Positions 1-64,000 of a stretch of DNA of 64,000 nt are shown here, piece by piece; positions within the stretch are counted from its first letter, which is position 1, and every line of letters begins with the position of its first letter. The DNA is from Selenomonadaceae bacterium (GTDB lineage Bacteria > Bacillota > Negativicutes > Selenomonadales > Selenomonadaceae). Below the pieces are notes generated by a model, which saw only the letters and a program-made list of their open reading frames with translations, was not told the origin of the DNA and did no database searches. Where the stretch lies: assembly GCA_017515635.1 (NCBI GenBank), contig JAFWFO010000054.1, positions 1 to 64,000 on the forward strand. The letters are read 5' to 3'. A program made the translations under genes and the position numbers.

Positions 1-1312
1 CGATTCAGTCGGCACAATAGGCAAGTCAGCTTTCAGCGGTTGCAGTTCGCTGGCGAGAGTTGTCATTCCTGAAACGGTCGACACAATAAACGAGTCGGCT
101 TTCAGCGGCTGCAGTTCCTTGACGAATATTGTCATTCCCGATTCAGTCGGCACAATAGGCGAGTCAGCCTTCAGCGGCTGCAGTTCCTTGACGAATATTG
201 TCATTCCCGATTCAGTCGGCACAATAGGCAAGTCGGCTTTCAGCGGTTGCAGTTCCTTGACGAATATTGTCATTCCCGATTCAGTCGGCACAATAGGCGA
301 GTCAGCCTTCAGCGGCTGCAGTTCCTTGACGAATATTGTCATTCCCGATTCGGTCACCGGCATAGGCGACGGAGCTTTCAGCGATTGTAGTTCGTTAACG
401 AGCATTGTTATTCCCCAAAAATTAATGCTCAAAGATGGCATGGAAGCGACGATGCAAAAACTTTGTTCTCGGAAAGAACGCCCGCCCGCCGATAACGCTC
501 AAACTCGTGTTGTCGCCAAATCCGATTTGCCGGCATGGGCACAAAAGCAGATTAACAAAAATTATGGCATTGAAAATATCGATTACGCTGAGCCTATTTG
601 CAAAATTTATTCCTACAGCTTTCCGAGCCGTTTTATTCCGCAAGTGAAAATTTTATCGGAGATAGAAATTTCACAACTGATTGAGCGGATGGAATTTTTT
701 TTGGAATGCACAAGTTATCTGAAAAACTTGCCCGAGATATCCTCAGATTTGCTTCAATTTATTGCAAGAGTAGAATATCTTCTGGAAACAAAAGGTCGTT
801 CATCTAAGTTTGATGATTTTTTTAAAAAAGTTCTTGGTGACATCGAAGCGGAATACAATATTCAACAAGCCGGCAAATCAGTTCAAGTGCCCCAAACCTT
901 TTTAAATCGAATCAGCCGTTTGAAAAACACTTCATATCTCGACAAGCTCAATCGATTGGAAAATTTTCTAAAGACGAAAGGTTATCTCGATAAATTTAAT
1001 TCTTCCGTCGAAAAAACGTTGGATGATTTTGAAAAAGCAAATCGTATCAGTCAAGCAATTTCAAAAAATCCCATAATAAATCTGGTTGAACTGCTAAAAA
1101 TTACTTCCGACAAAAAAACAATGGTGGCACCACAGTACATCAATAAACTTAACAGTGATCTTGCTGAAGTTGAAGCTCATATAGAACACGGGATTGAAGC
1201 TTTGATAAGAGAAAAAATCGCTACGAATAAGCGACTGGAAAACCAAAAGCGGGAAATCGAAAACAGAATTACATCCGTCCTGGAAGCCATAGAGATGGCA
1301 AATGTCACTTGA
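1..1312 (+). CDS. BspA-like leucine-rich-repeat protein with coiled-coil tail (5' end outside window)
   Basis: The frame is open from the first bases, so the start lies upstream; the TTG at 119 is only an internal codon. The visible N-terminal part is six 23-residue repeats of the LRR_5/BspA type, each with the pattern IVIPDSVxxIGxxAFSGCSSL. BspA-type repeats usually mediate protein or surface binding. After the repeats comes a module of about 60 residues with KDGMEATMQKL and RVVAKSDLPAWAQ, closely related to the tail of the small membrane protein at 2697-3077. The last 200 residues are Leu/Lys/Glu-rich and probably coiled coil. No membrane anchor or sorting signal is visible. It converges with the operon ending at 1329, only 16 bases away. 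The shared module suggests it belongs to that system; function is otherwise unknown. Confidence 0.8.
   Translation, partial: DSVGTIGKSAFSGCSSLARVVIPETVDTINESAFSGCSSLTNIVIPDSVGTIGESAFSGCSSLTNIVIPDSVGTIGKSAFSGCSSLTNIVIPDSVGTIGESAFSGCSSLTNIVIPDSVTGIGDGAFSDCSSLTSIVIPQKLMLKDGMEATMQKLCSRKERPPADNAQTRVVAKSDLPAWAQKQINKNYGIENIDYAEPICKIYSYSFPSRFIPQVKILSEIEISQLIERMEFFLECTSYLKNLPEISSDLLQFIARVEYLLETKGRSSKFDDFFKKVLGDIEAEYNIQQAGKSVQVPQTFLNRISRLKNTSYLDKLNRLENFLKTKGYLDKFNSSVEKTLDDFEKANRISQAISKNPIINLVELLKITSDKKTMVAPQYINKLNSDLAEVEAHIEHGIEALIREKIATNKRLENQKREIENRITSVLEAIEMANVT
2..415 (+). repeat. Six tandem 69-bp LRR-coding repeats
   Basis: Units begin near 2, 71, 140, 209, 278 and 347. Units 3 to 5 are almost identical at the DNA level, including synonymous positions, while units 2 and 6 diverge. 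That pattern points to recent unit duplication or conversion. The array probably continues upstream of the window. Confidence 0.9.
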
Positions 1313-1328
1313 AATAGTTCTCCCACGT

Positions 1329-1868
1329 TTATGAATTTTTTTGAGCTGTTCGGTTACGGTCGGTCATTTGTTTGAGAATTGCGGGCGGCAAATCGTGCGG
1401 AGAAGAGAAAAAATTTTTTTGAAACGGCACGATGTCATTGTCTTCGTAAATTTTACGGTCGTTCTCACTCATTTTATCAAGAGTAAGTTCGGCGACCGGA
1501 TTTTTCAGTATGTCGATTGCACTGAAAGTCTTATCGTTTTTCAAATCTCGTATGAAAGGCAAAACCCATTCATTCAATTCAGCAACATTGAATGACGTTT
1601 TACGTCCTTGAAATTTCCTGCAAGCGTCTTTGTTCTGTCGATAAAATTCTTCCCGTGTCATTTTTTGACTGAGATATTTATCATAGAATGCCTCAACATT
1701 GCAAAAAATAGGTCTTGTCGAATAAATGCGGCACAAGTTTGATTCTTCGTCCAAGTGCTTGCAAACACCATTCGGCAAGACCATTTCTTTTGCAAAAGAC
1801 GCGTTCCCGATATTTCGACAACAAATGCCGCAACGCTCGCACGGGAAACTTTTTTTTTCGTTACTCAA
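1329..1868 (-). CDS. YkgJ-type cysteine-cluster protein
   Basis: This 179-residue protein starts with CERCGICCRNIG and has further cysteines in VCKHLDE, NLCRIYSTRPIFC and DACRKF. That is the pattern of the YkgJ family (zinc- or iron-chelating cysteine-cluster proteins, biochemical role largely unknown). The start is a TTG with only a weak upstream purine stretch, 21 bases after the stop of the preceding gene, so translational coupling is likely. It is the last gene of the dynamin/AAA operon. A YkgJ protein in this setting may act in metal delivery or redox modification of a partner (inference). The C-terminal half shows no motif I recognise. Confidence 0.7.
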   Translation of the reverse strand: MSNEKKSFPCERCGICCRNIGNASFAKEMVLPNGVCKHLDEESNLCRIYSTRPIFCNVEAFYDKYLSQKMTREEFYRQNKDACRKFQGRKTSFNVAELNEWVLPFIRDLKNDKTFSAIDILKNPVAELTLDKMSENDRKIYEDNDIVPFQKNFFSSPHDLPPAILKQMTDRNRTAQKNS

Positions 1869-1889
1869 GCTTTTTTCTTCGAGGATTTT

Positions 1890-2309
1890 TTAGTCAACGG
1901 GCGTTCTTGTAACTTTCGCTTGCGGTTCGTGAACTTCGTAAGAAATTTCCTTCTTTAAGGATAACTCCTGACGATCTTCTTCTTTGAGACGATTGAGCGA
2001 AAAAATTTTGCTCTCGCCGCTCATTTCCATAATTTCGCCGTCCGTGTTCTTGAAGTAAATCTCAAACGAAGAACGAAAACTGTTGTTGGCGACAAGCTCC
2101 AATTTGTAACGCCCGTCAATGAATTCGTTTCCGTCTTGTATTACGGGCAACATTTTATTGTCGATTGCGTCAGAGGCTCTGTGTGCAAATTCGTCAAGAC
2201 TGATTTGGGGTATGAAGACGTTTCCAAACATTTCCGCCATATCCTTGACGATACTTTCGGTTGCCTTGCCGATGTCTGCCGCCACTTCCATTTTTTTCTC
2301 AATAGCCAA
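1890..2309 (-). CDS. Small soluble protein of the dynamin/AAA operon
   Basis: I do not recognise this protein of about 139 residues. It opens with a charged amphipathic helix (AIEKKMEVAADIGKATE), followed by mixed alpha/beta sequence and a basic tail ending KVTRTPVD. The frame extends to a GTG at 2318, but the GAGG ribosome site lies directly against that codon, so the TTG at 2309, eight bases from the site, is the better start. It sits between the 121-residue protein (stop at 2326) and the YkgJ gene with tight spacing, so it is co-transcribed with the GTPase and ATPase. The tail is only faintly like those of its neighbours. Confidence 0.6.
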   Translation of the reverse strand: MAIEKKMEVAADIGKATESIVKDMAEMFGNVFIPQISLDEFAHRASDAIDNKMLPVIQDGNEFIDGRYKLELVANNSFRSSFEIYFKNTDGEIMEMSGESKIFSLNRLKEEDRQELSLKKEISYEVHEPQAKVTRTPVD

Positions 2310-2325
2310 TTTGGTCACCTCATTT

Positions 2326-2691
2326 TCAAAGCGTTAAATTCAATTCGCGTTCGATCTCTTCGGTTATTTCAACTTCTTCGTCCGAATCAAGTTTTGCTTG
2401 AATTAATTCAGGCAATTCTTTTCGGTAAAGAAAACAATTGTAGGTGAGCTCGATGTAATGGTCGTTTTCCTTGTAGTAAATTTTGGGCGTTATCGCCGTC
2501 ATGTCCTCATTGAGTCGCTTCATTAAAACCAATACCGCCGAATTTTGCTTTCTGGAGCCGTTCGGAAAAAGCTCTGATTCGATAATTTCTCGAATCCACG
2601 ACTTAAATACGTTCCAGTCATTAAAGCACGGCGGAGCCGGAAAACGATGCATACCCGGAAGAACTCCGTCCCACATAATCACTGCAAGCAC
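2326..2691 (-). CDS. Small protein with the operon's shared tail module
   Basis: This 121-residue protein has no recognised family. Its second half (KIYYKENDHYIEL, then RKELPELIQAKLD, then EVEI) aligns with the tail of the next upstream gene product, in which the matching stretches are KLYYQEKGQYIEE and KTELPAWAQKKLD. The N-terminal half is unrelated (MWDGVLPGMHRFPAPP). The start is uncertain: GTG 2691, GTG 2682 or ATG 2676 are all possible, with a GGGG ribosome site best placed for the later ones. The gene begins five bases after the previous stop. The shared tail suggests that both products dock on one partner or with each other (inference). Confidence 0.6.
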   Translation of the reverse strand: MLAVIMWDGVLPGMHRFPAPPCFNDWNVFKSWIREIIESELFPNGSRKQNSAVLVLMKRLNEDMTAITPKIYYKENDHYIELTYNCFLYRKELPELIQAKLDSDEEVEITEEIERELNLTL

Positions 2692-2696
2692 CCCAA

Positions 2697-3077
2697 TCAG
2701 ATCGTCAAAGTCAATTGCTCATTTCTCTGCAAGTCTCTGTCGGCTTCAACTTCGGTGCCGTAACTTTTATCCAGCTTCTTTTGCGCCCACGCCGGCAATT
2801 CTGTTTTGGGAACGACGCGAGTTCGAACTTCCTCGATGTATTGTCCCTTCTCCTGATAGTAAAGCTTGTGCATTGTTGCCGCCATGCCGTCTTTGAGTAC
2901 CTTCATGAAGGTCGCCGCTGCGTGCGCTACGGCTTTCAATGTTGTGAGGAAAAGATTTTTGAGAGCCGTGGCAAAATCTTTCAACCATTTTTTGACGGAG
3001 TCCCAATTTGCCAAAACGGCCATTGCAACCGCAACAGCTCCGAGTCCCAATATTATCGCCGCAATTCCTATGATCAT
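2697..3077 (-). CDS. Small single-span membrane protein with shared tail module
   Basis: This 126-residue protein has a clear N-terminal membrane segment (residues 2-23, IIGIAAIILGLGAVAVAMAV). An amphipathic Lys/Ala helix follows to about residue 60, then the module KDGMAATMHKLYYQE, RTRVVPKTELPAWAQKKLD and a TLTI end. The ATG start is well supported by GGGAGGAA ten bases upstream. The module recurs in the LRR protein and, weaker, in the 121-residue neighbour and at the end of the AAA ATPase. A membrane-anchored adaptor beside a dynamin-like GTPase fits a membrane-acting complex (inference). No named family is recognised. Confidence 0.65.
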   Translation of the reverse strand: MIIGIAAIILGLGAVAVAMAVLANWDSVKKWLKDFATALKNLFLTTLKAVAHAAATFMKVLKDGMAATMHKLYYQEKGQYIEEVRTRVVPKTELPAWAQKKLDKSYGTEVEADRDLQRNEQLTLTI

Positions 3078-3080
3078 TAA

Positions 3081-4067
3081 TTATTCCTCCCCTTTGGATT
3101 TGGAAATTTTGTCGACTTGCGAGTCGTAATATTCTTTGGATACGACGCGCCTTGTAACGTCGGATTCGCCCGACGCATTTGCCCGCTTACTTTCGAGAAT
3201 CTCTTCAACAGCTTGATAGAAATAATCTTTCGGCACGCTTGCGAGTTTGTGTCTTGCCGCTTTAAAAGCTGCGTTCAAAACCGCGTTGGAAATGTCGCTG
3301 CCGGAAATGCCGTCGAATTTTTTTGCAATGTCCGCCGCGTCAAGGTCGGTCGGAAGTTTCGACGGAATGTATTTCTTCCACAGAAGACACCGACAATTTT
3401 CGTCGGGCAACTCAAATTTGACGTGCATTGAAATTCGTCGCATGAACGCGGGGTCAAAGTTGGAAATAAAATTCGTTGCGAAAATGATGAAGTCTTGATA
3501 TTCATTCATGAGCATAAGCATTACCGAGCGCGTTTGGTTGACGCTGACATCTACGGCTTGCGTCATGTTCGTTACGCGTTTGCTCAAAATCGCATCCGCT
3601 TCGTCGAAAAAAATTATACTGCCCGTTCGTTTACCCGCCTCAAAAACTTTTCGGATATTCTTCGGCGTCTCGCCAACATACTTCGACTCAATGTCGGCGT
3701 AATTCACGACGATAATTTTTCGGTTCAAATGTTTTGCAATCGCGTGTGCCGCCATGGTCTTGCCCGTGCCGGGTTCGCCGTAAAGATTTATGCCGATTCG
3801 TTTGGACAGCTTGTGCGTTTCCGAAAGTCCCCAAGTTTCAAAAACGACCTTGCTGTTTTCGGCATAATCGGCCGCATTCAAAATTTGTTCGCGAACTCGT
3901 TCGGGCAAAATCATATCGTCGAAACTGAATTTAGGTGCCACGGGAACAAAAATTTCTTCCGGTTGTTGCTCAGGCTGTGCCGTTTGTTCATGCTTGTTGT
4001 TTTTGACGACTTTGTTTTTTTCGTCTTCATCGTCATTTATTCTGTTGCCAATCCCCAAAGAAATCAC
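3081..4067 (-). CDS. AAA+ ATPase
   Basis: A classic single-domain AAA+ protein of about 328 residues. Walker A is GEPGTGKT (97-104), the aromatic pore loop is YVGET (130-134), Walker B is IIFFDEADA (151-159), a sensor-1 stretch is IIFATN, and the arginine-finger region is PAFMRRIS. The first 45 residues are charged and low in complexity, probably a flexible adaptor-binding segment. The last 28 residues (TRRVVSKEYYDSQ, then KISKSKGEE) weakly echo the RVVxKxELP tail of its neighbours. The family remodels or unfolds protein assemblies as hexamers. The GTG at 4067 overlaps the GTPase stop; a TTG at 4058 has better spacing from the GGAGG site and may be the true start. Confidence 0.85.
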   Translation of the reverse strand: MISLGIGNRINDDEDEKNKVVKNNKHEQTAQPEQQPEEIFVPVAPKFSFDDMILPERVREQILNAADYAENSKVVFETWGLSETHKLSKRIGINLYGEPGTGKTMAAHAIAKHLNRKIIVVNYADIESKYVGETPKNIRKVFEAGKRTGSIIFFDEADAILSKRVTNMTQAVDVSVNQTRSVMLMLMNEYQDFIIFATNFISNFDPAFMRRISMHVKFELPDENCRCLLWKKYIPSKLPTDLDAADIAKKFDGISGSDISNAVLNAAFKAARHKLASVPKDYFYQAVEEILESKRANASGESDVTRRVVSKEYYDSQVDKISKSKGEE

Positions 4068-6721
4068 TCCTCCATTTTTTCCAAGACTTGCCGAATCGAT
4101 TCGACGATAGCTTTTTTGTTCCGGAAATCTTCAATTTGTCGGTCAACGTCGGCGAATTCGCTTGCGCGTATCTTGCGCAGATTTTCTTTCAGCCATTGAT
4201 TGAAAATTGCTTTGCCTTCGTCACTGTTGATACTTTCGCGAATCATTGCAATATTTTTGGCAATGACCGAGGTAAATGCCCGTTCCAAACCGATTGCACG
4301 AATCATGGAATTTAAAGTGATTTCACGCAAAAGTTCAATGTCGTCGTTTAAAACGGAAATCATTTCGTCCTTGTTCGTTGCGCCTCGTACCCCGTTGTTG
4401 AGCTCGTTAATTCTTTCCGCAAGAGTAATCGGCTTAAGCTCGGCACAGAATTTGATAACCGCTTTGTCGACTTGATTATTCTTGCCCGACGCCGACATGC
4501 TTATCCATTGGCTGAGTCCGACAAAACCCGCAAGAGCTTTTTTGAGTCGCGGCAAAAATTTATCCGGCACGTTGACGCGCAAATTGGTTAAGATTGCCGC
4601 CCACGTTTCGAAAGGCAATTTTTCGACCTCAAAGCCGGCGGTCAAATAGCCGCTGTTTTCTTGGAAGAAATTTCTTAACTCCGCTTCGTTTTCTTCGACA
4701 GTGAGAAATTTGAAATCTTTGTGCGTCAAAATTCTTGTGAAAAAAGCCGTCTGCTTTTCGTCGAGCGATCTTGTGTCAACAGGCGATTCATCTTCAACTG
4801 CCGGTTTTTCGTAATAGACCGCAAGCGATTGCAGTTCCGGCATTGTCACGGGATTGGTCAATTTTTGCAGACGCTCAGCCGAAGCGAAGGGAGATTTAAT
4901 CAAAGTCTCAATCAAAGCCGGCGAATAACGCTCAACCAACGGATTGAAGTAACAGTGTTCGCCGTCCGCAATGAGAAGTTTTTGGAAAAGTTCCTTCGTG
5001 TGTTCGGCCAACATTTGACGATCGGGTGAATCTTGAGCCATACCCATGCTGAGTAAAAATTCTTCCGTCAGCGCATCAAATATTTCGGCTTCCTTCGCGT
5101 GTGTTGCTGTCGCGACTTTAAAAACAATATTTTTCTTGAAGTCCAGATGGATTTTTTCGCGAACGACAGAATCAACGCGATTTAAAGCATAGACGTTGTC
5201 CGAGCCGCTTGAAATGCCGTTTTCCGCATCATGGAAAATTTGCGAATCGGCGGTTATCGTCGGGAAAATTTCTTCAATGCCGTCATGCAACAGTGAACTG
5301 AAAGGCATTTCGTCATTTATTCGTTGCAAAAATTCTCGTCCGAGAGTTCCCGCTTTTTTTGAAAAATCGTCCAGAGAGTCTTTGGCTTGCAAAATGTATT
5401 GTTCGCCGCCGTCAATTTCTTCAGGCGCATTGCCTTCATACTTTGACAAAATCTCATCGAAGAAATTTTTTGCCTTGACGATTCCGTTTTCGGCGCGGCG
5501 AGCAAGTATGTCGAAACGTTCGTTGTCGTAGTAATGTTGCAGTTTCGTCCGAAGTTCTTCGATTCCGTCGGGAATATTCCACTCGCGAAGTTTTCCGCCG
5601 ACATCACGCGAACCCCTGGCAATGTCGTCTTGTGATTGTTTGCCGATATTTTCAAGATAAGCCTTGGCCGAGCCACAAATCACGCGTTCTTTTTTCGCCA
5701 ACGCATATTTTGAAACAGAATCATGAATCAACGCGGCTTTGTTGTCTTCAGCGAGTCGAGCATTACCGGCCATGTCCAACTTGTTGCCGAAAACGAAAAC
5801 TTTGTCGCTGAGTGTTATGCCGTCCTCGTCTTGACCTTTTTTGAGCATGTCAAGTTGCGTGCCGGTCAAATTCGGGCGGTCGCCAACGTTCGTCACTAAA
5901 ATAATCGCGTCCGCAGACTTGAGCATATTTTCAGTTTGCTTTTTGTGAAGGTCGGTCGGCGAATCAAAACCGGGCACGTCGTAAAGCACGATGTGTTGCA
6001 TGTCGCTGAGTCCGGTTGATTTTATGATGACCTTTTCAACGGCGTAAGGTTCAGCCGTCCGAAGAACATGACCGCTTTCGTAACCCGAAATGCCCGTCAC
6101 GTATCTGTGAAATTGTTCGTAATCGGTTTGATCTTTTATGCGAAGAAATTCGGGTGGCTTTCCGACAAGGTAAGTTATCGCCTCGCGTTCGCTGGCCATC
6201 ATGCGAATATCTTCAACAGTCGTGCCGTTGTGTTGTTGAAAAAGTGCGGGATTTCTCGTCTTCACATCAGACCAATACCGCTCAAATTTTCGCAGGTCGA
6301 ATTCTTCAAAAGTATCTTCGCCAGTCCAGCCCGTGTCTTTCAACAAACGTTGAAAATTCTCTTCAAATTTTTCTTTGCCGAAAAAATAAATCTCGGCAAT
6401 GTCGTCGTTGCCAGCCCGAATTTCAGTCGTAGTGTACGTGCAACGTTCCGTATATTCGGGCAATAAAACTACGTTGAGCAACGCATTGGCGAGAGTGCTC
6501 TTGCCGGCTTTTTCCAGTCCGACAACAGCAACACTGAATTCTCTTAAACGCAATTTTGTTAAAAGTTCTTCGTGAGCGCGAACCAGTTTGTCAAAACGAG
6601 TGCGAGCTTCATATCGTATGATTTCCCGCCGCCGATCTTTTTCGCGAATTTCCTTGAAAACGTCTCGGATCTTCTCCAGTCTCTCAATAAACCGCTCTTG
6701 CGCGTCATTCCAATTTGTCAT
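4064..6721 (-). CDS. Dynamin-like large GTPase
   Basis: About 885 residues with a dynamin-family GTPase domain near the N-terminus: G1 GLEKAGKST (about 68-76), a Thr-rich switch TYTTTEIR, G3 DVPGFDSP (about 247-254) and G4 GNKLD (about 311-315). The rest is long and helical, as in bacterial dynamin-like proteins, which bind and remodel membranes; some are linked to phage resistance. No transmembrane segment is evident. The frame permits an ATG at 6733, but a GGGGG site lies inside those first codons and is spaced for the ATG at 6721 (MTNWNDAQ), which I prefer. It is the first gene of the operon and overlaps the AAA+ gene. A membrane-remodelling effector driven by its AAA partner is the simplest reading. 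Confidence 0.85.
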   Translation of the reverse strand: MTNWNDAQERFIERLEKIRDVFKEIREKDRRREIIRYEARTRFDKLVRAHEELLTKLRLREFSVAVVGLEKAGKSTLANALLNVVLLPEYTERCTYTTTEIRAGNDDIAEIYFFGKEKFEENFQRLLKDTGWTGEDTFEEFDLRKFERYWSDVKTRNPALFQQHNGTTVEDIRMMASEREAITYLVGKPPEFLRIKDQTDYEQFHRYVTGISGYESGHVLRTAEPYAVEKVIIKSTGLSDMQHIVLYDVPGFDSPTDLHKKQTENMLKSADAIILVTNVGDRPNLTGTQLDMLKKGQDEDGITLSDKVFVFGNKLDMAGNARLAEDNKAALIHDSVSKYALAKKERVICGSAKAYLENIGKQSQDDIARGSRDVGGKLREWNIPDGIEELRTKLQHYYDNERFDILARRAENGIVKAKNFFDEILSKYEGNAPEEIDGGEQYILQAKDSLDDFSKKAGTLGREFLQRINDEMPFSSLLHDGIEEIFPTITADSQIFHDAENGISSGSDNVYALNRVDSVVREKIHLDFKKNIVFKVATATHAKEAEIFDALTEEFLLSMGMAQDSPDRQMLAEHTKELFQKLLIADGEHCYFNPLVERYSPALIETLIKSPFASAERLQKLTNPVTMPELQSLAVYYEKPAVEDESPVDTRSLDEKQTAFFTRILTHKDFKFLTVEENEAELRNFFQENSGYLTAGFEVEKLPFETWAAILTNLRVNVPDKFLPRLKKALAGFVGLSQWISMSASGKNNQVDKAVIKFCAELKPITLAERINELNNGVRGATNKDEMISVLNDDIELLREITLNSMIRAIGLERAFTSVIAKNIAMIRESINSDEGKAIFNQWLKENLRKIRASEFADVDRQIEDFRNKKAIVESIRQVLEKMEE

Positions 6722-6757
6722 ATAAACCCCCATTTTTTTGATAGACGTTGACGAATC

Positions 6758-6786
6758 AATATATTTTGGATGATTTAATGACTCAA
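6758..6786 (-). promoter_or_regulatory. Sigma-A promoter of the dynamin/AAA operon
   Basis: On the minus strand, TTGAGT (6786-6781), a 17-base spacer and TATATT (6763-6758) stand about 35 bases before the preferred GTPase start. It gives this operon its own promoter, separate from the phosphorothioation operon upstream. The rest of the 6734-6940 gap shows no gene or hairpin I would support. Confidence 0.55.
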
Positions 6787-6940
6787 CTGACGATTAATTA
6801 CTTGCGACAATCTCAAAATTCTTGTTTGGCAATTTTGGGTATTTTCGCTAGCAGTAAAGCTTATTTTGACACATTCGACTTACGTCAAGTAATTCTTGCA
6901 TTATTGAATACACTTTTTTATGCTTCTATGAATTTTTATG

Positions 6941-7804
6941 TCATCGAAATTTTTCCAGATATTCCAGCAAACGCGACGGGTCGTCAAAAATTTCCGCGTC
7001 AATCCCCGAAAATTCTTCCGGCGCGTCATCGTCGCTCACGTTCGCTTCCTCATCGTCAAAAACAAATTCCACTTCCTCGGCTTCAAGCAATACAAAATCC
7101 AATTCGTCAGGCGTATCGTCGAAAGAATCAAACTGTGCGGCGTCACATTCAATGTAATCGTTGCCGTACTCTTTGACAGCCGAAAATTTTTGCTCTGTGA
7201 TAAAATCTTCAATTTCCTCGCGTGAAACTTCCTCGTTGCCGGAAAATAAGTCAATGGGCAAAATCGAATAAGCCGTCGGAGTGTTGTTGAAAAAATAATA
7301 CGACCGTGAAAAAAAATTTACCCAGTCGCAAAAATATTCGTTGCCGGCGGTGACGGAAAAATTGGCCACGTTGAGACGCTCCGTAAAATTTTCGTCGTCG
7401 GGCGCATACCAATCAGAAAGCAGACAGCCAAGCCCGTCACACGCAAACGAGAGAATTATTTTGTCCGCGTGCCGAAACAAACAAATCGTCGCCGTCTCGT
7501 CGGAGACCTTATGTATCAGCGCGTGCACATCGTGCGCAGTCTGAGAACGGTCACTAAGCGGCGTTAAAAGATTTGCGGAGAAAAACGCGATGCCGAAAAC
7601 GCTGAACAGGCGCGAAACATTGTCGAAGGCATTGAGCCTGTCGCGTTGTCGAAAGTTGAGCGAAAGATTTTTTTCGTTGTCGAAGTAAACGAACCGGCGG
7701 GCGGAATGATTTGAGAATTCGGGCGCGGCAACGTCGGTATGTCCCGTTCGCGAAAAAAGTTCCAGCGCGTATTCAAAAAATTTTTCCGACTCGATCGAAA
7801 ACAC
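6941..7804 (-). CDS. Unknown protein closing the phosphorothioation operon
   Basis: This 287-residue protein is not recognised. The first 210 residues look like a folded alpha/beta domain rich in aromatics (FFSRSYYFFNN); the last 75 are strongly acidic (EAEEVEFVFDDEEANVSDDD). Such an acidic tail can mimic DNA or bind basic partners, but that is speculation. The start is GTG with an excellent AAGGAGG site seven bases upstream. It is the last gene of the operon, 24 bases after the 189-residue gene. There is no catalytic motif, signal peptide or membrane segment. Its position beside the DndD-like ATPase suggests an accessory or immunity role in the defence cassette. Confidence 0.6.
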   Translation of the reverse strand: MFSIESEKFFEYALELFSRTGHTDVAAPEFSNHSARRFVYFDNEKNLSLNFRQRDRLNAFDNVSRLFSVFGIAFFSANLLTPLSDRSQTAHDVHALIHKVSDETATICLFRHADKIILSFACDGLGCLLSDWYAPDDENFTERLNVANFSVTAGNEYFCDWVNFFSRSYYFFNNTPTAYSILPIDLFSGNEEVSREEIEDFITEQKFSAVKEYGNDYIECDAAQFDSFDDTPDELDFVLLEAEEVEFVFDDEEANVSDDDAPEEFSGIDAEIFDDPSRLLEYLEKFR

Positions 7805-7828
7805 GGCGCGTCCTCCTTCCCGAAAAAT

Positions 7829-8398
7829 TTATCCGATTAACTTGGCAAGCTCAGCTTCGTAGTCGATGCCTTCAAGCTCTTTTTGGAACTCGGTCATCAC
7901 GGAAAAAATCCTTTCAAAATATTCGTCGCGATTGGAGCAATCGGCGGTGAATTTCTCGTACATGATGTCAATGCCGCCGCGAACGTAATCATTGAACAGC
8001 TCCCAATTTTTCTTGCTCTCGTCGATTTTGTCGGGCGACGTGTCATAACGAAAAGCGCGGTCAATTCTCTCGTCCTGCGTAAGTTTTTCGCTGTCGTCCA
8101 AAAGAATGACAAGCCGATAAAGAAATCTGCAGTTGTCCCGTTCGCGAATGAAAGCGTCGGCGTAAATGCGCGCTCTGTCACTTGAGGACGTGTCGGCTTT
8201 GGCTCTGCGACGGTAGCTTATTCCCCAAACCGCCGCATTCATGTACACGTCAATATAACGCTCGAAGATTTTTGCCGACTTGGGATTGTCAGGCTCGTCG
8301 TCGTCCCGCGAATTTTTTTTCGCCAAAAACTTCAATCGTGTGGCGTGTGTGCCGTTAATCGTGTAATCCGATTCAAAAAGTCCGGGATTCTTGCTCAT
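7829..8398 (-). CDS. Unknown helical protein in the phosphorothioation operon
   Basis: A 189-residue, charged, mostly helical protein starting MSKNPGLFESDYTING. It is rich in Arg, Asp and Glu (ARIYADAFIRERDNCRF) with no catalytic motif I can name. It starts three bases after the stop of the DndD-like ATPase and is followed by the 287-residue gene, so all three should be co-translated. Small helical partners often accompany SMC-like defence ATPases, and this could be such a subunit (inference). It is too long for, and unlike, DndE. Family unknown. Confidence 0.6.
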   Translation of the reverse strand: MSKNPGLFESDYTINGTHATRLKFLAKKNSRDDDEPDNPKSAKIFERYIDVYMNAAVWGISYRRRAKADTSSSDRARIYADAFIRERDNCRFLYRLVILLDDSEKLTQDERIDRAFRYDTSPDKIDESKKNWELFNDYVRGGIDIMYEKFTADCSNRDEYFERIFSVMTEFQKELEGIDYEAELAKLIG

Positions 8399-8401
8399 GT
8401 T

Positions 8402-10375
8402 TCACGCCTCCTCAATTTTCGTAAATGTCTCGCTGATTTTATTCAACCGATATTTTTTCCCGACACGCTGAATCATCACGGGTTCGGCAAAGTTCCAATC
8501 CTTTTGCATGACGAACATAATGACTTGCTCGGCGATTTGCGGCAGAACTTTTGAGATGTTCGCGGTGTGAATTTCGTCTGCGTTGGAAAACGGCGCGTCC
8601 ATGACCAACGGATAAGCTTCCGAAGGAATGCCGCTGTCTTTCAAGATTTGACGTTTGGCAAGCGCGACAAGCCCCGCAATGAACGAAAAATTTTTGACGC
8701 GATTAAGCCCCTCGGATTCGCTCAAAAGACTTTCGCTGTCGGCAACGGTAGCGATAAGTTCAACGCGATATTGTTCGTCAAGCTCCACGCGGCGATGTCC
8801 GTGATACATTTCATCAAAAATCTTGTTGACCTCCGCCGTCAAACTCTCTCGCAATTTCCGTTCGTTCTCTCGACAAGTCGGCTCCAACCACGCTTTGAGT
8901 TCTTCGGCGTAAGTGAGCAATTCCTGTAAGTCTCGATTTTTTTCGGAAACCTCCGTTAATTTGTCGAGCTCTTTTTGGCATTGCTTGATTTCCTGTTCAA
9001 GTGCGCCGTCTTGTTTATTTAAGCTGTCCTTCCTCGCATTTAAATCGCGCAGGCGGCGGAGGATATCGGAAAGTTCATTTTCATAGCGCGCCATGTTTTC
9101 TTTGCCGGCAATTTTTTTTCGCTTGTCGTCAAGATCATCTTCGTGTTCATGAATTCGTTCTTTGGTGCGTAAAATTTCTTCATGACGTTGCCTGATGTTT
9201 TCATAAATTCTTTCCGGCGCACGCGAAAAGCCGTTGAGTTTTTCACGATAATGGCGCACGGTGACTCCGATTGATTCGGGCGGCACGTAAGCAAGTTCGT
9301 CCATCAAATGGCGATAAGCGTCGTTGCCCAAACAAATTTCCTGCCCGCAAATACAACGTCCGCGCCGAATCAGTTCGTCGATTGTCGCTCGCGTCACGTC
9401 GCGCACGCCTTTTTCGGTGATTTTCACGGTCGTCAAAAAATTTTCCGCTTGATTCAGCAACGGTTGAATGAAAAATTTCAAAGCGTTCGCGCTGAAGTCA
9501 CGGAAATAATTTTCCATTGCCTCATCAAGGATTCTCTTGTCGGTTTTGATTTGTCGTTCAAGTTTGTCCGCTTCTTTTTGCAAATCGGCCGTCGTCTTAT
9601 TTTCACGAAGAATTGTTTCAAGCTCGGCTTTGCGCTCCTCGAAGTGAAAAATTTGGTCGTTGCATTCGTCAAGCTGTTTGGCAATGTCTTCGCGCTTGTC
9701 GGCGGCAGTCTGCAACTTGTTCAAAGCTTCTTTGGCGCGAGCGTCGCCGGCCAAATTCAGATCACTGTAAATTTTCCCGATGACTGTATTTTTGTTCGTC
9801 CTGCTGCCGAGATGTCGAGAAGCATTTTCAAGCGCGGACAGTCCCAAAAAATTCTTGACGGCGGCAGCAATGTCTCTGCGCTCGCTGATCGTGCTGATTC
9901 TTTCCGTGTCGAAGAAAAAATATGTCGACAGATCTTTTGGCAAAAGATTGTTTATCAGTTCCGTTATCTTCTGATTTTTAATGGGTTTGGTCTGACCGTC
10001 CGCGCCTTTAATCAATACTTCGACAGTCGAAGAACTCTCGCCGTGAGCTTTCCCGCCTCCGAAAGTGTATCGTTGCGTGCGCGTGATGATGTATTCGGCG
10101 TCGGCGTGAAGAAGAACGACTTCCACCGAGACCGTCTCTTGTTCGCCGTTACTCATTTGCGCGGCAAGTTCGCCGTTGAGCAAAAATTTATCGTTCCGCC
10201 CGAAATTTACTTCGCCGTAAAAACACCAGTTGAATGCCTGCAGAAGCGTCGTTTTGCCGAAAGTGTTGTTGCCGAGAATGACTGTGACATTTCTTTCCGC
10301 ATCGCAGGAGAAATTTATTTTGGTCGTGCCTTTGAACTGGCGAAAATTTTCCAGCCGCAAAGTTTTAATCAGCAT
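8402..10375 (-). CDS. DndD/Rad50-like SMC-type ATPase
   Basis: 657 residues laid out like DndD, the SMC-like ATPase of DNA phosphorothioation systems. Walker A is a variant, GNNTFGKTT (35-43), where the usual form is GxNGxGKST. Coiled-coil arms run at about 220-290 and 390-500. A zinc-hook-like CICGQEIC lies between them (341-348), and Walker B is YPLVMDAPFSNAD near the C-terminus. Such proteins bind DNA ends or duplex DNA and couple ATP hydrolysis to nuclease or helicase partners. It follows a PLD-helicase and a 57-residue gene. In a cassette with the sulfur-transfer genes upstream it more likely belongs to the effector half (SspFGH-like) than to the modification half; I cannot verify this by comparison. 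Confidence 0.75.
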   Translation of the reverse strand: MLIKTLRLENFRQFKGTTKINFSCDAERNVTVILGNNTFGKTTLLQAFNWCFYGEVNFGRNDKFLLNGELAAQMSNGEQETVSVEVVLLHADAEYIITRTQRYTFGGGKAHGESSSTVEVLIKGADGQTKPIKNQKITELINNLLPKDLSTYFFFDTERISTISERRDIAAAVKNFLGLSALENASRHLGSRTNKNTVIGKIYSDLNLAGDARAKEALNKLQTAADKREDIAKQLDECNDQIFHFEERKAELETILRENKTTADLQKEADKLERQIKTDKRILDEAMENYFRDFSANALKFFIQPLLNQAENFLTTVKITEKGVRDVTRATIDELIRRGRCICGQEICLGNDAYRHLMDELAYVPPESIGVTVRHYREKLNGFSRAPERIYENIRQRHEEILRTKERIHEHEDDLDDKRKKIAGKENMARYENELSDILRRLRDLNARKDSLNKQDGALEQEIKQCQKELDKLTEVSEKNRDLQELLTYAEELKAWLEPTCRENERKLRESLTAEVNKIFDEMYHGHRRVELDEQYRVELIATVADSESLLSESEGLNRVKNFSFIAGLVALAKRQILKDSGIPSEAYPLVMDAPFSNADEIHTANISKVLPQIAEQVIMFVMQKDWNFAEPVMIQRVGKKYRLNKISETFTKIEEA

Positions 10376-10538
10376 TTCGTTTCACCTCGCAAATTTTCCG
10401 CGCCTCATTCTTGATAATTGCACGAATCTGTTCGACCATTGCGCCCGTGGTTTTTGCCTGCGTCTTGAGATTTTCGCGCTCCAATTTAAGTATCTTCAGT
10501 TTCATCATGTTTAACCGTGCTTGATGCTCATCAGACAT
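10365..10538 (-). CDS. 57-residue helical protein between helicase and DndD-like genes
   Basis: The peptide starts MSDEHQARLNMMKLKILK and is a single Lys/Glu-rich helix, probably coiled coil. The ATG at 10538 has a GAGGAGGG site ten bases upstream, inside the helicase gene; it overlaps that gene by eight bases and the DndD-like gene by eleven. A longer frame upstream (to 10634) is only shadow. Tight double overlap and a good ribosome site argue that it is translated. A small bridging subunit of the helicase/ATPase complex is plausible (inference). Confidence 0.6.
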   Translation of the reverse strand: MSDEHQARLNMMKLKILKLERENLKTQAKTTGAMVEQIRAIIKNEARKICEVKRNAD

Positions 10539-12666
10539 AATCTTCGCCCTCCTCGTCGTCGTCGAGATTAAACATAGTTTGAATTTCCGTCGCCAACGAA
10601 TCAGATTCAAACGGATTGGAAGCGTCCGCGGCAAAAGCTTTCACGCGGGCAAGTTCGCGCTTGGCAAGTGATTTCCAGTCCGCAACGTTCGTGTCGTCGG
10701 TTTCGTCGAGAGCAAAAGGCAACGTCACAAAATCGTAAATGACCGCGTGCGTCTTGCCGGGGAAAGTTCTGAGCACTCTGCCGCGTCGCTGAACGTACTC
10801 TTTCGGATTGGTGCTGCTCGCCAAAATAAACGCCGTGCGAATGCTCGGAATGTTGACGCCTTCATCAAGACAGCGAATCGCGACCAAAGCTTGAAGTTGC
10901 CTGCCCTCCGCGAAACTTTTTTTGATTCGCTCGCGTTCGTCGGCGTCTTCTTCGGACGTGAACTTTGAAACGCGCATATCCAATTCGTTGCCCAACATTT
11001 TTACGACGGCATCAATCTGGCGCACTTCCTCCGCCGAAGGAATTCCTTCGCGATAATCAATGTCGCGCAAAGTCGTCGCCCCGCAATAAACTAAAATTTG
11101 ATTGTCGTCTTTGAAGTCGGCGATAATTTGCCTGAGCGTTGAAATTTTTTCAGAGGCACCCGCCACAAGCCGCGCACGTTTGAGGAGCAACATTTTAGCT
11201 TGCTCGGTGAAATTAATTTTGCCGTGTTTGTCTCGATGAACGCCCTTGCGAATTTTGGCGGTGAGTTCCGAATAAATTTCGCGTTCGTCGGCGGTGAGCG
11301 AAACAATCACGGGATAATAGCGATACGGCACAAGCATTCCGCTGTTGATGGCGTCGCCCAACGAATATTCAATGCATTTCTCGCCAAAGTAATCGTAAAG
11401 TTTTTGCGTGCCCTCCTCGTCGCCGTGGCGGTCAATCGTCGCCGAAAGTGCCAGCCGATACGGTATGTGCTCAAGCAAAGTCTTACTCAAATTTTTTGCG
11501 CCGAAATTGTGAGCTTCGTCGACGACAAGCAAAATTCGTCCCGAAAGTTTTTTCATGAGCAGTTGCACAAAGTCCGTCGAAAAAGTTGCGTTGGTGAAGA
11601 CCGCGCAGAAAAAATTTTTCGCACCGCCGCTGAAAGTCTCCGTTGCCGTCTTGAGCCGTTCGCGCCAATTTTTTTGCGACGACGCCGAATAGCAGACAAT
11701 CGGACGCATTCCGAATGCAGAAATATCTGCCCGCCACTGCTCGACCAAATGTTGATACGGGCAGACGATGAGCGCGGCGAGATTTTTTTTGTCCGCGAAA
11801 AGTTTGCAGACCGCCGCCAATGCCGTGAAAGTTTTTCCCGTGCCGGTCGCCATGTCAAAAATCCCGCGATAATTTCTCCGCGCCCATTCCTCTATCGCCT
11901 CAAGTTGATAATCACGCAAACGAACATTCGCGGGCACGAACGGGAAATTTTTCGACGGCATAACTTCAGATTCACGCGAAGAAATTTTTTCGTCGGTGGC
12001 AGGTTCAAGCTCCGGTTCGCACGGAAAAATTTTTTCACTCACGGCAAGAAAATCCAAAACTTCAACGCCGCGTTCAATGTTGCTCCACAGCGAGTCAAAG
12101 GTCGCAATTTTCGCCGCGACTCTGTCGGCGTCGTGCGTCCACGATTTGAAAACGTCAATGACCTCGTAATTGTTGGCGAAGGCGTTGGCACTTTCATTCA
12201 TCGAGCCGGAAAAAGCAATGACGTTGCCGCCCGCGTCGTGCATAATTCCAAGCTTCTCATGGAACATGCCGCCCGCGTTCGGATCATCGGGAATTGCAAT
12301 TTTAAAATCGAGCCGCGCCGCCGCAATCAAGTCGCTCAACAAATCAAGCCGTGTCATTGAACGCGGACTCTTGAGCTTACGAAGCAAGTCAGCGACGGAA
12401 ATTTCGCCGCGTCGTTTGAAACCGCTTCTAATCGCCGAAACATCTTCCGCCGAAAGTTGCGGGGACGTGATGATTTGAACGGTGCCGCCGTTTTCAATCA
12501 GTTCACAAATTCCCGCGCCGATTAAATCAAACGAAGTCGACGAAAAAAATCCGACTGCCCGCTTGTAGAGCACAGCTCGTTTGAGCACGGGATAAAAAAA
12601 TTTTTTCGCCACGTCGTCGGAACGCGAACGATATTCCAACTTTAAATCCAGTTCGCGAAAGTTCAT
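10531..12666 (-). CDS. PLD-domain superfamily 2 helicase (putative effector)
   Basis: 711 residues. The N-terminal 200 form a phospholipase-D-like domain with one HxK motif (FHEKLGIMHD, about 135-144, then GSMNES). A complete SF2 helicase core follows: Walker A MATGTGKT (about 272-279), DEAH at 383-386, motif III LSATIDR and motif VI YVQRRGRVLR. PLD-helicase fusions occur in many phage-defence loci, where the PLD part is often the nuclease. Only one HKD-like motif is seen, so activity would need dimerisation. It begins nine bases after the cysteine desulfurase stop. I take it as the nuclease-helicase of the effector half, comparable to the helicase in Dnd or Ssp restriction modules; the exact orthologue is not certain. 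Confidence 0.8.
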   Translation of the reverse strand: MNFRELDLKLEYRSRSDDVAKKFFYPVLKRAVLYKRAVGFFSSTSFDLIGAGICELIENGGTVQIITSPQLSAEDVSAIRSGFKRRGEISVADLLRKLKSPRSMTRLDLLSDLIAAARLDFKIAIPDDPNAGGMFHEKLGIMHDAGGNVIAFSGSMNESANAFANNYEVIDVFKSWTHDADRVAAKIATFDSLWSNIERGVEVLDFLAVSEKIFPCEPELEPATDEKISSRESEVMPSKNFPFVPANVRLRDYQLEAIEEWARRNYRGIFDMATGTGKTFTALAAVCKLFADKKNLAALIVCPYQHLVEQWRADISAFGMRPIVCYSASSQKNWRERLKTATETFSGGAKNFFCAVFTNATFSTDFVQLLMKKLSGRILLVVDEAHNFGAKNLSKTLLEHIPYRLALSATIDRHGDEEGTQKLYDYFGEKCIEYSLGDAINSGMLVPYRYYPVIVSLTADEREIYSELTAKIRKGVHRDKHGKINFTEQAKMLLLKRARLVAGASEKISTLRQIIADFKDDNQILVYCGATTLRDIDYREGIPSAEEVRQIDAVVKMLGNELDMRVSKFTSEEDADERERIKKSFAEGRQLQALVAIRCLDEGVNIPSIRTAFILASSTNPKEYVQRRGRVLRTFPGKTHAVIYDFVTLPFALDETDDTNVADWKSLAKRELARVKAFAADASNPFESDSLATEIQTMFNLDDDEEGEDYV

Positions 12667-12674
12667 GTTGCCCC

Positions 12675-13820
12675 CTAAAGTTCGTTACCAATATCATCAA
12701 GTGCGGCGCGAAGTTCCGAAAAATCTTCGTCACTCGTCAAGCAGTTCGCGCTGAAACGAATCGTGCCGGCAGGGAAGGTGCCCAAAAATTTGTGAGCAAG
12801 CGGTGCACACTGCAAACCCGCACGCACGGCAATTCCCCGTTCCGAAAAAATATTTCCCGCGTCTTCGGAACTCACGTCCGCCATCACACAGGAAACAATC
12901 CCGACATAATCCCTGCCCGCGACATTGCCGACGATTTTCAAGAACTCGTACTCGGAAAGAATTTCAATCAAGCGACGGCGACAAAGTTGCTCCTCGCGAA
13001 AAATTTTTTCGAGCGTCTGATTTTTAATCCACTTGAGCGCGGCATTCAATCCCGCGACGCCCGCAATGTTGAGCGTGCCGACTTCAAAACGTTCAGGCAG
13101 GGTCGACGGCAAATCTTGATTGGCGGAATCGTAGCCCGTGCCGCCGAACAAAATCGGCTCCAACTTCGCGACGGGATTCATCACGAAGCCGCCAATGCCC
13201 GTGGGCGCGAAAAGAGTTTTGTGACCCGCGAAGACCGCAAAATCAATCGTTTCAAGCCCGACTTTCAAATCAACAAGCCCCGCCGTCTGAGCCATGTCAA
13301 CCAGCGTCAACGCACCGTAACTTTTTGCCAATGCGCAAATTTTTTCGACAGGCGAAATCAAACCGATAACGTTGCTCGCGTGGCTGACAATCACCAAATC
13401 GGGCGGCACTACGTCGAATTGATGTTCGATGCGCTCAAGGTCAAATTCAAGCGTGTCCTTAACGAAAAGTTCAGTCACAGAAATTTTTCCGCGTCGCTCA
13501 AAATTGTGGAGCGTCCTGGTAACGGCGTTGTGTTCAAACGGGCTGATGTAAATATTTTTCGCGCCGGAAAGAATCACGCCTTGAATAATCATGTTCAGCG
13601 CGAGCGTTGCCGACGGAGAAAAAATAACCTGCTTCGAGACACAATGAAAAAGTGCCTTGAGCAGGTCGCGAGTTTCGTCAATTATTTTTTTCGTCTCGGA
13701 GGCAAGTGCATGGTTGCCGCGCCCGTAATTGCCGCCATTCGTCCGATAAAATTTGTCCATGAACGAATAAACACATTCGGGCTTCGGGAAAGTCGTCGCC
13801 GCGTTATCGAAATAAGCCAT
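12675..13820 (-). CDS. sspA: Cysteine desulfurase (SspA/DndA/IscS-like)
   Basis: A class V PLP aminotransferase-fold enzyme of 381 residues that takes sulfur from cysteine. Seen: the N-terminal FDNAATTFPKP typical of the family, the PLP lysine in FAGHKTLFAPTG, and the persulfide cysteine in RAGLQCAPLAHKFLG. The open frame reaches 13838, but the ATG at 13820 has GAGGA eight bases upstream and starts at the conserved MAYFDNAAT. Placement between the large ATPase and the PLD-helicase indicates that it supplies sulfur for DNA phosphorothioation rather than general Fe-S assembly. The symbol follows context; by sequence alone it could be called a SufS/IscS relative. Confidence 0.8.
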   Translation of the reverse strand: MAYFDNAATTFPKPECVYSFMDKFYRTNGGNYGRGNHALASETKKIIDETRDLLKALFHCVSKQVIFSPSATLALNMIIQGVILSGAKNIYISPFEHNAVTRTLHNFERRGKISVTELFVKDTLEFDLERIEHQFDVVPPDLVIVSHASNVIGLISPVEKICALAKSYGALTLVDMAQTAGLVDLKVGLETIDFAVFAGHKTLFAPTGIGGFVMNPVAKLEPILFGGTGYDSANQDLPSTLPERFEVGTLNIAGVAGLNAALKWIKNQTLEKIFREEQLCRRRLIEILSEYEFLKIVGNVAGRDYVGIVSCVMADVSSEDAGNIFSERGIAVRAGLQCAPLAHKFLGTFPAGTIRFSANCLTSDEDFSELRAALDDIGNEL

Positions 13821-13831
13821 CGTCCGAGTCC

Positions 13832-16800
13832 TCAACAAAATTTTTTCAAAACGTCCGCCAAGATTTGACGCTTTTCCTGCACGGGAATTGCCCGCCCCAT
13901 CGCGTCGAGTGCGCTGACGATTTGATTAAATAACAATTTTCCTCTGGGCGACACCTCAACTGTATCGAATCGCCCTGTGATTTTTTCGCCCGCCGAGTCG
14001 AAAAATTTTATTTGGAAGCCGCCATTTTCCTCGGAAGTTTCAACGGGCACGGCTTGAAAATTTTCTGCCGTCGATTTGAATTGAGCCAACGTTGCAAAAT
14101 AATGCTGTATCGTCGCGTCGTTCCAATCCTCAAGGCGAAGTCCCGTCGCAAGTTCGGCAAGCTCCGTGACCAAAATTTTTTCGTCGTGTGACGGATTTTT
14201 TATCGTGCGCAAAAAAATTTCCGTACCGTCGGGAAATATCTGCTCAAAAACTTTTTCGTTAAGCGAACGTGCCCATTGCCGAAAAATTTCCGAAAGAATT
14301 GCCGTCTGGTCTTGAGAGAAGAATTTTTTCGTCTCGGCAACAAGGAAAATTTTGAGCGCGTCCAGTCTCCCGTCGAAAAATTTTTTCGCCGAAATAATTT
14401 CGTCCGCAGTTTCCGAAAGATCTTGTCGCGGGAAAATTCTCGGCAGTCTTTTGAAAAGCAAATCCGTTCCGCTCAAATTTTGTCGCAGAGCCTTGAGCAA
14501 TTCGCGTCGCCGTTGAAAAGTTTTGTCGTCGGAAGAAAATTCCTTGGCATATTTCGGCAACGCCAAAAACCAACGGCGCATCGCGTTTGCCGTGCCGTCG
14601 AAAGAATTACGCTGAGAGATGATAAAATATTCGTCAAAAGCGGCGGCGAGTTTGGCAAGATAAATTTCCGTCGCGGCATTTCGTTCGACATACTCCAGCG
14701 AAAATTTTTCGGGCGCGGCATTAATTTGCACGAGTGCTTCGACGTTGAGCGGCACCGACTCAAAACCGTTGCCGATGACAACTTGTCGACGATATTTGTT
14801 GAACACTGCCGCCAAATAAATCGGAATCACGCCGCGCCTAAGTCCGATATGATATTTCGGCGAAGTCAAGCGTTCGTAAAGGTCGCCGAAATTTTTCCCG
14901 CCCGTCAAAATAAAATCTTCAATCGTCGAGAGCAAATGTTTCATGCAAGAATTTTCGGGGCGCAAATTTATTCGCGGATTGTTGCCGTCAATAAAAACGC
15001 CCGTCCGAATCAACGTGCTGCGCATAATCGAAACTTCCTGACCGGTACCGCGCAACCCTAAATTCGGCTCAAGTTCCTCGCGGAGAAGTGCGGCGACAAT
15101 TTTGTTGCGGGCGACGGCGGCAACGCTCGTAATTTCGTTTTTGTTGACGGTCTCATTGTTTATCGTCGGCGTGAGATTGTAAACTGCGTCGCAAATTTCG
15201 GACATCAGCTCGGTCAATTCCGCTCGCCTGCGCAGTTGCAAAATTTTCCCGTCGTGAACGTAAATCGCTCGAAGATTTTCAGGACGCGTGTAAGTGCCGA
15301 TGAAATTTTTTATCAGCGTCTGCAAATCCTCAAAGATAACGTCGTACTCGTCGAACAAAACGGGATCCTCTTCGGCAAGTTCGCGCAGATTTTTGACGGC
15401 GGCAAATTCCGCAATGATTGATTCCGCGTTCAAAAATTTTTTCGGCAGAACGAAAATATAACGCGGCTTGCCTTTACTCGTCACGCGAAGAATTTCCGCA
15501 AAAGTTTTTAATTCGTCTTCGCTCTTCGGAAGAACGCCGACAATAATCCCGTCGCCGTCAATTTTTTCGCCCTTAACGTCCCAATCGACATCAAAAGAAA
15601 TTTCCGCACCGTCAATGAAGTTGAACGAAAAATAGCGCGTCATCTCACGTTCGTCGTTGTAGCGCGAAGGGTAAATGTACTTGTCGAAATTCTCTTCGTT
15701 GAGCACGTCTTTGGCAAAAATTTTTCCCGTTTGAGTTTGAACCATGTCGCGAATCTTTTGTCGCACGTCGACGCCGGAATATTTTCTGAGCTTGAGGAAG
15801 CCGTTACTTCGTTTGAGATAGACGACCAAATCTTTTTCAATCAGCTCGTTTAAAACCGATTCAATCTCGGTGGTTTCATGCGCACACGAAAAAATTTCCA
15901 TGATTTGCGCTTTAGTCGGAGTGAGTCGCTCGAACTGTCCCAAGATGTAAATCAACGAAATTGTCTTGATGATTTTTGCGGCAAGTGTACCGTCTTCAAG
16001 TCGATTCAGAATTTCGCACGTCAACAAAAAAAATTCGTGGATTTCGCCGTCAAAGATTTCCTTGCGAAACAGCGGCTCAAAATAATCGTAAATCAAATCT
16101 GGCGTGAGCAGTCGAAAATCGTCGGCGAAATTTTCCAGGAAGGCGGGCAAAGTCGTCGCGCCTTGTGCCGAAAGAAATGTGAACAAAGTCCGCTCGTTTT
16201 GGGCAACAAGTTCCGATAAGCGCGGCAAAATAAACGTCGACACCGGATGCAACGGAAAACAGTTTCGGATTATCTCGCGAATGTTATCCGTCGCAACGTC
16301 GGAAAAAATTCTGTGACGCGAATACCTTTCAAACAGCGAATCAAATTCCCGCTCGTGATTCTCGACGAAATTTTTCCAGCGCGTTTTGTCGCGACGAATC
16401 ACCGACGAAATAACTTCGTAAGTCTGCGCGAAATCATTCCTAAGTCGCACATGAGCAAATCTGTCCGATACGCCGCGCCAGCCGTCAACTTTGTCTTTCG
16501 GCAACTTGTCAATGTAATTTATGATCTCTTTGTGCGAAATCAACATCAAATGCAGTTGAAGTCTGCCGCTGCGCGAACATCTTTCCGCGAAGTCCTGCAA
16601 CATCTTCGTATCGACAAGGGACGTGCCGACAATTTTCGTCTCCAAAAATTTGCTGAACTCATCAAAGACGACGTAAAGTCCCGAAAAACCTTTCGCCCGC
16701 AAACTTTTGGCGACGCTCTCATAAATTTCAATCGGTTCGAAGTCCAAAAACGGATTAAACACACTGCCGGCGGTGAGCGCAGGATAATTTTTTTCAAACG

Positions 16801-17386
16801 TCTCGTAAGCGGCAACGTCGAAATTTTTCAGGCGAGTTACAAATTTTTTGAACGGCTCATCAAGAATTTTTTTGAAGGCGGCAAATGTGTCGGGAAAATC
16901 TTTCGCCCAGCGTTCCAAAACATTCAGCGCGGCTTGATAATTCGTCTGCGGCATCACGTCAAGCAAATCATATTTCGCAAGCGTCCTGTGCAACGCCGTC
17001 AAAAAAGCTTGCGAAAGACTGACATTGCTCCCGTTTATCGTCACCGGCAAAATTTTGTTTTCGCCGCCGTAATAATTTCGGACAAGGCGATTGAGCGTCG
17101 GATTTTCTTCAAGCTTCGGCAATAACTTTTCAAACAGCGAAAGATCTCGTTTCATGAGCAGGGACAAAATCATCAACACAATGTGCGATTTGCCTTTGCC
17201 GTATGCGCCGATTAAAATTCTTGCCCGCGCCGAAGATCTCGGATTGACACTGAGCAAAATTTCTTCCAGCAGATTCAATGCCGCACGCGTCGGAATAAAA
17301 TTTTTTAACTTTTCGTCGTCGCCGAAGTCGTAATCAATGTTCACGGAGCGTTGAAAGCTTGACTCGACGAAAATCATCTTGCTCAT
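13832..17386 (-). CDS. sspC: Large P-loop ATPase of the phosphorothioation cassette (SspC-like)
   Basis: 1184 residues, with Walker A GAYGKGKS (60-67) and a Walker-B-like strand GLYVVFDEFSKFLE near 240. The remainder is long, helical and without motifs I can name. Length, the GKGKS loop and adjacency to a DUF4007 gene match the large ATPases of SspBCD and related defence operons; BREX BrxC/PglY proteins are distant relatives in style. The ATG at 17386 overlaps the DUF4007 stop as ATGA, with GGAGG ten bases upstream, so the longer frame to 17428 is not the start. It probably powers DNA handling by the modification complex. The family is assigned mostly from context. Confidence 0.7.
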   Translation of the reverse strand: MSKMIFVESSFQRSVNIDYDFGDDEKLKNFIPTRAALNLLEEILLSVNPRSSARARILIGAYGKGKSHIVLMILSLLMKRDLSLFEKLLPKLEENPTLNRLVRNYYGGENKILPVTINGSNVSLSQAFLTALHRTLAKYDLLDVMPQTNYQAALNVLERWAKDFPDTFAAFKKILDEPFKKFVTRLKNFDVAAYETFEKNYPALTAGSVFNPFLDFEPIEIYESVAKSLRAKGFSGLYVVFDEFSKFLETKIVGTSLVDTKMLQDFAERCSRSGRLQLHLMLISHKEIINYIDKLPKDKVDGWRGVSDRFAHVRLRNDFAQTYEVISSVIRRDKTRWKNFVENHEREFDSLFERYSRHRIFSDVATDNIREIIRNCFPLHPVSTFILPRLSELVAQNERTLFTFLSAQGATTLPAFLENFADDFRLLTPDLIYDYFEPLFRKEIFDGEIHEFFLLTCEILNRLEDGTLAAKIIKTISLIYILGQFERLTPTKAQIMEIFSCAHETTEIESVLNELIEKDLVVYLKRSNGFLKLRKYSGVDVRQKIRDMVQTQTGKIFAKDVLNEENFDKYIYPSRYNDEREMTRYFSFNFIDGAEISFDVDWDVKGEKIDGDGIIVGVLPKSEDELKTFAEILRVTSKGKPRYIFVLPKKFLNAESIIAEFAAVKNLRELAEEDPVLFDEYDVIFEDLQTLIKNFIGTYTRPENLRAIYVHDGKILQLRRRAELTELMSEICDAVYNLTPTINNETVNKNEITSVAAVARNKIVAALLREELEPNLGLRGTGQEVSIMRSTLIRTGVFIDGNNPRINLRPENSCMKHLLSTIEDFILTGGKNFGDLYERLTSPKYHIGLRRGVIPIYLAAVFNKYRRQVVIGNGFESVPLNVEALVQINAAPEKFSLEYVERNAATEIYLAKLAAAFDEYFIISQRNSFDGTANAMRRWFLALPKYAKEFSSDDKTFQRRRELLKALRQNLSGTDLLFKRLPRIFPRQDLSETADEIISAKKFFDGRLDALKIFLVAETKKFFSQDQTAILSEIFRQWARSLNEKVFEQIFPDGTEIFLRTIKNPSHDEKILVTELAELATGLRLEDWNDATIQHYFATLAQFKSTAENFQAVPVETSEENGGFQIKFFDSAGEKITGRFDTVEVSPRGKLLFNQIVSALDAMGRAIPVQEKRQILADVLKKFC

Positions 17387-18273
17387 TGCTCCCAATCCTC
17401 CATTGATTCGTAAAATCGCCGCACGCAATCCGAAAAAGTTGCGTCTTGCAAAATGTTCACCACGTCAAGCCCCGCCGTTCGATTGATTTTCACGAGACCG
17501 AGCTTTTCAATTTCGTAAAGGCATTCGAGCATGGCAACGGAATCGAGATTAAAAACCCGTCCGATATTGCGGGGCGCGTGCAAAAGTTCGTTTAAGCTCA
17601 ATTCGCGTCGACCGTGGGCATTATCCGCAATGACGGCGAACACGACAAACGGATTGAGAGTCTCAACCGGCGGAATATTTTTTCGGTAAAGATTTTTCCG
17701 CTTGTTCAAAACTTCCAGCAAGCCGAGTTCGCCAAACGGACAATCAATGTTGTTTTCCGGCGAGTCTTTGGCGGAATTCATTTTGTGGCGCGGCAGGTAA
17801 GTGCGAACAATGCAGTCGAAATCGTCAGCCAGCGAGCGCAAAGCAACTTCATCCGCGCCCGACATCGCAATAAATTTTTGCAAGGCTCTGACAAAATCGT
17901 CGCGAGTAAATTCGCTCATCGAAAATTCGTTGAAGAAAAAATGCCACGCGGTCGCCTCGTCAATTTGCGTCGCCAATCGATATTGCAACAGCCACAACGT
18001 CCCGCGCTCTTCGATATATCTGTCGGATTCGTAAACCGTCGCGCCCAGCTCCGTGAAAGTTTGAATTCGTTTGCCGATTTTGCTTTCCGTCGTCAAGCCG
18101 ACTGCTTGCAACCACCAGCGCAGTGCTTTGACCATATTCGCGCCGAGTCCGAGCACGTCCATTGGATTTTCTTCACGTGCAACAAAAACATCAGGCTTCT
18201 CGTCGACGCAACGCATGCCTTTGCTCAACCAGCCTTTCCTTATGAAAAATGTATCGTGAGCACGAAATTTCAT
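17383..18273 (-). CDS. sspB: DUF4007-family protein (SspB-like)
   Basis: 296 residues starting MKFRAHDTFFIRKGWLSKG, a beginning I associate with the DUF4007 family, which occurs beside PAPS-reductase-like genes in defence islands. SspB, the nicking component of single-strand phosphorothioation systems, is described as a member; this is recalled knowledge, not checked. The ATG has GGGAGA nine bases upstream. It lies 19 bases after the PAPS-reductase-like gene and overlaps the large ATPase gene. No metal-binding nuclease motif is obvious by eye. If the assignment holds, it makes the strand break into which sulfur is placed. Confidence 0.65.
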   Translation of the reverse strand: MKFRAHDTFFIRKGWLSKGMRCVDEKPDVFVAREENPMDVLGLGANMVKALRWWLQAVGLTTESKIGKRIQTFTELGATVYESDRYIEERGTLWLLQYRLATQIDEATAWHFFFNEFSMSEFTRDDFVRALQKFIAMSGADEVALRSLADDFDCIVRTYLPRHKMNSAKDSPENNIDCPFGELGLLEVLNKRKNLYRKNIPPVETLNPFVVFAVIADNAHGRRELSLNELLHAPRNIGRVFNLDSVAMLECLYEIEKLGLVKINRTAGLDVVNILQDATFSDCVRRFYESMEDWEQ

Positions 18274-18292
18274 TGCGTCGATTCTCCCAAAG

Positions 18293-19996
18293 TTATTTTG
18301 TCCGAAGATATTTTTCCATCATGCATCCGCCTTCAAGATATTTAGGCGACACACACATTTTACAATGCACACATTTTGCCGGATCAATGAAATATTTTTC
18401 TCCGCGAACAGAAATTGCTCCCATTCGACAGAGTGATTCGCATTTAAGGCATCGCCGACAAGCGTTAAATTTACGAATTTGATAACCTGCCATTCTTTGA
18501 AGGTCAGCATGACTGGCAACATTCATTGTCTTGATTTTCACAGCGTAACCGTCCGAGCCGAACGGCGCGATTGAAATAATCGGTACAAAATTTTTAAAAT
18601 CAACAATTATCGTCTCGTGCAAAATTTTTCTGCCGAATTCGGGCGCGATTTTACCAAAGGGTACAAACATACCGATTAACTCTTCGCTGAAAGGTTTGAC
18701 TAATCGATAAATTTTTGCGTGCTCTTCAGTTGTGCAATTCGTAAATTTTAATTTGACATCTTCCGCCGAAGCAAGCCCGTTGCCACCTTGACGAGCTTTC
18801 CACTTGCCCGAATCGACATAAACTTCAGGATCAGCCTTGCCGATTTTTTTCGCAAAGTCGACAAGAAAATTTCTCCACGCCTTTGATTCGTTCGGCATGT
18901 GGATACGAGACAGGAATTGCGCACGCTGATTGTTATTCGGACAACAACGGCAACCGACGCGATCATAACCGAGCCGATACGCCGCGTTGAAGTCAAGCCC
19001 TTCGGCGAGAATGTACAGCCAAACATCAATATCCTTCCAGAAAAAAATCGGAGCCGCGACGGTTTGCCGACGAATTTTTATTGTGTCCGCGCTGTCCTCG
19101 ACGCGATTATATTTGCTGCGCGTGACTGATTCGCTTTTTCGTATGCCGTAAAAAGTCAAAACGCGTCGATTCGGATAAGTGCTGTTGATGACTTCGGCGA
19201 TTGGCCCCGTCTTGAACATCGAACAGCACCATCGAAGCATTCGGGCGGGCGGCCCTATATCTTCGCAGACTTTGAAAAAATTTTGCTCGGTATTCTCGGC
19301 GACGAAAAAAATCGCGTCGGGATGATTTTTTCTGTAGCGGTCGGCATATTCGATAGTCGACGGAAATTCAAGCGTGGTGTTGCCGAAAATGTGCACCGTA
19401 TTCGGATTGCTCAGAGCTTTAGCGACAATGTCGGCGACAACCGTAGAATCTTTGCCGCCCGAAAAAGAAACAATGATGTTTTCATCAGGAAAATTTTTCG
19501 CGGCGTCCTTCACGAAAGAAAAAGCTTCGTCTTTGAGCGCGAGCAACCTGAATTGATTGGCGCGAACAAATCGGCTGACAGTTTCGTTAAAAGCGGTGTA
19601 ATTCGGCTTGACGTTGGAAATTTTTTCGGCGATAGAGTCCGCATTCGTCTCGGCAAATTTTTTGGCGGAGACGAGCAAAGATTTTCCGTCGATGAAATAT
19701 CTGCTGCCGGAAGCCCAAACCGAACGATTCGCGAAAAATTGCAGGTCTTTATCGAGCAATGCGGCGAGCAACAATTTTTCTTCGGGGAAGACGGGGCGAA
19801 CATCCGTTGCAAGATATTTTATTTTTTCGCCACAAAGAGGACAAAGTTCTTTTTCGTTCGAGGAAGAATTTTTTATGATCGGCACCGCGCAATTCTCGCA
19901 CCAAAAAATTTCGGCCGGGAAGTCTGACGAAGTTTTTTCGCCGCAGACGGGGCAAATTGAATTGTTTGTTTCAAGGTTACAGTTCTTGCACCACAT
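18293..19996 (-). CDS. sspD: PAPS-reductase-like ATP pyrophosphatase with zinc ribbons and a 4Fe-4S domain (SspD/DndC-like)
   Basis: 567 residues. Two zinc-ribbon-like Cys clusters open the protein (WCKNC, CPVCGE, WCENC, CPLCGE within residues 2-57). The PP-loop SGGKDS lies at 179-184, followed by the reductase fold, CRCCPNNN and, at the C-terminus, ferredoxin-like clusters (CRRCLKCESLC and CVHCKMC). DndC and SspD activate the phosphodiester or carry sulfur in phosphorothioation. The zinc-ribbon plus ferredoxin arrangement recalls archaeal PAPS-reductase-like proteins, so the gene may have a mixed ancestry. I chose the ATG at 19996 because AGGA lies seven bases upstream; a frame to 20056 would run into the promoter. 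It is the first gene of the operon. Confidence 0.8.
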   Translation of the reverse strand: MWCKNCNLETNNSICPVCGEKTSSDFPAEIFWCENCAVPIIKNSSSNEKELCPLCGEKIKYLATDVRPVFPEEKLLLAALLDKDLQFFANRSVWASGSRYFIDGKSLLVSAKKFAETNADSIAEKISNVKPNYTAFNETVSRFVRANQFRLLALKDEAFSFVKDAAKNFPDENIIVSFSGGKDSTVVADIVAKALSNPNTVHIFGNTTLEFPSTIEYADRYRKNHPDAIFFVAENTEQNFFKVCEDIGPPARMLRWCCSMFKTGPIAEVINSTYPNRRVLTFYGIRKSESVTRSKYNRVEDSADTIKIRRQTVAAPIFFWKDIDVWLYILAEGLDFNAAYRLGYDRVGCRCCPNNNQRAQFLSRIHMPNESKAWRNFLVDFAKKIGKADPEVYVDSGKWKARQGGNGLASAEDVKLKFTNCTTEEHAKIYRLVKPFSEELIGMFVPFGKIAPEFGRKILHETIIVDFKNFVPIISIAPFGSDGYAVKIKTMNVASHADLQRMAGYQIRKFNACRRCLKCESLCRMGAISVRGEKYFIDPAKCVHCKMCVSPKYLEGGCMMEKYLRTK

Positions 19997-20027
19997 AGCG
20001 AAATCCTGTTTCAAATTTTTGCAGTTA

Positions 20028-20056
20028 AGTATACTACAAATTTTCAATCGTTTCAA
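20028..20056 (-). promoter_or_regulatory. Promoter of the phosphorothioation operon
   Basis: Minus-strand TTGAAA (20056-20051), a 17-base spacer and TATACT (20033-20028), about 32 bases before the preferred start of the PAPS-reductase-like gene. Both boxes are close to the sigma-A consensus. The nearby TTGAAACGATTGAAA contains a short direct repeat that could also bind a regulator. Confidence 0.65.
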
Positions 20057-20132
20057 TCGTTGTTATTGCAACTGCAAGCATTGTTATTCTCAGCTTTTTA
20101 TCGTTACTGCCGGTAGGTGTTGATAGAATGAC

Positions 20133-20161
20133 TTTACCAACTCGCTTTTATTTGTTATCAT
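20133..20161 (+). promoter_or_regulatory. Putative promoter of the chemoreceptor gene
   Basis: TTTACC, a 17-base spacer and TATCAT stand about 30 bases before the start codon. The -10 box is good and the -35 is moderate. It lies back to back with the phosphorothioation promoter. Confidence 0.4.
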
Positions 20162-20189
20162 ACAAAAAATTGCAAGAGGAAGGGTTTTG

Positions 20190-22205
20190 ATGAACAATAA
20201 ATCTGTTAAAAGCAAAATGTTGGTGCTTGTCATTCCGACTGTTGCTATCGGACTCATTTTAATGGCGACTGTTATTTTCAATTACGTCAAATCCGAATTT
20301 GAAGCTCAAATCCTGAGTTCCAGCACCCGCAACACGCTTGAAGTCGGTGAACAAGTCAGCGAATGGCTTGATAAACGAATGCTTGAAACTGCGGAGACGG
20401 CGTCCACTCCCATTGCAAAAACCGTCAATGCCGAGCTTCTGAATCAAAACAACATTTACCGTTACGGCTTGATGAAGCAACGCTATCCCGGCGTAGTCGA
20501 CAGCGTAAGTTGGGGACCGTTTGACGGTTCCGGCGTCCTTTACGGCGAAACCTCCAACGGCTTTAAAGAAATGCACAACGCCGACAAAGCTTGGTACAAA
20601 CAGACCATGAAAGGTACACAAGATTCGTTTATGTCTTCGCCCGTCGTCTCTCAAGCTACCGGTAAAATCATTGTCAATTCCATTGCCGTTGCTCGCGACG
20701 ACTCAGGCAAACCCGTTTCCATGATACTGGCGGCTATTTATGTTCAATCCGTTATGGATAAAGTTCAATCTTGCAAGCTTGGCGAACAAGGTTACAGTCT
20801 CCTTGTTTCCAAAGAAGGCGTTTATATCGTTAATCCCGACGACACCGCCATTATGAAAAAAAATATTTTGGAAGAATCTGATCCTGCGCTTGCCGAGCTT
20901 GGTCAAAAAATGTTGAGCGGCTCTGACGGCGTTTTTCAATTCACTTCTTCCGCCGGCGACAAACTTATAGCTTTTTACACTCCGATTAAATCTACCGGCT
21001 GGGGAATGGCTACTGTCGCTTACGAAGACGAACTTTTCGCGCCCGTTGCCAATGTACTCAAAATCATGGCAGTTATTTCCGTCATTCTTCTTGTGCTTAT
21101 TTCTACGGGTATTTGGCTTACGGTCAACAAAATTATGAGCCCGCTTGCCGTTATGATGGATGAGATTCGCCTTCTTTCCAAAGGTGATTTCCGTGAAAGA
21201 CCTTCAAGAGTAACCTCCTCCGACGAACTCGGATTGCTGGCAAATGCCGTTACCGAGATGCGCAAAAATGTTTCCGAAGTCATGCATTCCGTAAATTCCT
21301 CGGCAGAAAGTTTATCCGGTTCCGCCGAAGAATTGAACGCCACGACGGAACAATCTTCTGTCGCCGCCAATCAAGTCGCTCAATCTATCGTTCGCGTTGC
21401 CGCAAGTACCAGTCAACAACTTGATGCCGTCAACGACACATCCCAAGCTATCGAACATCTTAATGAATCGATTCAAGCTATGGCTTCTGATGCCGCTATC
21501 GCTGCCGATAAGAGCCGTCAAGCTTCCGATGTTGCTCGCGAAGGCGAAATTACTCTTCAACAAGCTATTGAGCAAATCAAAACCATTGAACGCACCTCTC
21601 AACAAACGACCAACTCCGTTATGACTCTCGGCGAAAACTCCAAACAAATCGGACAGATTGTCGGCACAATCAGCGGCATTGCCGAACAGACAAATTTGCT
21701 TGCGTTGAATGCGGCGATTGAAGCGGCGCGTGCCGGTGAGGCGGGCAAAGGTTTTGCGGTCGTCGCCGACGAAGTTCGTAAGCTTGCCGAATCCAGTAAG
21801 GAAGCCGCTCAACAAATTTCCGATTTGATTAAAATAACGCAGGACGATACCGACAAAGCCATTAAGGATATGGAAGTCGGCGGCGAATCTTTTAAAGTCG
21901 GAGCCCAAAATATTATTTCCATGGGCGAGGCATTCAGAAAAATTGCCGGCATTGTTGAGCAGGTAAGCGCTCAAATGCAGATCATTTCGAGTTCAACGCG
22001 CGATATGGCCACTAACGGTAAACAGATTGTTCAAAATATCCGCACTATCGGTGAAGCAAGCAAAACTGCCGCCGAAGAAGCCGAAACTGTCAGTGCCGCA
22101 ACTCAAGAGCAGACCGCTTCCGTTCACGAAATCGCCGGTGAAAGTACCAACCTTGCTCGTATGGCCGGCGAACTTCAGCAAGAAGTAAAGAAATTCAAAG
22201 TCTAA
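20190..22205 (+). CDS. Methyl-accepting chemotaxis protein (dCache sensor)
   Basis: 671 residues. A first membrane segment (about 12-32, [16 protein letters not shown]) and a second near 290-312 ([18 protein letters not shown]) bracket an extracytoplasmic domain of the dCache type, with an FYTPI strand near its end. A HAMP segment follows, then a long cytoplasmic signalling coiled coil with the conserved hairpin tip [20 protein letters not shown] (around 495-514). It feeds CheA/CheW; the ligand is not predictable. The start is ATG at 20190 with AGAGGAAGGG upstream; the TTG one codon earlier is less likely. It is the only plus-strand gene in the first 28 kb apart from the partial LRR gene, and divides the two defence blocks. 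No C-terminal pentapeptide tether is seen. Confidence 0.9.
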
Positions 22206-22235
22206 GCGCATTGTCCTAAGGTCTGTTGAAAAACT

Positions 22236-22676
22236 CTAATAGTGCCGCCAAAATATTCTCGAAACCATAGGCGACCGCAACTGCGCGGTCGTTTTTTTGT
22301 GCGCGGCTCGAAGGTCGACGGGCATTGTCAATTCGTCGTACAAGTCCGCCAAAGTCGCGGCGGGATAATTTTTTCGCACGTCCAAAATTTTTTGCACGGT
22401 CTGCTCAATTTTTTGCCGCTGATTAGTCGACGGCTCCGACCAAGGAAAATTGTTGTGGATGACATCTTTCGAGTAACGATAGCGCGATTCAAGTCGCCCG
22501 CAAATTGTTCGCATCCACGCCATATGAATCGAACTTGTTAAAATTCCAAAGTGATAAATCTGCGCGTCGGGAATCATTTGATTTGCATCTGAGCAAATAA
22601 TTTCACTCGAAACATAATCTATCGGAACATAACGGCGAAGTTCGGAACTGACACGCGGAACTATAAGAAGATGTTT
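22236..22676 (-). pseudogene. Decayed 3' fragment of a second MmeI-like restriction-methylation gene
   Basis: Reading from about 22676, a stop is followed by HLLIVPRVSSELRRYVPID, then IPDAQIYHFGILTSS, MAWMRTICGRLESRYRYSKD and FPWSEPSTNQ. These match the C-terminal region of the gene at 25575-28381 segment by segment. Near the end, an A-run (T-run on the plus strand) has lost frame: the shifted frame would read NDRAVAVAYGFENILAAL. No upstream part is present, so this is the target-recognition end of a lost second copy. Confidence 0.75.
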
Positions 22677-22919
22677 TCACAGTGGAAAAGTAGAGTGTGA
22701 TGGCAAAGGTTAAAGTTGAATCAAAAGTGCAGAGAGCAAAACAAAATTTTCAAACCGAAAAGCCGTTGACGGATGTTGTGGACGTTCCGCAAAAATCGAG
22801 GGAAAATTTTCCGCCGTTACCAATAGTTTCAACTGATTGGTATTTTAACAGTAACGAAAATTTTTGTAACCGAAAATCTCCGCCAAATTTCGACGGGTAA
22901 TTTTTTACTGAGATGTAAA
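22677..22919 (+). other. Gap with one weak small reading frame
   Basis: An ATG at 22700 opens a frame of 66 residues (MAKVKVESKVQRAKQNFQTE at its start), rich in Lys, Asn and Pro. It has only AGAG before it. No homologue, promoter or terminator is recognised. I would not call it a gene without expression data. Confidence 0.2.
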
Positions 22920-23582
22920 TTACAAGCTCGCGCCGATTTTATATGCCGCCTCGCCGAATTCGGAATTCTCGACCATTGAACGTGTGCCGCTACCCGTCGC
23001 CAAAACTTTGCCGACACTTTGCCAGCTCATGTAGCGCACAAGAGTTTCATAGTGGTTATCAAGTGCCTCCATCGTCCAATCGGCGGAATTCCATGCCGTG
23101 GCAAGGAGCAAAGATTTTTTCCCGCTAAGTTTTGTCGTGCGCGAATAAAATCTGTCGACGACCGTTTTTAACTGCGCGCTCATGCCGAAATAATACAGCG
23201 GCGTCACCAAAACCAGCAAATCGGCGGCAAGCATTTGCGGCATCAATTTCGTTTGAATCGCGTCGTTGAAAATGCAATCGCCGTCCATGCCGCACGTGTC
23301 ACAGCCGCGACAAGGGTGCGTTTCTTCGTTCGCCGCGTCGAAAACAAAAATTTCATGCCCGCCGCTCTTCGCGCCGTCGACGAAACGTTGAGCCAGATAA
23401 CGCGAAGTCGATTGATCTTCCGAATGCGGACTGCTGTTAATTACGACAATTTTCATTGGTTTGCCTCCCGAAATTTTCTGCGCGGAAATTTTTTGCGAAT
23501 CAGTCGCCGCCGTGCCGCAACCGCTCAAGTAAAGCGTGACCGCGCCCAATCCGACGACTTTCAAAAATTCTCGTCTGTCCAT
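22920..23582 (-). CDS. Tat-leader flavodoxin-fold NADPH-dependent reductase
   Basis: 220 residues. The leader MDRREFLKVVGLGAVTLYLSGC combines a twin-arginine-type RR motif with a lipobox (LSGC), suggesting an exported lipoprotein. The mature part is an NAD(P)H-dependent FMN reductase/iron-sulfur flavoprotein domain: IVVINSSPHSEDQSTSRY for FMN phosphate binding, CRGCDTCGMDGDC as the cysteine motif, and VLVTPLYYFGMSAQLK. The start at 23582 is set by the leader; the longer frame to 23714 overlaps the upstream gene. It follows the carboxymuconolactone-decarboxylase-like gene directly, so the two exported redox proteins form an operon. Substrate unknown. The first 24 coding bases are nearly identical to those of the amidase at 51752. 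Confidence 0.8.
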   Translation of the reverse strand: MDRREFLKVVGLGAVTLYLSGCGTAATDSQKISAQKISGGKPMKIVVINSSPHSEDQSTSRYLAQRFVDGAKSGGHEIFVFDAANEETHPCRGCDTCGMDGDCIFNDAIQTKLMPQMLAADLLVLVTPLYYFGMSAQLKTVVDRFYSRTTKLSGKKSLLLATAWNSADWTMEALDNHYETLVRYMSWQSVGKVLATGSGTRSMVENSEFGEAAYKIGASL

Positions 23583-23583
23583 T

Positions 23584-24360
23584 TCAATCACCGAAAACTT
23601 CTTTCGCCATCGGGAAAACTGCCCAAGCTTTCGGCCAGCCCGCGTAGAATCCCAACTGCGTAATAATTTCGACGATCTCCTCTTTCGTGACGCCGTTTGC
23701 CTTCGCGTTGGCAAGGTGATGTTTCAGCGCGTCCGTGAAAATTCCCGCGCCAATCAGCGTCGAAACGGTAACAATACTTCTGTCGTGCAGGCTTAAAATT
23801 TCGTTGCGGCTCCACACTTCGCCGAAAAGTATATCGTCGTTGTAACGGGCAAATTCCGGCGCGAAGTCTCCAAGATATTTTCTGCCGGCAGTCTGCTCAA
23901 GTTTTTTGCCGACATTCTCGAAAGTTTTCGCCGCGTCTTCGCCGTAAACTTCTTTTGCCATCGGGAAGACCGCCCAAGCTTTCGGCCAGCCCGCGTAGAA
24001 TCCGAGCTGTGTGACAATCTCAACCATTTCGTCGCGAGTAACGCCGTGTTTCTTCGCCGTTTGAATGTGATATTTCAACGAGCTGTCCAAAATGCCCGAA
24101 CCGACAAGCGCGCAGATTGTGACGATACTTCTGTCGTGCAAGCTCAAAATATCGTTGCGGCTCCACACTTCGCCGAAAAGTATATCGTCGTTGTAGCGGG
24201 CGAATTCCGGCGCGAAATCTCCAAGTCTGTCGCGTCCCGCCGTCTGCACAATTTTAGTCGCCTTAGTTTTGTCGCTCATTGTCGCCGCCTCCGTCGCCGT
24301 GAAATTCGTTGCAAGAATAATTCCCGCAGTCAATCCCGCAAAAAATTTTTTCGTCGTCAT
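23584..24360 (-). CDS. Secreted tandem carboxymuconolactone decarboxylase-family protein
   Basis: 258 residues: a signal peptide (MTTKKFFAGLTAGIILATNF, cleavage after TEAA or nearby) and two near-identical domains at about 40-130 and 155-258. Each carries DFAPEFARYNDDILFGEVWS, LSLHDRSIVT and ITQLGFYAGWPKAWAVFPMA. This is the 4-carboxymuconolactone decarboxylase fold without the CxxC of AhpD peroxidases, so a thiol-peroxidase role is unlikely. Exported two-domain forms of this family are common in anaerobes, with unknown substrate. The two halves are also close at the DNA level, offset by about 355 bases, so the duplication is recent or maintained by conversion. It forms an operon with the flavodoxin-fold gene. 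Confidence 0.85.
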   Translation of the reverse strand: MTTKKFFAGLTAGIILATNFTATEAATMSDKTKATKIVQTAGRDRLGDFAPEFARYNDDILFGEVWSRNDILSLHDRSIVTICALVGSGILDSSLKYHIQTAKKHGVTRDEMVEIVTQLGFYAGWPKAWAVFPMAKEVYGEDAAKTFENVGKKLEQTAGRKYLGDFAPEFARYNDDILFGEVWSRNEILSLHDRSIVTVSTLIGAGIFTDALKHHLANAKANGVTKEEIVEIITQLGFYAGWPKAWAVFPMAKEVFGD

Positions 24361-24383
24361 TAAATCACTCTCCTTGCCGCAAG

Positions 24384-24412
24384 ATTATCACGTCAAGCCG
24401 ACTTCAAGTCAA
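24384..24412 (-). promoter_or_regulatory. Promoter of the decarboxylase/flavoprotein operon
   Basis: Minus-strand TTGACT (24412-24407), a 17-base spacer and GATAAT (24389-24384). Each box has five of six consensus bases. It stands about 20 bases before the start at 24360. Confidence 0.6.
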
Positions 24413-24450
24413 CAAAAAAAATCCCGTCGCATTGACGGGAAAATTTTTTT
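24413..24450 (-). terminator. Intrinsic terminator after the small secreted protein gene
   Basis: CCCGTC (24423-24428), a five-base loop and GACGGG (24434-24439), flanked by A and T runs on both sides, so it can work in both directions. On the minus strand it ends the transcript of the gene at 24482-24928. Confidence 0.7.
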
Positions 24451-24481
24451 GTTCGTTTGTATGAGATGTCGTGTTTGTGTC

Positions 24482-24928
24482 TCAATCAGCGTAATCGCAA
24501 CGCGGGAAGTAATCCCAACGGAGTCTCCAACCGGCATTCCAATCGTACGTTATGTCGGGAACGTTATCCATGTTGGGGGCGATTGATCTGTCGAGGGTGA
24601 AGTCCCATGTTTTTGCACTGTGCCCGGGAATGACGAGGGGGTTTCCGCCCGGGTCGACATTGACGGTGAAACTGCCGCTGGAGAAAACCATGTTGCCGTT
24701 CGGATTGTAAATGTCAAGCATTTTGGGATCGACGCCCCAAAACTTTATGGCGCGATCTTCGTTGTTGACGAACTTCAACCTGACGCTAATCGTGTTGGAG
24801 CCGGCGTTGCATTGAATGCTGTCGACGATGACATCCGCGTTAAAAGCCTGCGCGACTTGCGGCGTGGCGGCGAACATTGCGACGAGCATCACAGCCGCCA
24901 AAGAGAACATCGAGAAAAACTTCTTCAT
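24482..24928 (-). CDS. Small secreted protein, function unknown
   Basis: 148 residues from the ATG at 24928. The signal peptide is clear: MKKFFSMFSLAAVMLVAMFA, with cleavage probably after AQA. The mature part has beta-rich sequence (NTISVRLKFVNNEDRAIKFWG) and ends in a Trp-rich stretch (WNAGWRLRWDYFPRC). It reads like a small extracytoplasmic beta-sandwich, but no family is recognised. The AAAGGAGG site is nine bases from the ATG. The leader and 5' region (about 24930-24960) are nearly the same as those of the lipoprotein gene at 52674. It is monocistronic, with its own terminator. Confidence 0.7.
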   Translation of the reverse strand: MKKFFSMFSLAAVMLVAMFAATPQVAQAFNADVIVDSIQCNAGSNTISVRLKFVNNEDRAIKFWGVDPKMLDIYNPNGNMVFSSGSFTVNVDPGGNPLVIPGHSAKTWDFTLDRSIAPNMDNVPDITYDWNAGWRLRWDYFPRCDYAD

Positions 24929-24954
24929 GAATATCAACCTCCTTTGATGGCGAA

Positions 24955-24983
24955 ATTTTATATCTGCGCGGCGAAAAATGCAA
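24955..24983 (-). promoter_or_regulatory. Putative promoter of the small secreted protein gene
   Basis: Minus-strand TTGCAT, a 17-base spacer and TAAAAT. The -35 is weak, but the same TAAAAT and leader recur before the lipoprotein gene at 52674, which supports it. Confidence 0.4.
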
Positions 24984-25161
24984 GATACGCTTTTTAAGTT
25001 TTAATTACAGTTTTTCGCGCCGAGAATTTAGCGGGCGAGTAAAAATTCCCGCCATTGTGCGATTTTAGTTCGTGGGCGGTTCCGTTCGTTTCGGTTCGTA
25101 GCCTATAAATTTAAATGCAGTTTATCGCGACCTTAAATGGTCAAAAAAATATCCGCACGCA

Positions 25162-25400
25162 ATGAAATCTTGGAAGACGAATTTGGACGCTATTGTTCCT
25201 ATTTTCAAGTTCTCGAACGCGATTTGCAGGCAACTGAATCGTCAGCGTAGTGTCTTCCCCAACGATACTGCTCTGTTAGAGGCTTTGTTCCTCGCTACCG
25301 ACCTTGCTACAAAGAAGTGGACTATGCCCTTGCACAACCGGGACTTGATTTATGGCGAGTTGTCCATTATTTTTCAAGGGTCGTTTACCTTTTTAACTTC
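25162..25400 (+). pseudogene. Remnant of an IS256-family transposase
   Basis: The frame carries a recognisable C-terminal piece of a mutator/IS256 transposase: LNRQRSVFPNDTALLEALF, ATKKWTMPLHNRD and YGELSIIFQG. Compared with the family, the YTTNAIES segment before LNRQRSVFP is missing, and one extra G near 25380 changes the final GRLP into GSFT. It is therefore dead on two counts. The remaining frame to 25548 is not coding. The rest of the 24984-25574 gap shows no gene; AT-rich sequence before 25160 has no feature I can support. Confidence 0.75.
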
Positions 25401-25460
25401 TCGGTCGGTCTTTTTTACAGAAATTTTTTCCAACTCCCGAGTCACCAACCGGTTAGGCAA

Positions 25461-25506
25461 AACGAAGCCCCGCACAGTTCCTCAGGCTGTACGGGGTTTT
25501 CGTTTT
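25461..25506. terminator. Strong hairpin terminator
   Basis: Arms AACGAAGCCCCGCACAG and CTGTACGGGGTTTTCGTT pair over a nine-base loop with two mismatches; the right arm ends in T-rich sequence. It lies between the transposase remnant and the restriction gene and could serve either strand. Confidence 0.65.
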
Positions 25507-25574
25507 GGTGATATTCATGGAACTACAATTCTCATCATGCTCTTGTAATTCGGCAGTGTCAATTTATCACACGC

Positions 25575-28381
25575 TCAATTTTTCGTCAACGCCGCGTAAA
25601 GTTTCATCAGCTCCGCGACAACACGCGCCTCGTCCTCCCAAAATTCTTTAAAGCCATAGGCGAGCGCAACCGCATAATCATTCGACTTGTGAGCCAAACG
25701 CAATTCGTCGGGCATCGTGTCTTCGTTGTAGAGTTTGGCAAATGTCCAATCCGGAAATTTTTTTCGCACGTCCAAAATTTTTTGCGCCGATTCTTCAATC
25801 ATGCGACGTTGAGCGGCTGTCGGCTGCGGCCACGGAAAATTATTATAAACAATGTCTTTCGAGTAACGATAATCAGACTTCAGTCGCCCGCAAGTCGTTC
25901 GCATCCACGCCATATGAATTGACGACGTTAAAATTCCGAAATGATAAATCTGCGCGTCGGGAATAATCTGTACGGCGTCGGTAACTTTGATTTTTTTTTT
26001 TTGATAAATCCAATCGGAATGTAGCGGCGACGTTCAGAACTGACACGCGGCACTAAAATAAAGTCGACGCCTTCTGGTTGTGTAACCTGTGCAAAAATTG
26101 ATGGCGTCTTGGCAAATTTCCTGATTCCCGCCGCAATGCTTGACAGACGAAAATTTTTTACTGCTTCAACCCGTTCGGCAACGAGCGGGAATTTTTTTAT
26201 TTCGTCAAGCGTCATGTCGACGAGCCATAAAACGTAACGTTTTTGTCCGTTGATGAATTCGACGGCACCAAGTAGCGGATGAATAAATTTTTCTGCGGCG
26301 GGTTCGTCTCGCAAAAAATTATCCAAATCGTCCGCTTCGATAATCAAATTGCCACCGTCTGCGGGTTTATTGCCGTAAATCATTTTCGGAACTGAACAGA
26401 GTGGTTTATTGCGGCTGTCGACGAAAATATTCGGTGCGTCGAAAAGATACGCGTTGATATTCGTCGGTTTAAGAATTTTTTCGCCGTCAAAAATTTTTTT
26501 CAGCTTGGGATTGGGAGCTTTGCTGAATCCGACAATCACGCAATGAACGTGCGCCATATTTTCCGAATCGCTGAGCCATTTGAAAGTTCTGTAAGCAAAA
26601 TCGATATGAATTCCGTCTTCAAAAAGATTTTTCCACATCCGAGGTGCAGTTTCGCCTTGACAAATCGAATTGGTCGATACGAATGCGCAACGAATTTCAG
26701 TCCCACGAATGAAGTCGGCGGCTTTTTTGAACCAGCAACAAACATAATCGAGATTTTTAACTTTAGGGAAGATGTTTTGCAAATCGTCTTTCTGTTCGTC
26801 AGTCTGATAAGTAAATCCGACAAAAGGCGGGTTGCCGATAATGTAGTCGACGTTTGGCGCAACAGTTTTCCAGTCGACGCGCAGGGCGTTGGCTTTTTGA
26901 ATGGAAATATATTTGCTCAGCGGCAAGTCGGGAAGTTCGCGCCCGATAACCCAAGAAGTTTTTCGGCGCATTTGAATTTCGGAAATCCACAGCGCAAGGC
27001 GTGCAATGGCGACGGCGAAATCATTAATCTCAATGCCGTAAAATTGTCGCGGTGTAACTTTAATCGGATTGTCGGGAATTTCGACGGAAAGTTTTCGGAG
27101 TTCGGCAAGCACGTCATTTTCAAGAGCGCGCAGGCTCAAATAAGTTTCGGTCAAGAAATTTCCACTGCCGCAAGCCGGATCCAAAAAATTCAGCGACGAA
27201 ATTTTATCTTGAAACTTTTTGAGCGCGGCGGCACGATTCGGCTTGTGCATACGCTTGATATTGGCAAGTTCTTCGCTCAGGTCGTCGAGAAAAAGCGGGT
27301 CAATCACCTTGTGAATGTTTTCTTCGGAAGTGTAATACATGCCGCCGGCGCGTTGAGCTTTTGCCTTGGCTTTGGCGTCGGTTTCGATGTTGAAGATTGA
27401 TTCGACGAGCGCACCGAAAATCGTCGGGCTGAGGTTGCGCCAACTGAACCGAATGAAATTGCCCGCCGCGTTCAAACGATAACCGTCAATCATGTGAGCG
27501 CGACGAACGGCAAGTTCAAACATTTCGTTAAGCGTCGGCAACTCAAATTCTGTTTCGTCGAAAAGTCCGCCGTTTACTCGCGGAAATTTTTTCAAGTCGT
27601 CGTCGAAATTTTTACGCTCACTTTCCGGCGTGTCGAGCACTTTGAAAAGTTTTTGAAGTTCTTCGCGCAGATTTTGAGTCGGGATTTTACCAAACCAATC
27701 TTCAAACTTGACTTGCTGAAAAATTTGCGAATCGTCGGCGTAGAAACAAAAAATCAGCCGCGCACAAAAATTGCAGAGCGTACCGATATATTTGGCGTCG
27801 CGTTCGTCATAATTTTTATCGATGGCACGGCAAATATTTTGTATGATTTTTGCGGCGTCGGCAGAGATTTTGACTTCGGGCTTAAGTTTGGCGTTCGGGT
27901 CAATCAGAAATTTCAGCTTCGGATAATCGAAACGCAAATCGGAGAGCTTGATAATTTTCGGCTTGTAACTTTTGGGCGCGATAAGATATTCAAGCGAATT
28001 CACTTCGGCAAGGTCGTAAATTCGGAATTCGGCAAAATCGCAAGTGACAATCCAGCGCGGGCGCGACGAATACGGCATTGCCTCGGCGTAACGTTTCGCC
28101 TGCTCAAAAGGCGTGAGATATTCGCCGTCGGATTGACGAATTCGCCTGTCAAGGTCGACGCCAAAACTTTTATGTTCGATTAAAACGCCGGTGCGCTCAA
28201 TGATGGCATCAATTTCTAACAGTGTGTCCTCAATTTTTTGATTAAATTTTATAAAGCCCGTTGTCCGTTCGACGCCGAAAACATCATGGAGCAGGTCGCG
28301 CCAAAAATCTTGACAGTCTTGTTTTTCGGCACCATGTCCGTTCCAATAAAACGAAAAATTTTTTGCGGCTTCAGCGTTCAT
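25575..28381 (-). pseudogene. MmeI-like fused restriction endonuclease/N6-adenine methyltransferase, frameshifted
   Basis: Two frames (28381-25928 and 25913-25575) join into one protein of about 930 residues, the usual MmeI length. The N-terminal nuclease region has EIDAIIERTGVLIEHKS (D...ExK pattern). Methyltransferase motif I is FLDPACGSGNF and the catalytic motif is NPPF in YIIGNPPFVGF. The C-terminal target-recognition part has IPDAQIYHFGILTSS and MAWMRTTCGRL. Frame is lost at a run of 12 A on the coding strand; one more A, or two fewer, would restore it. The gene may be phase-variable, truly dead, or affected by a sequencing error. The start ATG has GGGGAG upstream. It is a stand-alone restriction-modification system needing no partner gene. 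Confidence 0.8.
25991..26002. repeat. Homopolymer tract (12 T on plus strand) inside the MmeI-like gene
   Basis: It encodes four lysines in the current frame, just after RRYIPIGFI, and is exactly where the two halves of the gene fall out of frame. Tracts of this length slip readily during replication. Confidence 0.9.
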
Positions 28382-28402
28382 GATAATTTTCTCCCCGCAA
28401 CA

Positions 28403-29518
28403 TTAAGGCTTGCCCGTCACAAAAATTCTTTGGACACGCGACGAAATCAGGCAAGTAATTTCGTAATTAATCGTGTTCAAATGCCGCGCCGCGTCGTCAA
28501 TCGAAATTGCGTCCGAGCCGAACAAAATCATTTCGTCGCCGATTTTCACGCCGTCAATGTCCGTCACGTCAATCATGGTTTGATCCATGCAGACGCGCCC
28601 CGCAATCGGAGCCGACTTGCCGCGAATCTCGACGTGAAAATTTTTGTAAGCGCGAATGTAACCGTCGGCGTAACCGATTGGCAACGTGGCGATAATCGAA
28701 TCGCGTTGCGCAACGAATTCGCGACCGTAACCGATTGAAGTTCCCGCAGGAATTTTTTTCAACCAAGCGACGCGGGCAACAAGTTTCATCGCGGGTTTTA
28801 ATTCAATCGTGCGGCGAACGTCGTCGGACGGATAAAGCCCGTAGCTGATAATTCCGGAACGAACCATATCGAAATGCGCTTCGGGCATTTCCAAAATCGC
28901 GGCTGATTCGGCAATGTGAAGAATTTTTATCGTGACGCCCGCCGAACGAATTTTTTCCGCAACGTCCGAGAAAATTTTTATCTGTTGACGCGTAAAAGTT
29001 TTGTCGGGCGAATCGGCATCCGCGAAATGCGAAAACATACCTTCAAGCTCAATGTTCGGCAACGCGGAAATTTTTTTCGCAAGTTCGACGGCGACGGCGG
29101 GATTTGCTCCGATACGCCCCATGCCCGTTTCAAGTTTCAAATGAATTTTGGCGCACTTGTCGAGTTTGACGGCGGCGACGGAAATTTTTTCGGCAAGATC
29201 AAAATCAGCGACGGTTGCAGTCAAATTATTTTCGACGACAATTTTTGCGGCGTCATGCGGAATCAAACCCAAAATCAAAATCGGCACGTCGAAACCCGCT
29301 TGTCGAAGTTCCAAACCTTCTTCGACCGTGGCGACTGCCAAAAATTCCGCACCGCAATCGACGGCGATTTTTGAAACTTGAATCGCACCGTGCCCGTAAG
29401 CGTTCGCCTTGACGACCGCACAAAGTTTTGACGTGGGCTTGATATGTCGGCGAATCTCGCTAAAATTGTGTCGAATGGCGTCGAGGTCAATCTCGGCGTA
29501 AACATCGCGAAGCAACAT
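28403..29518 (-). CDS. alr: Alanine racemase
   Basis: 371 residues, standard length. It interconverts L- and D-alanine with PLP and supplies D-alanine for peptidoglycan. The PLP lysine lies in AVVKANAYGHGA (near residue 38), and GTSIGYGREF and AGRVCMDQTMIDVT mark the second catalytic domain. The ATG has AAAGGAG eight bases upstream. It is divergent from holA with only 26 bases between starts, so its promoter must overlap the holA leader or coding region. The downstream neighbour is the MmeI-like gene, 21 bases beyond its stop. Cytoplasmic; nothing unusual in the sequence. Confidence 0.95.
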   Translation of the reverse strand: MLLRDVYAEIDLDAIRHNFSEIRRHIKPTSKLCAVVKANAYGHGAIQVSKIAVDCGAEFLAVATVEEGLELRQAGFDVPILILGLIPHDAAKIVVENNLTATVADFDLAEKISVAAVKLDKCAKIHLKLETGMGRIGANPAVAVELAKKISALPNIELEGMFSHFADADSPDKTFTRQQIKIFSDVAEKIRSAGVTIKILHIAESAAILEMPEAHFDMVRSGIISYGLYPSDDVRRTIELKPAMKLVARVAWLKKIPAGTSIGYGREFVAQRDSIIATLPIGYADGYIRAYKNFHVEIRGKSAPIAGRVCMDQTMIDVTDIDGVKIGDEMILFGSDAISIDDAARHLNTINYEITCLISSRVQRIFVTGKP

Positions 29519-29544
29519 AAAAAAACTCCTTTCGAGGTGAGGAA

Positions 29545-30543
29545 ATGAAATTTAACGAATTCATGAGCGCGCTTGACGACGAAATTAAGCATGTCTGCCT
29601 TTTGTGCGGCGAAGAAAATTATTTTATCGACAAGGCACGCGAAAAAATTTTTGAGCGGCTCAACGTCGACACGAAAACCGAATTGATGACGATTGACTGT
29701 GACACGAAGCCCGAAATTTCAAAGATTATCAACACGATTGACGCCGTGCCTTTTTTCAGCGAAAAAAATGTCGTGCTCGTCAAAAATGCGTCAATGCTTT
29801 TCGGCAGTGACTTCAAGTCTCCGCGACTCGAAAAAGTTTTGCGGGACATGCAACCGAAAAATTATGTGATATTCGTCGTGAAGTCGGCGGACAAGCGGCG
29901 CAAGTTTTACAAAATAATTTCGCAGATCGGCGCGGTGCTTGAGGCGGATTTTTTGCGCTCGTGGGAAGTTGACGACTGGTTGAAAGATAAACTCCGTTCG
30001 CTCGGCAAAATCATGAGCAGTGACGCGTGGAAATATTTTCATGAGCGGCTTGGAATTTTGCCGGAAATTTCGCTGTGGAGTTTGAATAACGAACTTGAAA
30101 AAGTTGCGCTCAACGTCGCGAACAAAGAAATAACGGCGGCCGATTTGCGAAAAAATTTGCTTGCTCCGCCCGAAGTCTCAAATTTCTCGCTGACAGACGC
30201 CGTCGACGAAAAAAAAGTTCAAAAAGCCGTGTACCTGCTCAGAATTCAAGATCGCACGCCGGGGAAAATTCTTGTGGCGACAACTTTGCTCGTGCGGCAC
30301 GTGCGGCAACTGATTCGCGCAAAATTTTTCTTGTCACGCGGAATCAAAGGACGCAAGCTCGGCGAACCGCTCGGCATGAATCCGTACATTGCGCAGAAAC
30401 TTGGAGCGAACGCCGAAACTTATCCGTCGAAACTTTTGGAAGAAGTTTTTTTGGAATTGGCGGACGCCGATTACCTGTTGAAGACGGGACGCGCAGGCGC
30501 GGAAGTTTTGGAACGAATCATTATCAAACTTTGTCGGCGGTGA
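29545..30543 (+). CDS. holA: DNA polymerase III delta subunit
   Basis: 332 residues. Delta opens the beta clamp in the clamp-loader complex. The N-terminal fold has LLCGEENYFIDKAREKIFERL and DAVPFFSEKNVVLVKNA, typical of HolA, with DIGERTPG-like IQDRTPGKIL and VRQLIRAKFFL in the C-terminal domain. The start is ATG with GAGGTGAGG just upstream. It is the lone plus-strand gene here. Its last 20 bases overlap the 3' end of the ybaK gene on the other strand. Length and composition are normal for a Firmicute delta subunit. Confidence 0.93.
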   Translation: MKFNEFMSALDDEIKHVCLLCGEENYFIDKAREKIFERLNVDTKTELMTIDCDTKPEISKIINTIDAVPFFSEKNVVLVKNASMLFGSDFKSPRLEKVLRDMQPKNYVIFVVKSADKRRKFYKIISQIGAVLEADFLRSWEVDDWLKDKLRSLGKIMSSDAWKYFHERLGILPEISLWSLNNELEKVALNVANKEITAADLRKNLLAPPEVSNFSLTDAVDEKKVQKAVYLLRIQDRTPGKILVATTLLVRHVRQLIRAKFFLSRGIKGRKLGEPLGMNPYIAQKLGANAETYPSKLLEEVFLELADADYLLKTGRAGAEVLERIIIKLCRR

Positions 30544-31021
30544 AAATTAATTCTGCGACCGTCGCATTTGCCGCACGAATCAAATCTTGAGGCGACAAAA
30601 CAATTTGCATCCCGCGTTGTCCTGCGCTTATGGAAATTTTTTCCAAAGTCAAAGCGCGTGCGTCGATAAACACGGGATAATTTTTTTTCGCGCCCAAAGG
30701 TGAGCAACCGCCGCGCACGTAGCCCGTCAACGGCAAAAGTTCTTTCAACGCGATCATTTCGACGGATTTATTGCCGCTCGCTTTCGCCAACGATTTTAAA
30801 TTCAATTCGTCGCCGCCGCCGATAACTGCCATGATAATTCCGGTTTTGTCGCCGCGTGCCACCAAAGTTTTGAAAATCATTTCGATATTCAATCCCGAAA
30901 CTTGCGCGACGTGCACGGCAGACAAGTCGTTTTCGTCGACCTCGTAAGTTTTAATTTCGTAATCAATGCCCAGCCCGTCAAGAATTCGTGCGGCGTTGGT
31001 CTTTTTAATTTTCTTGGACAA
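30524..31021 (-). CDS. ybaK: YbaK/EbsC-family aminoacyl-tRNA deacylase
   Basis: 165 residues. The family hydrolyses Cys-tRNA(Pro) misacylated by prolyl-tRNA synthetase. Seen: VHVAQVSGLNIEMIFKTLVA, the GGGDELNLKSLAKASG region with the conserved lysine, and GYVRGGCSPLGAKKNYPVFI. The present start is a TTG (31021) with GAGGAG eleven bases upstream. The original start was probably the ATG at 31129, which overlaps the deoD stop: the first codons after it match the present ones, and a 111-base insertion now separates the two copies. The protein should remain functional. Its 3' end overlaps holA. Confidence 0.9.
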   Translation of the reverse strand: MSKKIKKTNAARILDGLGIDYEIKTYEVDENDLSAVHVAQVSGLNIEMIFKTLVARGDKTGIIMAVIGGGDELNLKSLAKASGNKSVEMIALKELLPLTGYVRGGCSPLGAKKNYPVFIDARALTLEKISISAGQRGMQIVLSPQDLIRAANATVAELIFTADKV

Positions 31022-31129
31022 AAATTTTCAACTCCTCGGAGTGGCGACAACGCAAGATTTGCGAAAAGGCAAACAAACTGTTCCGTCGCTTTCAAAGCGA
31101 CCGGCGTTGGTCTTTTTAATTTTCTTCAT
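30991..31129 (-). repeat. 111-base insertion with duplicated ybaK start and a 33-codon leader frame
   Basis: A 25-base direct repeat occurs at 30991-31015 and 31102-31126, offset 111 bases. Between the copies lies unrelated sequence with a perfect inverted repeat (GTCGCTTTGAAAGCGAC) at one end and a new ribosome site plus TTG at the other. The outer copy begins ATG at 31129 and is read for 33 codons before a stop. Confidence 0.75.
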
Positions 31130-31965
31130 TGAATTATTGTCTCCAACGCAATTTTTATCATGTCGTTGAACGAAGATTGACGCTCTTCGGCAGTGCAAAA
31201 TTCGCCGCGCCATAAATCGTCGCTGACCGTGAAAATCGCCAGTGCTTGAACGTTCGCCGCCGCCGCGTGCAGATAAAGTGCCGCGCTCTCCATTTCGACA
31301 GCCAAAATTCCGTACTTGCGCAATTTGTCGTTGAAAGTTTGCTTGCCGTCGCCAAAAGTGCCGTTCGGGTCGTCGTAGTCGTTATAAAACAAATCCGTGC
31401 AGATGACGTTGCCGACTTTCACGGGCAATTTCAAACGTTCGGCGACTTCAACGGATTTCATCAACAAATCGAAGTCCGCAAGCAACGAAAAGTTTACTGC
31501 GCCGCCGAAAGTTTGTTTGACGATTGATGAATCCGTCGACGAACCTTGAGCAATCAAAACGTCGCGCAAATGAATATGTTCGTTCATGCCGCCGCAAGTT
31601 CCGACACGAATCAATTTTTTCGCGCCGTAAGCGTGAATCAATTCGTGCAGGTAAATCGAAATTGACGGAATGCCCATGCCCGTCGCTTGAACCGAAACGG
31701 GGACGCCTTTGTAATTGCCGGTGAAGCCGAAAATATTTCTGATGGCGGTGTATTGGTGTACGTCGCTCAAAAAATTTTCGGCGATAATTTTTGCGCGCAC
31801 GGGGTCGCCGGGCAACAAAACTCTATCGGCAACCTCGCCGACCTTCGCCGCAATGTGAATGCTCATGGAAATATGCTCCTTTCGTGCCAAAGAGTAGTTG
31901 TTTGGAATCGTAAAAAATCCCGCCGCAGTCAATGCTGACAATTTTAAAAAATCGCGTCTGTTCAT
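31126..31965 (-). CDS. deoD: DeoD-type purine nucleoside phosphorylase with optional Tat leader
   Basis: 279 residues from the first ATG, 246 from the internal ATG at 31866. The enzyme core is the hexameric DeoD type: VLLPGDPVRAK for phosphate, RNIFGFTG, GTCGGM, VEMESAALY for ribose, and TVSDDLWRGE. It phosphorolyses purine nucleosides to free base and ribose-1-phosphate. The first 33 residues (MNRRDFLKLSALTAAGFF) are a twin-arginine-like leader unusual for this enzyme. Both starts have ribosome sites: ACGGAG before 31965 and a stronger AAAGGAG before 31866. Two forms, exported and cytoplasmic, are possible. It is three bases downstream of the heptose kinase gene. Confidence 0.88.
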   Translation of the reverse strand: MNRRDFLKLSALTAAGFFTIPNNYSLARKEHISMSIHIAAKVGEVADRVLLPGDPVRAKIIAENFLSDVHQYTAIRNIFGFTGNYKGVPVSVQATGMGIPSISIYLHELIHAYGAKKLIRVGTCGGMNEHIHLRDVLIAQGSSTDSSIVKQTFGGAVNFSLLADFDLLMKSVEVAERLKLPVKVGNVICTDLFYNDYDDPNGTFGDGKQTFNDKLRKYGILAVEMESAALYLHAAAANVQALAIFTVSDDLWRGEFCTAEERQSSFNDMIKIALETIIQ

Positions 31966-31968
31966 AAA

Positions 31969-32955
31969 TCAAACTCCGTTAGAAATTTGCAGCGCAGATA
32001 ACAATTCGTCGCGATTGACCGCATAAGTCCCGACTTTCGCAACGACAACACCCGCCGCAACGTTCGCAAGATACGCCGCAAATGCCGAATCCAAATTGCC
32101 AGCCAACGCCAACGCGAAAACCGCAATGACCGTGTCGCCCGCGCCCGAAACGTCGAAAACTTCCTGCGCGTGAGCTTTTATGTGCGAAATTTTTTCTCCG
32201 TCGACGAGTGTCAAACCTTTTGCCGAACGCGTGACAATCAGCCCGCGCAAATTAAATTCTTCGATAACTTTCCGCGCAGAATTTTCAATTTCGGCGTCGA
32301 CGTTCGGAATTTTTTTCGGCAGGACAGCGTTGAATTCCTTCAAGTTCGGCGTGATGAAACTCGCGTCGAAATATTTTTGCCAGTTGTCACCTTTAGGGTC
32401 AACGACGACGGATTTTTTTTGCGCACGACACGCCGAAATAATTTCGCGGCAAATTTTCTTCGTGCAGACGCCTTTGCCGTAATCGGAAATAATAACCGCG
32501 TCGACGTTCGGAAGTTGCGCGGAAAAATTTTTTAACAGTTCGTTTGTCGCCGAAGTGTCAAGTTCACTCGCGTCCTCGAAGTCCAAACGAATCATTTGCT
32601 GATGTCCGCTTATCACGCGAATTTTCGTCGTCGTCGGCTTTGAAGTTTCAATCATGCCCGAAAAATTCACGCCGAGAGATTTTAATTTGCTCAAAAAAAT
32701 TTCGCCGTGATTGTCTCGACCAACCTGCCCGATTATCGAAGTTTCACAGCCGAGCAACGCCAAATTGTGCGCAACATTCGCCGCGCCGCCCAAAGTTTCG
32801 CGAACTTCCAAAACGTGAGCAATCGGCACGGGAGCTTCGGGCGAAATGCGCGTGACTTCGCCGAAATAATATTTGTCCAACATCACGTCGCCGACAACCA
32901 AAATTTTACACGCGCTCAAGCCGTCGGTAACAAAATTTTTCAGTTCGTCAATCAT
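31969..32955 (-). CDS. rfaE1: D-glycero-beta-D-manno-heptose-7-phosphate kinase (HldE kinase domain only)
   Basis: 328 residues of the ribokinase/PfkB fold. Seen: VVGDVMLDKYYFGEVTRISP, GGAANVAHNLALLG, and the nucleotide/catalytic end FDVSGAGDTVIAVFALAL with the GAGD aspartate. It makes heptose-1,7-bisphosphate for the lipopolysaccharide inner core, so the organism should have an outer membrane. The adenylyltransferase half found in E. coli HldE is absent, and no separate gene for it lies in the window. The ATG has AGAGGT upstream. It precedes deoD, and a palindromic AAGCTT-repeat separates it from hemL. Confidence 0.9.
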   Translation of the reverse strand: MIDELKNFVTDGLSACKILVVGDVMLDKYYFGEVTRISPEAPVPIAHVLEVRETLGGAANVAHNLALLGCETSIIGQVGRDNHGEIFLSKLKSLGVNFSGMIETSKPTTTKIRVISGHQQMIRLDFEDASELDTSATNELLKNFSAQLPNVDAVIISDYGKGVCTKKICREIISACRAQKKSVVVDPKGDNWQKYFDASFITPNLKEFNAVLPKKIPNVDAEIENSARKVIEEFNLRGLIVTRSAKGLTLVDGEKISHIKAHAQEVFDVSGAGDTVIAVFALALAGNLDSAFAAYLANVAAGVVVAKVGTYAVNRDELLSALQISNGV

Positions 32956-32971
32956 TTGCAGACCTCTTTTT

Positions 32972-33039
32972 AGCTTTAAGCTTTAAGCTTTTAGCCGAGA
33001 AATTCAAGCCTTAAAGCTTAAAGCTCAAAGCTCAAAGCT
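32972..33039. repeat. AAGCTT-rich inverted repeat
   Basis: The left arm (32972-32992) is built from AGCTTTA/AAGCTTT units and the right arm (33011-33039) from the complementary TTAAAGC/TCAAAGC units, around an 18-base loop. It overlaps the last codons of hemL. A similar structure is at 45806-45884. Confidence 0.8.
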
Positions 33040-34304
33040 TTTTTTGCCGCGTCAATAGTTTTCGCAATATCTTCGTCCGTGTGCGCCGCCGACATGAAAA
33101 GCGTTTCAAATTGCGACGGAGCAAGATAAATTCCCTGCTCAAGCATCGACGCGAAAAATTTTTTGAACATTTCTTGATTCGCCGCCGCCGATTCGTCAAA
33201 GTTCGTGACTTCGTTCGCGCTGAAAAATATTCCGAACATCGAGCCGGCTTGCGGAGTTTGTATTGTGACGTTTGCGGATTTTGCGGCAGATTTTATCCCG
33301 TCGACGAGTTTTGAAGTTTTGGCGGAAATTTTTTCGGTCAAATTATCTTCAAGCAAAATTTTCAAAGTTTCAATGCCCGCAGTCATCGCCAAAGGATTTC
33401 CGCTCAATGTTCCGGCTTGATAAATTCGTCCGTCGGGCGACACATTGCGCATAATGTCTTCGCGACCGCCATAAACCGCGCAGGGCAGTCCGCCGCCGAC
33501 AATTTTGCCGAGACAAGTTAAATCGGGCGTGATTTGATATTTTTCCTGCGCGCCGCCGAGAGAAACTCGAAAACCGCACATGACTTCATCGAAAATCAAC
33601 AACGCGCCGAATTTTTTCGTCACGTCACGCAAGCCGCGCAGGAAATTTTCTTTCGGCAAGACAAGCCCCATATTTCCCGCGACAGGTTCGACGATAACCG
33701 CCGCAATTTCTTCGCCGCATTGACTAAAAATATTTTCGACGGCATTTAAATCGTTGTACGGCAAAGTTATCGTATCTTGAGCGGTTCCGCGAGTGACGCC
33801 GGGGCTTGACGGTTCGCCGAACGTTGCCGCGCCGCTTCCGGTCTTGACGAGAAGTGAATCGCTGTGCCCGTGATAACAGCCGACGAATTTAATAATTTTT
33901 TCGCGTCCCGTGTATCCGCGAGCAACTCTCAGCGCACTCATCGTGGCTTCCGTGCCGGAATTCACCATGCGCATAACTTCCATTGACGGATAAATTTTTC
34001 GGACGAGTTTTGCAAGCTGAGTTTCAAGTTCAGTCGGTGCGCCGTAACTTGTCCCGCGTTCGACGGCATTTTTCAGCGCGTCAACAATTTTCGGGTGAGC
34101 GTGCCCCAAAATCAGCGGTCCCCAGCTCAAAACGTAATCAACATAAGAATTCCCGTCAATGTCGAAAATGTGACTGCCAAAACCGTGCGAAATGAACGGC
34201 GGATTGGAATTTACGCTTGAAAACGAACGAACGGGACTGTTGACACCGCCGGGCATAAATTTTTTTGCTTCGGCAAACGCGTCGGCAGATTTTTGCAAAT
34301 TCAC
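33018..34304 (-). CDS. hemL: Glutamate-1-semialdehyde 2,1-aminomutase
   Basis: 428 residues, normal length. PLP enzyme of the C5 haem pathway, converting glutamate-1-semialdehyde to 5-aminolevulinate. Seen: KFMPGGVNSPVRSF at the start, GTEATMSALRVARGYTGR, FDEVMCGFRVS and the PLP lysine in CLGKIVGGGLPCAVYGG. The GTG start has GGGAGGT six bases upstream. It lies downstream of hemB in a haem-synthesis block but has its own extended -10 promoter and follows a terminator. The C-terminal codons run into the AAGCTT repeat, so the ending KALSFEL may be repeat-derived. Confidence 0.95.
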   Translation of the reverse strand: MNLQKSADAFAEAKKFMPGGVNSPVRSFSSVNSNPPFISHGFGSHIFDIDGNSYVDYVLSWGPLILGHAHPKIVDALKNAVERGTSYGAPTELETQLAKLVRKIYPSMEVMRMVNSGTEATMSALRVARGYTGREKIIKFVGCYHGHSDSLLVKTGSGAATFGEPSSPGVTRGTAQDTITLPYNDLNAVENIFSQCGEEIAAVIVEPVAGNMGLVLPKENFLRGLRDVTKKFGALLIFDEVMCGFRVSLGGAQEKYQITPDLTCLGKIVGGGLPCAVYGGREDIMRNVSPDGRIYQAGTLSGNPLAMTAGIETLKILLEDNLTEKISAKTSKLVDGIKSAAKSANVTIQTPQAGSMFGIFFSANEVTNFDESAAANQEMFKKFFASMLEQGIYLAPSQFETLFMSAAHTDEDIAKTIDAAKKALSFEL

Positions 34305-34332
34305 TTCAAGACCTCCCTAAAATTTTTTGACG

Positions 34333-34342
34333 ATTATAACAC
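34333..34342 (-). promoter_or_regulatory. Extended -10 promoter of hemL
   Basis: TGTTATAAT on the minus strand, a perfect -10 with the TGn extension, 29 bases before the GTG. No good -35 is present, as expected for extended -10 promoters; the T-run of the hemB terminator fills that position. Confidence 0.5.
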
Positions 34343-34345
34343 GGC

Positions 34346-34388
34346 GCAAAAAAAATTTCCCCGTTGTGAAAAATCTGCGCGGGGAAAA
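34346..34388 (-). terminator. Intrinsic terminator of hemB
   Basis: On the minus strand TTTCCCCG pairs with CGGGGAAA (34387-34380 and 34363-34356) over a 16-base loop and is followed by a run of T. Confidence 0.7.
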
Positions 34389-34408
34389 GTTTTTCGACCA
34401 AAAAATTT

Positions 34409-35371
34409 TCAAAGCCACTCGGCAAAATCAATCGCGTGATAAGTGATTATGACATCTGCGCCCGCCCGTTTCATTGCGATTAAATTTTCGGTGACGATAC
34501 GTTTTTCGTCAATCCAGCCGTTAGCCGCCGCCGCTTTGACCATTGCATATTCGCCGCTGACGTTGTAAACCGCGACGGGACGATTAATTTTTTCGCGAAC
34601 TTTCGTCACCACGTCGAGATAAGCAAGCGCAGGTTTAATCATGATAATATCCGCGCCTTCGTCCAAATCGAGTTCAACTTCCTTGAGTGCTTCGCGAACG
34701 TTGGCGCAATCCATTTGATATTGTTTTCTGTCGCCGAATTGCGGAGCCGAATCCGCCGCGTCACGGAACGGAGCATAATAGCCCGACGCGTATTTGACGG
34801 CGTAGCTCATAATCGAAACGTTGACGAAAATTTTTGCGTCGAGCGCGTCACGAATCGCCGCAATTCGCCCGTCCATCATGTCCGACGGGGCAATAATGTC
34901 CGCGCCCGCTTCGGCTTGACTGACGGCGACTTTCTGCAAAAGTTTCAGCGTTTCATCATTGTCGACGTAATTTCCGCAGAGCTTGCCGCAGTGACCGTGC
35001 GTCGTGTATTGGCACAAGCAAACGTCGCCGACAATAATTAATTCGGGCACGGATTTTTTTATCGCGGCGATTGCGCGTTGCACGGGGCTGTTCATGTCCC
35101 ACGCGCTTGAGCCAATTTCGTCTTTGTATTCGGGCAAACCGAAGACTTCAACCGACGGAATGCCGAGCGCGGAAATTTTTTTCGCCAATTCGACGGCGTT
35201 GTCAACCGACAGATGAAAACAATTCGGCATTGACGGAATTTCTTCGCGAACATTTTCGCCCGCCACGACGAACAGCGGATAAATCAGATCTTTGACGGAC
35301 AAATTCGTTTCGCGAACCATTGAGCGCAAGTTTTCGTTGAGCCTGAGCCTGCGCGGTCTGAGTTTAAGCAA
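34409..35371 (-). CDS. hemB: Porphobilinogen synthase (5-aminolevulinate dehydratase)
   Basis: About 320 residues. It condenses two 5-aminolevulinate molecules to porphobilinogen. Seen: [18 protein letters not shown] at the start, a zinc-type cysteine motif [15 protein letters not shown], the Schiff-base lysine in [13 protein letters not shown] and [10 protein letters not shown]. The open frame reaches 35389, but that region contains the GAGGAGG site itself; the TTG at 35371, nine bases beyond it, begins the conserved MLKLRPRR and is the likely start. It is transcribed with the TPR protein and cobA-hemD genes upstream and ended by the hairpin at 34346. Confidence 0.94.
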
Positions 35372-35385
35372 GTCAATCAACCTCC

Positions 35386-36270
35386 TCAAATTTTTTTAGC
35401 GTCTTTTGCTTTGGCAAAGTCTTCGTTTGCCCGTTTTCTATCACCGAGAGCAAGATACACTCGTCCACGACCAATATACGAAGCGGCATTTGGTTCAAGT
35501 TCGATTGCTTTGTTAAAATCAGCGAGTGCTTTTTTGTAATTTTTGTAATGCTCATAGTATGCCCAAGCACGATTATTCCAAGCAGCAACGTCATTGGGAT
35601 TAAGTTCAATGGCTTTTGTTGAATCACGAAACGCCTGAACGTGGTCACCCAAAACTTGATAAACATGTCCGCGATAAGTATACGCATCTGAATTGTTTGG
35701 GTTAAGTTTCAGAGCTTCATTACAAAGCGGAATAGCTTGCTTGAATTTCCTTAGAGCACCGAGATGACAGGCTTCTTCCAATTTTTGATTCGATAAAAGA
35801 ATGTTGTCTTTATCAACATCTGGTTGAGGCGCGGGCTGTTCAATCGGCTTCGGTCTGTCGACGGGCGGCTTCGGATTTTCGCGGGCTTCGATTGTCTTCA
35901 AGCGGCGGTCAACGTCGTCCGTGTCGATTTGCACGGTAACGGTCGTGACAATCAGCGTGCTTTTGCCGTCGTCAAGGACGCGAACTTTGTAATCGGGCGC
36001 ACCGACAACTTTCAGGACGGCCGCCGCGATTGTGACAACTTCGTCGTCGACAAGCTCAAGGTCTTTCATGCGCGAACGGCTCTTAATCAGGACGCCGGCT
36101 TGTTCCTGAGCGTTGCGCATTGCCCGAAGTCGCGAACGTTCCTTTGCGTCGGCCTGCGTTTCGGTTTCGCCGACCGTGTATTCGTCGGTGCCCGTGAACG
36201 TTTGAATTTCCGCGTGACTTGTCGCCGTGACGAGCAAACTTACAATCAGCGCGAACAGAAATTTTTTCAC
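35386..36270 (-). CDS. Secreted TPR-repeat protein
   Basis: 294 residues with a signal peptide ([20 protein letters not shown]). Residues 22-130 form a domain with [20 protein letters not shown] and [13 protein letters not shown], of a kind seen in FlgT/LPP20-like envelope proteins. A Pro-rich linker follows, then three TPR units ([53 protein letters not shown]). TPRs mediate protein contacts, so an envelope scaffold role is likely. The GTG start overlaps the cobA-hemD stop (GTGA) and has GGAGG nine bases upstream. Its place inside a haem operon is unexplained. Confidence 0.8.
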
Positions 36271-37733
36271 GTAACGTCACCTCCGTAAAATTTTTCAATC
36301 GCGTCGACAAGCCCGTCAATCGTGAACGTTTCGGCAACAATTTTCGCCTCGACGCCGAAATTTTTCAACGTTTGAGCGGTTATCGTGCCAATCGCGGCGG
36401 AAGGAATTTTTTTCAAATTTTCGACGCCGTGAGCCGCCACGAAATTTTCGACGGTCGACGAACTTGTAAACGTCGCCAAGTCAATCGAATCAAAATCAAT
36501 CTGCGCGGGACTTTCGGCCAAAGTTTTGTAAACGGGCGCGATTGTAACGTCCGCACCGAAATTTTTCAACGTTTCGGGCAAAACGTCGCGGGCAACTTCT
36601 GCGCGGGCGATTAAAACTTTTTTGCCGCCGACGAAATTTTTCAATGCGTCCGCCAAACTTTCCGCAACGTAATTTTTCGGCACAACATCAGCGATAATCC
36701 CGAATGCCAAAAGTTTTTCGGCCGTCGCAGAACCAATCGCCGCAACTTTATTCAGCGCACGCGAATCAAGCCCGTGAAAGTTCAGCCGCTCGAAAAATTT
36801 TTCAACGCCGTTTGCACTCGTGAAGATTGTCCAATCAAATTCGCGCAAAATTTTTATCGCCGCGTCAATCTGTCGGAAATTATCTGACGGCGGGGCGATT
36901 TTTATTGTCGGAGCTTCGACAACGTTCGCGCCCAAATTTTTCAACGCGCTTGAAAGTTTTGACGCCTGAGCCCGTGCACGCGTCACCAAAATTTTTTTCC
37001 CGAATAAAATTTTCGTGTCGAACCATTTCAGTTGCTCGCGCAGGTTGACGACTTCACCGACCAAAAATATTGCGGGCGGCTGAATTTTTGCGTTCGGAGC
37101 TTCGGCAAGCGTCGTGACGAAAACTTCCTGCGTCGACTTCGTGCCCCAACGAATAATCGCGGCGGGAGTTTCGGGCTTGCGTCCGTTTTCGATGAGTTTG
37201 GCGACGATTTTTGAAATATTCGCGACGCCCATCAAAAAAATCAGCGTGTCGACCGCCGTGGCAAGATTTTTCCAGTTGATTGACGACGTTTCTTTGTTCG
37301 GGTCTTCGTGTCCCGTGACGACCGCGAAACTTGCCGCAATTCCGCGATGTGTGACGGGAATTCCAGCGTAAGCCGGCACCGCAATCGCACTCGTGACGCC
37401 GGGGACAATTTCAAACGGCAAATTATTTTCGCGCAGATAAATTGCCTCTTCGCCGCCGCGCCCGAAGACGAACGGATCGCCGCCCTTCAAACGCACGACA
37501 ATTTTATTTTCACGCGCCGTGTCGACAAGCAGTTGATTAATTTCGTCTTGCTTGAGCGTGTGATTGCCTGCAGATTTTCCGACGTAAATTTTTTTAGCGT
37601 TCGGGCACAGATTTAAAATTTCGTCGTCCGCAAGTCTGTCATAAATCACAACGTCCGCCGATTTCAAAATTTCAGCCGCTTTGAGCGTCAAAAGTCCCAC
37701 GTCACCCGCGCCCGCTCCGACAAGATAAACCAT
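36267..37733 (-). CDS. cobA-hemD: Fused uroporphyrinogen-III C-methyltransferase and uroporphyrinogen-III synthase
   Basis: 488 residues with two domains. Residues 1-240 are the SAM-dependent methyltransferase (MVYLVGAGAGDVGLLTLKA, RLKGGDPFVFGRGGEE, VPGVTSAIAVPAYAGIPVTH), leading to precorrin-2 for sirohaem and cobalamin. Residues 255-488 are HemD, which closes the tetrapyrrole ring (KKILVTRARAQASKL, FTSANGVEKFFER, TFTSSSTVENF). Such fusions are frequent in Firmicutes. The open frame extends to 37793, but GGAGGT six bases before the ATG at 37733 fixes the start. First gene of the cobA-hemD, TPR, hemB operon. Confidence 0.94.
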   Translation of the reverse strand: MVYLVGAGAGDVGLLTLKAAEILKSADVVIYDRLADDEILNLCPNAKKIYVGKSAGNHTLKQDEINQLLVDTARENKIVVRLKGGDPFVFGRGGEEAIYLRENNLPFEIVPGVTSAIAVPAYAGIPVTHRGIAASFAVVTGHEDPNKETSSINWKNLATAVDTLIFLMGVANISKIVAKLIENGRKPETPAAIIRWGTKSTQEVFVTTLAEAPNAKIQPPAIFLVGEVVNLREQLKWFDTKILFGKKILVTRARAQASKLSSALKNLGANVVEAPTIKIAPPSDNFRQIDAAIKILREFDWTIFTSANGVEKFFERLNFHGLDSRALNKVAAIGSATAEKLLAFGIIADVVPKNYVAESLADALKNFVGGKKVLIARAEVARDVLPETLKNFGADVTIAPVYKTLAESPAQIDFDSIDLATFTSSSTVENFVAAHGVENLKKIPSAAIGTITAQTLKNFGVEAKIVAETFTIDGLVDAIEKFYGGDVT

Positions 37734-37882
37734 TTCACGACCTCCGATAATTTTTGCAGTGATTATATTTCCACGCACAAATTTTTTCAACAAATCGCCT
37801 CAAAACGTCAAAATCATTCGTCGCGTTGATTTAAAGATACGGCATTCAATTTATTTACTGCTTCGCAACTTCAGCGTTGTCG

Positions 37883-37915
37883 TAAAAAAATCCCTCGACG
37901 TTGTGTCGGGGGATA
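37883..37915 (-). terminator. Intrinsic terminator of alaS
   Basis: On the minus strand ATCCCCCGAC and GTCGAGGGAT pair over a four-to-five-base loop, followed by seven T. It is 22 bases past the alaS stop and separates alaS from the haem operon. Confidence 0.8.
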
Positions 37916-37936
37916 AATTTTTTTCACGTGACGAAA

Positions 37937-40561
37937 TTATTTCTTGAGCGACTCCAGAATTTTTTTCGCCGTCATAAACATTTGCGGAATGCCGTCGGGA
38001 TTTTTGCCGCCGGCTTGAGCCATATCGGGACGACCGCCGCCGCCGCCGCCAACGAGTTTGGAAATTTCTTTGACGATTTTACCCGCGTGCACGCCCATTG
38101 CAACGGCAGATTTGTCCGCCTTGACGACGAGCGAAACTTTACCGTCATTGACCGCCGCAAGCACAACCACGCCGTTTTCGCCGAGTTTGTCGCTGAGGAA
38201 ATCCGCCATGTTGCGCAAATCGTCGGGCGTGTTCGCTTTGACGACGCCTTTAAGATATTTCACGCCGCCGACTTCCTCAACGCCGACCAAAAGTTTTTGC
38301 GCCTCCGCACGTTCTTTGATGGCTTGAGCTTCGGCAAGTTTTTTGCGCATGTCTTTATCTTCGGCAAGAATTTTTTCGACCTGCGCGGGCAAATCTTCCG
38401 CACGAACTTTCAACAACGCGGAAACTTCATTGAGCAGTTGATTTTGACGCGTGGCATCTTTAATCGCCGCACGACCCGTAACGGCCTCGATACGACGAAC
38501 GCCCGCCGCAATGCCGCTTTCGCTGACGATTTTGAAACGACCAATCTGCCCGACATTTTTGACGTGCGAGCCGCCGCAAAGTTCACAGCTGAAATCTTCG
38601 ACGTTGACGACGCGAACAATGTCGCCGTACTTTTCGCCGAACAAAGCCATCGCGCCGAGTTTTTTGGCTTCGGCAATCGGCATTTGGCGAATCGTTACGT
38701 CGACGGCCTTAAGAATTTCTTCGTTGACGAGTTCTTCAACGTCCGCAAGCTGTTGCGCGGTGACGGGTTCAAAGTTCGAGAAGTCAAAGCGCAGACGTTC
38801 GGGAGTGACGAGCGAGCCGGCCTGATTAACTTGGTTGCCGACAACTTTTTTCAGCGCGGCTTGCAACAAATGCGTCGCGGTGTGGTTGCGTGCCGAAGAA
38901 AGTTTTTTGTCGCGATCAATTTGAATTTGAACTTTGTCGCCGACTTTGGCTTGACCTTCCTCAACGTAAGCTTCGTGATAAATCGTGCCGTCGGGAAGTT
39001 TCTTCGCGTTGGAAATTTTAATCTTGCCGAGTTCGCTGAAGAAATAACCTTCGTCGCCGACCTGCCCGCCGCCTTCCGCGTAAAAGGGCGTGCACTCCAA
39101 AATAATTCCGGCCTCTTCGCCGTCGTGAAGTTCGTCGACAAGTTTGCCGTCCTTCCAAATCGCAAAAATTTTCGACTCGGTACAATTTTCGTCGCGTGTC
39201 AAATTTTCCGTGGCGACGTTGAGTAAATCCGGCACGTCAAGGCGTTCATTCGCGGCACGAGCGGCGCGGGCGCGTTGACGCTGATTTTCCATTGCCGAAT
39301 CAAAACCTTTTTTATCTGGCGACAAATTATTTTCCGCCAAAATTTCTTCAGTCAGCTCAAACGGGAATCCGAACGTGTCATAAAGTTTGAAACAAATTTC
39401 GCCGTCAAGTTCGGTCTTGCCCGCAGATTTTGCCGAATCAATTTCACGCGTCAAAACTTCTATGCCTTGCGCCAACGTCGCGGCAAATCTGTCCTCTTCA
39501 AGGCGCACGACTTTTTTGATGTAAGCAATATTTTTTGCGAGTTCTTCAAAGTCGGGAATGTCGCCGTAAATTTTCGCAACGGTCTCAATCGCGCCCTCAA
39601 GGAAAGCGTCCTTAATGCCCAACATGCGACCATGACGAATCGCCCGCCGTAAAATTCTGCGCAGGACGTAGCCGCGGCCTTCGTTCGACGGCAAAATTTT
39701 ATCCATAATCATGAACGCCATCGAACGCGCATGGTCGGCGATAACTTTCATCGAAACATCTTTCGCCGCGTCGGAGCCGTATTTCAAGCCGCTGACTTTT
39801 TCGACGTACTCGATAATCGGGAACAACAAATCAGTCTCGAAGTTGGAATTTTTCTGTTGCAACACGGACGCCAGACGTTCAAGCCCGCAACCCGTGTCGA
39901 TATTTTTGTGCTCAAGCGGTTTATATTCGCCGTCCTCAGTCTTGTCGAACTGCGTAAAAACGAGGTTCCAAATTTCCAAAAATCTGTCGCAGTCACAACC
40001 GGGCGCGCAGGTTTCTTTGCCGCAGCCGCGTTCTTCGCCCAAGTCGATATAAATTTCGCTGTCGGGGCCGCACGGTCCGGGGCCGATTTCCCAAAAGTTG
40101 TCTTCAAGGCGAATTATATGCGCGGGATTCAAGCCCGGTTGTTGCAACCAAATTTGTTCGGCCTCGTCGTCGTTCGGATAAATCGACACCCAAAGTTTTT
40201 CACGCGGCAAACCGCAAACGTCCGTTAAAAATTCCCACGCCCACGGAATTGCCTCGGCTTTGAAGTAATCGCCGAACGAAAAATTTCCCAGCATCATGAA
40301 CGCGGTATGGTGACGCGCAGTCCGCCCGACGTTTTCGATGTCGCCCGTGCGCACACAGCGTTGATTCGTCGTCACACGCGGGCACGGCGGTTTTAATTTC
40401 CCCGTGAAAAACGGCTTGAGCGGTGCCATTCCCGCGCCAATCATCAAAAGCGTCGGATCGTTTTCGGGTATCAGCGAAAAGCTCGGCATGATGAGATGTC
40501 CCTTGCTCTCGAAGAACTTCAGGAACGCCGCCGCGATTTCTTTGCCTGTCATGTATTTCAA
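37937..40561 (-). CDS. alaS: Alanyl-tRNA synthetase
   Basis: 874 residues, full length. Class II core with RCVRTGDIENVGRTARHHT and the catalytic N-terminal domain; editing domain with HTATHLLQAALKKV and CELCGGSHVKNVG (zinc ligands HxxxH and CxxxH types); C-terminal oligomerisation/DHHA1 domain with GGGGGGRPDMAQAGG. It charges tRNA-Ala and edits Ser and Gly errors. The frame reaches 40576, but the TTG at 40561 is eight bases from GGAGG and gives MKYMTGKEIAAAFL, the usual beginning; ATG 40552 is too far. It has its own promoter and terminator. Confidence 0.96.
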   Translation of the reverse strand: MKYMTGKEIAAAFLKFFESKGHLIMPSFSLIPENDPTLLMIGAGMAPLKPFFTGKLKPPCPRVTTNQRCVRTGDIENVGRTARHHTAFMMLGNFSFGDYFKAEAIPWAWEFLTDVCGLPREKLWVSIYPNDDEAEQIWLQQPGLNPAHIIRLEDNFWEIGPGPCGPDSEIYIDLGEERGCGKETCAPGCDCDRFLEIWNLVFTQFDKTEDGEYKPLEHKNIDTGCGLERLASVLQQKNSNFETDLLFPIIEYVEKVSGLKYGSDAAKDVSMKVIADHARSMAFMIMDKILPSNEGRGYVLRRILRRAIRHGRMLGIKDAFLEGAIETVAKIYGDIPDFEELAKNIAYIKKVVRLEEDRFAATLAQGIEVLTREIDSAKSAGKTELDGEICFKLYDTFGFPFELTEEILAENNLSPDKKGFDSAMENQRQRARAARAANERLDVPDLLNVATENLTRDENCTESKIFAIWKDGKLVDELHDGEEAGIILECTPFYAEGGGQVGDEGYFFSELGKIKISNAKKLPDGTIYHEAYVEEGQAKVGDKVQIQIDRDKKLSSARNHTATHLLQAALKKVVGNQVNQAGSLVTPERLRFDFSNFEPVTAQQLADVEELVNEEILKAVDVTIRQMPIAEAKKLGAMALFGEKYGDIVRVVNVEDFSCELCGGSHVKNVGQIGRFKIVSESGIAAGVRRIEAVTGRAAIKDATRQNQLLNEVSALLKVRAEDLPAQVEKILAEDKDMRKKLAEAQAIKERAEAQKLLVGVEEVGGVKYLKGVVKANTPDDLRNMADFLSDKLGENGVVVLAAVNDGKVSLVVKADKSAVAMGVHAGKIVKEISKLVGGGGGGRPDMAQAGGKNPDGIPQMFMTAKKILESLKK

Positions 40562-40594
40562 AATATCAACCTCCAAAATCTTAACATGCGGCGA

Positions 40595-40623
40595 ATTATA
40601 GCACAGCGATTTTCGTTCGTCAC
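40595..40623 (-). promoter_or_regulatory. Promoter of alaS
   Basis: Minus-strand GTGACG (40623-40618), a 17-base spacer and a perfect TATAAT (40600-40595), 34 bases before the TTG start. Confidence 0.65.
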
Positions 40624-40690
40624 GAAAACTTTTCGGGCAGGAATTTCGCCGCCGTCAACGAAAAATTTCCGCGTCAAAGGAGGGATTCAC

Positions 40691-41671
40691 TTGAAGAAAA
40701 AATTTTTTGCACTCGCTTTGAGTTTAAGCTTGTTTGTCGGCTCGACGACTTTTGCCGCGCCCGCGTGGAAATTGCCCGCTTCGGGAAAAACTTTTTCCGG
40801 CGACAAAGCCGAACAAACTTACATGGCCGACCACATTGGGAAATTTTATCGCGGGGAAGTCACGCCGAAATTTGCGGTGCCCGATAAGTGGACTTACGAA
40901 AAATTTTCGATGAACGGTGTCAAAGTTGAGCGGCTGATTAATCCGGCGCAGAAAAAATCTTCGCGTGTCGTTTTGCAACTGCACGGCGGCGGCTATATCG
41001 GCGGACTCAGCGATATTTATCGCGATTCGGCAATCAAGCAGACGGTCTTGGCCGAGGCTCGCGAAACTTACATGGTTGATTATCGCCTTGCGCCCGAAAA
41101 TCTTTATCCCGCAGCGCTCGACGATGCCTGTGCCGTTTACGAAGAACTTTTGGCTCGCGGCGTCGACCCGAAAAATCTAATCGTGTTCGGCGATTCGGCG
41201 GGCGGAAATTTGGCGTTGGAACTTTCGTTGCGTCTGAAGGAAAAAAATTTGCCGCAACCCGCAATGTTGATTTTAATTTCGCCGTGGGCGACGCTCGAAA
41301 CAGATTTGCCGTCTCGCGCAGGAAATGCCGAACGCGATTTAATTTTGGGCGTGACGAATCCAATCATTTACAACGAAGTTTGCAACCCGAATTACGGCGG
41401 AGAAATTCCTTTGAGCGACCCGCGCTTGTCGCCGATTCACGCGGATTTGACGGGCTTGCCGCCAATGCTGATTCAAGTCGGCGGGCACGAAATGTTTTTG
41501 GACGAAGGAATTGAGTTGCTGAAAAAATCTGCCGCGAGCGAACTCGACGTTACGTTAACGGTTTATCGCGGAATGTCACACGATTTTTCTTTGCTCCTGC
41601 CCGAACTCGACGAAAGCATAAAATCTTTCAACGAGATAAAAAATTTCGTTAATCTGCATATGAAACGTTGA
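40691..41671 (+). CDS. Secreted alpha/beta-hydrolase (hormone-sensitive-lipase type)
   Basis: 326 residues. Signal peptide LKKKFFALALSLSLFVGS with cleavage near TTFAA. The hydrolase domain has the oxyanion HGGGYIGG motif, the nucleophile serine in GDSAGGNLA, the aspartate region in QVGGHEMFLDEG and the histidine in GMSHDF. This is the HSL/Aes-like esterase family, acting on short acyl esters; the substrate is unknown. The start is a TTG at 40691, six bases after AAGGAGGG; the longer frame to 40496 overlaps alaS. The downstream transporter genes begin 14 bases after its stop, so it may share their transcript. Confidence 0.85.
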   Translation: MKKKFFALALSLSLFVGSTTFAAPAWKLPASGKTFSGDKAEQTYMADHIGKFYRGEVTPKFAVPDKWTYEKFSMNGVKVERLINPAQKKSSRVVLQLHGGGYIGGLSDIYRDSAIKQTVLAEARETYMVDYRLAPENLYPAALDDACAVYEELLARGVDPKNLIVFGDSAGGNLALELSLRLKEKNLPQPAMLILISPWATLETDLPSRAGNAERDLILGVTNPIIYNEVCNPNYGGEIPLSDPRLSPIHADLTGLPPMLIQVGGHEMFLDEGIELLKKSAASELDVTLTVYRGMSHDFSLLLPELDESIKSFNEIKNFVNLHMKR

Positions 41672-41685
41672 GCAAGGGAAATTTT

Positions 41686-43182
41686 ATGCGAAAAATTTTT
41701 TTGTTATTGACGGTTACGTTTTTGTTGTGCGGTTGCGGCGTCGAATACAAGGAAATAAATTCGCTCGACGACTTGAAATCTGCGCGAATCGGTGCGTGGC
41801 CGGATTGTGCTTACGAATTACGGGCGCGTGAACATTTCCCCGACGCAAAATATATCGGGCTGGATTCCTTGAGCGACCTTGTGCAAAATCTGGCGCAACA
41901 CAAAATCGACGCGTTTGTAATCGGTAAAACTTACGCGGAAAATTTGCGGAACAATATGCCGAACGTGAAATATTTGCCCGAATCGTTGGGCGACGTGCCG
42001 TTGAGCTACATTTTCCCGAAGACTGAACGCGGGCAAAAATTTCGCGACCAAATGAATGAATTCATTTCAAAAACCGAGGCGAACGGCGAACTTGACACGC
42101 TCCGACAAAAATGGCTGTTCGGCGACGAGAGCGGGCGAACTTTTTCCAAGTCGAATCTTTCCGGCGAAAACGGCAAGTTAAAAATCGGCACGGACGCCCA
42201 AAGTCCCCCGTTTGTCTACCTGCGCGGACAAGAACCGGCCGGTTATGAAGTTGAGCTTATCGACAAATTCTGCGCGGCTTACGGCTACGATTACGAAATT
42301 AAAGTTGATTCGTTTGTAACGATGCTGGCGGACGTTTCGTCGGGGAAACTTGACATTGGCGCGGACGCGATTGAAATTTTGCCCGAACGTCAAAAAAGCA
42401 TTAATTTCGCCAATCCGACTTACGTTGAGCAAACGGTTGCGGTCGTGAGCGTCGGCGCGTCGGACGAAAATTTTTTCGCGGCGTTGATTAAGCGATTTAA
42501 AGTTTCTTTTGTTGACGAAGATCGCTGGCAAATGATTCTTGAAGGCACGGCGAAAACTTTGACGATAACAATCGCGTCAATAATTTTCGGGACGGCTTTG
42601 GGTTTCGGCGTGTACATGCTTTATCGCGAAGAAAATAAATTCGTCAACAAAATAATCGACGGCGTTTATCGGACGTTGCAGGGCGTGCCGACAATGGTAA
42701 TGTTGCTGTTCTTTTACTACACGATTTTTGGAAATCTCGACGTACCGCCGATTGTAACCGCCGTCGTGGTTTTTTCAATCGTGCTGAGCATTTCGGTTTT
42801 CATCTTGCTCAAAAACGGCGCGGACGCAATTCCACGCGGGCAAACGGAAGCGGCTTTATCGTTGGGCTTTTCGGAGCGGCGGGCGTTCGTGAAATTCATC
42901 TTGCCGCAGGTCGTGCGGAATTTGTTTCAGTCGTATCAAGTGGCGTTGAACGTCACCTTGCTCGAAACGGCAATCGTCGGCTATATTTCGGTGCAAGATC
43001 TGACGAGGACGGCGGATTTGATTCGGGCGCGGACGTATGACGCATTTGTCCCGATAATCATCATCGCGGTAATTTATCTGATTTTGTCGCGGCTGTTGCT
43101 GTTCGTCACCGACAGATTTGCCGAAAAACTCAATCCGAAAAATCGGCGACGCGAAAAAATTTTGGACGGGGTGAAACTGTGA
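41686..43182 (+). CDS. Polar amino-acid ABC transporter: substrate-binding and permease fusion
   Basis: 498 residues. A lipoprotein leader (MRKIFLLLTVTFLLCGCG, lipidated Cys near 17) leads to family-3 solute-binding sequence: a partial lobe (about 25-150), then GKLKIGTDAQSPPFVYLRGQ, and DIGADAIEILPERQKSINFA. From about residue 275 it becomes a HisM/GlnP-type permease (LEGTAKTLTITIASIIFG, LQGVPTMVMLLFFYYTIFG, EAALSLGFSERRAFVKFILP with the EAA loop). Binding protein and permease in one chain is known for GlnP-type systems. The ATG has AAGGG upstream. The stop overlaps the start of its ATPase gene. The ligand is probably glutamine, arginine or similar. Confidence 0.88.
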   Translation: MRKIFLLLTVTFLLCGCGVEYKEINSLDDLKSARIGAWPDCAYELRAREHFPDAKYIGLDSLSDLVQNLAQHKIDAFVIGKTYAENLRNNMPNVKYLPESLGDVPLSYIFPKTERGQKFRDQMNEFISKTEANGELDTLRQKWLFGDESGRTFSKSNLSGENGKLKIGTDAQSPPFVYLRGQEPAGYEVELIDKFCAAYGYDYEIKVDSFVTMLADVSSGKLDIGADAIEILPERQKSINFANPTYVEQTVAVVSVGASDENFFAALIKRFKVSFVDEDRWQMILEGTAKTLTITIASIIFGTALGFGVYMLYREENKFVNKIIDGVYRTLQGVPTMVMLLFFYYTIFGNLDVPPIVTAVVVFSIVLSISVFILLKNGADAIPRGQTEAALSLGFSERRAFVKFILPQVVRNLFQSYQVALNVTLLETAIVGYISVQDLTRTADLIRARTYDAFVPIIIIAVIYLILSRLLLFVTDRFAEKLNPKNRRREKILDGVKL

Positions 43183-44285
43183 ACGAAATTATTTTGCGGA
43201 CGGAAAATCTGCGTAAAGAATTCGGCAACGTTGTCCCGCTGAAAAATATTTCGTTGGACGTGAAACGCGGCGAAATCATTGCGATAATCGGCGGCTCCGG
43301 TACGGGCAAATCAACTTTCCTGCGCACGCTGAATCTTTTGGAGCGACCGACGGCGGGAAAAATTTTTTTTGACGGCAAAGACATTTCGACGCAACCGCCC
43401 GAAATTTTGCGTCAACGTGTCGGAATGATTTTTCAATCGTTTAATTTGTTCGCGGGCTTGACGCTGATTGAAAACGCAATCGCCGCGCCCGTCGAGCTGA
43501 AAGGACTTTCCAAACAGGAAGCTTGCGAACGAGCGAAAAAACTTTTCGAGAGCGTCGGACTTGACGAAAAAATTTTCAATTATCCGGACGAACTTTCGGG
43601 CGGACAACAACAGCGTGCGGCAATCGTGCGGGCGTTGATGATGGAGCCGGAAATTTTGCTTTTCGACGAGCCGACAAGCGCACTTGATCCGACGATGGTC
43701 GGCGAAGTTTTGGCGGTAATTCGCATGTTGGCGAAAAAAAATCTGACGATGATTATTGTCACGCACGAAATGAATTTTGCCCGCGAAATCGCCACGAGAG
43801 TTTTATTTTTCGCGGACGGTGAAATTTACGAGCAGGGCACGCCGGCAGAAATTTTCGACGCGCCGAAACTTCCCAAAACTATCGCGTTCATTCGGCGACA
43901 AAAATATTTCCGTTACGAAATTTCAAGGCGGAATTTTGACTTGCCCGAAATGCAGGGACGAATTCAAGCTTTCGCGGAAAAATACGGCTTGACGGCGAAA
44001 TATATCAATCGCCTGCAGTTGTGTTGCGAAGAAATAATTTTCGCGACAATGGCCGGCTGTTATTCCGCGACCGACAAAATTTCAATGGCGATTGACATTA
44101 CCTACGTCGAGGCGGAAAAAATTTTGGAACTGGCGTTGACGAGCGGCGGGCGCGTTTACAATCTTTTCGACGAAAACGACGACGAAAATTTGTCCGTGAA
44201 AATTTTGCGCGGTTACGGAAAAAATTTCCGTTACGTTCGAGACGAAGATTTGAACAAAATTTCAATGGAAGTCGTTGCCCCGTAA
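43179..44285 (+). CDS. Amino-acid ABC transporter ATPase with an extra C-terminal domain
   Basis: 368 residues where GlnQ-type ATPases have about 240. The ATPase part is complete: Walker A GGSGTGKST, Q-loop FQSFNLFAG, signature LSGGQQQRAAIVRALMMEP, Walker B ILLFDEPTSALDP and the H-loop VTHEM. After FIRRQKYFRYE, about 120 extra residues (LCCEEIIFATMAGCY, RVYNLFDENDDENLSVKIL) resemble an RsbW-like HATPase fold, but the N-box asparagine is missing. It may be a regulatory domain sensing a partner. GTG start overlapping the previous stop, with GGGGTG upstream. It energises the fused permease encoded before it. Confidence 0.88.
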   Translation: MNEIILRTENLRKEFGNVVPLKNISLDVKRGEIIAIIGGSGTGKSTFLRTLNLLERPTAGKIFFDGKDISTQPPEILRQRVGMIFQSFNLFAGLTLIENAIAAPVELKGLSKQEACERAKKLFESVGLDEKIFNYPDELSGGQQQRAAIVRALMMEPEILLFDEPTSALDPTMVGEVLAVIRMLAKKNLTMIIVTHEMNFAREIATRVLFFADGEIYEQGTPAEIFDAPKLPKTIAFIRRQKYFRYEISRRNFDLPEMQGRIQAFAEKYGLTAKYINRLQLCCEEIIFATMAGCYSATDKISMAIDITYVEAEKILELALTSGGRVYNLFDENDDENLSVKILRGYGKNFRYVRDEDLNKISMEVVAP

Positions 44286-44289
44286 AGCT

Positions 44290-44318
44290 TTGACAAACCT
44301 ACGCCGCTAAAATATAAT
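44290..44318 (+). promoter_or_regulatory. Consensus sigma-A promoter of purF
   Basis: TTGACA (44290-44295), a 17-base spacer and TATAAT (44313-44318): a perfect match to both boxes and spacing, five bases after the ABC ATPase stop. The leader of about 55 bases holds no recognisable riboswitch. Confidence 0.85.
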
Positions 44319-44379
44319 TGGCACGCAAAAATTTTCTACGGCACAGAGACACAATTATTTTGCAAAGGGGTTGACGGCA

Positions 44380-45807
44380 ATGGATTTTGAAATGTCTTCA
44401 GCGGACGAAAAATGCGGTGTGTTCGGTATGTACGATTTGAACGGTGGCGACGTGGCTCAGGCGATTTATTACGGGCTATACGCCTTGCAACATCGCGGGC
44501 AGGAGAGCGCAGGCATTGCCGTCACGGACACTTCCACGCGTCTCGATAAAGTCATCTGCCAAAAAGATTTGGGACGCGTCAACGAAGTTTTCAACGCGGA
44601 AAATATTTCGCAGCTCAAAGGCAACTTGGGCGTCGGTCACGTGCGATATTCGACGGCGGGCGCGTCCACTCGCGAAAATTCTCAACCGTTGGTTCTGGCG
44701 TATCTCAAGGGAACTTTGATGCTTGCGCACAACGGCAACTTGGTCAACGCCCCGAAACTTCGGCGCGAACTTGCAATGGGCGGCGCGATTTTCCAAACGA
44801 CAACCGATACCGAAACGATTGCTTACCACATTGCCCGCGAACGCGTAAAATCTCGTTCCGTGCAGGAAGCGACCGTCCGTGCCCTGCAAAAAGTTCAAGG
44901 CTCTTATTCGCTCGTCGTAGCCAGTCCGCGAAAATTAATCGGTGCTCGCGACCCGTGGGGTTTTCGCCCGCTGGTTATCGGCAAACTCGACAACGCTTAT
45001 ATCATCACCTCGGAAACCTGTGCGCTTGAGACAATCGACGCGGAATTTGTTCGCGACGTTTTGCCCGGCGAAGTAGTTACGATTTCTCACAATGGCAGAA
45101 TCGAATCAAACATGGATCTTGCCATACCGAAAGAAAAAACTGCGCGCTGTGTTTTCGAGTATATTTATTTTTGCAGACCCGACACGACTTTTGACGGCAT
45201 GAGCGTCACGGCGTCACGAATTATCGCGGGCAAACTTTTGGCGAAACATCATCCCGTTGAAGCTGATTTGGTTGTCGGCGTCCCCGAGAGCGGCAACATG
45301 GCGGCCGTCGGCTACTCAATGGCGTCGGGCATTCCTTACGGCATCGCCTTCACGAAAAATACTTACGTCGGGCGAACTTTCATCAAGCCGCAACAGTCAA
45401 GCCGAATTCAATCCGTTAAAGTCAAGCTCAATGTTTTGCGCGACGTTGTCAAGGACAAGCGAATTGTGATGATTGACGATTCGATTGTTCGCGGCACGAC
45501 CAGTAAACGAATTATCAACATGCTCAAAAACGCGGGCGCGGCGGAAGTTCACATGCGCGTTTCAAGTCCGCCGTTTTGTCACCCGTGCTATTTCGGCGTG
45601 GACATTCCCGACAGAGAACAATTAATTGCGCACACTCGTTCCGTCGAAGAAATTTGCGAAATTATCGGCGCGGATTCGTTGGGATATTTGCCGTTCGAGT
45701 GCTTGAGCGAAATGGCGGGCGGTCTGCCGATTTGCACGGCGTGTTTCAGCGGTGATTATCCGATACCTCCGCCGACGGAAGACATTCGCGGCGAGTATTT
45801 AAAATAG
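44380..45807 (+). CDS. purF: Amidophosphoribosyltransferase
   Basis: 475 residues. First committed step of purine synthesis: PRPP and glutamine to phosphoribosylamine. The catalytic cysteine lies at residue 12 (ADEKCGVFGMYD), so an 11-residue propeptide must be removed, as in Bacillus PurF. The PRPP loop is RIVMIDDSIVRGTTSKRI. Cysteines in SPPFCHPCYFG and LPICTACFSG fit the 4Fe-4S Bacillus type, which is oxygen-sensitive and suits an anaerobe. ATG at 44380 with AAAGGGG upstream; the TTG at 44371 is less likely. Other pur genes are not adjacent. An AAGCTT-rich inverted repeat follows its stop. Confidence 0.96.
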   Translation: MDFEMSSADEKCGVFGMYDLNGGDVAQAIYYGLYALQHRGQESAGIAVTDTSTRLDKVICQKDLGRVNEVFNAENISQLKGNLGVGHVRYSTAGASTRENSQPLVLAYLKGTLMLAHNGNLVNAPKLRRELAMGGAIFQTTTDTETIAYHIARERVKSRSVQEATVRALQKVQGSYSLVVASPRKLIGARDPWGFRPLVIGKLDNAYIITSETCALETIDAEFVRDVLPGEVVTISHNGRIESNMDLAIPKEKTARCVFEYIYFCRPDTTFDGMSVTASRIIAGKLLAKHHPVEADLVVGVPESGNMAAVGYSMASGIPYGIAFTKNTYVGRTFIKPQQSSRIQSVKVKLNVLRDVVKDKRIVMIDDSIVRGTTSKRIINMLKNAGAAEVHMRVSSPPFCHPCYFGVDIPDREQLIAHTRSVEEICEIIGADSLGYLPFECLSEMAGGLPICTACFSGDYPIPPPTEDIRGEYLK

Positions 45808-45884
45808 CTTTAAGGTGTAAGCTTTAAGCTTTAAGAAAAAAATTTTTATCGCTCAAAAGCTCAAAGCTCAAAGCTTAAAGCTCA
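45806..45884. repeat. Second AAGCTT-rich inverted repeat
   Basis: The left arm (45806-45835) carries AGCTTTAAG units and the right arm (45851-45884) AAAGCTC/AAAGCTT units, around an A/T-rich loop. It resembles 32972-33039 in unit, size and TCAAAGC variants. Placed after purF it may end transcription, but it lacks a clean GC stem. Confidence 0.75.
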
Positions 45885-45905
45885 CAATCGAAAGGGGAAT
45901 TAATC

Positions 45906-46418
45906 ATGAGTTTCTTGGAATTGGCAAAGTCACGTTATTCTTGCAGACAGCTGACGGACGCGGCGATTGAGCCGGAAAAAATCGAACGAATCTTGCAAGC
46001 GGCGATTGCGGCACCGACGGCGAAAAATCTTCAGCGGTACACCATTTGGCAAATTCAATCCGAAGAGGCGATGGCAAAACTCAAACAGACGACAAAATTC
46101 ACGTTCGGCGCGGGCGTGGCATTCGTTATCGGCGCGAAAAAAGACGGCGCATTTGATCGCCCGTTCGACAACAAAAATTTTTCGGAAATCGACGCGGCAA
46201 TCGTCGCCACACATTTAATGCTTGCCGTTCAAGACGAAGGACTCGGCACGACGTGGGTCGGCTGGTTCGACGCGCCGAAACTGCAGGAACTTTTCCCCGA
46301 AATGCAAGAACATGAACTGATAGCGGTTTTCCCCGTCGGTTATCCCGCCGAATCCGCAAAACCCGCCGTCATGCATGAAAAACGCCGTGAAATTTCTGAA
46401 GCGGTTGTACAGTTGTGA
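45906..46418 (+). CDS. Nitroreductase-family flavoprotein
   Basis: 170 residues, the short form of the family. FMN-binding features: AKSRYSCRQLTD at the N-terminus (SxRxF/Y type), AAIAAPTAKNLQRY, and GLGTTWVGWFDAPKLQELF. It reduces nitro or quinone compounds with NAD(P)H; the physiological substrate is unknown. The ATG has GAAAGGGG about nine bases upstream. It begins a plus-strand run in which the next gene (yraN) overlaps its stop by four bases. Cytoplasmic. Confidence 0.88.
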   Translation: MSFLELAKSRYSCRQLTDAAIEPEKIERILQAAIAAPTAKNLQRYTIWQIQSEEAMAKLKQTTKFTFGAGVAFVIGAKKDGAFDRPFDNKNFSEIDAAIVATHLMLAVQDEGLGTTWVGWFDAPKLQELFPEMQEHELIAVFPVGYPAESAKPAVMHEKRREISEAVVQL

Positions 46419-46780
46419 CGCGTCAAAAAATTTTAGGCAAGCTCGGTGAAGACTGCGCGGCGAAATTTCTTGAGGAGTGCGGTTACGAAATTGTTGCCAG
46501 AAATTTTCGCATTCGGTCGGCGGAAATTGACATTGTCGCAAAAATTGACGGCATGATTGTTTTCGTCGAAGTCAAGGCGCGTTCAAACATTCGTCACGGT
46601 CTGCCGAGCGAGGCCGTCAATATCCGCAAACAGAAAAAAATCATCGAGGCGGCAGGCGTTTTCTTGCAGAACGAAAATTTTTGCGACTGCGCCTGTCGCT
46701 TTGACGTTGTGGAAATTTTTCTTGACGGCGAACGCGTCGAGGAAATTAATCACATCGAAAACGCATTCGAGGTTACGTAA
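46415..46780 (+). CDS. yraN: YraN/UPF0102-family nuclease-fold protein
   Basis: 121 residues with the typical LGKLGEDCAAKFLEECGYEIVARNFR start and AEIDIVAKIDGMIVFVEVKARS, the D...ExK core of a restriction-endonuclease-like fold. The family is usually found with ribosomal or comM genes, as here, and has been linked to chromosome dimer or Holliday-junction work, but its role is unsettled. GTG start overlapping the nitroreductase stop. A toxin-antitoxin pair has inserted between it and comM, its common neighbour. Confidence 0.9.
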   Translation: MTRQKILGKLGEDCAAKFLEECGYEIVARNFRIRSAEIDIVAKIDGMIVFVEVKARSNIRHGLPSEAVNIRKQKKIIEAAGVFLQNENFCDCACRFDVVEIFLDGERVEEINHIENAFEVT

Positions 46781-46781
46781 A

Positions 46782-47024
46782 ATGACAACTTTGAGACAAG
46801 AGGCAATTTCAATCGTCGAATCTCTGCCGGAAGAAAAAATCTTGACGTTGCTGAATTTTTTGCGAGAGTTGACGGACTTCACGGACACTGCCAAACGTTT
46901 GGCGAAAAAAAAAGCCGCTTTTGACGAGCTGGAAACTTTGCGCAGAGAAATTCCCGATTTAAATTATGACAAAGCTCTTGCGGATTACAGAAACGAGAAA
47001 TTTGGCAATGCGAATTCTGATTGA
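46782..47024 (+). CDS. Antitoxin of a PIN-domain toxin-antitoxin pair
   Basis: 80 residues starting MTTLRQEAISIVESLPEEK, a helical protein with DELETLRREIPDLNYDKALA. It has the style of short helical antitoxins that partner VapC-type toxins, with no clear AbrB or RHH DNA-binding motif. It starts one base after the yraN stop, and its last 17 bases overlap the toxin gene. A longer frame upstream in the same register (to 46557) is yraN shadow. The assignment rests on the pairing. Confidence 0.7.
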   Translation: MTTLRQEAISIVESLPEEKILTLLNFLRELTDFTDTAKRLAKKKAAFDELETLRREIPDLNYDKALADYRNEKFGNANSD

Positions 47025-47439
47025 TACAAATGTCCTGTTGGATTACATTTTGCTCCGTGAACCTTTTACACAAGACGCAAAAAAAATTATCGAACTTTGT
47101 CAAAAGGAAATTTTGAACGGCGCGATGGCGGCTCAATCCGTGGCAGACATGTTTTACATTCTCCGAAAAGATATTCCCGTCGAGAGTCGCCGAAGAATTT
47201 TACTTAATTTGTGCGATATTCTTCACGTTGAAAGTATCGACAAAGCAAAATTGACGCGAGCATTGCGAAACCAAGATTTTTCCGATTTTGAAGACTGCCT
47301 GCAAACCGAGTGCGCGTCTACTTTTAAAGCCGATTACATCATTACGCGAAATGTGCGCGATTATGCGGGAAGCGAAATTCCGTGCCTCACCCCGAAAGAT
47401 TTTTGCACACTATTTGAAACGAGCGGTAAGGAGGTTTGA
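47008..47439 (+). CDS. PIN-domain toxin (VapC-like ribonuclease)
   Basis: 143 residues starting MRILIDTNVLLDYILLREPF, with the first PIN aspartate in IDTNVLLD. Further acidic residues are in FSDFEDCLQTECA and ADYIITRNVRDYAGSEIPCLTPKDF, completing the usual metal site. PIN toxins cleave tRNA or other RNA and are held by the antitoxin encoded just before. The upstream frame to 46966 is not used: ATG 47008 begins the conserved strand. The pair sits between yraN and comM, an insertion into a commonly conserved order. Confidence 0.88.
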   Translation: MRILIDTNVLLDYILLREPFTQDAKKIIELCQKEILNGAMAAQSVADMFYILRKDIPVESRRRILLNLCDILHVESIDKAKLTRALRNQDFSDFEDCLQTECASTFKADYIITRNVRDYAGSEIPCLTPKDFCTLFETSGKEV

Positions 47440-47442
47440 ATT

Positions 47443-48975
47443 TTGTACGCCAGAACTTTTGGCGCGGCGACACAGGGCGTGGACGGGATGATTATTTCCG
47501 TCGAGGTCGACAGCGCAAACGGTATGCCCGCATTAGACATCGTCGGCTTGCCTTCAACCGCCGTGCGCGAATCGAAAGAACGCGTGCGCACCGCGATAAA
47601 AAATTCGGGACTCCGTTTGCGTTCCGAAAAAATCACGATTAATCTTGCGCCTGCGGACGTGAAAAAAGACAGCGCGGGACTTGATTTGCCGATTGCCGTC
47701 GGGTTGCTTGCCGCACAAGGTCGCCTGCGTCCGAGCGTCTGCGAAGAATTTTTGTTTATCGCGGAATTGTCGCTTGAAGGTATCTTGCGTTCCGTGACGG
47801 GCGTTTTACCGATTGCGTTGACTGCGCGGTCGAAAGATTTCAAAAAAATTATCGTCGCGCCCGAAAACGTCAATGAAGCTCTTTTGGTTGACGGTCTGGA
47901 AGTTTACGCGCCGAAAAATTTAATCGAGCTGGTTGACTTTCTTGACGGAGAAATTGAACTTGAATCCGCAACGCCCGTGCCCGTCGACGAGCCTGAAGGT
48001 TTCGTGGAATTGGTTGACGATTTCGCGGACGTGCAAGGACAATACACGGCGAAACGCGCTTTGGAGATTGCGGCGGCGGGCGGCCATAACGTCTTGATGG
48101 TCGGCGTGCCCGGCTCCGGTAAAACGATGCTTGCCAAACGCATGAGTTCAATCTTGCCCGAATTGACACGCGAAGAAGCTTTGGAAGTCACGAAAATTTT
48201 CAGCGTCGCGGGCAAACTTCCCAAAGGCAGCGGACTTGTGACGAAACGCCCGTTTCAAAACCCGAACCATGACGCCTCAATTGCGGCGATAATCGGCGGC
48301 GGAACAATTCCCGTGCCCGGTCAAGTCACTCTTGCACATCACGGCGTTTTGTTTCTGGACGAGTTGCCCGAATTCAAAAAAAATGCGCTTGAAGCTCTGC
48401 GCGAACCGCTTGAAGAACGTCAAATCACAATCAGCCGCGTCAACGGAACTTTAACTTTCCCGTCGAGCATGATTTTAATTTGCGCGATGAATCCGTGCCC
48501 GTGCGGTTGGTACGGCGACAAAGATCACACTTGCCGCTGTTCGGATACCGAAATCAAACGTTACATGCGGCGACTGTCGGGGCCTTTGCTTGACCGAATC
48601 GACATTCATATTCGCGTGCCCCGCGTCAATTACGAGGAATTGAGTTCCAAACGCCGCAACGAATCTTCCGCCGTGATTCGTCAAAGAGTTTCCGACGCCC
48701 GAAAAATTCAAATGCGCCGCCTTGAAAAATATCACATGTTTTGCAACGCGCAGATGACGCACGCGCTGATAAAGAAACTCTGCATTTTGGAAACTGAGGC
48801 CGAAGATTTGTTAAAGACCGTGTTCGAGACGAAAAAACTTTCCGTCCGCTCCTACGACAGAATTATCAAAGTCGGGCGCACGATTGCGGATTTGGACGGC
48901 GGCAAGGAATTTATTTCGGCTGGACACATTGCAGAGGCGGTTAAACTCCGCAGTGATTTTGAGATTGAAAATTGA
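47443..48975 (+). CDS. comM: YifB/ComM-family Mg-chelatase-like AAA+ protein
   Basis: 510 residues, normal length. N-terminal lobe YARTFGAATQGVDGMIISVE and GLPSTAVRESKERVRTAIKN; AAA+ core with GVPGSGKTMLAKRM, FLDELPEFKKNALEALREPL and CAMNPCPCGWYGD. ComM promotes branch migration during integration of transforming DNA. The TTG start has AAGGAGG eight bases upstream. It is followed, 16 bases later, by the vWA gene. Core-genome character. Confidence 0.94.
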   Translation: MYARTFGAATQGVDGMIISVEVDSANGMPALDIVGLPSTAVRESKERVRTAIKNSGLRLRSEKITINLAPADVKKDSAGLDLPIAVGLLAAQGRLRPSVCEEFLFIAELSLEGILRSVTGVLPIALTARSKDFKKIIVAPENVNEALLVDGLEVYAPKNLIELVDFLDGEIELESATPVPVDEPEGFVELVDDFADVQGQYTAKRALEIAAAGGHNVLMVGVPGSGKTMLAKRMSSILPELTREEALEVTKIFSVAGKLPKGSGLVTKRPFQNPNHDASIAAIIGGGTIPVPGQVTLAHHGVLFLDELPEFKKNALEALREPLEERQITISRVNGTLTFPSSMILICAMNPCPCGWYGDKDHTCRCSDTEIKRYMRRLSGPLLDRIDIHIRVPRVNYEELSSKRRNESSAVIRQRVSDARKIQMRRLEKYHMFCNAQMTHALIKKLCILETEAEDLLKTVFETKKLSVRSYDRIIKVGRTIADLDGGKEFISAGHIAEAVKLRSDFEIEN

Positions 48976-48991
48976 CAGGAGGCGATTAAAA

Positions 48992-49750
48992 ATGTTCCGA
49001 GCATTAATTTTCTTCGCGGTGATGATTTTGTTTATCGGGCAGGCGTATTCAAGGGAAGTGCAACCCGTGGAACCGCCCGAAAAACCCGAAACGCCCGTCG
49101 ACACGCAAATTTTGCCGACGCACAAACACACGGCCGATTGTGAAAAAACCACAGCCGAACCCGTGCAAATAATTTGCATACTTGACCGCTCCGGCTCCAT
49201 GAGCAATTTGGCGGCGGACACAATCGGCGGCTACAATTCTTTCATCGAGCAACAAAAATCTAAGGCGGGCACGGCGGAAGTTACGACGGTTTTGTTTGAC
49301 GACCAATACGAAAAAATTTCCGACGCCGTTGACCTGCAAAAAGTTCCCGAATTGACTTCGGCGGAATATTACGCACGCGGATCAACTGCTTTGCTTGACG
49401 CCACGGGCAGGACGCTTATCGAGACTTTGAGCCGCATGGAGCGCGACAAAATTTGTCCCGCAAAAAGACGCGTGCTTGTCTTGATTATGACTGACGGCTA
49501 CGAAAACGCCAGCAAAGAATTTACCAAAGCCAAAGTTAAATCTCTGGTCGAGGCAACTCAAAAAGAATACGACTGGAATTACGTTTTCATCGGCGCGAAC
49601 ATCGACGCGGCGTCGGAAGCGGGCGGCATCGGCATTAACAAACGACACGCGGCACAATATGCGCCCACTCGTGAAGGCGTTCAAAATTCATTCGAGAGAA
49701 TGAGCGAGGCGGCCGACGAAGTTCGCGAACACGGTACACTTGACAAATAA
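48992..49750 (+). CDS. Secreted von Willebrand factor A-domain protein
   Basis: 252 residues. N-terminal signal or anchor (MFRALIFFAVMILFIGQAYS), a Pro-rich linker, then a vWA domain with the MIDAS pattern DRSGSMS, the threonine/aspartate region STALLDATGRTL and LIMTDGYENAS. vWA domains bind ligands through a metal; single-domain secreted forms have varied roles. The ATG at 48992 has AGGAGG nine bases upstream; the frame to 48884 overlaps comM. The MIDAS residues are intact, so binding is probably functional. The gene ends at a bidirectional terminator. Confidence 0.85.
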   Translation: MFRALIFFAVMILFIGQAYSREVQPVEPPEKPETPVDTQILPTHKHTADCEKTTAEPVQIICILDRSGSMSNLAADTIGGYNSFIEQQKSKAGTAEVTTVLFDDQYEKISDAVDLQKVPELTSAEYYARGSTALLDATGRTLIETLSRMERDKICPAKRRVLVLIMTDGYENASKEFTKAKVKSLVEATQKEYDWNYVFIGANIDAASEAGGIGINKRHAAQYAPTREGVQNSFERMSEAADEVREHGTLDK

Positions 49751-49768
49751 TCTGCGAACGATAAATCA

Positions 49769-49801
49769 AAAACTCCTCAACCAAAGCGATTGAGGAGTTT
49801 T
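49769..49801. terminator. Bidirectional terminator between the vWA gene and rpmB
   Basis: AAAACTCCTCAA (49769-49780) and TTGAGGAGTTTT (49790-49801) form a perfect 12-base stem with a nine-base loop and T-rich flanks on both strands. Confidence 0.85.
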
Positions 49802-49816
49802 ATTTTTGACTTGATT

Positions 49817-50008
49817 TCAAATTGCACGTTGGACTTTGCCCGAACGAAGGCAACGGGTGCAGACGTTGACGCGCTTAACTTCGCCGTCGACGAGCGCACG
49901 CACGCGCTGAATATTGGGCTTCCATTTGCGTTTCGTCTTCAAGTGCGAGTGGCTGACGTTCATTCCGGACATCACGCCTTTTTGACAAATTTCGCAGTAA
50001 GCAGACAT
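49817..50008 (-). CDS. rpmB: 50S ribosomal protein L28
   Basis: 63 residues: MSAYCEICQKGVMSGMNVSH, KTKRKWKPNIQRVRA and VNVCTRCLRSGKVQRA. It carries the CxxC pair in both zinc-binding halves, the zinc-containing form. The ATG at 50008 is right for the family and follows AGAGGTGATTCCC. It has its own promoter and shares the terminator with the vWA gene. Confidence 0.96.
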   Translation of the reverse strand: MSAYCEICQKGVMSGMNVSHSHLKTKRKWKPNIQRVRALVDGEVKRVNVCTRCLRSGKVQRAI

Positions 50009-50041
50009 GGGAATCACCTCTTTTCACAAAAAGACACGCGC

Positions 50042-50070
50042 ATTGTAGCACAGATATTTTTTCGACGCAA
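50042..50070 (-). promoter_or_regulatory. Promoter of rpmB
   Basis: Minus-strand TTGCGT (50070-50065), a 17-base spacer and TACAAT (50047-50042), 34 bases before the ATG. Confidence 0.5.
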
Positions 50071-50086
50071 GGTTAAGCCAAAAATT

Positions 50087-51094
50087 TCAGCTCTTCGCGA
50101 CAGATTTAATCGTGCCGAGTTTGTGAATGTCGCTGTCTTTTCTGTCGCCGTGAATTGTGATTTTCGCCAGCGCGGCTTCAAGTTCGGCAAGTTCGTCAAT
50201 ACTCAATTCAACGTCCGCCGCCCCGAAATTTTCTTTCAAGCGTTCGTCTCGTCTCATGCCCGGAATCGGTACGACGAAATCATTTTTGCACATCATCCAC
50301 GCCAAAGAAATCTGCGCGGGCGTAGAATTTTTTTCTGCCGCGAATTTTTTCAGCAAGTCAAGCAAGGCTTGGTTGGCGTCCATATTTTTCGGGTCAAAGC
50401 GCGTGATAACTCTGCGAACGTCGTCGCCCTCGAATTTCGTTTGCGAATTATATTTGCCGCTCAAAAAGCCGCCCGCCATCGGTGAAAACGCAACGAATCC
50501 GATATTGAGTTCATGGCACAGCGGAATAACTTCGCGTTCGTATTTGCGTTCCATGATTGAATATTCGCTTTGAACGGCGGTGAGCGGCGTGACGGAATGA
50601 GCGCGGCGAATTTGTTCGGGAGTCGCCTCGGACACGCCCCACGCCAAAATTTTACCTTCGCGGATAAGTTCCCCGGCCCACTCGGCAACTTCCGCAACGT
50701 CGCGATTTTCGGGCACGCGGTGTTCGTAATACAAATCAATGTGATCTGTCTGCAAACGTTTCAGCGACGCTTCCAAAGCCATGCGCACGCCTTTGCGGGA
50801 AGTTTTGCCTTCGGGAATTTCCGGCGTCGTCAAAAACATTTCGGGCATAAATTTCGTCGCCAAAACAATTTTGTCGCGAATCGGCTTTAACGCTTTGCCG
50901 ACGAGAATTTCATTTTCGCCGCAGCTGTAAACTTCCGCCGTGTCAAAGAACGTGCAACCGTAATCTTCGTAAGCCGAACGAATCAGGCGAATAGATTCAC
51001 TTTCGGGCGGGCACGCGCCGTAACCGTGAGTAAAACCCATGCAACCCATGCCGACCGCAGAAACCGTCAAGTCGCGCAATTTTCTTGTCTTCAT
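50087..51094 (-). CDS. Aldo/keto reductase
   Basis: 335 residues of the AKR TIM-barrel family that uses NADPH. Seen: VSAVGMGCMGFTHGYG, FFDTAEVYSCGENEILVGKAL (catalytic Asp and Tyr), VLATKFMPEMF (Lys), IDLYYEHRV (His), and VPIPGMRRDERLKEN near the cofactor site. Substrate unknown; YhdN/AKR11-like members reduce small aldehydes. The ATG at 51094 follows GGAGGT by seven bases. Monocistronic between rpmB and the amidase gene. Confidence 0.92.
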   Translation of the reverse strand: MKTRKLRDLTVSAVGMGCMGFTHGYGACPPESESIRLIRSAYEDYGCTFFDTAEVYSCGENEILVGKALKPIRDKIVLATKFMPEMFLTTPEIPEGKTSRKGVRMALEASLKRLQTDHIDLYYEHRVPENRDVAEVAEWAGELIREGKILAWGVSEATPEQIRRAHSVTPLTAVQSEYSIMERKYEREVIPLCHELNIGFVAFSPMAGGFLSGKYNSQTKFEGDDVRRVITRFDPKNMDANQALLDLLKKFAAEKNSTPAQISLAWMMCKNDFVVPIPGMRRDERLKENFGAADVELSIDELAELEAALAKITIHGDRKDSDIHKLGTIKSVAKS

Positions 51095-51113
51095 GTAAAA
51101 CACCTCCGCGCAG

Positions 51114-51144
51114 ATTGTAGCAAGTTGGAGCCGCTTTAAGTCAA
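51114..51144 (-). promoter_or_regulatory. Putative promoter of the aldo/keto reductase gene
   Basis: Minus-strand TTGACT (51144-51139), a 19-base spacer and TACAAT (51119-51114). The boxes are good, but the spacing is long. Confidence 0.35.
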
Positions 51145-51170
51145 CGAAAATTTTTCGACGTTGTCTGATG

Positions 51171-51752
51171 TTATTCGAAGTCGCGGCAGTAACGTCGAAG
51201 TTCGCCGAGTTTCGGATAAAGATTTTCGCCGGGACAAGTCGTGTCGTTTAAATCTTTGTGCCCGACAATGACGCCGCGTTTCATCGGATTGAGTTTGAAT
51301 TTTTGACACAGCCACGCCGTCAAAAGTTTCAGCGAATCCCACTGCACGGCGGGAACTTTGACGAAATTAAAATTGCCCGCGACGCAAATGCCGACAGAAT
51401 TTTTGTTGTGTTGATAAGCGTGCGCGCCGACCGCCATAAGTTTACGTCCCTGCTCAATCGTGCCGTCCTTGCGAATCACGAAATGATAGCCGATACCCGC
51501 CCAGCCGTTTGTTTCTTTGTGGAACTTGTGAATTTCTTCGGCGGAAGAATCTTTATCGCCGTCCGGAAAGCCCGCGTGGTGAACGACGATAACTTCAGTC
51601 GACGGGCGTTCTTCGTATTCGCTGAACTCCAGAAACAATTTTCTGATTGGCGGTTCCCACGTGTCCAAAACGTAGGCGGCCGCTTTTTCCGGCTGAAAAA
51701 AAATTCCCGACGCCGTCAACGCCGCGAATTTCAAAAAGTCTCGTCTGTCCAT
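51171..51752 (-). CDS. Tat-exported N-acetylmuramoyl-L-alanine amidase (PGRP/Amidase_2)
   Basis: 193 residues. Leader MDRRDFLKFAALTASGIFF has the twin-arginine pattern, cleaved probably after KAAA. The amidase domain has the zinc histidines in VIVVHHAGFPDG, GIGYHFVIRKDGTIEQGR and IVGHKDLNDTTCPG, as in bacterial peptidoglycan-recognition amidases. It cuts the bond between MurNAc and the peptide stem. The ATG has ACGGAG upstream, the same leader cassette that precedes deoD. A copy of its first 12 coding bases stands 81 bases upstream. Confidence 0.9.
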   Translation of the reverse strand: MDRRDFLKFAALTASGIFFQPEKAAAYVLDTWEPPIRKLFLEFSEYEERPSTEVIVVHHAGFPDGDKDSSAEEIHKFHKETNGWAGIGYHFVIRKDGTIEQGRKLMAVGAHAYQHNKNSVGICVAGNFNFVKVPAVQWDSLKLLTAWLCQKFKLNPMKRGVIVGHKDLNDTTCPGENLYPKLGELRRYCRDFE

Positions 51753-51755
51753 GAG

Positions 51756-51833
51756 TTAAACTCCGTTAAAAATTTTTTCAACGCGACAACACGTAAACTG
51801 TTCCCCTGCTTTTAAATCGGGTCGTCTGTCCAT
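51756..51833 (-). other. Orphan 25-codon frame starting with a copy of the amidase start
   Basis: It begins with the same 12 bases as the amidase (ATGGACAGACGA), then diverges (PDLKAGEQFTCCRVEK) and stops just before the amidase ATG. The stretch GGAACAGTTT near its middle also occurs in the 111-base ybaK insertion. Translation is unproven. Confidence 0.45.
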
Positions 51834-51843
51834 GAAGTCTCCG

Positions 51844-52212
51844 TCAAGGTTTCGGCGCGGCACTGAAAATTATTTTGCCCGTCAAGCCGCTCTCCGGAGT
51901 CATGGCAAGTATCAGGTCGCCCGCCGACACGTCAATAAAAGTTTCGCCGGATTTGTCGAACTCGTACTTTTTACCTTCGACTTCGAGAATCAACTTGCCG
52001 GAAGTAATTTGGGCGTCGACTTTAAGAACCTCTCCGTCGGAAATTTTTATGCCATTCCTTTCGGTGTCTCCTGACCCAATTGAGTAAGCACCATCCGCCT
52101 CAAGTATTACCCGATCGTCTGCCGTATGAGAGTTCACTATTACGGGTTTGTCACTGCAACCGCCGACAAGAAACGCCGTCAACAAAACCAAAACGCTCAA
52201 AAAATTTTTCAC
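51844..52212 (-). CDS. Small lipoprotein, paralogue 1
   Basis: 122 residues with a lipoprotein signal (MKNFLSVLVLLTAFLVGGCS, lipobox LVGGC). The mature domain is beta-rich and ends TGKIIFSAAPKP; VLKVDAQITSGKLILEVEGK and ETFIDVSAGDLILAMTPE match the paralogue upstream almost residue for residue. No family is recognised; probably an envelope protein. It lies 15 bases after the paralogue and should share its transcript. Confidence 0.75.
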   Translation of the reverse strand: MKNFLSVLVLLTAFLVGGCSDKPVIVNSHTADDRVILEADGAYSIGSGDTERNGIKISDGEVLKVDAQITSGKLILEVEGKKYEFDKSGETFIDVSAGDLILAMTPESGLTGKIIFSAAPKP

Positions 52213-52227
52213 GATTTAATTCCTCCG

Positions 52228-52674
52228 TCATTTTTTCGGCGCGGCACTTAAAATTATTTCGCCCGTCAAGCCGTCCTCCGAATCAATGAGAATAACATAC
52301 TCGTCAGGCGGTACGTCGATAAAAGATTTGCCCGACTTATCGATCACGTGTGGCGTCAGGTTGACAAAAGCGTTTTGGAACTTGATCACGTCCGATTTAT
52401 CGACAGAAGATTTGTCCGGTTTGTCTTCGAACACGAGCTTTTTTTCTCGGATTTTGAGAAGCAACTTGCCCGAAGTAATTTTTGCGTCGACTTGAATGGC
52501 CTCGCCGTCGTTAATTTTTAAGTAGCCGACACCGCCGCCATTTTCCGCGTTCTCCGCCGTAATTGTTACGGTGTTGGGTTTCGCAGTATTATCGATCTCC
52601 ATTGAGCTTTTGCCGCCGCAACCGCCGACGAGCAACGCCGTCAACAAAATCACCAAGCTTAAAAATTTTTTCAC
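52228..52674 (-). CDS. Small lipoprotein, paralogue 2
   Basis: 148 residues. Signal MKKFLSLVILLTALLVGGCG with lipobox LVGGC. The mature part shares VDAKITSGKLLLKI, SFIDVPPDEYVILID and TGEIILSAAPKK with paralogue 1, and carries an Asp/Lys-rich insertion in the middle (about 88-118). The GTG start is nine bases from AGGAGG. The leader is nearly identical to that of the small secreted protein at 24928. Function unknown; a duplicated pair in one operon. Confidence 0.75.
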   Translation of the reverse strand: MKKFLSLVILLTALLVGGCGGKSSMEIDNTAKPNTVTITAENAENGGGVGYLKINDGEAIQVDAKITSGKLLLKIREKKLVFEDKPDKSSVDKSDVIKFQNAFVNLTPHVIDKSGKSFIDVPPDEYVILIDSEDGLTGEIILSAAPKK

Positions 52675-52700
52675 GAATATTAACCTCCTTTGATGAAGAA

Positions 52701-52729
52701 ATTTTATCCCGCCGCAATATCGAAGTCAA
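52701..52729 (-). promoter_or_regulatory. Promoter of the lipoprotein pair
   Basis: Minus-strand TTGACT (52729-52724), a 17-base spacer and TAAAAT (52706-52701), 27 bases before the GTG. It partly lies in the remains of a third lipoprotein gene. Confidence 0.65.
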
Positions 52730-52735
52730 TAAACA

Positions 52736-52815
52736 GTTTTCGCGTTTTGATTGCACTTTTACAGACGCCGACAAGCAACGTCGCGATTAAAGTCAGCACG
52801 CTTAAAATTTTTCAT
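52736..52815 (-). pseudogene. Remnant of a third lipoprotein gene
   Basis: ATGAAAAATTTT at 52815 overlaps the phosphatase stop (ATGA). After loss of two bases the sequence reads SVLTLIATLLVGVC, a lipobox leader like its two neighbours, then ends. Only the signal-peptide part survives. Confidence 0.6.
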
Positions 52816-55019
52816 GAATTGCCCCCGTTGTATCTGAACGCGAACAAAGTTATGTCGTCGGATTGTTCCGCCTCGCCGACATGATCCGCCACGTCTCCGC
52901 GAATTTCTTTCAGCAAGGTTTTCAAATCGGCGCGACAATCGCACTTCGTTGAGTTCATGAAGTTTATCAATCTGTCGGGCAGATATTCTTCGTTTTTGAC
53001 GTTCAAAGCTTCCGTAACGCCGTCGGTGTAGACGAAAAGCAAATCGCCGCGTTTAAACGAAATTTTTTGTTCGACGAAAGGAATTCCGTCCATAGGGCCG
53101 AGGACAAAATTTTTCTTCACGTCAAGGAATTCGCAAGAATTTTTTTCAGCGCGATAAATCACGGGCGGATTGTGTCCGGCGTTGACGAAAGTAAATTCGC
53201 CGCTCTCCAAATCCAAAATGCCGACAAAGGCCGTCAAAAACATCATCGCGTCGTTGTTGGCGCAAAGTTTTTCGTTAGCCGCCTCGACAGCTGCGGCAAG
53301 TCCGTCGCTTTGATAAAGAGTCATTGCAAAATTGCTCAGCATATTTTTCGCGCTGACCATGAACATTGCGGCGGGAATGCCTTTGCCCGAAACGTCCGCA
53401 ACCGTTATCACAACGTGATTTTCGCCGAACTTGTAAAAGTCGTAGAAATCGCCGCCGACTTCTTTGGCGGGCGTCATTGTCGCGAACAAATCAACGCGTC
53501 CGTTTTCGTCGACGGAAAAATTTTTCGGCAACATACCTAATTGAATTTCCGTCGCAACGTCCAGCCCCGTGGCAATGCGTTGTTTTTCGGCGGTTTCTTT
53601 TTCCAAATTCAGCATCTGCGCTTTCAAGTTTTCGGTCATCTTGTTGAAGTCGTTCGCCAAGTCCTCAATTTCGTCGCCCGTTTTTATATCGAGTTTCTTG
53701 AAAGTTCTTTCCGTGAAATTTTCGCCGATAAGTGACGTAATTTCGCGCACACCGTCCGAAAGTTCATTAATCGGTTTTGCGAAACGCCGAGAAAGTTTCG
53801 TGCCCAACAGGAACAAAATTAACAGCAACGAGGCGGGAATTCCGACAAGCAACCACGTCAAGTACGAATATTCTTCGCGCAACAGATTTTGGAGTTGATT
53901 GATTTCGTTCATGAAATAATCGCGTGTGCCTTGCGATAAACTCGAAATCTGCGCTTCGGGGACAAGCAGACCGAATGACCATTTTGTTTCAGTCATTGGC
54001 GCGAATGCCAAATAAAAATCTTCGCCGGCAACAGTCACGGGCAACACTCCGCTTTCGCCGTCAAGCATTCTTTCAGCCGCCGCCGCCAAAGATTTTTCGG
54101 AACTCTCGCGCAGGTCGCCGTTTTGAACGGAAAGCGCGCTGTAATTGTGCGTTACGAAAATAATTTCTCCGTGCTGGTTCAAAACGAAACTGCAATCGTC
54201 ACTGTCGATAGTTTCGTCAACCAAATCGTAAATTTCTTTGCTTGAAAGATCCAATCCGACAACTCCCGCGAAATTTCCCGCCGCGTCATAAAACGGAGCA
54301 CTTGCGCCGATTTGCTGATAACTGCCGTCGTATTCAATCGTACGATACAAATCGGAAATGACGGGTCTGCCGGCTTTTTCGGCGGAAATGTACCAAGGAC
54401 GTTTGCGCGGGTCGAATTCGTAAATTCTTTCGTGGGAAAAACTTATCGTCTTGTTTTCGCTCAAATCGGTATCGACGAGACGAGCGCAAATATACCAGCC
54501 GTTTTTCGAGCCGACGAAAGCCGTCGCGTGATAACCTTCGTAGGATTTAAGTATTTCGCCGAGAATTTCCCTGATGTTTGCGGCAAGCGCGATTTCGTTT
54601 TGCATTTCGGGCGTGACATTGTCGCGAATATCGGGCGCGTAAATTATGTAAGGTTCCGCATTGTGCACGGGGTCTGTTCGCGGGTCGGGCAAATTTTTGG
54701 GCGAATAATTTTCCGGATGTGAAATAATATAAGTCATCGCCTCCGACAAAATGGTAACGTCTTCGCGAGTAACCGACATTTCGCGGTCAATGAATTGCGC
54801 CTTTGCTTCCGCCAATTCTGTGAGCGTAGCTTTAATTTGCCCAAGCGAAAGATCGTCGGTGAATTCCGCATTTTTTTCGCCGAATTCCGCGCTCATTGTC
54901 TGCATATCTTTTTGAACGACTCTGCTGCACAAATACGAAAAAATTCCGAGCGCAAGGAAAGTCGTCAGTCCCATACCGAGCACGAGTATCAAAACTTTTT
55001 GGTGAATGTTAAGCTTCAT
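52812..55019 (-). CDS. Membrane sensor protein phosphatase (dCache-HAMP-SpoIIE), copy 1
   Basis: 735 residues. Membrane segments near 10-33 and 385-405 enclose a dCache sensor (ISDLYRTIEYDGSYQQIG, GVVGLDLSSKEIYDL). HAMP and coiled coil follow (FAKPINELSDGVREIT), then a PP2C/SpoIIE phosphatase with GGDFYDFYKFGENH, VADVSGKGIPAAMFM and YTDGVTEALN. It should dephosphorylate a phospho-STAS protein when its signal is bound; the STAS and kinase genes lie upstream in the same run. The ATG has GGGAG upstream. A close paralogue precedes it. Signal unknown. Confidence 0.88.
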   Translation of the reverse strand: MKLNIHQKVLILVLGMGLTTFLALGIFSYLCSRVVQKDMQTMSAEFGEKNAEFTDDLSLGQIKATLTELAEAKAQFIDREMSVTREDVTILSEAMTYIISHPENYSPKNLPDPRTDPVHNAEPYIIYAPDIRDNVTPEMQNEIALAANIREILGEILKSYEGYHATAFVGSKNGWYICARLVDTDLSENKTISFSHERIYEFDPRKRPWYISAEKAGRPVISDLYRTIEYDGSYQQIGASAPFYDAAGNFAGVVGLDLSSKEIYDLVDETIDSDDCSFVLNQHGEIIFVTHNYSALSVQNGDLRESSEKSLAAAAERMLDGESGVLPVTVAGEDFYLAFAPMTETKWSFGLLVPEAQISSLSQGTRDYFMNEINQLQNLLREEYSYLTWLLVGIPASLLLILFLLGTKLSRRFAKPINELSDGVREITSLIGENFTERTFKKLDIKTGDEIEDLANDFNKMTENLKAQMLNLEKETAEKQRIATGLDVATEIQLGMLPKNFSVDENGRVDLFATMTPAKEVGGDFYDFYKFGENHVVITVADVSGKGIPAAMFMVSAKNMLSNFAMTLYQSDGLAAAVEAANEKLCANNDAMMFLTAFVGILDLESGEFTFVNAGHNPPVIYRAEKNSCEFLDVKKNFVLGPMDGIPFVEQKISFKRGDLLFVYTDGVTEALNVKNEEYLPDRLINFMNSTKCDCRADLKTLLKEIRGDVADHVGEAEQSDDITLFAFRYNGGNS

Positions 55020-55022
55020 TTT

Positions 55023-55072
55023 TACGACTCCCGTTGAATCTCAGCGCAAAGCAACGTGACGTTGCATCCAAT
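55023..55072 (-). pseudogene. Scrap of a phosphatase 3' end between the two copies
   Basis: The stretch translates as DATSRCFALRFNGS, close to the paralogues' common ending DDITLFAFRYNGG. It lies where a third copy would end, so one copy was probably lost by recombination between repeats. Confidence 0.45.
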
Positions 55073-55093
55073 TTGTTTGGTCGTTTGATAATT

Positions 55094-57340
55094 TCAGTCA
55101 CTTGCGTCAATCGAACCTCCGTTGTATCTGAACGCAAACAAAGTTATATCGTCCGATTGTTCCGCCTCGCCGACATGATCCGCCACGTCCGCACGAATTT
55201 TTTTCAGCAACGTCTGCAAGTCAACGCGACAATCCGTCGAGTTCATGAAGTTAATCAATCTGTCGGGCAGATATTCTTCGTTCTTGACGTTCAAAGCCTC
55301 CGTTACGCCGTCGGTGTAGACGAAAAGCAAATCGCCGCGTTTGAACGAAATTTTTTGTTCCGCGAAAGGAATTCCGTCCATCGGACCGAGAACAAAATTT
55401 TTCTTCACGTCAAGGAATTCGCAAGAATTTTCTTCAGCGCGATAAAGCACGGGCGGATTGTGTCCCCCGTTGACGAAAGTAAATTCGCCCGTCTCCAAAT
55501 CAAGCACGCCGATAAATGCCGTCACGAACATCATCGCTTCGTTGTTCGAGCAAATTTTTTCGTTCGCCGCCGAAACCGCCAGAGCCAAGCCGTTTTCTTT
55601 GTAAAATCTCACGATAAAATTATTCAGCACGGTTTTTGAACTGCCCATAAACAACGCGGCGGGAATGCCCTTGCCGGAAACGTCCGCAACCGTTATCACG
55701 ACGTGCGTTTTGTCCAAAAAGTAAAAGTCGTAAAAATCTCCGCCGACTTCTTTGGCAGGCGTCATCGTCGCGAGAATTTCAACGTCGTCGCGCAAGGGAA
55801 AATCTTTCGGCAACATGGACGATTGAATTTCTGCGGCAATGTCCAATTCGGTTTGAATACGTTCCTTTTCGGCGGTGGTTTTCGTCAAATTCGCGGTGTA
55901 TTCTTTCAGCACCTTGGTCATTTCGTTGAAACAAATTTCCAGATGTTTAATTTCGTCGTCCGTCTTGATGTAAAGTTTTTTGTCGTAATTGCCCGCCGCA
56001 ATTTCATGCACGCCGTCCGACAACTCGTTAATCGGTCTGACGAAACGCGCCGAAAGAAGTTTGCTCGCCGAAACGAAAATGTTCAGCAACCAAGCCAAAA
56101 GAATCAGCGCGGCGAAAATTATCAAGAAAAATTCGCCTTGAAGACGCGTGCCGAAAACTTCGACTTGCTCAAGAAAATAATCACGTCCCGCCTCGGCAAT
56201 GACGCTGATGTCGCGGCGCGGCGTGAGTGTCCCGAAACTCCAGCCGACATTCTTCATGGGCGCGAACGCCAAAAAATATTCTTCGCCGTCAACCGTTACG
56301 AGAACTGTACCTTTTTCGCCGTTGACCATTCGCGTTGCCGCTTCCGCCAAATTTTTTCGGGGACTCAAGCGCAAGTCCGAACCGTCGACTTTGGCAGAAA
56401 TTTTGTCGCCCTTGTACGACGAAAAAATTACTTTGCCATGTTTGTTCAATACGAAACTGAAACCGTCGGCACTGACATCGGTTGCGGCTATGTCGGTGTA
56501 AATATCTTCGTTTGAAACGCCTAACCCCACGACGCCAGCAATTTCGCCGTTTCTGTCGAAGTAAGGCGCGGAACAGCCGATAAATTGAAATTCGTCGGTG
56601 CCGGAATTCGTATACAGATCTGAGAAAATCGACTTGCCGGCCTTAGTCGCGTTCACATACCAAGGACGCGTGCGGCAATCGTAACGGTAAAGATCGTCGT
56701 CTACGAAGGGCAATTCGCCGCGAAGTTTCGGCAAAACGCTGACACAAATGAACCAGCCGTTTTTCGAGCCGACATAAAAAGATGATTTGTAATCGGCGAA
56801 AGATTTTGCCAGAGGCTTCATGTAAGTTCGGATATTCGAGGCAAGACCAATTTCGCGAAGAATTTCGGGCGACAAATTTTCCGGCGACATTCCGTTGAGA
56901 TAACTTTCGGGGCTGTAAATTATGTACGGGTCGAAATTCTGAACGGGGTCGATACGCGGGTCGCGCAATTTTATCGGCCGCCAATCATCGGGATTTGAAG
57001 TAATGTGCGTCATAATGTTCGCCATTATTTCCACGTTTTCGCGAATCAAATCCGTTTCGTGATCAATAAAATCTGCGCGGGATTCGGCAAGTTCTTCGAG
57101 TGTTTCTTTGAATTGGCGCAACATGAGTTCTTCGGTGAACTCCGCGCCCGCCGTGCCGACACGTCCGCCGAGTTCGTCCATTGCGCGTTTGACGATGTCC
57201 ATTGCGTAAAAAGAAAGACCGCTCAAGGTCAAAAATGACAGAAACCCCGTCGCCAAGACGAGGACGAGCAGTCTTGTTCTTATCTTCAACGTGTGCAATT
57301 TATGGACGCATTGCTTTATGCTTGCGAAAATATTTTCCAT
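55094..57340 (-). CDS. Membrane sensor protein phosphatase (dCache-HAMP-SpoIIE), copy 2
   Basis: 748 residues, same plan as copy 1: membrane segments near 25-48 and 410-432, a dCache sensor (FSDLYTNSGTDEFQFIG, GVVGLGVSNEDIYTD), HAMP with FVRPINELSDGVHEIA, and a SpoIIE domain with GGDFYDFYFLDKTH, VADVSGKGIPAALFM and YTDGVTEALN. The last 140 residues are almost identical to copy 1, the sensor domains much less so. That suggests one output with two inputs. ATG 57340 is preferred over GTG 57343 because GAGGA is six bases away. It is followed downstream by copy 1 and preceded by the RsbW-like gene. Confidence 0.88.
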   Translation of the reverse strand: MENIFASIKQCVHKLHTLKIRTRLLVLVLATGFLSFLTLSGLSFYAMDIVKRAMDELGGRVGTAGAEFTEELMLRQFKETLEELAESRADFIDHETDLIRENVEIMANIMTHITSNPDDWRPIKLRDPRIDPVQNFDPYIIYSPESYLNGMSPENLSPEILREIGLASNIRTYMKPLAKSFADYKSSFYVGSKNGWFICVSVLPKLRGELPFVDDDLYRYDCRTRPWYVNATKAGKSIFSDLYTNSGTDEFQFIGCSAPYFDRNGEIAGVVGLGVSNEDIYTDIAATDVSADGFSFVLNKHGKVIFSSYKGDKISAKVDGSDLRLSPRKNLAEAATRMVNGEKGTVLVTVDGEEYFLAFAPMKNVGWSFGTLTPRRDISVIAEAGRDYFLEQVEVFGTRLQGEFFLIIFAALILLAWLLNIFVSASKLLSARFVRPINELSDGVHEIAAGNYDKKLYIKTDDEIKHLEICFNEMTKVLKEYTANLTKTTAEKERIQTELDIAAEIQSSMLPKDFPLRDDVEILATMTPAKEVGGDFYDFYFLDKTHVVITVADVSGKGIPAALFMGSSKTVLNNFIVRFYKENGLALAVSAANEKICSNNEAMMFVTAFIGVLDLETGEFTFVNGGHNPPVLYRAEENSCEFLDVKKNFVLGPMDGIPFAEQKISFKRGDLLFVYTDGVTEALNVKNEEYLPDRLINFMNSTDCRVDLQTLLKKIRADVADHVGEAEQSDDITLFAFRYNGGSIDASD

Positions 57341-57349
57341 CACGCGTCC

Positions 57350-57757
57350 TCAGAAAAATTTTTTCATGCGCAAAATATTTTTGTCGTCCTTGCGCTCATA
57401 AGAAATTTCGTCGACATTTTTTTTGACAAGGAAAATTCCAAGTCCGCCGATAGCGCGTTCGTCTGCGGCAAGCGTTATATCGGGGTCGGGCTTTTCAAGC
57501 GGGTTGTAATATTTGCCGTCGTCAATGAACGTCAAAAAAACCGTGTCGGGATTTTCCGCAAAGTCCACGCAAAAAGTTGCGTCGCCCGTCGCTGATTCGT
57601 AAGCGTAACTTGCAATGTTGACGAAAATTTCTTCGATAACAAGTTCAAGTTGCATTGACGCTTTCATCGGGCAATCGCGAGCCTCAAGTTTTTCCATTGC
57701 GAAATCGACGACTTGTTGCAGATTTTCAACCGTCGCTTCGACCGTAATTTTTTCCAT
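57350..57757 (-). CDS. RsbW/SpoIIAB-like anti-sigma serine kinase
   Basis: 135 residues of the HATPase_c_2 type. N-box LELVIEEIFVNIASYAY, G1-like FIDDGKYYNPL and G2-like AIGGLGIFLVKKNVDEISY are all present. Such kinases hold a sigma factor or other target and phosphorylate a STAS antagonist. ATG with GGAG upstream. It lies 12 bases after the STAS gene and nine before phosphatase copy 2. No sigma-factor gene is in the window, so the final target is unknown. Confidence 0.88.
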   Translation of the reverse strand: MEKITVEATVENLQQVVDFAMEKLEARDCPMKASMQLELVIEEIFVNIASYAYESATGDATFCVDFAENPDTVFLTFIDDGKYYNPLEKPDPDITLAADERAIGGLGIFLVKKNVDEISYERKDDKNILRMKKFF

Positions 57758-57769
57758 GAAAAAACTCCG

Positions 57770-58066
57770 TTACTCGATTGTCATTAAACCCGCGAATCCC
57801 GTCATTTCCAAAACTTCCATGACTGTTTCGTTGACGTGGACGAGTTTCATTGAACCTTGCTTGTTCATGCGCTTTTGGGCGACGAGCAAGACGCGAAGTC
57901 CCGCAGAAGCAATGTACTGCAGTTCGGCGAAATCGAACGTCAATTCTGTTATGCCGTCAAGTTCGGCGTTGAGGAATTTTGTCAGTTCGGGTGCGCTGCC
58001 TGCGTCGAGTCTGCCGATAACTTGAACCGTCAATGCGCTGCCGTTGAGTTCCTTTTTAATTTCCAT
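57770..58066 (-). CDS. STAS-domain anti-sigma factor antagonist
   Basis: 98 residues: MEIKKELNGSALTVQVIGRL at the N-terminus, then ITELTFDFAELQYIASAGLRVLLVAQK with the phosphorylatable serine in ASAGLR. It is the switch partner of the RsbW-like kinase and the likely substrate of the two SpoIIE phosphatases. ATG 58066 with GGAGG nine bases upstream; the longer frame to 58180 overlaps the histidine kinase region and is not used. First gene of the partner-switching run after the hybrid kinase. Confidence 0.9.
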   Translation of the reverse strand: MEIKKELNGSALTVQVIGRLDAGSAPELTKFLNAELDGITELTFDFAELQYIASAGLRVLLVAQKRMNKQGSMKLVHVNETVMEVLEMTGFAGLMTIE

Positions 58067-58106
58067 GCTGAGTATCCTCCTCAAAAAATTTTTTTTACAC
58101 GCGGCG

Positions 58107-59735
58107 TCAAATTTTGTCGCGTGCGGCGATATATTTGTTGACGGATGCGATAAGTTGCACCACGTCGAAAGGTTTTGCAATGTGATAATTCATGCCGCTT
58201 TCCATGCTCATGCGTTTATCTTCTTCGCGGGAATTGGCACTGAGCGCGATAATTGGCAAAGTTTTTGCGTCGGGGCGATCAAGCGCACGAATTGCACGCG
58301 TCGCCTCGTAGCCGTTCATTATCGGCATTTGAATATCCATCAACACCAAGTCATAATAACCGGGCGGATGTTTGATGAAAGCGTCGACCGCGTCGCAACC
58401 GTCGGGTACAGTTTCGACCGAAAAGCCGGATTCTTCCAAAATAGTTTCCGCCAACATGCGATTAAGTTCAATGTCGTCGACCAAAAGAATTCTGTTGCTG
58501 CAGTTCGAATCGTCCGAAACAGTTTCGGAAATTTTTTCGGGCGTTGAATTTTCGCGGTGAAGTTTAAACGGCAATCCGACCGTGAAAGTTGAGCCGCGAC
58601 CTTTTTCGCTCTTCGCTTCGATTGAGCCGCCCATTGCGTCCAAAAGTTTTTTCGTTATCGCAAGACCGAGCCCCATGCCCGCATGTCCGGTTTTCGTCGA
58701 AGAATTTTCGCGCTCAAAAGATTCGTACATGTGCGCCATGAATTCTTTGCTCATGCCGACGCCGGTATCTTCAATCGTGAATTCGCAACGAACGTAACCG
58801 GATTCGGAAATTTTGCTTTTTTTGGCTGTGACTTTGACCGTGCCGCCTTCGGGCGTAAATTTTATTGCGTTGTCCAAAAGCGTGGAAAGAATTTTTTGCA
58901 GGTTGACATCGTCGGTGTAAACCAACTCTTCGGGCAAGTTCAGTTTCGTTTCGACGAAAATTTTTTTCTTTGCCGCCGCGTCCTCGAAAGATTTCACGAC
59001 ATTTGTCACCAGTTCGGACAAGTCACAAATTTCCGTGCGCAAATGCATTTTGCCGTAAGTGACTTTGCTCATGTCCAAAAGTTCGCTGACAAGTCCCAGC
59101 AGTTGCCGATTGGATTCGTCGACTTTTTGCAGATAATTGCGCACAAGTTCCGGCTCGTCCAGATGACGGCTTGCCAAATCCGTAAAGCCTTGAATTGCGT
59201 TGAGCGGCGTCAAAAGGTCGTGCGAAATGTTAAACAGGAACGCGGCTTTGACTTCGTTGGCCTGCTTCGCCTTGTCGAGTTCCAATTCCATGCGTTGTTT
59301 ATCTTCTTGAATTTCTTTGCGTTCGGTGATGTCGCTGATAAAAACGTAAAACGCTTCGCCATATTCTGGGAACGTCGACAAATGCCCGTAATCGTCCACC
59401 CAACGAACAGTGCCGTCTTTGCGCGTGATTCGATATTCCACGTGGTCAAGTTTTTCGTTTTTGGGATTGGCGATTTGCTCCGTGATGGACTCTTGAATTT
59501 TGGCGAAATCTTGCGGATAAACCATGCCGCGAAAAGTGTAGCCCGTCAGCTCTCGGAACTCGTCCAAATTTTCGCAACCGTAGATGTTCAAAACTTCGCT
59601 GTTGACGTAAAGAACTTTGAACGGCTCTTTGGCGGAGTAAATAAAAAATCCGCCGGGAACATGCTCGGAAAACCATTTCAGCATTGGTAAAACTTCGTAA
59701 AGATACTTCTTGCCCAAAAAGTCGGTTCTGCTCAT
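58107..59735 (-). CDS. Hybrid histidine kinase (PAS-HisKA-HATPase-REC)
   Basis: 542 residues, soluble. A PAS domain (about 20-140, with RITRKDGTVRWVDDYGHL) leads to a coiled linker, HisKA with FLFNISHDLLTPLNAIQGF, HATPase with IEDTGVGMSKEF and GMGLGLAITKKLLDAMGG, and a receiver domain ILLVDDIELNRML with the aspartate in VLMDIQMPIMNG. No output or HPt domain is present, so phosphate probably goes to a separate protein. ATG 59735 follows GGGGG. The frame to 59879 runs into the promoter. It lies 40 bases before the STAS gene and may be co-transcribed with it. Confidence 0.9.
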   Translation of the reverse strand: MSRTDFLGKKYLYEVLPMLKWFSEHVPGGFFIYSAKEPFKVLYVNSEVLNIYGCENLDEFRELTGYTFRGMVYPQDFAKIQESITEQIANPKNEKLDHVEYRITRKDGTVRWVDDYGHLSTFPEYGEAFYVFISDITERKEIQEDKQRMELELDKAKQANEVKAAFLFNISHDLLTPLNAIQGFTDLASRHLDEPELVRNYLQKVDESNRQLLGLVSELLDMSKVTYGKMHLRTEICDLSELVTNVVKSFEDAAAKKKIFVETKLNLPEELVYTDDVNLQKILSTLLDNAIKFTPEGGTVKVTAKKSKISESGYVRCEFTIEDTGVGMSKEFMAHMYESFERENSSTKTGHAGMGLGLAITKKLLDAMGGSIEAKSEKGRGSTFTVGLPFKLHRENSTPEKISETVSDDSNCSNRILLVDDIELNRMLAETILEESGFSVETVPDGCDAVDAFIKHPPGYYDLVLMDIQMPIMNGYEATRAIRALDRPDAKTLPIIALSANSREEDKRMSMESGMNYHIAKPFDVVQLIASVNKYIAARDKI

Positions 59736-59773
59736 TGTTGCCCCCAAAAAATTTTCAAAAATTTTTCCGCGCC

Positions 59774-59803
59774 ATAATACCACACGCAACCGAATTTGTA
59801 CAA
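59774..59803 (-). promoter_or_regulatory. Putative promoter of the signalling operon
   Basis: Minus-strand TTGTAC (59803-59798), an 18-base spacer and TATTAT (59779-59774), 39 bases before the hybrid kinase start. It could drive kinase, STAS, RsbW-like and both phosphatase genes. Confidence 0.4.
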
Positions 59804-59862
59804 AAAATTTTTTCGGGCATAAAAAATCGACGCCACCAACAAACAACGGCAGTGTCAAAATT

Positions 59863-61845
59863 TTATATGTGTTCCTCAAGTTTCAAGATCAAATCTCTCA
59901 ACTCGGCGGCTCGTTCAAATTCCAAATTCCGTGAGGCCTCGCGCATTTCGGCGGTTAAACTTTTGACAAGATTTTTTCGCTGTGACGGCGACAATTTTTT
60001 TATCAGCTCGCTCGGCGATTTAGATTTTTTGTCGGATTTCTTCAGCGGCAATTCAATCAGCGGAGCTATCGGCTTTTGAATTGTTTTAGGCGTCACGCGG
60101 AATTTTTTGTTGTAGTCTTGCTGAATTTGTCGACGCCGCGCAGTTTCGTCCATTGCCCGCCGCATTGAGTCCGTCACTTTGTCCGCGTACAAAATTACTT
60201 TGCCGTTGACGTTTCGCGCCGCCCGTCCGATTGTTTGTATCAGTGACGTTTCCGAACGCAAAAAACCTTCTTTGTCCGCGTCGAGGATTGCGATTAGCGA
60301 AACTTCCGGCATGTCCAAACCTTCGCGCAAAAGATTTATTCCGACAAGTACGTCGAATTTTCCCGCCCGCAAGTCGTGAATAATTTCCGCACGCTCCAAA
60401 GTGACAACGTCCGAATGCAAATATTTCACGCGAATTTTTACGCCGCTCAAGTAATCCGTCAATTCTTCGGCGAATTTTTTTGTCAGCGTCGTTATTAAAA
60501 TTCGTTCGTTCGCCGCGACGCGCAGATTTATTTCGGCGATTAAGTCGTCGATTTGGTTTTCAATCGGGCGCACTTCGACAAGCGGGTCAAGCAGTCCCGT
60601 CGGGCGAATGATTTGCTCGACTGTGTTTTGTGATTCGGCAAGCTCGTAAGCGGCGGGCGTCGCGCTCACGAAAATTATCTGCGAAATTTTTTCGTTAAAC
60701 TCGTTGAAAGTCAACGGGCGGTTATCGCGTGCGCTCGGAAGTCTGAATCCGTTTTCAATCAGCGAATTTTTGCGTGATTGATCGCCCGCGTACATTGCGC
60801 GAAGTTGCGGTAAAGTTACATGCGATTCGTCGACGACCGTCAAAAATTTTTCGGGAAAATAATCAATCAGCGTGAACGGCGGTTCACCTTGAGCGCGTCC
60901 CGTCAAATGCCGCGAATAATTTTCTATGCCGGAACAATAGCCCATTTCTTGAATCATTTCCAAATCAAATTTCGTGCGTTGTTCGATTCGCTGAGCTTCG
61001 ATTAATTTTCCGCGTGCCGTGAAATTTTCAACCTGCGCGGACATTTCGGCACGAATATTTTTTTCGGCGCGTTGCAAGTCGTCGTAATCGGTGACGTAAT
61101 GCGAGGCGGGGAAAATAAAAACTTCGTCGCGCTGCCCGATAATTTTTCCCGTCAAAATCTCGAACTCGGAAATTTTTTCAACCTCGTCGCCGAAAAGTTC
61201 AATGCGCAATGCCCGACCGTTGTAGCCCGCGGGCGTTACTTCAATCGTGTCGCCGCGCACGCGAAAATTTCCGCGCTCGATAATCATGTCGTTGCGTTCG
61301 TAGCGAATTTCAATCAGTCGCCGCAAAATTTTTTCACGCGGAATAATTTGCCCCGTCTTGACGTGCAAAAGCATTTTGGAATAATTTTCGGGTGAACCCA
61401 AACCGTAAATGCACGACACACTTGCAACGATAATCACGTCGCGCCGCTCGAACAAACTGCACGTCGCGGAGTGGCGCATTTGGTCAATTTCGTCGTTGAT
61501 TGACGCGTCCTTTTCGATGTAAGTATCCGTTGCGGCAATGTAGGCTTCGGGCTGATAATAATCGTAGTAGCTGACGAAATAGCCGACGTAATTTTCGGGG
61601 AAAAAATTTTTGAACTCGGCGGCAAGTTGCGCCGCCAAAGTTTTGTTGTGCGCGATAACCAGCGTGGGCAGTTGAACGCGTTCGATGACTTTTGCGACGG
61701 TGAAAGTTTTGCCCGTGCCCGTTGCTCCCAAAAGAACTTGAGCGCGATAACCGTCGTCAAGCCCGTCCGCCAATGATTTTATCGCCTGCGGTTGGTCGCC
61801 CGTCGGCTGAAAGTTTGAAACGACTTTAAATTTTTTGTTCAGCAA
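59863..61845 (-). CDS. uvrB: UvrABC excinuclease subunit B
   Basis: 660 residues, full length. Helicase-like damage-verifying subunit of nucleotide excision repair. Seen: Walker [13 protein letters not shown], the beta-hairpin region [53 protein letters not shown] and the C-terminal UVR domain ([13 protein letters not shown]) that binds UvrC. TTG start with GAGGT upstream, overlapping the HD-GYP gene end. uvrA and uvrC are not adjacent in the window. Confidence 0.97.
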
Positions 61846-61847
61846 AG

Positions 61848-62930
61848 TTATACCTCGTTCGCCGTCAATAACGCATCGACTTTTAAATCCGTGCGCTTGT
61901 TCAAGTCAATGAATTCGCCTTTGGGAGTTTGCACGACGGGCAGAGCCGTCACCCGCGAAGAATCCATATAAACAATTTTGGCGCGTTGTCCGTCGCTCAG
62001 GCCGACCCAACTGCCGTTAATCGATTGCAAAAGATTTTTCATGAACAGAATGCAAAAGCGCGTATCGAGTTTGCCGGCAAGCACGTCGCCATAAAGAACT
62101 TTGATGATGTCGAACGGCGAATTTCTTTTTGCGTAAGACCGCGTTGTCGCCATTGCATCGTAAATATCCAGAAACGCAATAATCTTGCCGAAGTCACTGA
62201 TTTGGTCGCCGCGCAGACGATTGGGATAACCGGAGCCGTCACAACGTTCGTGATGATGCAAGACACCGAGCAAAATTTCTTTGTGATTTTTCAGCTGAGA
62301 AGTTTTCAACATGTCGTAGCCGTAATCGACGTAGCGGCGAACTTCTTTAAGTTCTTCGTCCGTCAACTTGCCGGCTTTGTTCAGCAAAACTTTTGAAACT
62401 TTCATCTTGCCGATTTCGCACAACAGTCCGGACATTAAAAGTTCGCCGATTTTGTTCGGCTTGTAGCGGAGCCAATACGCCATAATCCCCGACAAAATTC
62501 CGACGTTTACCGCGTGGTGAATGATATAATCGCCGTCGCGTTTCATGTTGTGAATTTGCGTGACTGCCGTCGCCCCGTCGCAAAGTTCAATGACGTTTTC
62601 GGGATTTAAAATTTCGGCAAGCGAATCTTTGTCGAGTTCGCCTGTTTTGGCGAAAGTGTAGTATAAATCTTGCGTCGCGTCGAAACAATCTTTGTAACGT
62701 TTGACATAGGTGTTGTCGAGCAAATGATCGTTTCCCGCCGCGTTTGAATTGTAGTCCTCTTCGGTCACGTCGATATAAACCGAAAAGACATTTTTGCCGC
62801 GCAGGCTGTCTATCAAGTCGGAAGTAAGTTTAGTGTTTTCCTTGAGAATTTCGGTACCGTCGAAATCTTTGACCGCCCGCCCGACTTTCATGCCGGAGCG
62901 CAATTCGGTCACGTCGTAAGATTTAAGCAT
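61848..62930 (-). CDS. HD-GYP domain protein (probable cyclic-di-GMP phosphodiesterase)
   Basis: 360 residues. The HD-GYP core spans about 130-300: [26 protein letters not shown]-like [38 protein letters not shown] with the GYP signature, and [20 protein letters not shown]. The first HD dyad reads YIIHHAVN, and the metal-site aspartate of the second HD is changed to GLLCEIGK (CE instead of HD), so activity may be reduced. The family hydrolyses cyclic-di-GMP. ATG with ACGGAG upstream, just after the small frame ending at 62941. uvrB follows at once. Confidence 0.88.
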
Positions 62931-62940
62931 CCCATCTCCG

Positions 62941-63249
62941 TTACTGAGAACTTATAAAAAGCTGTAAACTTTTATGTCCCATTCCTGCTTCAACGCGTCC
63001 GCTTTTGTCGAAACTACTCACGTTTTTTCGACGCTCCACAGGCTTGAATTCCCCGCTAACGAACGGGTACATATGTAGGTTTCCTGGTGAGTGGAAGTTC
63101 CCACATTTCCGCTTTACTGCGCTCAGGGTTTTACGACAACAACGAACACGAGTTGCCAACCGAATACCCCAACTTTTCAAAGAACTGTTGAAAGTATACG
63201 TTGTGGAGCAGGTTTGGTCAATATAAAAGTTTTCAGTAACGGTATTCAC
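62941..63249 (-). CDS. Small unassigned frame before the HD-GYP gene, possibly transposase-derived
   Basis: 102 residues, Cys- and Lys/Arg-rich, starting with a GTG that sits directly on its AGGAGG site, which is poor spacing. The ending (GEFKPVERRKNVSS, then VEAGMGHKSL) recalls the variable tails of IS605-type TnpB proteins, but no catalytic DED or zinc motif is present. Its stop lies at the ribosome site of the HD-GYP gene. It may be a mobile-element scrap or leader sequence. The rest of the gap to 63395 holds no other feature I can support apart from a TATAAT at 63371-63376. Confidence 0.3.
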   Translation of the reverse strand: MNTVTENFYIDQTCSTTYTFNSSLKSWGIRLATRVRCCRKTLSAVKRKCGNFHSPGNLHMYPFVSGEFKPVERRKNVSSFDKSGRVEAGMGHKSLQLFISSQ

Positions 63250-63395
63250 CTCCTATAAAATTTATTTAAGTGTTGCAAGCCCCCTTGCTTGAATTTACGA
63301 TTTTATTTGCCGTGACGTGCGAAAATCCTGCGCCCGCTGTAAATTTCATTGCGCGAAGTTGGACGACTGATTATAATTATCTTGAGGTGATTTGA

Positions 63396-64000
63396 TTGAG
63401 CGAGAAAAAAATTCAACGCAATAATTTTTCCGCCTACGTCAAAAAATATATTCAACTTTGCGTCGGCGCGGTTATAGCCGCTCTCGGGCTGGAATTATTT
63501 TTGATTCCGAACGAAGTCATTGACGGCGGCGTTGTCGGTCTGTCGATTATGGCGCAGTACGTGACGGGCTTGCCGCTCGGAACTTTTCTTATCGCGTTCA
63601 ACATTCCGTTTCTGTGGCTGGCTTACAAACAGATCGGCAAAGATTTCGTTATCGCCACGATTGTTGCAATTATTTTCCTGAGCTTTTGGTCTGAAGTCGT
63701 CGGCGAATATCCGAAAGTCACGGACGATTCATTTCTTGCGGCGATTTTCGGCGGAATAATTGACGGGCTCGGCGTCGGCTTGATCATGCGGGCGGGCGGC
63801 TCACTTGACGGCACGGAGATTGTCGCGATTATCGTCGATAAAAAAACAATCTGGTCGGTCGGCGAAGTCGTCATGTTTATCAACCTGTTCATCTTGAGCG
63901 GCGCGGGTTTGCTCTTCGGCTGGGATAAGGCAATGTATTCGCTGTTCGCTTACTTCGTCATTTCCAAAATGATTGACGTTGTTATCAAAGGTCTCGACGA
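63396..64000 (+). CDS. YitT-family membrane protein (3' end outside window)
   Basis: The frame starts at a TTG five bases after GAGGTGA and stays open to the window end (201 codons visible). It begins LSEKKIQRNNFSAYVKKYIQ, followed by membrane segments typical of YitT/DUF161 proteins: VGAVIAALGLELFLIPNEV, GGVVGLSIMAQYVTG, LGTFLIAFNIPFLWLAY and FGGIIDGLGVGLIMRAGGSL with the GGSLDGTEI signature. The family has five or so membrane segments and a soluble C-terminal domain, which would lie beyond the window. Function is unknown. Divergent from the HD-GYP gene. Confidence 0.88.
   Translation, partial: MSEKKIQRNNFSAYVKKYIQLCVGAVIAALGLELFLIPNEVIDGGVVGLSIMAQYVTGLPLGTFLIAFNIPFLWLAYKQIGKDFVIATIVAIIFLSFWSEVVGEYPKVTDDSFLAAIFGGIIDGLGVGLIMRAGGSLDGTEIVAIIVDKKTIWSVGEVVMFINLFILSGAGLLFGWDKAMYSLFAYFVISKMIDVVIKGLD

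Follow-up and report, generated by a model that had tools for sequence, protein, structure and literature searches.

Two SpoIIE-type phosphatase genes lie close together at a partner-switching locus of a ruminant-gut (rumen) bacterium of the family Selenomonadaceae, and sequence comparison with related genomes indicates that their catalytic tails are overwritten by recurrent gene conversion within genomes, while their sensors appear to have diverged once and stayed apart. The new element is this conversion pattern, in a switch that belongs to a familiar class. Among the open PubMed Central papers matched by our search terms and judged by title and the start of the abstract, none dealt with this locus or with gene conversion between partner-switch phosphatases. 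The window, i.e., the whole stretch of DNA analysed, comprises 64,000 nucleotides of an assembly with a completeness of 86.9%; such ruminant-gut bacteria were encountered here only as metagenome assemblies.

The partner-switching locus and its two sensors

On the minus strand the locus runs STAS, RsbW-like kinase, PP2C_A, spacer and PP2C_B, with a hybrid kinase upstream, and the operon described in the initial annotation was borne out by its reading frames and by Pfam domains above cut-off (SpoIIE at 153 and 154 bits, dCache_1, HAMP, HATPase_c_2, STAS and PAS-HisKA-HATPase-REC). The STAS protein of 98 aa (57770..58066; STAS 51.8 bits, TIGR00377 above cut-off) is followed by an RsbW-like GHKL protein kinase of 135 aa (57350..57757; HATPase_c_2 78 bits) and by two dCache_1-HAMP-SpoIIE phosphatases with intact metal-binding motifs, PP2C_A (749 aa, 55094..57343) and PP2C_B (735 aa, 52812..55019). 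The hybrid histidine kinase (PAS-HisKA-HATPase_c-REC by Pfam scan) occupies 58107..59735 of the same strand; its mechanical reading frame extends to 59879, with 59735 as the likely start, and a 542-aa ORF in the near relative L206 begins at the counterpart of that position. PP2C_A and PP2C_B were the only SpoIIE-type phosphatases found in the assembly, a third match being a Stp1-type enzyme. The metal-binding motifs VGGDFYD, ADVSGKG and YTDG were present in 48/48 sequences and DDIT in 47/48, the remaining row being cut short.

STAS Ser54 (..YIASAGLR..) was invariant across 15 STAS sequences, as were E42/E43, N47, D79-x-G81 and GGLG 104-107 across 15 RsbW sequences; the latter motifs we take to be the N, G1 and G2 boxes of GHKL serine kinases. 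By sequence, the locus holds the components of a partner switch, namely a SpoIIE-type PP2C, a STAS protein with a conserved serine and a GHKL kinase with its boxes. Gene order was counted by tblastn in the 39 RsbW-bearing loci among 42 hand-chosen, laid-out loci, with the families sought fixed beforehand, because greedy longest-ORF gene calls missed RsbW in 41/80 loci and, in other layouts, some STAS and RsbW genes. STAS lay directly upstream of RsbW in 38 of the 39 and a PP2C gene directly downstream in 34, with a B copy next in 19. Eight of the compared genomes carry a single phosphatase at the locus.

In Bacillus subtilis, RsbU and RsbP are SpoIIE-type phosphatases that receive different inputs and both act on RsbV. 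The present locus resembles the RsbU/RsbP-RsbV-RsbW system in combining two SpoIIE-type phosphatases with a single STAS protein and a single GHKL kinase, with shared domain types, but differs from the sigma B switch in that both phosphatases are tandem dCache membrane receptors with matched tails. By analogy with such families, we consider it probable that the locus is a two-input partner switch, in which two dCache phosphatases converge on one STAS/RsbW pair. The RsbW-like kinase would phosphorylate the STAS protein on its conserved serine, and PP2C_A or PP2C_B would dephosphorylate it once its own dCache sensor binds ligand; the unphosphorylated STAS protein would then bind RsbW and release the cargo of the kinase. 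This phosphorylation cycle, the ligand gating and the shared target are extrapolated from known families, while the domain content, operon order, intact active-site motifs, gene conversion and A-type scrap (see below) are read from the DNA itself.

The initial annotation had assigned the two phosphatases near-identical catalytic ends and different sensors. The first part holds, PP2C_A and PP2C_B being 93% identical over their last ~110 residues. The second holds in part: identity falls to 43% over residues 1-400, but both sensors are of the same domain type, and since both are dCache_1 we regard them as diverged paralogues rather than unrelated domains. Residue 146 is H or N (one G) in A sensors and T or S in B sensors, and residue 121 is Y in 19/19 A and F in 18/20 B sensors. 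At these positions the predicted A and B ligand pockets are distinct, which we count in favour of the two-input reading. PP2C_A of the window has Gly at 173, where the other 19 A sensors keep the pocket Asp, and given this substitution its ligand binding may be altered. The earlier proposal that the locus reads several outside signals is consistent with the two dCache sensors; in the hybrid kinase Pfam recognized only PAS, HisKA, HATPase and REC, none of which in itself points to an outside signal.

Residue motifs for the dCache_1AA and AI-2 (CahR) classes were taken from the available portions of PMC10104139, PMC7584622 and PMC9540692. The PctA residues R126, W128 and Y129 were retained in all 47 rows with data, and residue 121 was aromatic. 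By the motif as given in those portions, the dCache_1AA set (aromatic 121, R126, W128, Y129, D173) was found in 44/48 sequences with Y/F at 121, PP2C_B included. Assignment as a CahR-type AI-2 receptor was rejected: on the same partial sources, the combination R126, W128, Y144, D146 and D173 was complete in 0/48 sequences (the region is missing from one of them), and D146 was absent from every row with data. Set beside the amino acid and AI-2 classes as so described, the sensors keep R126/W128/Y129 and the aromatic residue 121 but not D146, and PP2C_A of the window also lacks D173.

Conversion of the catalytic tails

The similarity of the two phosphatases varies along the genes. In 40-codon windows, nucleotide identity was 42-69% in the sensor half and 85-94% from about codon 601 of PP2C_A onwards, as far as the shared tail extends. 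The converted tract, delimited by nucleotide and synonymous comparison and by trees, covers residues ~606-740 of PP2C_A (55124..55528, minus strand), and by the same tract comparison its match in PP2C_B covers residues ~594-730 (52830..53240, minus strand). Within the tails of this pair, codons for the same amino acid were 85% identical.

We built trees from 38 sequences of 19 related genomes with a tandem A/B pair, the 60 genomes used overall being a sample from a larger group. The sensor tree separated clean A and B clades, with one A/B change and no same-genome cherries in 19 genomes. The tail tree required 16 A/B changes, and tails from the same genome formed cherries in 13/19 genomes (the exceptions being G014, G016, G048, G051, G058 and G075). 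Synonymous identity of the tails within a genome exceeded the orthologue median in 20/20 pairs and the best orthologue in 15/20; it was likewise raised in the HAMP/linker and the front of the PP2C domain, where 20/20 pairs lay above the orthologue median. The signal was strongest in the tail, weaker in the HAMP/linker and PP2C front and absent in the sensor. Synonymous sites were more alike within genomes than between orthologues over only part of the gene, the pattern by which interlocus gene conversion is recognized; the synonymous codons and the trees rule out that the tails are alike through purifying selection alone. The A/B comparison omits the multi-copy arrays of G018, G049 and G068, whose copies cannot be divided into A and B types. 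G046, whose A copy has lost its sensor to a contig end, was kept outside the trees but included in the synonymous comparison (hence 20 pairs), G072_B was kept although cut at its 3' end, and L206 served for polarity outside the trees.

A related arrangement has been described for the Campylobacter jejuni receptors Tlp2, Tlp3 and Tlp4, paralogous dCache_1 proteins whose sensors are ~30% identical and whose signalling domains are the same; the tree of the signalling domains mostly tracks the genome tree and that of the sensors does not (PMC9769880, available sections). Unlike the phosphatases here, these are chemoreceptors, and the sections of PMC9769880 at hand do not attribute this sameness to conversion among the copies.

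The junction between the phosphatases

PP2C_A and PP2C_B are separated by a 74-nt spacer (55020..55093, minus strand) that has no counterpart in L206. The initial annotation had noted a scrap of another 3' end here, and this scrap is real: the 31 nt at 55020..55050 (minus strand), which read on as ..FALRFNGSRKNEA followed by a stop and in so doing run into the PP2C_B start, are identical at 27/31 positions to the 3' end of PP2C_A in L206, with a match score of 42 where the best of 2000 shuffles reached 27 (0/2000 as good). On comparison with the junctions of 20 tandem pairs and L206, its interpretation as the trace of a third phosphatase gave way to another, in which the scrap is an A-type end that still sits where it ancestrally did, against the PP2C_B start. 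In L206 there are two copies and no more, and the end of A runs 11 nt into the start of B; an overlap of 4-14 nt between A and B is seen in 11/19 other genomes in the junction table; G020 and G062 also show an overlap if B starts at an ATG within the end of A. Eight of 19 A ends scored above 27, the best L206 shuffle score, against the spacer and the other 11 did not. Most likely the scrap is the former 3' end of PP2C_A, left behind when the A tail became B-like; the latest overwrite in the window would have carried a B-like tail into A. For the ~40 nt from the new A stop to the scrap, comparison with the region downstream of B gave no more than a 9-nt match, and a relaxed alignment of this stretch to the old A tail scored 28 (best of 2000 shuffles, 20), which suggests that part of it may derive from that tail in degraded form.

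A deleted third, A-type phosphatase between A and B could also have left the scrap, with unequal crossing-over producing the chimeric A tail. From the scrap alone, the old end of A and the end of an extra A copy are indistinguishable, and some relatives have more than two or fragmentary PP2C copies, e.g., G049 (L181), or other arrangements, as in G018 (L065). We nevertheless consider this improbable: L206 matches the scrap with two copies only, the A/B overlap recurs in 11/19 other genomes, eight A ends match the spacer above the shuffle score, and at least two events are needed where conversion needs one. Less credible still, and in our view extremely unlikely, is that errors of metagenome assembly produced both the scrap and the alike tails. 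The records are mostly metagenome assemblies and others are fragmented, repeats assemble poorly, and the window junction is known from one assembly; however, the tails in the window are alike but not identical (85-94% of nucleotides, as above), the pattern recurs across separate genomes, and a tail swap would not increase similarity within genomes.

Target and output of the switch

We considered conversion of the A and B tails in relation to substrate choice, which in SpoIIE/RsbU is set by three loops (PMC11418112, in the portion available). Docking loops were mapped by HMMER alignment to SpoIIE, with the distances between E675, I723 and P752 taken by manual count and the residues checked. SpoIIE I723 corresponds to position A655 and P752 to A683/684 in PP2C_A numbering, and the converted tract contains two of the three docking loops. 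In the alpha3/4 loop, A equals B in 12/20 genomes, compared with 25/380 cross-genome A-B pairs and 21/380 orthologue pairs, whereas the third docking loop, the switch loop, is not homogenised (A equals B in 3/20 versus 158/380 orthologue pairs). Repeated within-genome conversion of the tails of these tandem duplicates, two docking loops included, would keep both phosphatases on the same STAS protein.

Conversion may instead be a neutral by-product of direct repeats, in which case the phosphatases need not share a target; we judge this rather unlikely. A and B are adjacent and codirectional, the switch loop is not kept alike, and raised synonymous identity extends into the HAMP and PP2C front, beyond the substrate face; mere proximity of direct repeats, without selection, could explain the conversion. 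On the other side, where a gene separates A and B by 1.1-1.6 kb, same-genome tail cherries persist in three of the four such genomes in the tree (G010, G065 and G069, not G048), and the lack of same-genome sensor pairing in 19 genomes is expected if sensor divergence and tail sameness are both favoured. Sensor divergence in itself blocks recombination, which qualifies the selective reading of the unpaired sensors. The earlier claim that the signals meet on one STAS switch is still the best reading, given the conserved STAS-RsbW-PP2C order and the converted tails, but it is weakened by three further STAS matches in the assembly, one of them a close paralogue (60-61% identity). Given this second STAS protein, the shared target could be the other STAS, or the targets could be split.

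As the initial annotation stated, there is no sigma factor nearby: of the four Sigma70_r2 matches in the assembly none is on the locus contig. RsbW scores 20.8 bits against an equivalog cut-off of 145. In sigma-B-type systems the cognate sigma factor is usually linked. One candidate cargo of RsbW is a 245-aa RpoD-like sigma factor whose gene is unlinked, on contig C6, in our judgement the likeliest free alternative factor among the four (SigH was named by NCBIfam, RpoD and a chemotaxis-adjacent protein by eye). The second STAS gene is ~5.5 kb away from the gene for this factor, and a STAS-P113 pair stands directly upstream of a gene of this type in G021. The low RsbW score argues against such an anti-sigma role, as does the distribution of the factor, which occurs in only 28/60 genomes. 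By hand-read counts, 25 genomes have both it and an RsbW orthologue, 21 of the 46 with RsbW lack it, three have it without RsbW (one 95% complete) and 11 have neither (P 0.04, kinship ignored). We consider this output unlikely.

An enzyme may be the output, as in SiaABCD or HsbA of Pseudomonas, with STAS or RsbW controlling a diguanylate cyclase or a STAS-fused enzyme. Pseudomonas aeruginosa SiaABCD comprises a PP2C, a kinase and an anti-sigma-antagonist-like protein that act as a partner switch on an enzyme (PMC7647112, available portion). The present module is similarly of the PP2C, kinase and STAS type, and SiaA was the top named NCBIfam model for both phosphatases; its scores of 59.1 and 80.2 bits are far below the cut-off of 700. 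The STAS protein here has a serine, where SiaC has a threonine (T68). The genome encodes STAS-APH and STAS-AMP-ligase fusions, an HD-GYP-like gene lies upstream of the locus beyond UvrB, and the assembly has 13 GGDEF matches, but none of the 13 is on the locus contig in the assembly scan and the HD gene mostly stays beside UvrB in relatives where both were found. An enzyme output appears quite unlikely.

The second STAS gene, on contig C6, pairs with a gene of a new 113-aa family, P113. In the genus sample, by hand-reading among the matches listed, a P113 gene stood beside a STAS gene at 44/45 places; in two genomes it is directly upstream of the STAS gene of this locus, with RsbW following in one. 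Hand-read counts gave 39 genomes with both RsbW and P113, seven with RsbW only, five with P113 only and nine with neither (60 genomes; Fisher P 0.0008, kinship ignored). The P113 gene of G007 has a disrupted reading frame in its assembly, and G052 has none among the matches listed. Among the genomes searched, P113 was confined to this genus and one other of the family; it had no Pfam match (one of 12 members at E 0.2) and no PDB relative (one match at E 0.37). It is tempting to speculate that conversion is selected to match two phosphatases to one co-evolving STAS protein while the sensors are kept apart, and that the output is P113 rather than a sigma factor, a combination that we hold to be distinctly unlikely as a whole.

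After duplication, phosphatases may either retain their STAS target or change it. In the portion available, the authors of the 2024 docking study offer the speculation that phosphatase duplication opens a path to new specificity (PMC11418112). The fate seen here is, relative to that statement, the opposite one and recurs in many species: the sensors diverge and the catalytic ends appear to be held together by conversion. The approximately twenty natural A/B pairs provide material for testing target sharing, in a partner switch of ruminant-gut bacteria that has no linked sigma factor and a new candidate client in P113.

Operon organization and conservation

The genes lie on the minus strand in the order HD-GYP-like gene, UvrB, hybrid histidine kinase, STAS protein (57770-58066), RsbW-like kinase (57350-57757), the phosphatases PP2C_A (55094-57343) and PP2C_B (52812-55019), two small lipoprotein-like genes and an amidase-like gene, the UvrB, lipoprotein and amidase names being labels given by eye. 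Every part listed by the initial annotation was recovered in its place. The gaps between STAS and RsbW and between RsbW and PP2C_A measure 12 nt and 6 nt. The window's contig belongs to a 2.51 Mb genome (72 contigs, 87% complete). The named records that match its RsbW best are Selenomonadales/Selenomonadaceae metagenome assemblies, some of which, several in number, bear a ruminant gut label. As listed, the hybrid kinase ORF starts at a TTG at 59879; in L206, the locus of a near relative, the start is the counterpart of 59735. The kinase is probably soluble, since its Pfam domains are PAS, HisKA, HATPase and REC only. On the 3' side of PP2C_B, a 55-nt frame-broken remnant of a lipoprotein signal peptide (52761-52815, minus strand) precedes intact lipoprotein-like copies at 52228-52674 and 51844-52212. 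At its counterpart L206 carries an intact lipoprotein-like gene, three in tandem, to which the remnant aligns with a score of 78 (best of 500 shuffles at most 22).

An RsbW orthologue (at least 54% identity) occurs in 46 of 60 sampled genomes of the genus and in 39 of 42 loci mapped by tblastn; we picked these loci from hit lists and some stop at a contig end, so the fractions describe that selection. Among the 39, STAS is immediately upstream in 38, a PP2C immediately downstream in 34 and a B-type copy next in 19. The hybrid kinase lies 5' of STAS in 24; in 5 that place is taken by an HTH-methyltransferase protein. These five, L065 (6909-7742) and four other loci from part of the genus, have an XRE-type helix-turn-helix-methyltransferase fusion instead of the kinase, with the domains confirmed in L065 alone. 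Five genomes carry a gene of about 382 aa between PP2C_A and PP2C_B (L172:5528-6679, L171, L173, L057 and L176), a TPR protein in L172, the sole one checked. In locus L181 (G049:C12:1-3400), partial copies of a SpoIIE phosphatase follow one another, as if an array were disintegrating or being rebuilt.

Metal-binding motifs are complete in both phosphatases, likewise across 48 aligned copies, and the DDIT motif is present in 47 of these, the remaining row being an incomplete sequence. The RsbW N, G1 and G2 boxes are kept in 15/15 sequences and the STAS switch serine is unchanged across 15. By analogy with known families, such conservation in the phosphatases, RsbW and STAS supports the prediction of a functional phosphorylation cycle.

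Candidate outputs

PP2C_A and PP2C_B are the only SpoIIE-type phosphatases found in the assembly; NCBIfam assigns a third, weak match to the Stp1/IreP type. HATPase_c_2 occurs in the window RsbW, in one MATE transporter fusion on contig C8 and in one match below the cut-off, and STAS in the window protein, a 115-aa paralogue on C6, a STAS-APH fusion (C8) and a STAS-AMP-ligase fusion (C56). The four Sigma70_r2 matches all lie on contigs other than the window's; SigH is named by NCBIfam, and the rest, by our reading, comprise RpoD, a factor encoded next to chemotaxis-like genes and, on C6, an RpoD-like protein of 245 aa. Because of these further STAS and sigma proteins, the initial reading of one STAS and one output fits the operon, not the genome. 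The MATE transporter carries its RsbW-like domain C-terminally (L016, G000:C8:1-7300); further fusions to metabolic proteins (L016, L020:2998-4809) join STAS to an APH-fold kinase and to an AMP-binding ligase. Two 419-aa proteins and one of 456 aa, all without a Pfam match, adjoin the MATE-RsbW-like and STAS-APH genes.

The C6 sigma factor occurs in 28 of 60 genomes and is missing from 21 of the 46 with RsbW, so that, allowing for incomplete assemblies, it cannot be the general RsbW partner. It may be a partner within the window's clade, since in G021 a STAS-P113 pair stands just 5' of a C6-type sigma gene. Pfam and PDB searches found no relative for P113, a 113-aa protein family. In 44 of its 45 listed occurrences it is encoded next to a STAS gene; it occurs in 44 of 60 genus genomes and 3 of 200 class-sample genomes, two of those three within the genus. 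The gene order is STAS-P113-STAS-RsbW in G007 and STAS-P113-STAS, without RsbW after, in G063. With low confidence, we consider P113 the best lead for a non-sigma client. In two other loci (L241:7660-11591 and L276:7699-11582), STAS, a 209-aa protein, a second STAS, RsbW, PP2C and a PAS-HD gene follow one another, the 209-aa protein occupying the place of P113 in G063 and G007; in L241 it lacks a Pfam match and the PP2C is dCache-SpoIIE.

Sensor divergence and tail conversion

Both sensors are dCache_1 domains, and the PctA-mapped residues R126, W128 and Y129 are conserved in 47/47 sequences with data. A sensors have Tyr at 121 and His or Asn (one Gly) at 146; B sensors have Phe at 121 (18/20) and Thr or Ser at 146. 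Because the two sets keep distinct residues at these positions, their pockets are conserved separately, as would be expected of sensors with different ligands. None of the 48 sensor sequences has the complete five-residue AI-2 set. The ligand of the window PP2C_A may differ from that of its orthologues, because Gly replaces the pocket Asp found in the other 19 A sensors.

For the 20 tandem pairs, within-genome amino-acid identity between A and B is 35-43% over the sensor half (orthologue medians 51-68%) and 82-98% over the last ~110 residues (medians 75-87%). Codons encoding the same amino acid were also compared in these pairs. Their within-genome identity in the tail (A606-740) is 73-99%, which exceeds the orthologue median in 20/20 and the best orthologue in 15/20; in the sensor it is 42-65%, above the median in just 7/20. 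The HAMP/linker and the front of PP2C also exceed the median in 20/20, so the effect extends across the cytosolic part and is strongest in the tail. Trees of 19 genomes (38 rows) reveal the gene conversion with no averaging: the sensor gave 1 A/B change and 0 same-genome cherries, the HAMP/linker 2 and 1, the front of PP2C 5 and 3, and the tail 16 and 13, 10 of these cherries with support of at least 97. Six genomes have no tail cherry (G014, G016, G048, G051, G058, G075); it persists in three of the four genomes in the tree whose A and B are split by the ~382-aa gene (G010, G065, G069).

The 31-nt scrap between the window's phosphatases (55020-55050) had been taken for a trace of a third phosphatase. 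In 11 of 19 other junctions the A 3' end overlaps the B start by 4-14 nt, likewise in G020 and G062 provided that B begins at an ATG within A's end; G071 lacks such an overlap and five junctions have an inserted gene. In L206, whose UvrB is 97.6% identical to the window's, the overlap is 11 nt and PP2C_A ends ..FALRYKGSRKNEA; the window scrap, read onward, gives ..FALRFNGSRKNEA, entering the B start as the L206 A end does. Outside the B coding start, 27/31 nt match the L206 A end, a score reached by 0 of 2000 shuffles, and 8 of 19 other A ends score above the best shuffle. Since the window PP2C_A now ends ..FAFRYNGG.., resembling its own PP2C_B (..FAFRYNGG..), while the scrap matches the relatives' A end, a B-like tail appears to have replaced A's tail, leaving the former end as the scrap. 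The scrap is possibly instead the leftover of a deleted further A-type copy, which requires more events than tail replacement.

Known systems and the proposed shared target

In Bacillus subtilis, the phosphatases RsbU and RsbP have different inputs and a single STAS protein, a pattern that the window pair would share. The operon is sigma-free with a PP2C like SiaABCD, but has no qualifying SiaA score and no linked cyclase gene. According to PMC9769880, Campylobacter jejuni Tlp2/3/4 combine diverged dCache sensors with identical signalling parts, a likeness to the diverged sensors above alike signalling parts of PP2C_A/PP2C_B. These likenesses make the window switch a variant of an already known type of system. 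In rumen Clostridia and Ruminococcus assemblies (L226, L247, L267), consecutive genes encode STAS, an AMP-binding protein of 995 aa, a protein of ~552 aa, RsbW and PP2C, preceded by a MATE-like gene in L226 and L247. With adenylation, carrier, condensation, carboxylesterase and SpoIIE domains by Pfam, L226 looks like a partner switch inside an apparent small non-ribosomal peptide cluster.

Three SpoIIE/RsbU loops select the STAS substrate, according to Caban-Penix et al. (PMC11418112). By hand-counted alignment, SpoIIE E675, I723 and P752 from that study correspond to window A604, A655 and A683/684, of which A655 and A683/684 lie within the converted tract and A604 at its edge. A and B have identical alpha3/4 loops in 12/20 genomes, compared with 25/380 cross-genome A-B pairs and 21/380 orthologue pairs, and flap identity averages 94% within genomes versus 85-86%. 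The switch loop tracks the A/B split (A=B in 3/20; 158/380 orthologue pairs identical). The greater likeness of the alpha3/4 loop and flap within genomes indicates that conversion keeps two of the three docking loops alike, from which we infer that PP2C_A and PP2C_B act on the same STAS. Among the open PubMed Central papers searched, we found no phylogenetic case for recurrent substrate-face conversion in phosphatase receptors. Caban-Penix et al. (PMC11418112) speculate that duplicated phosphatases drift toward new targets; in contrast, the A/B duplicates here would be drawn back together.
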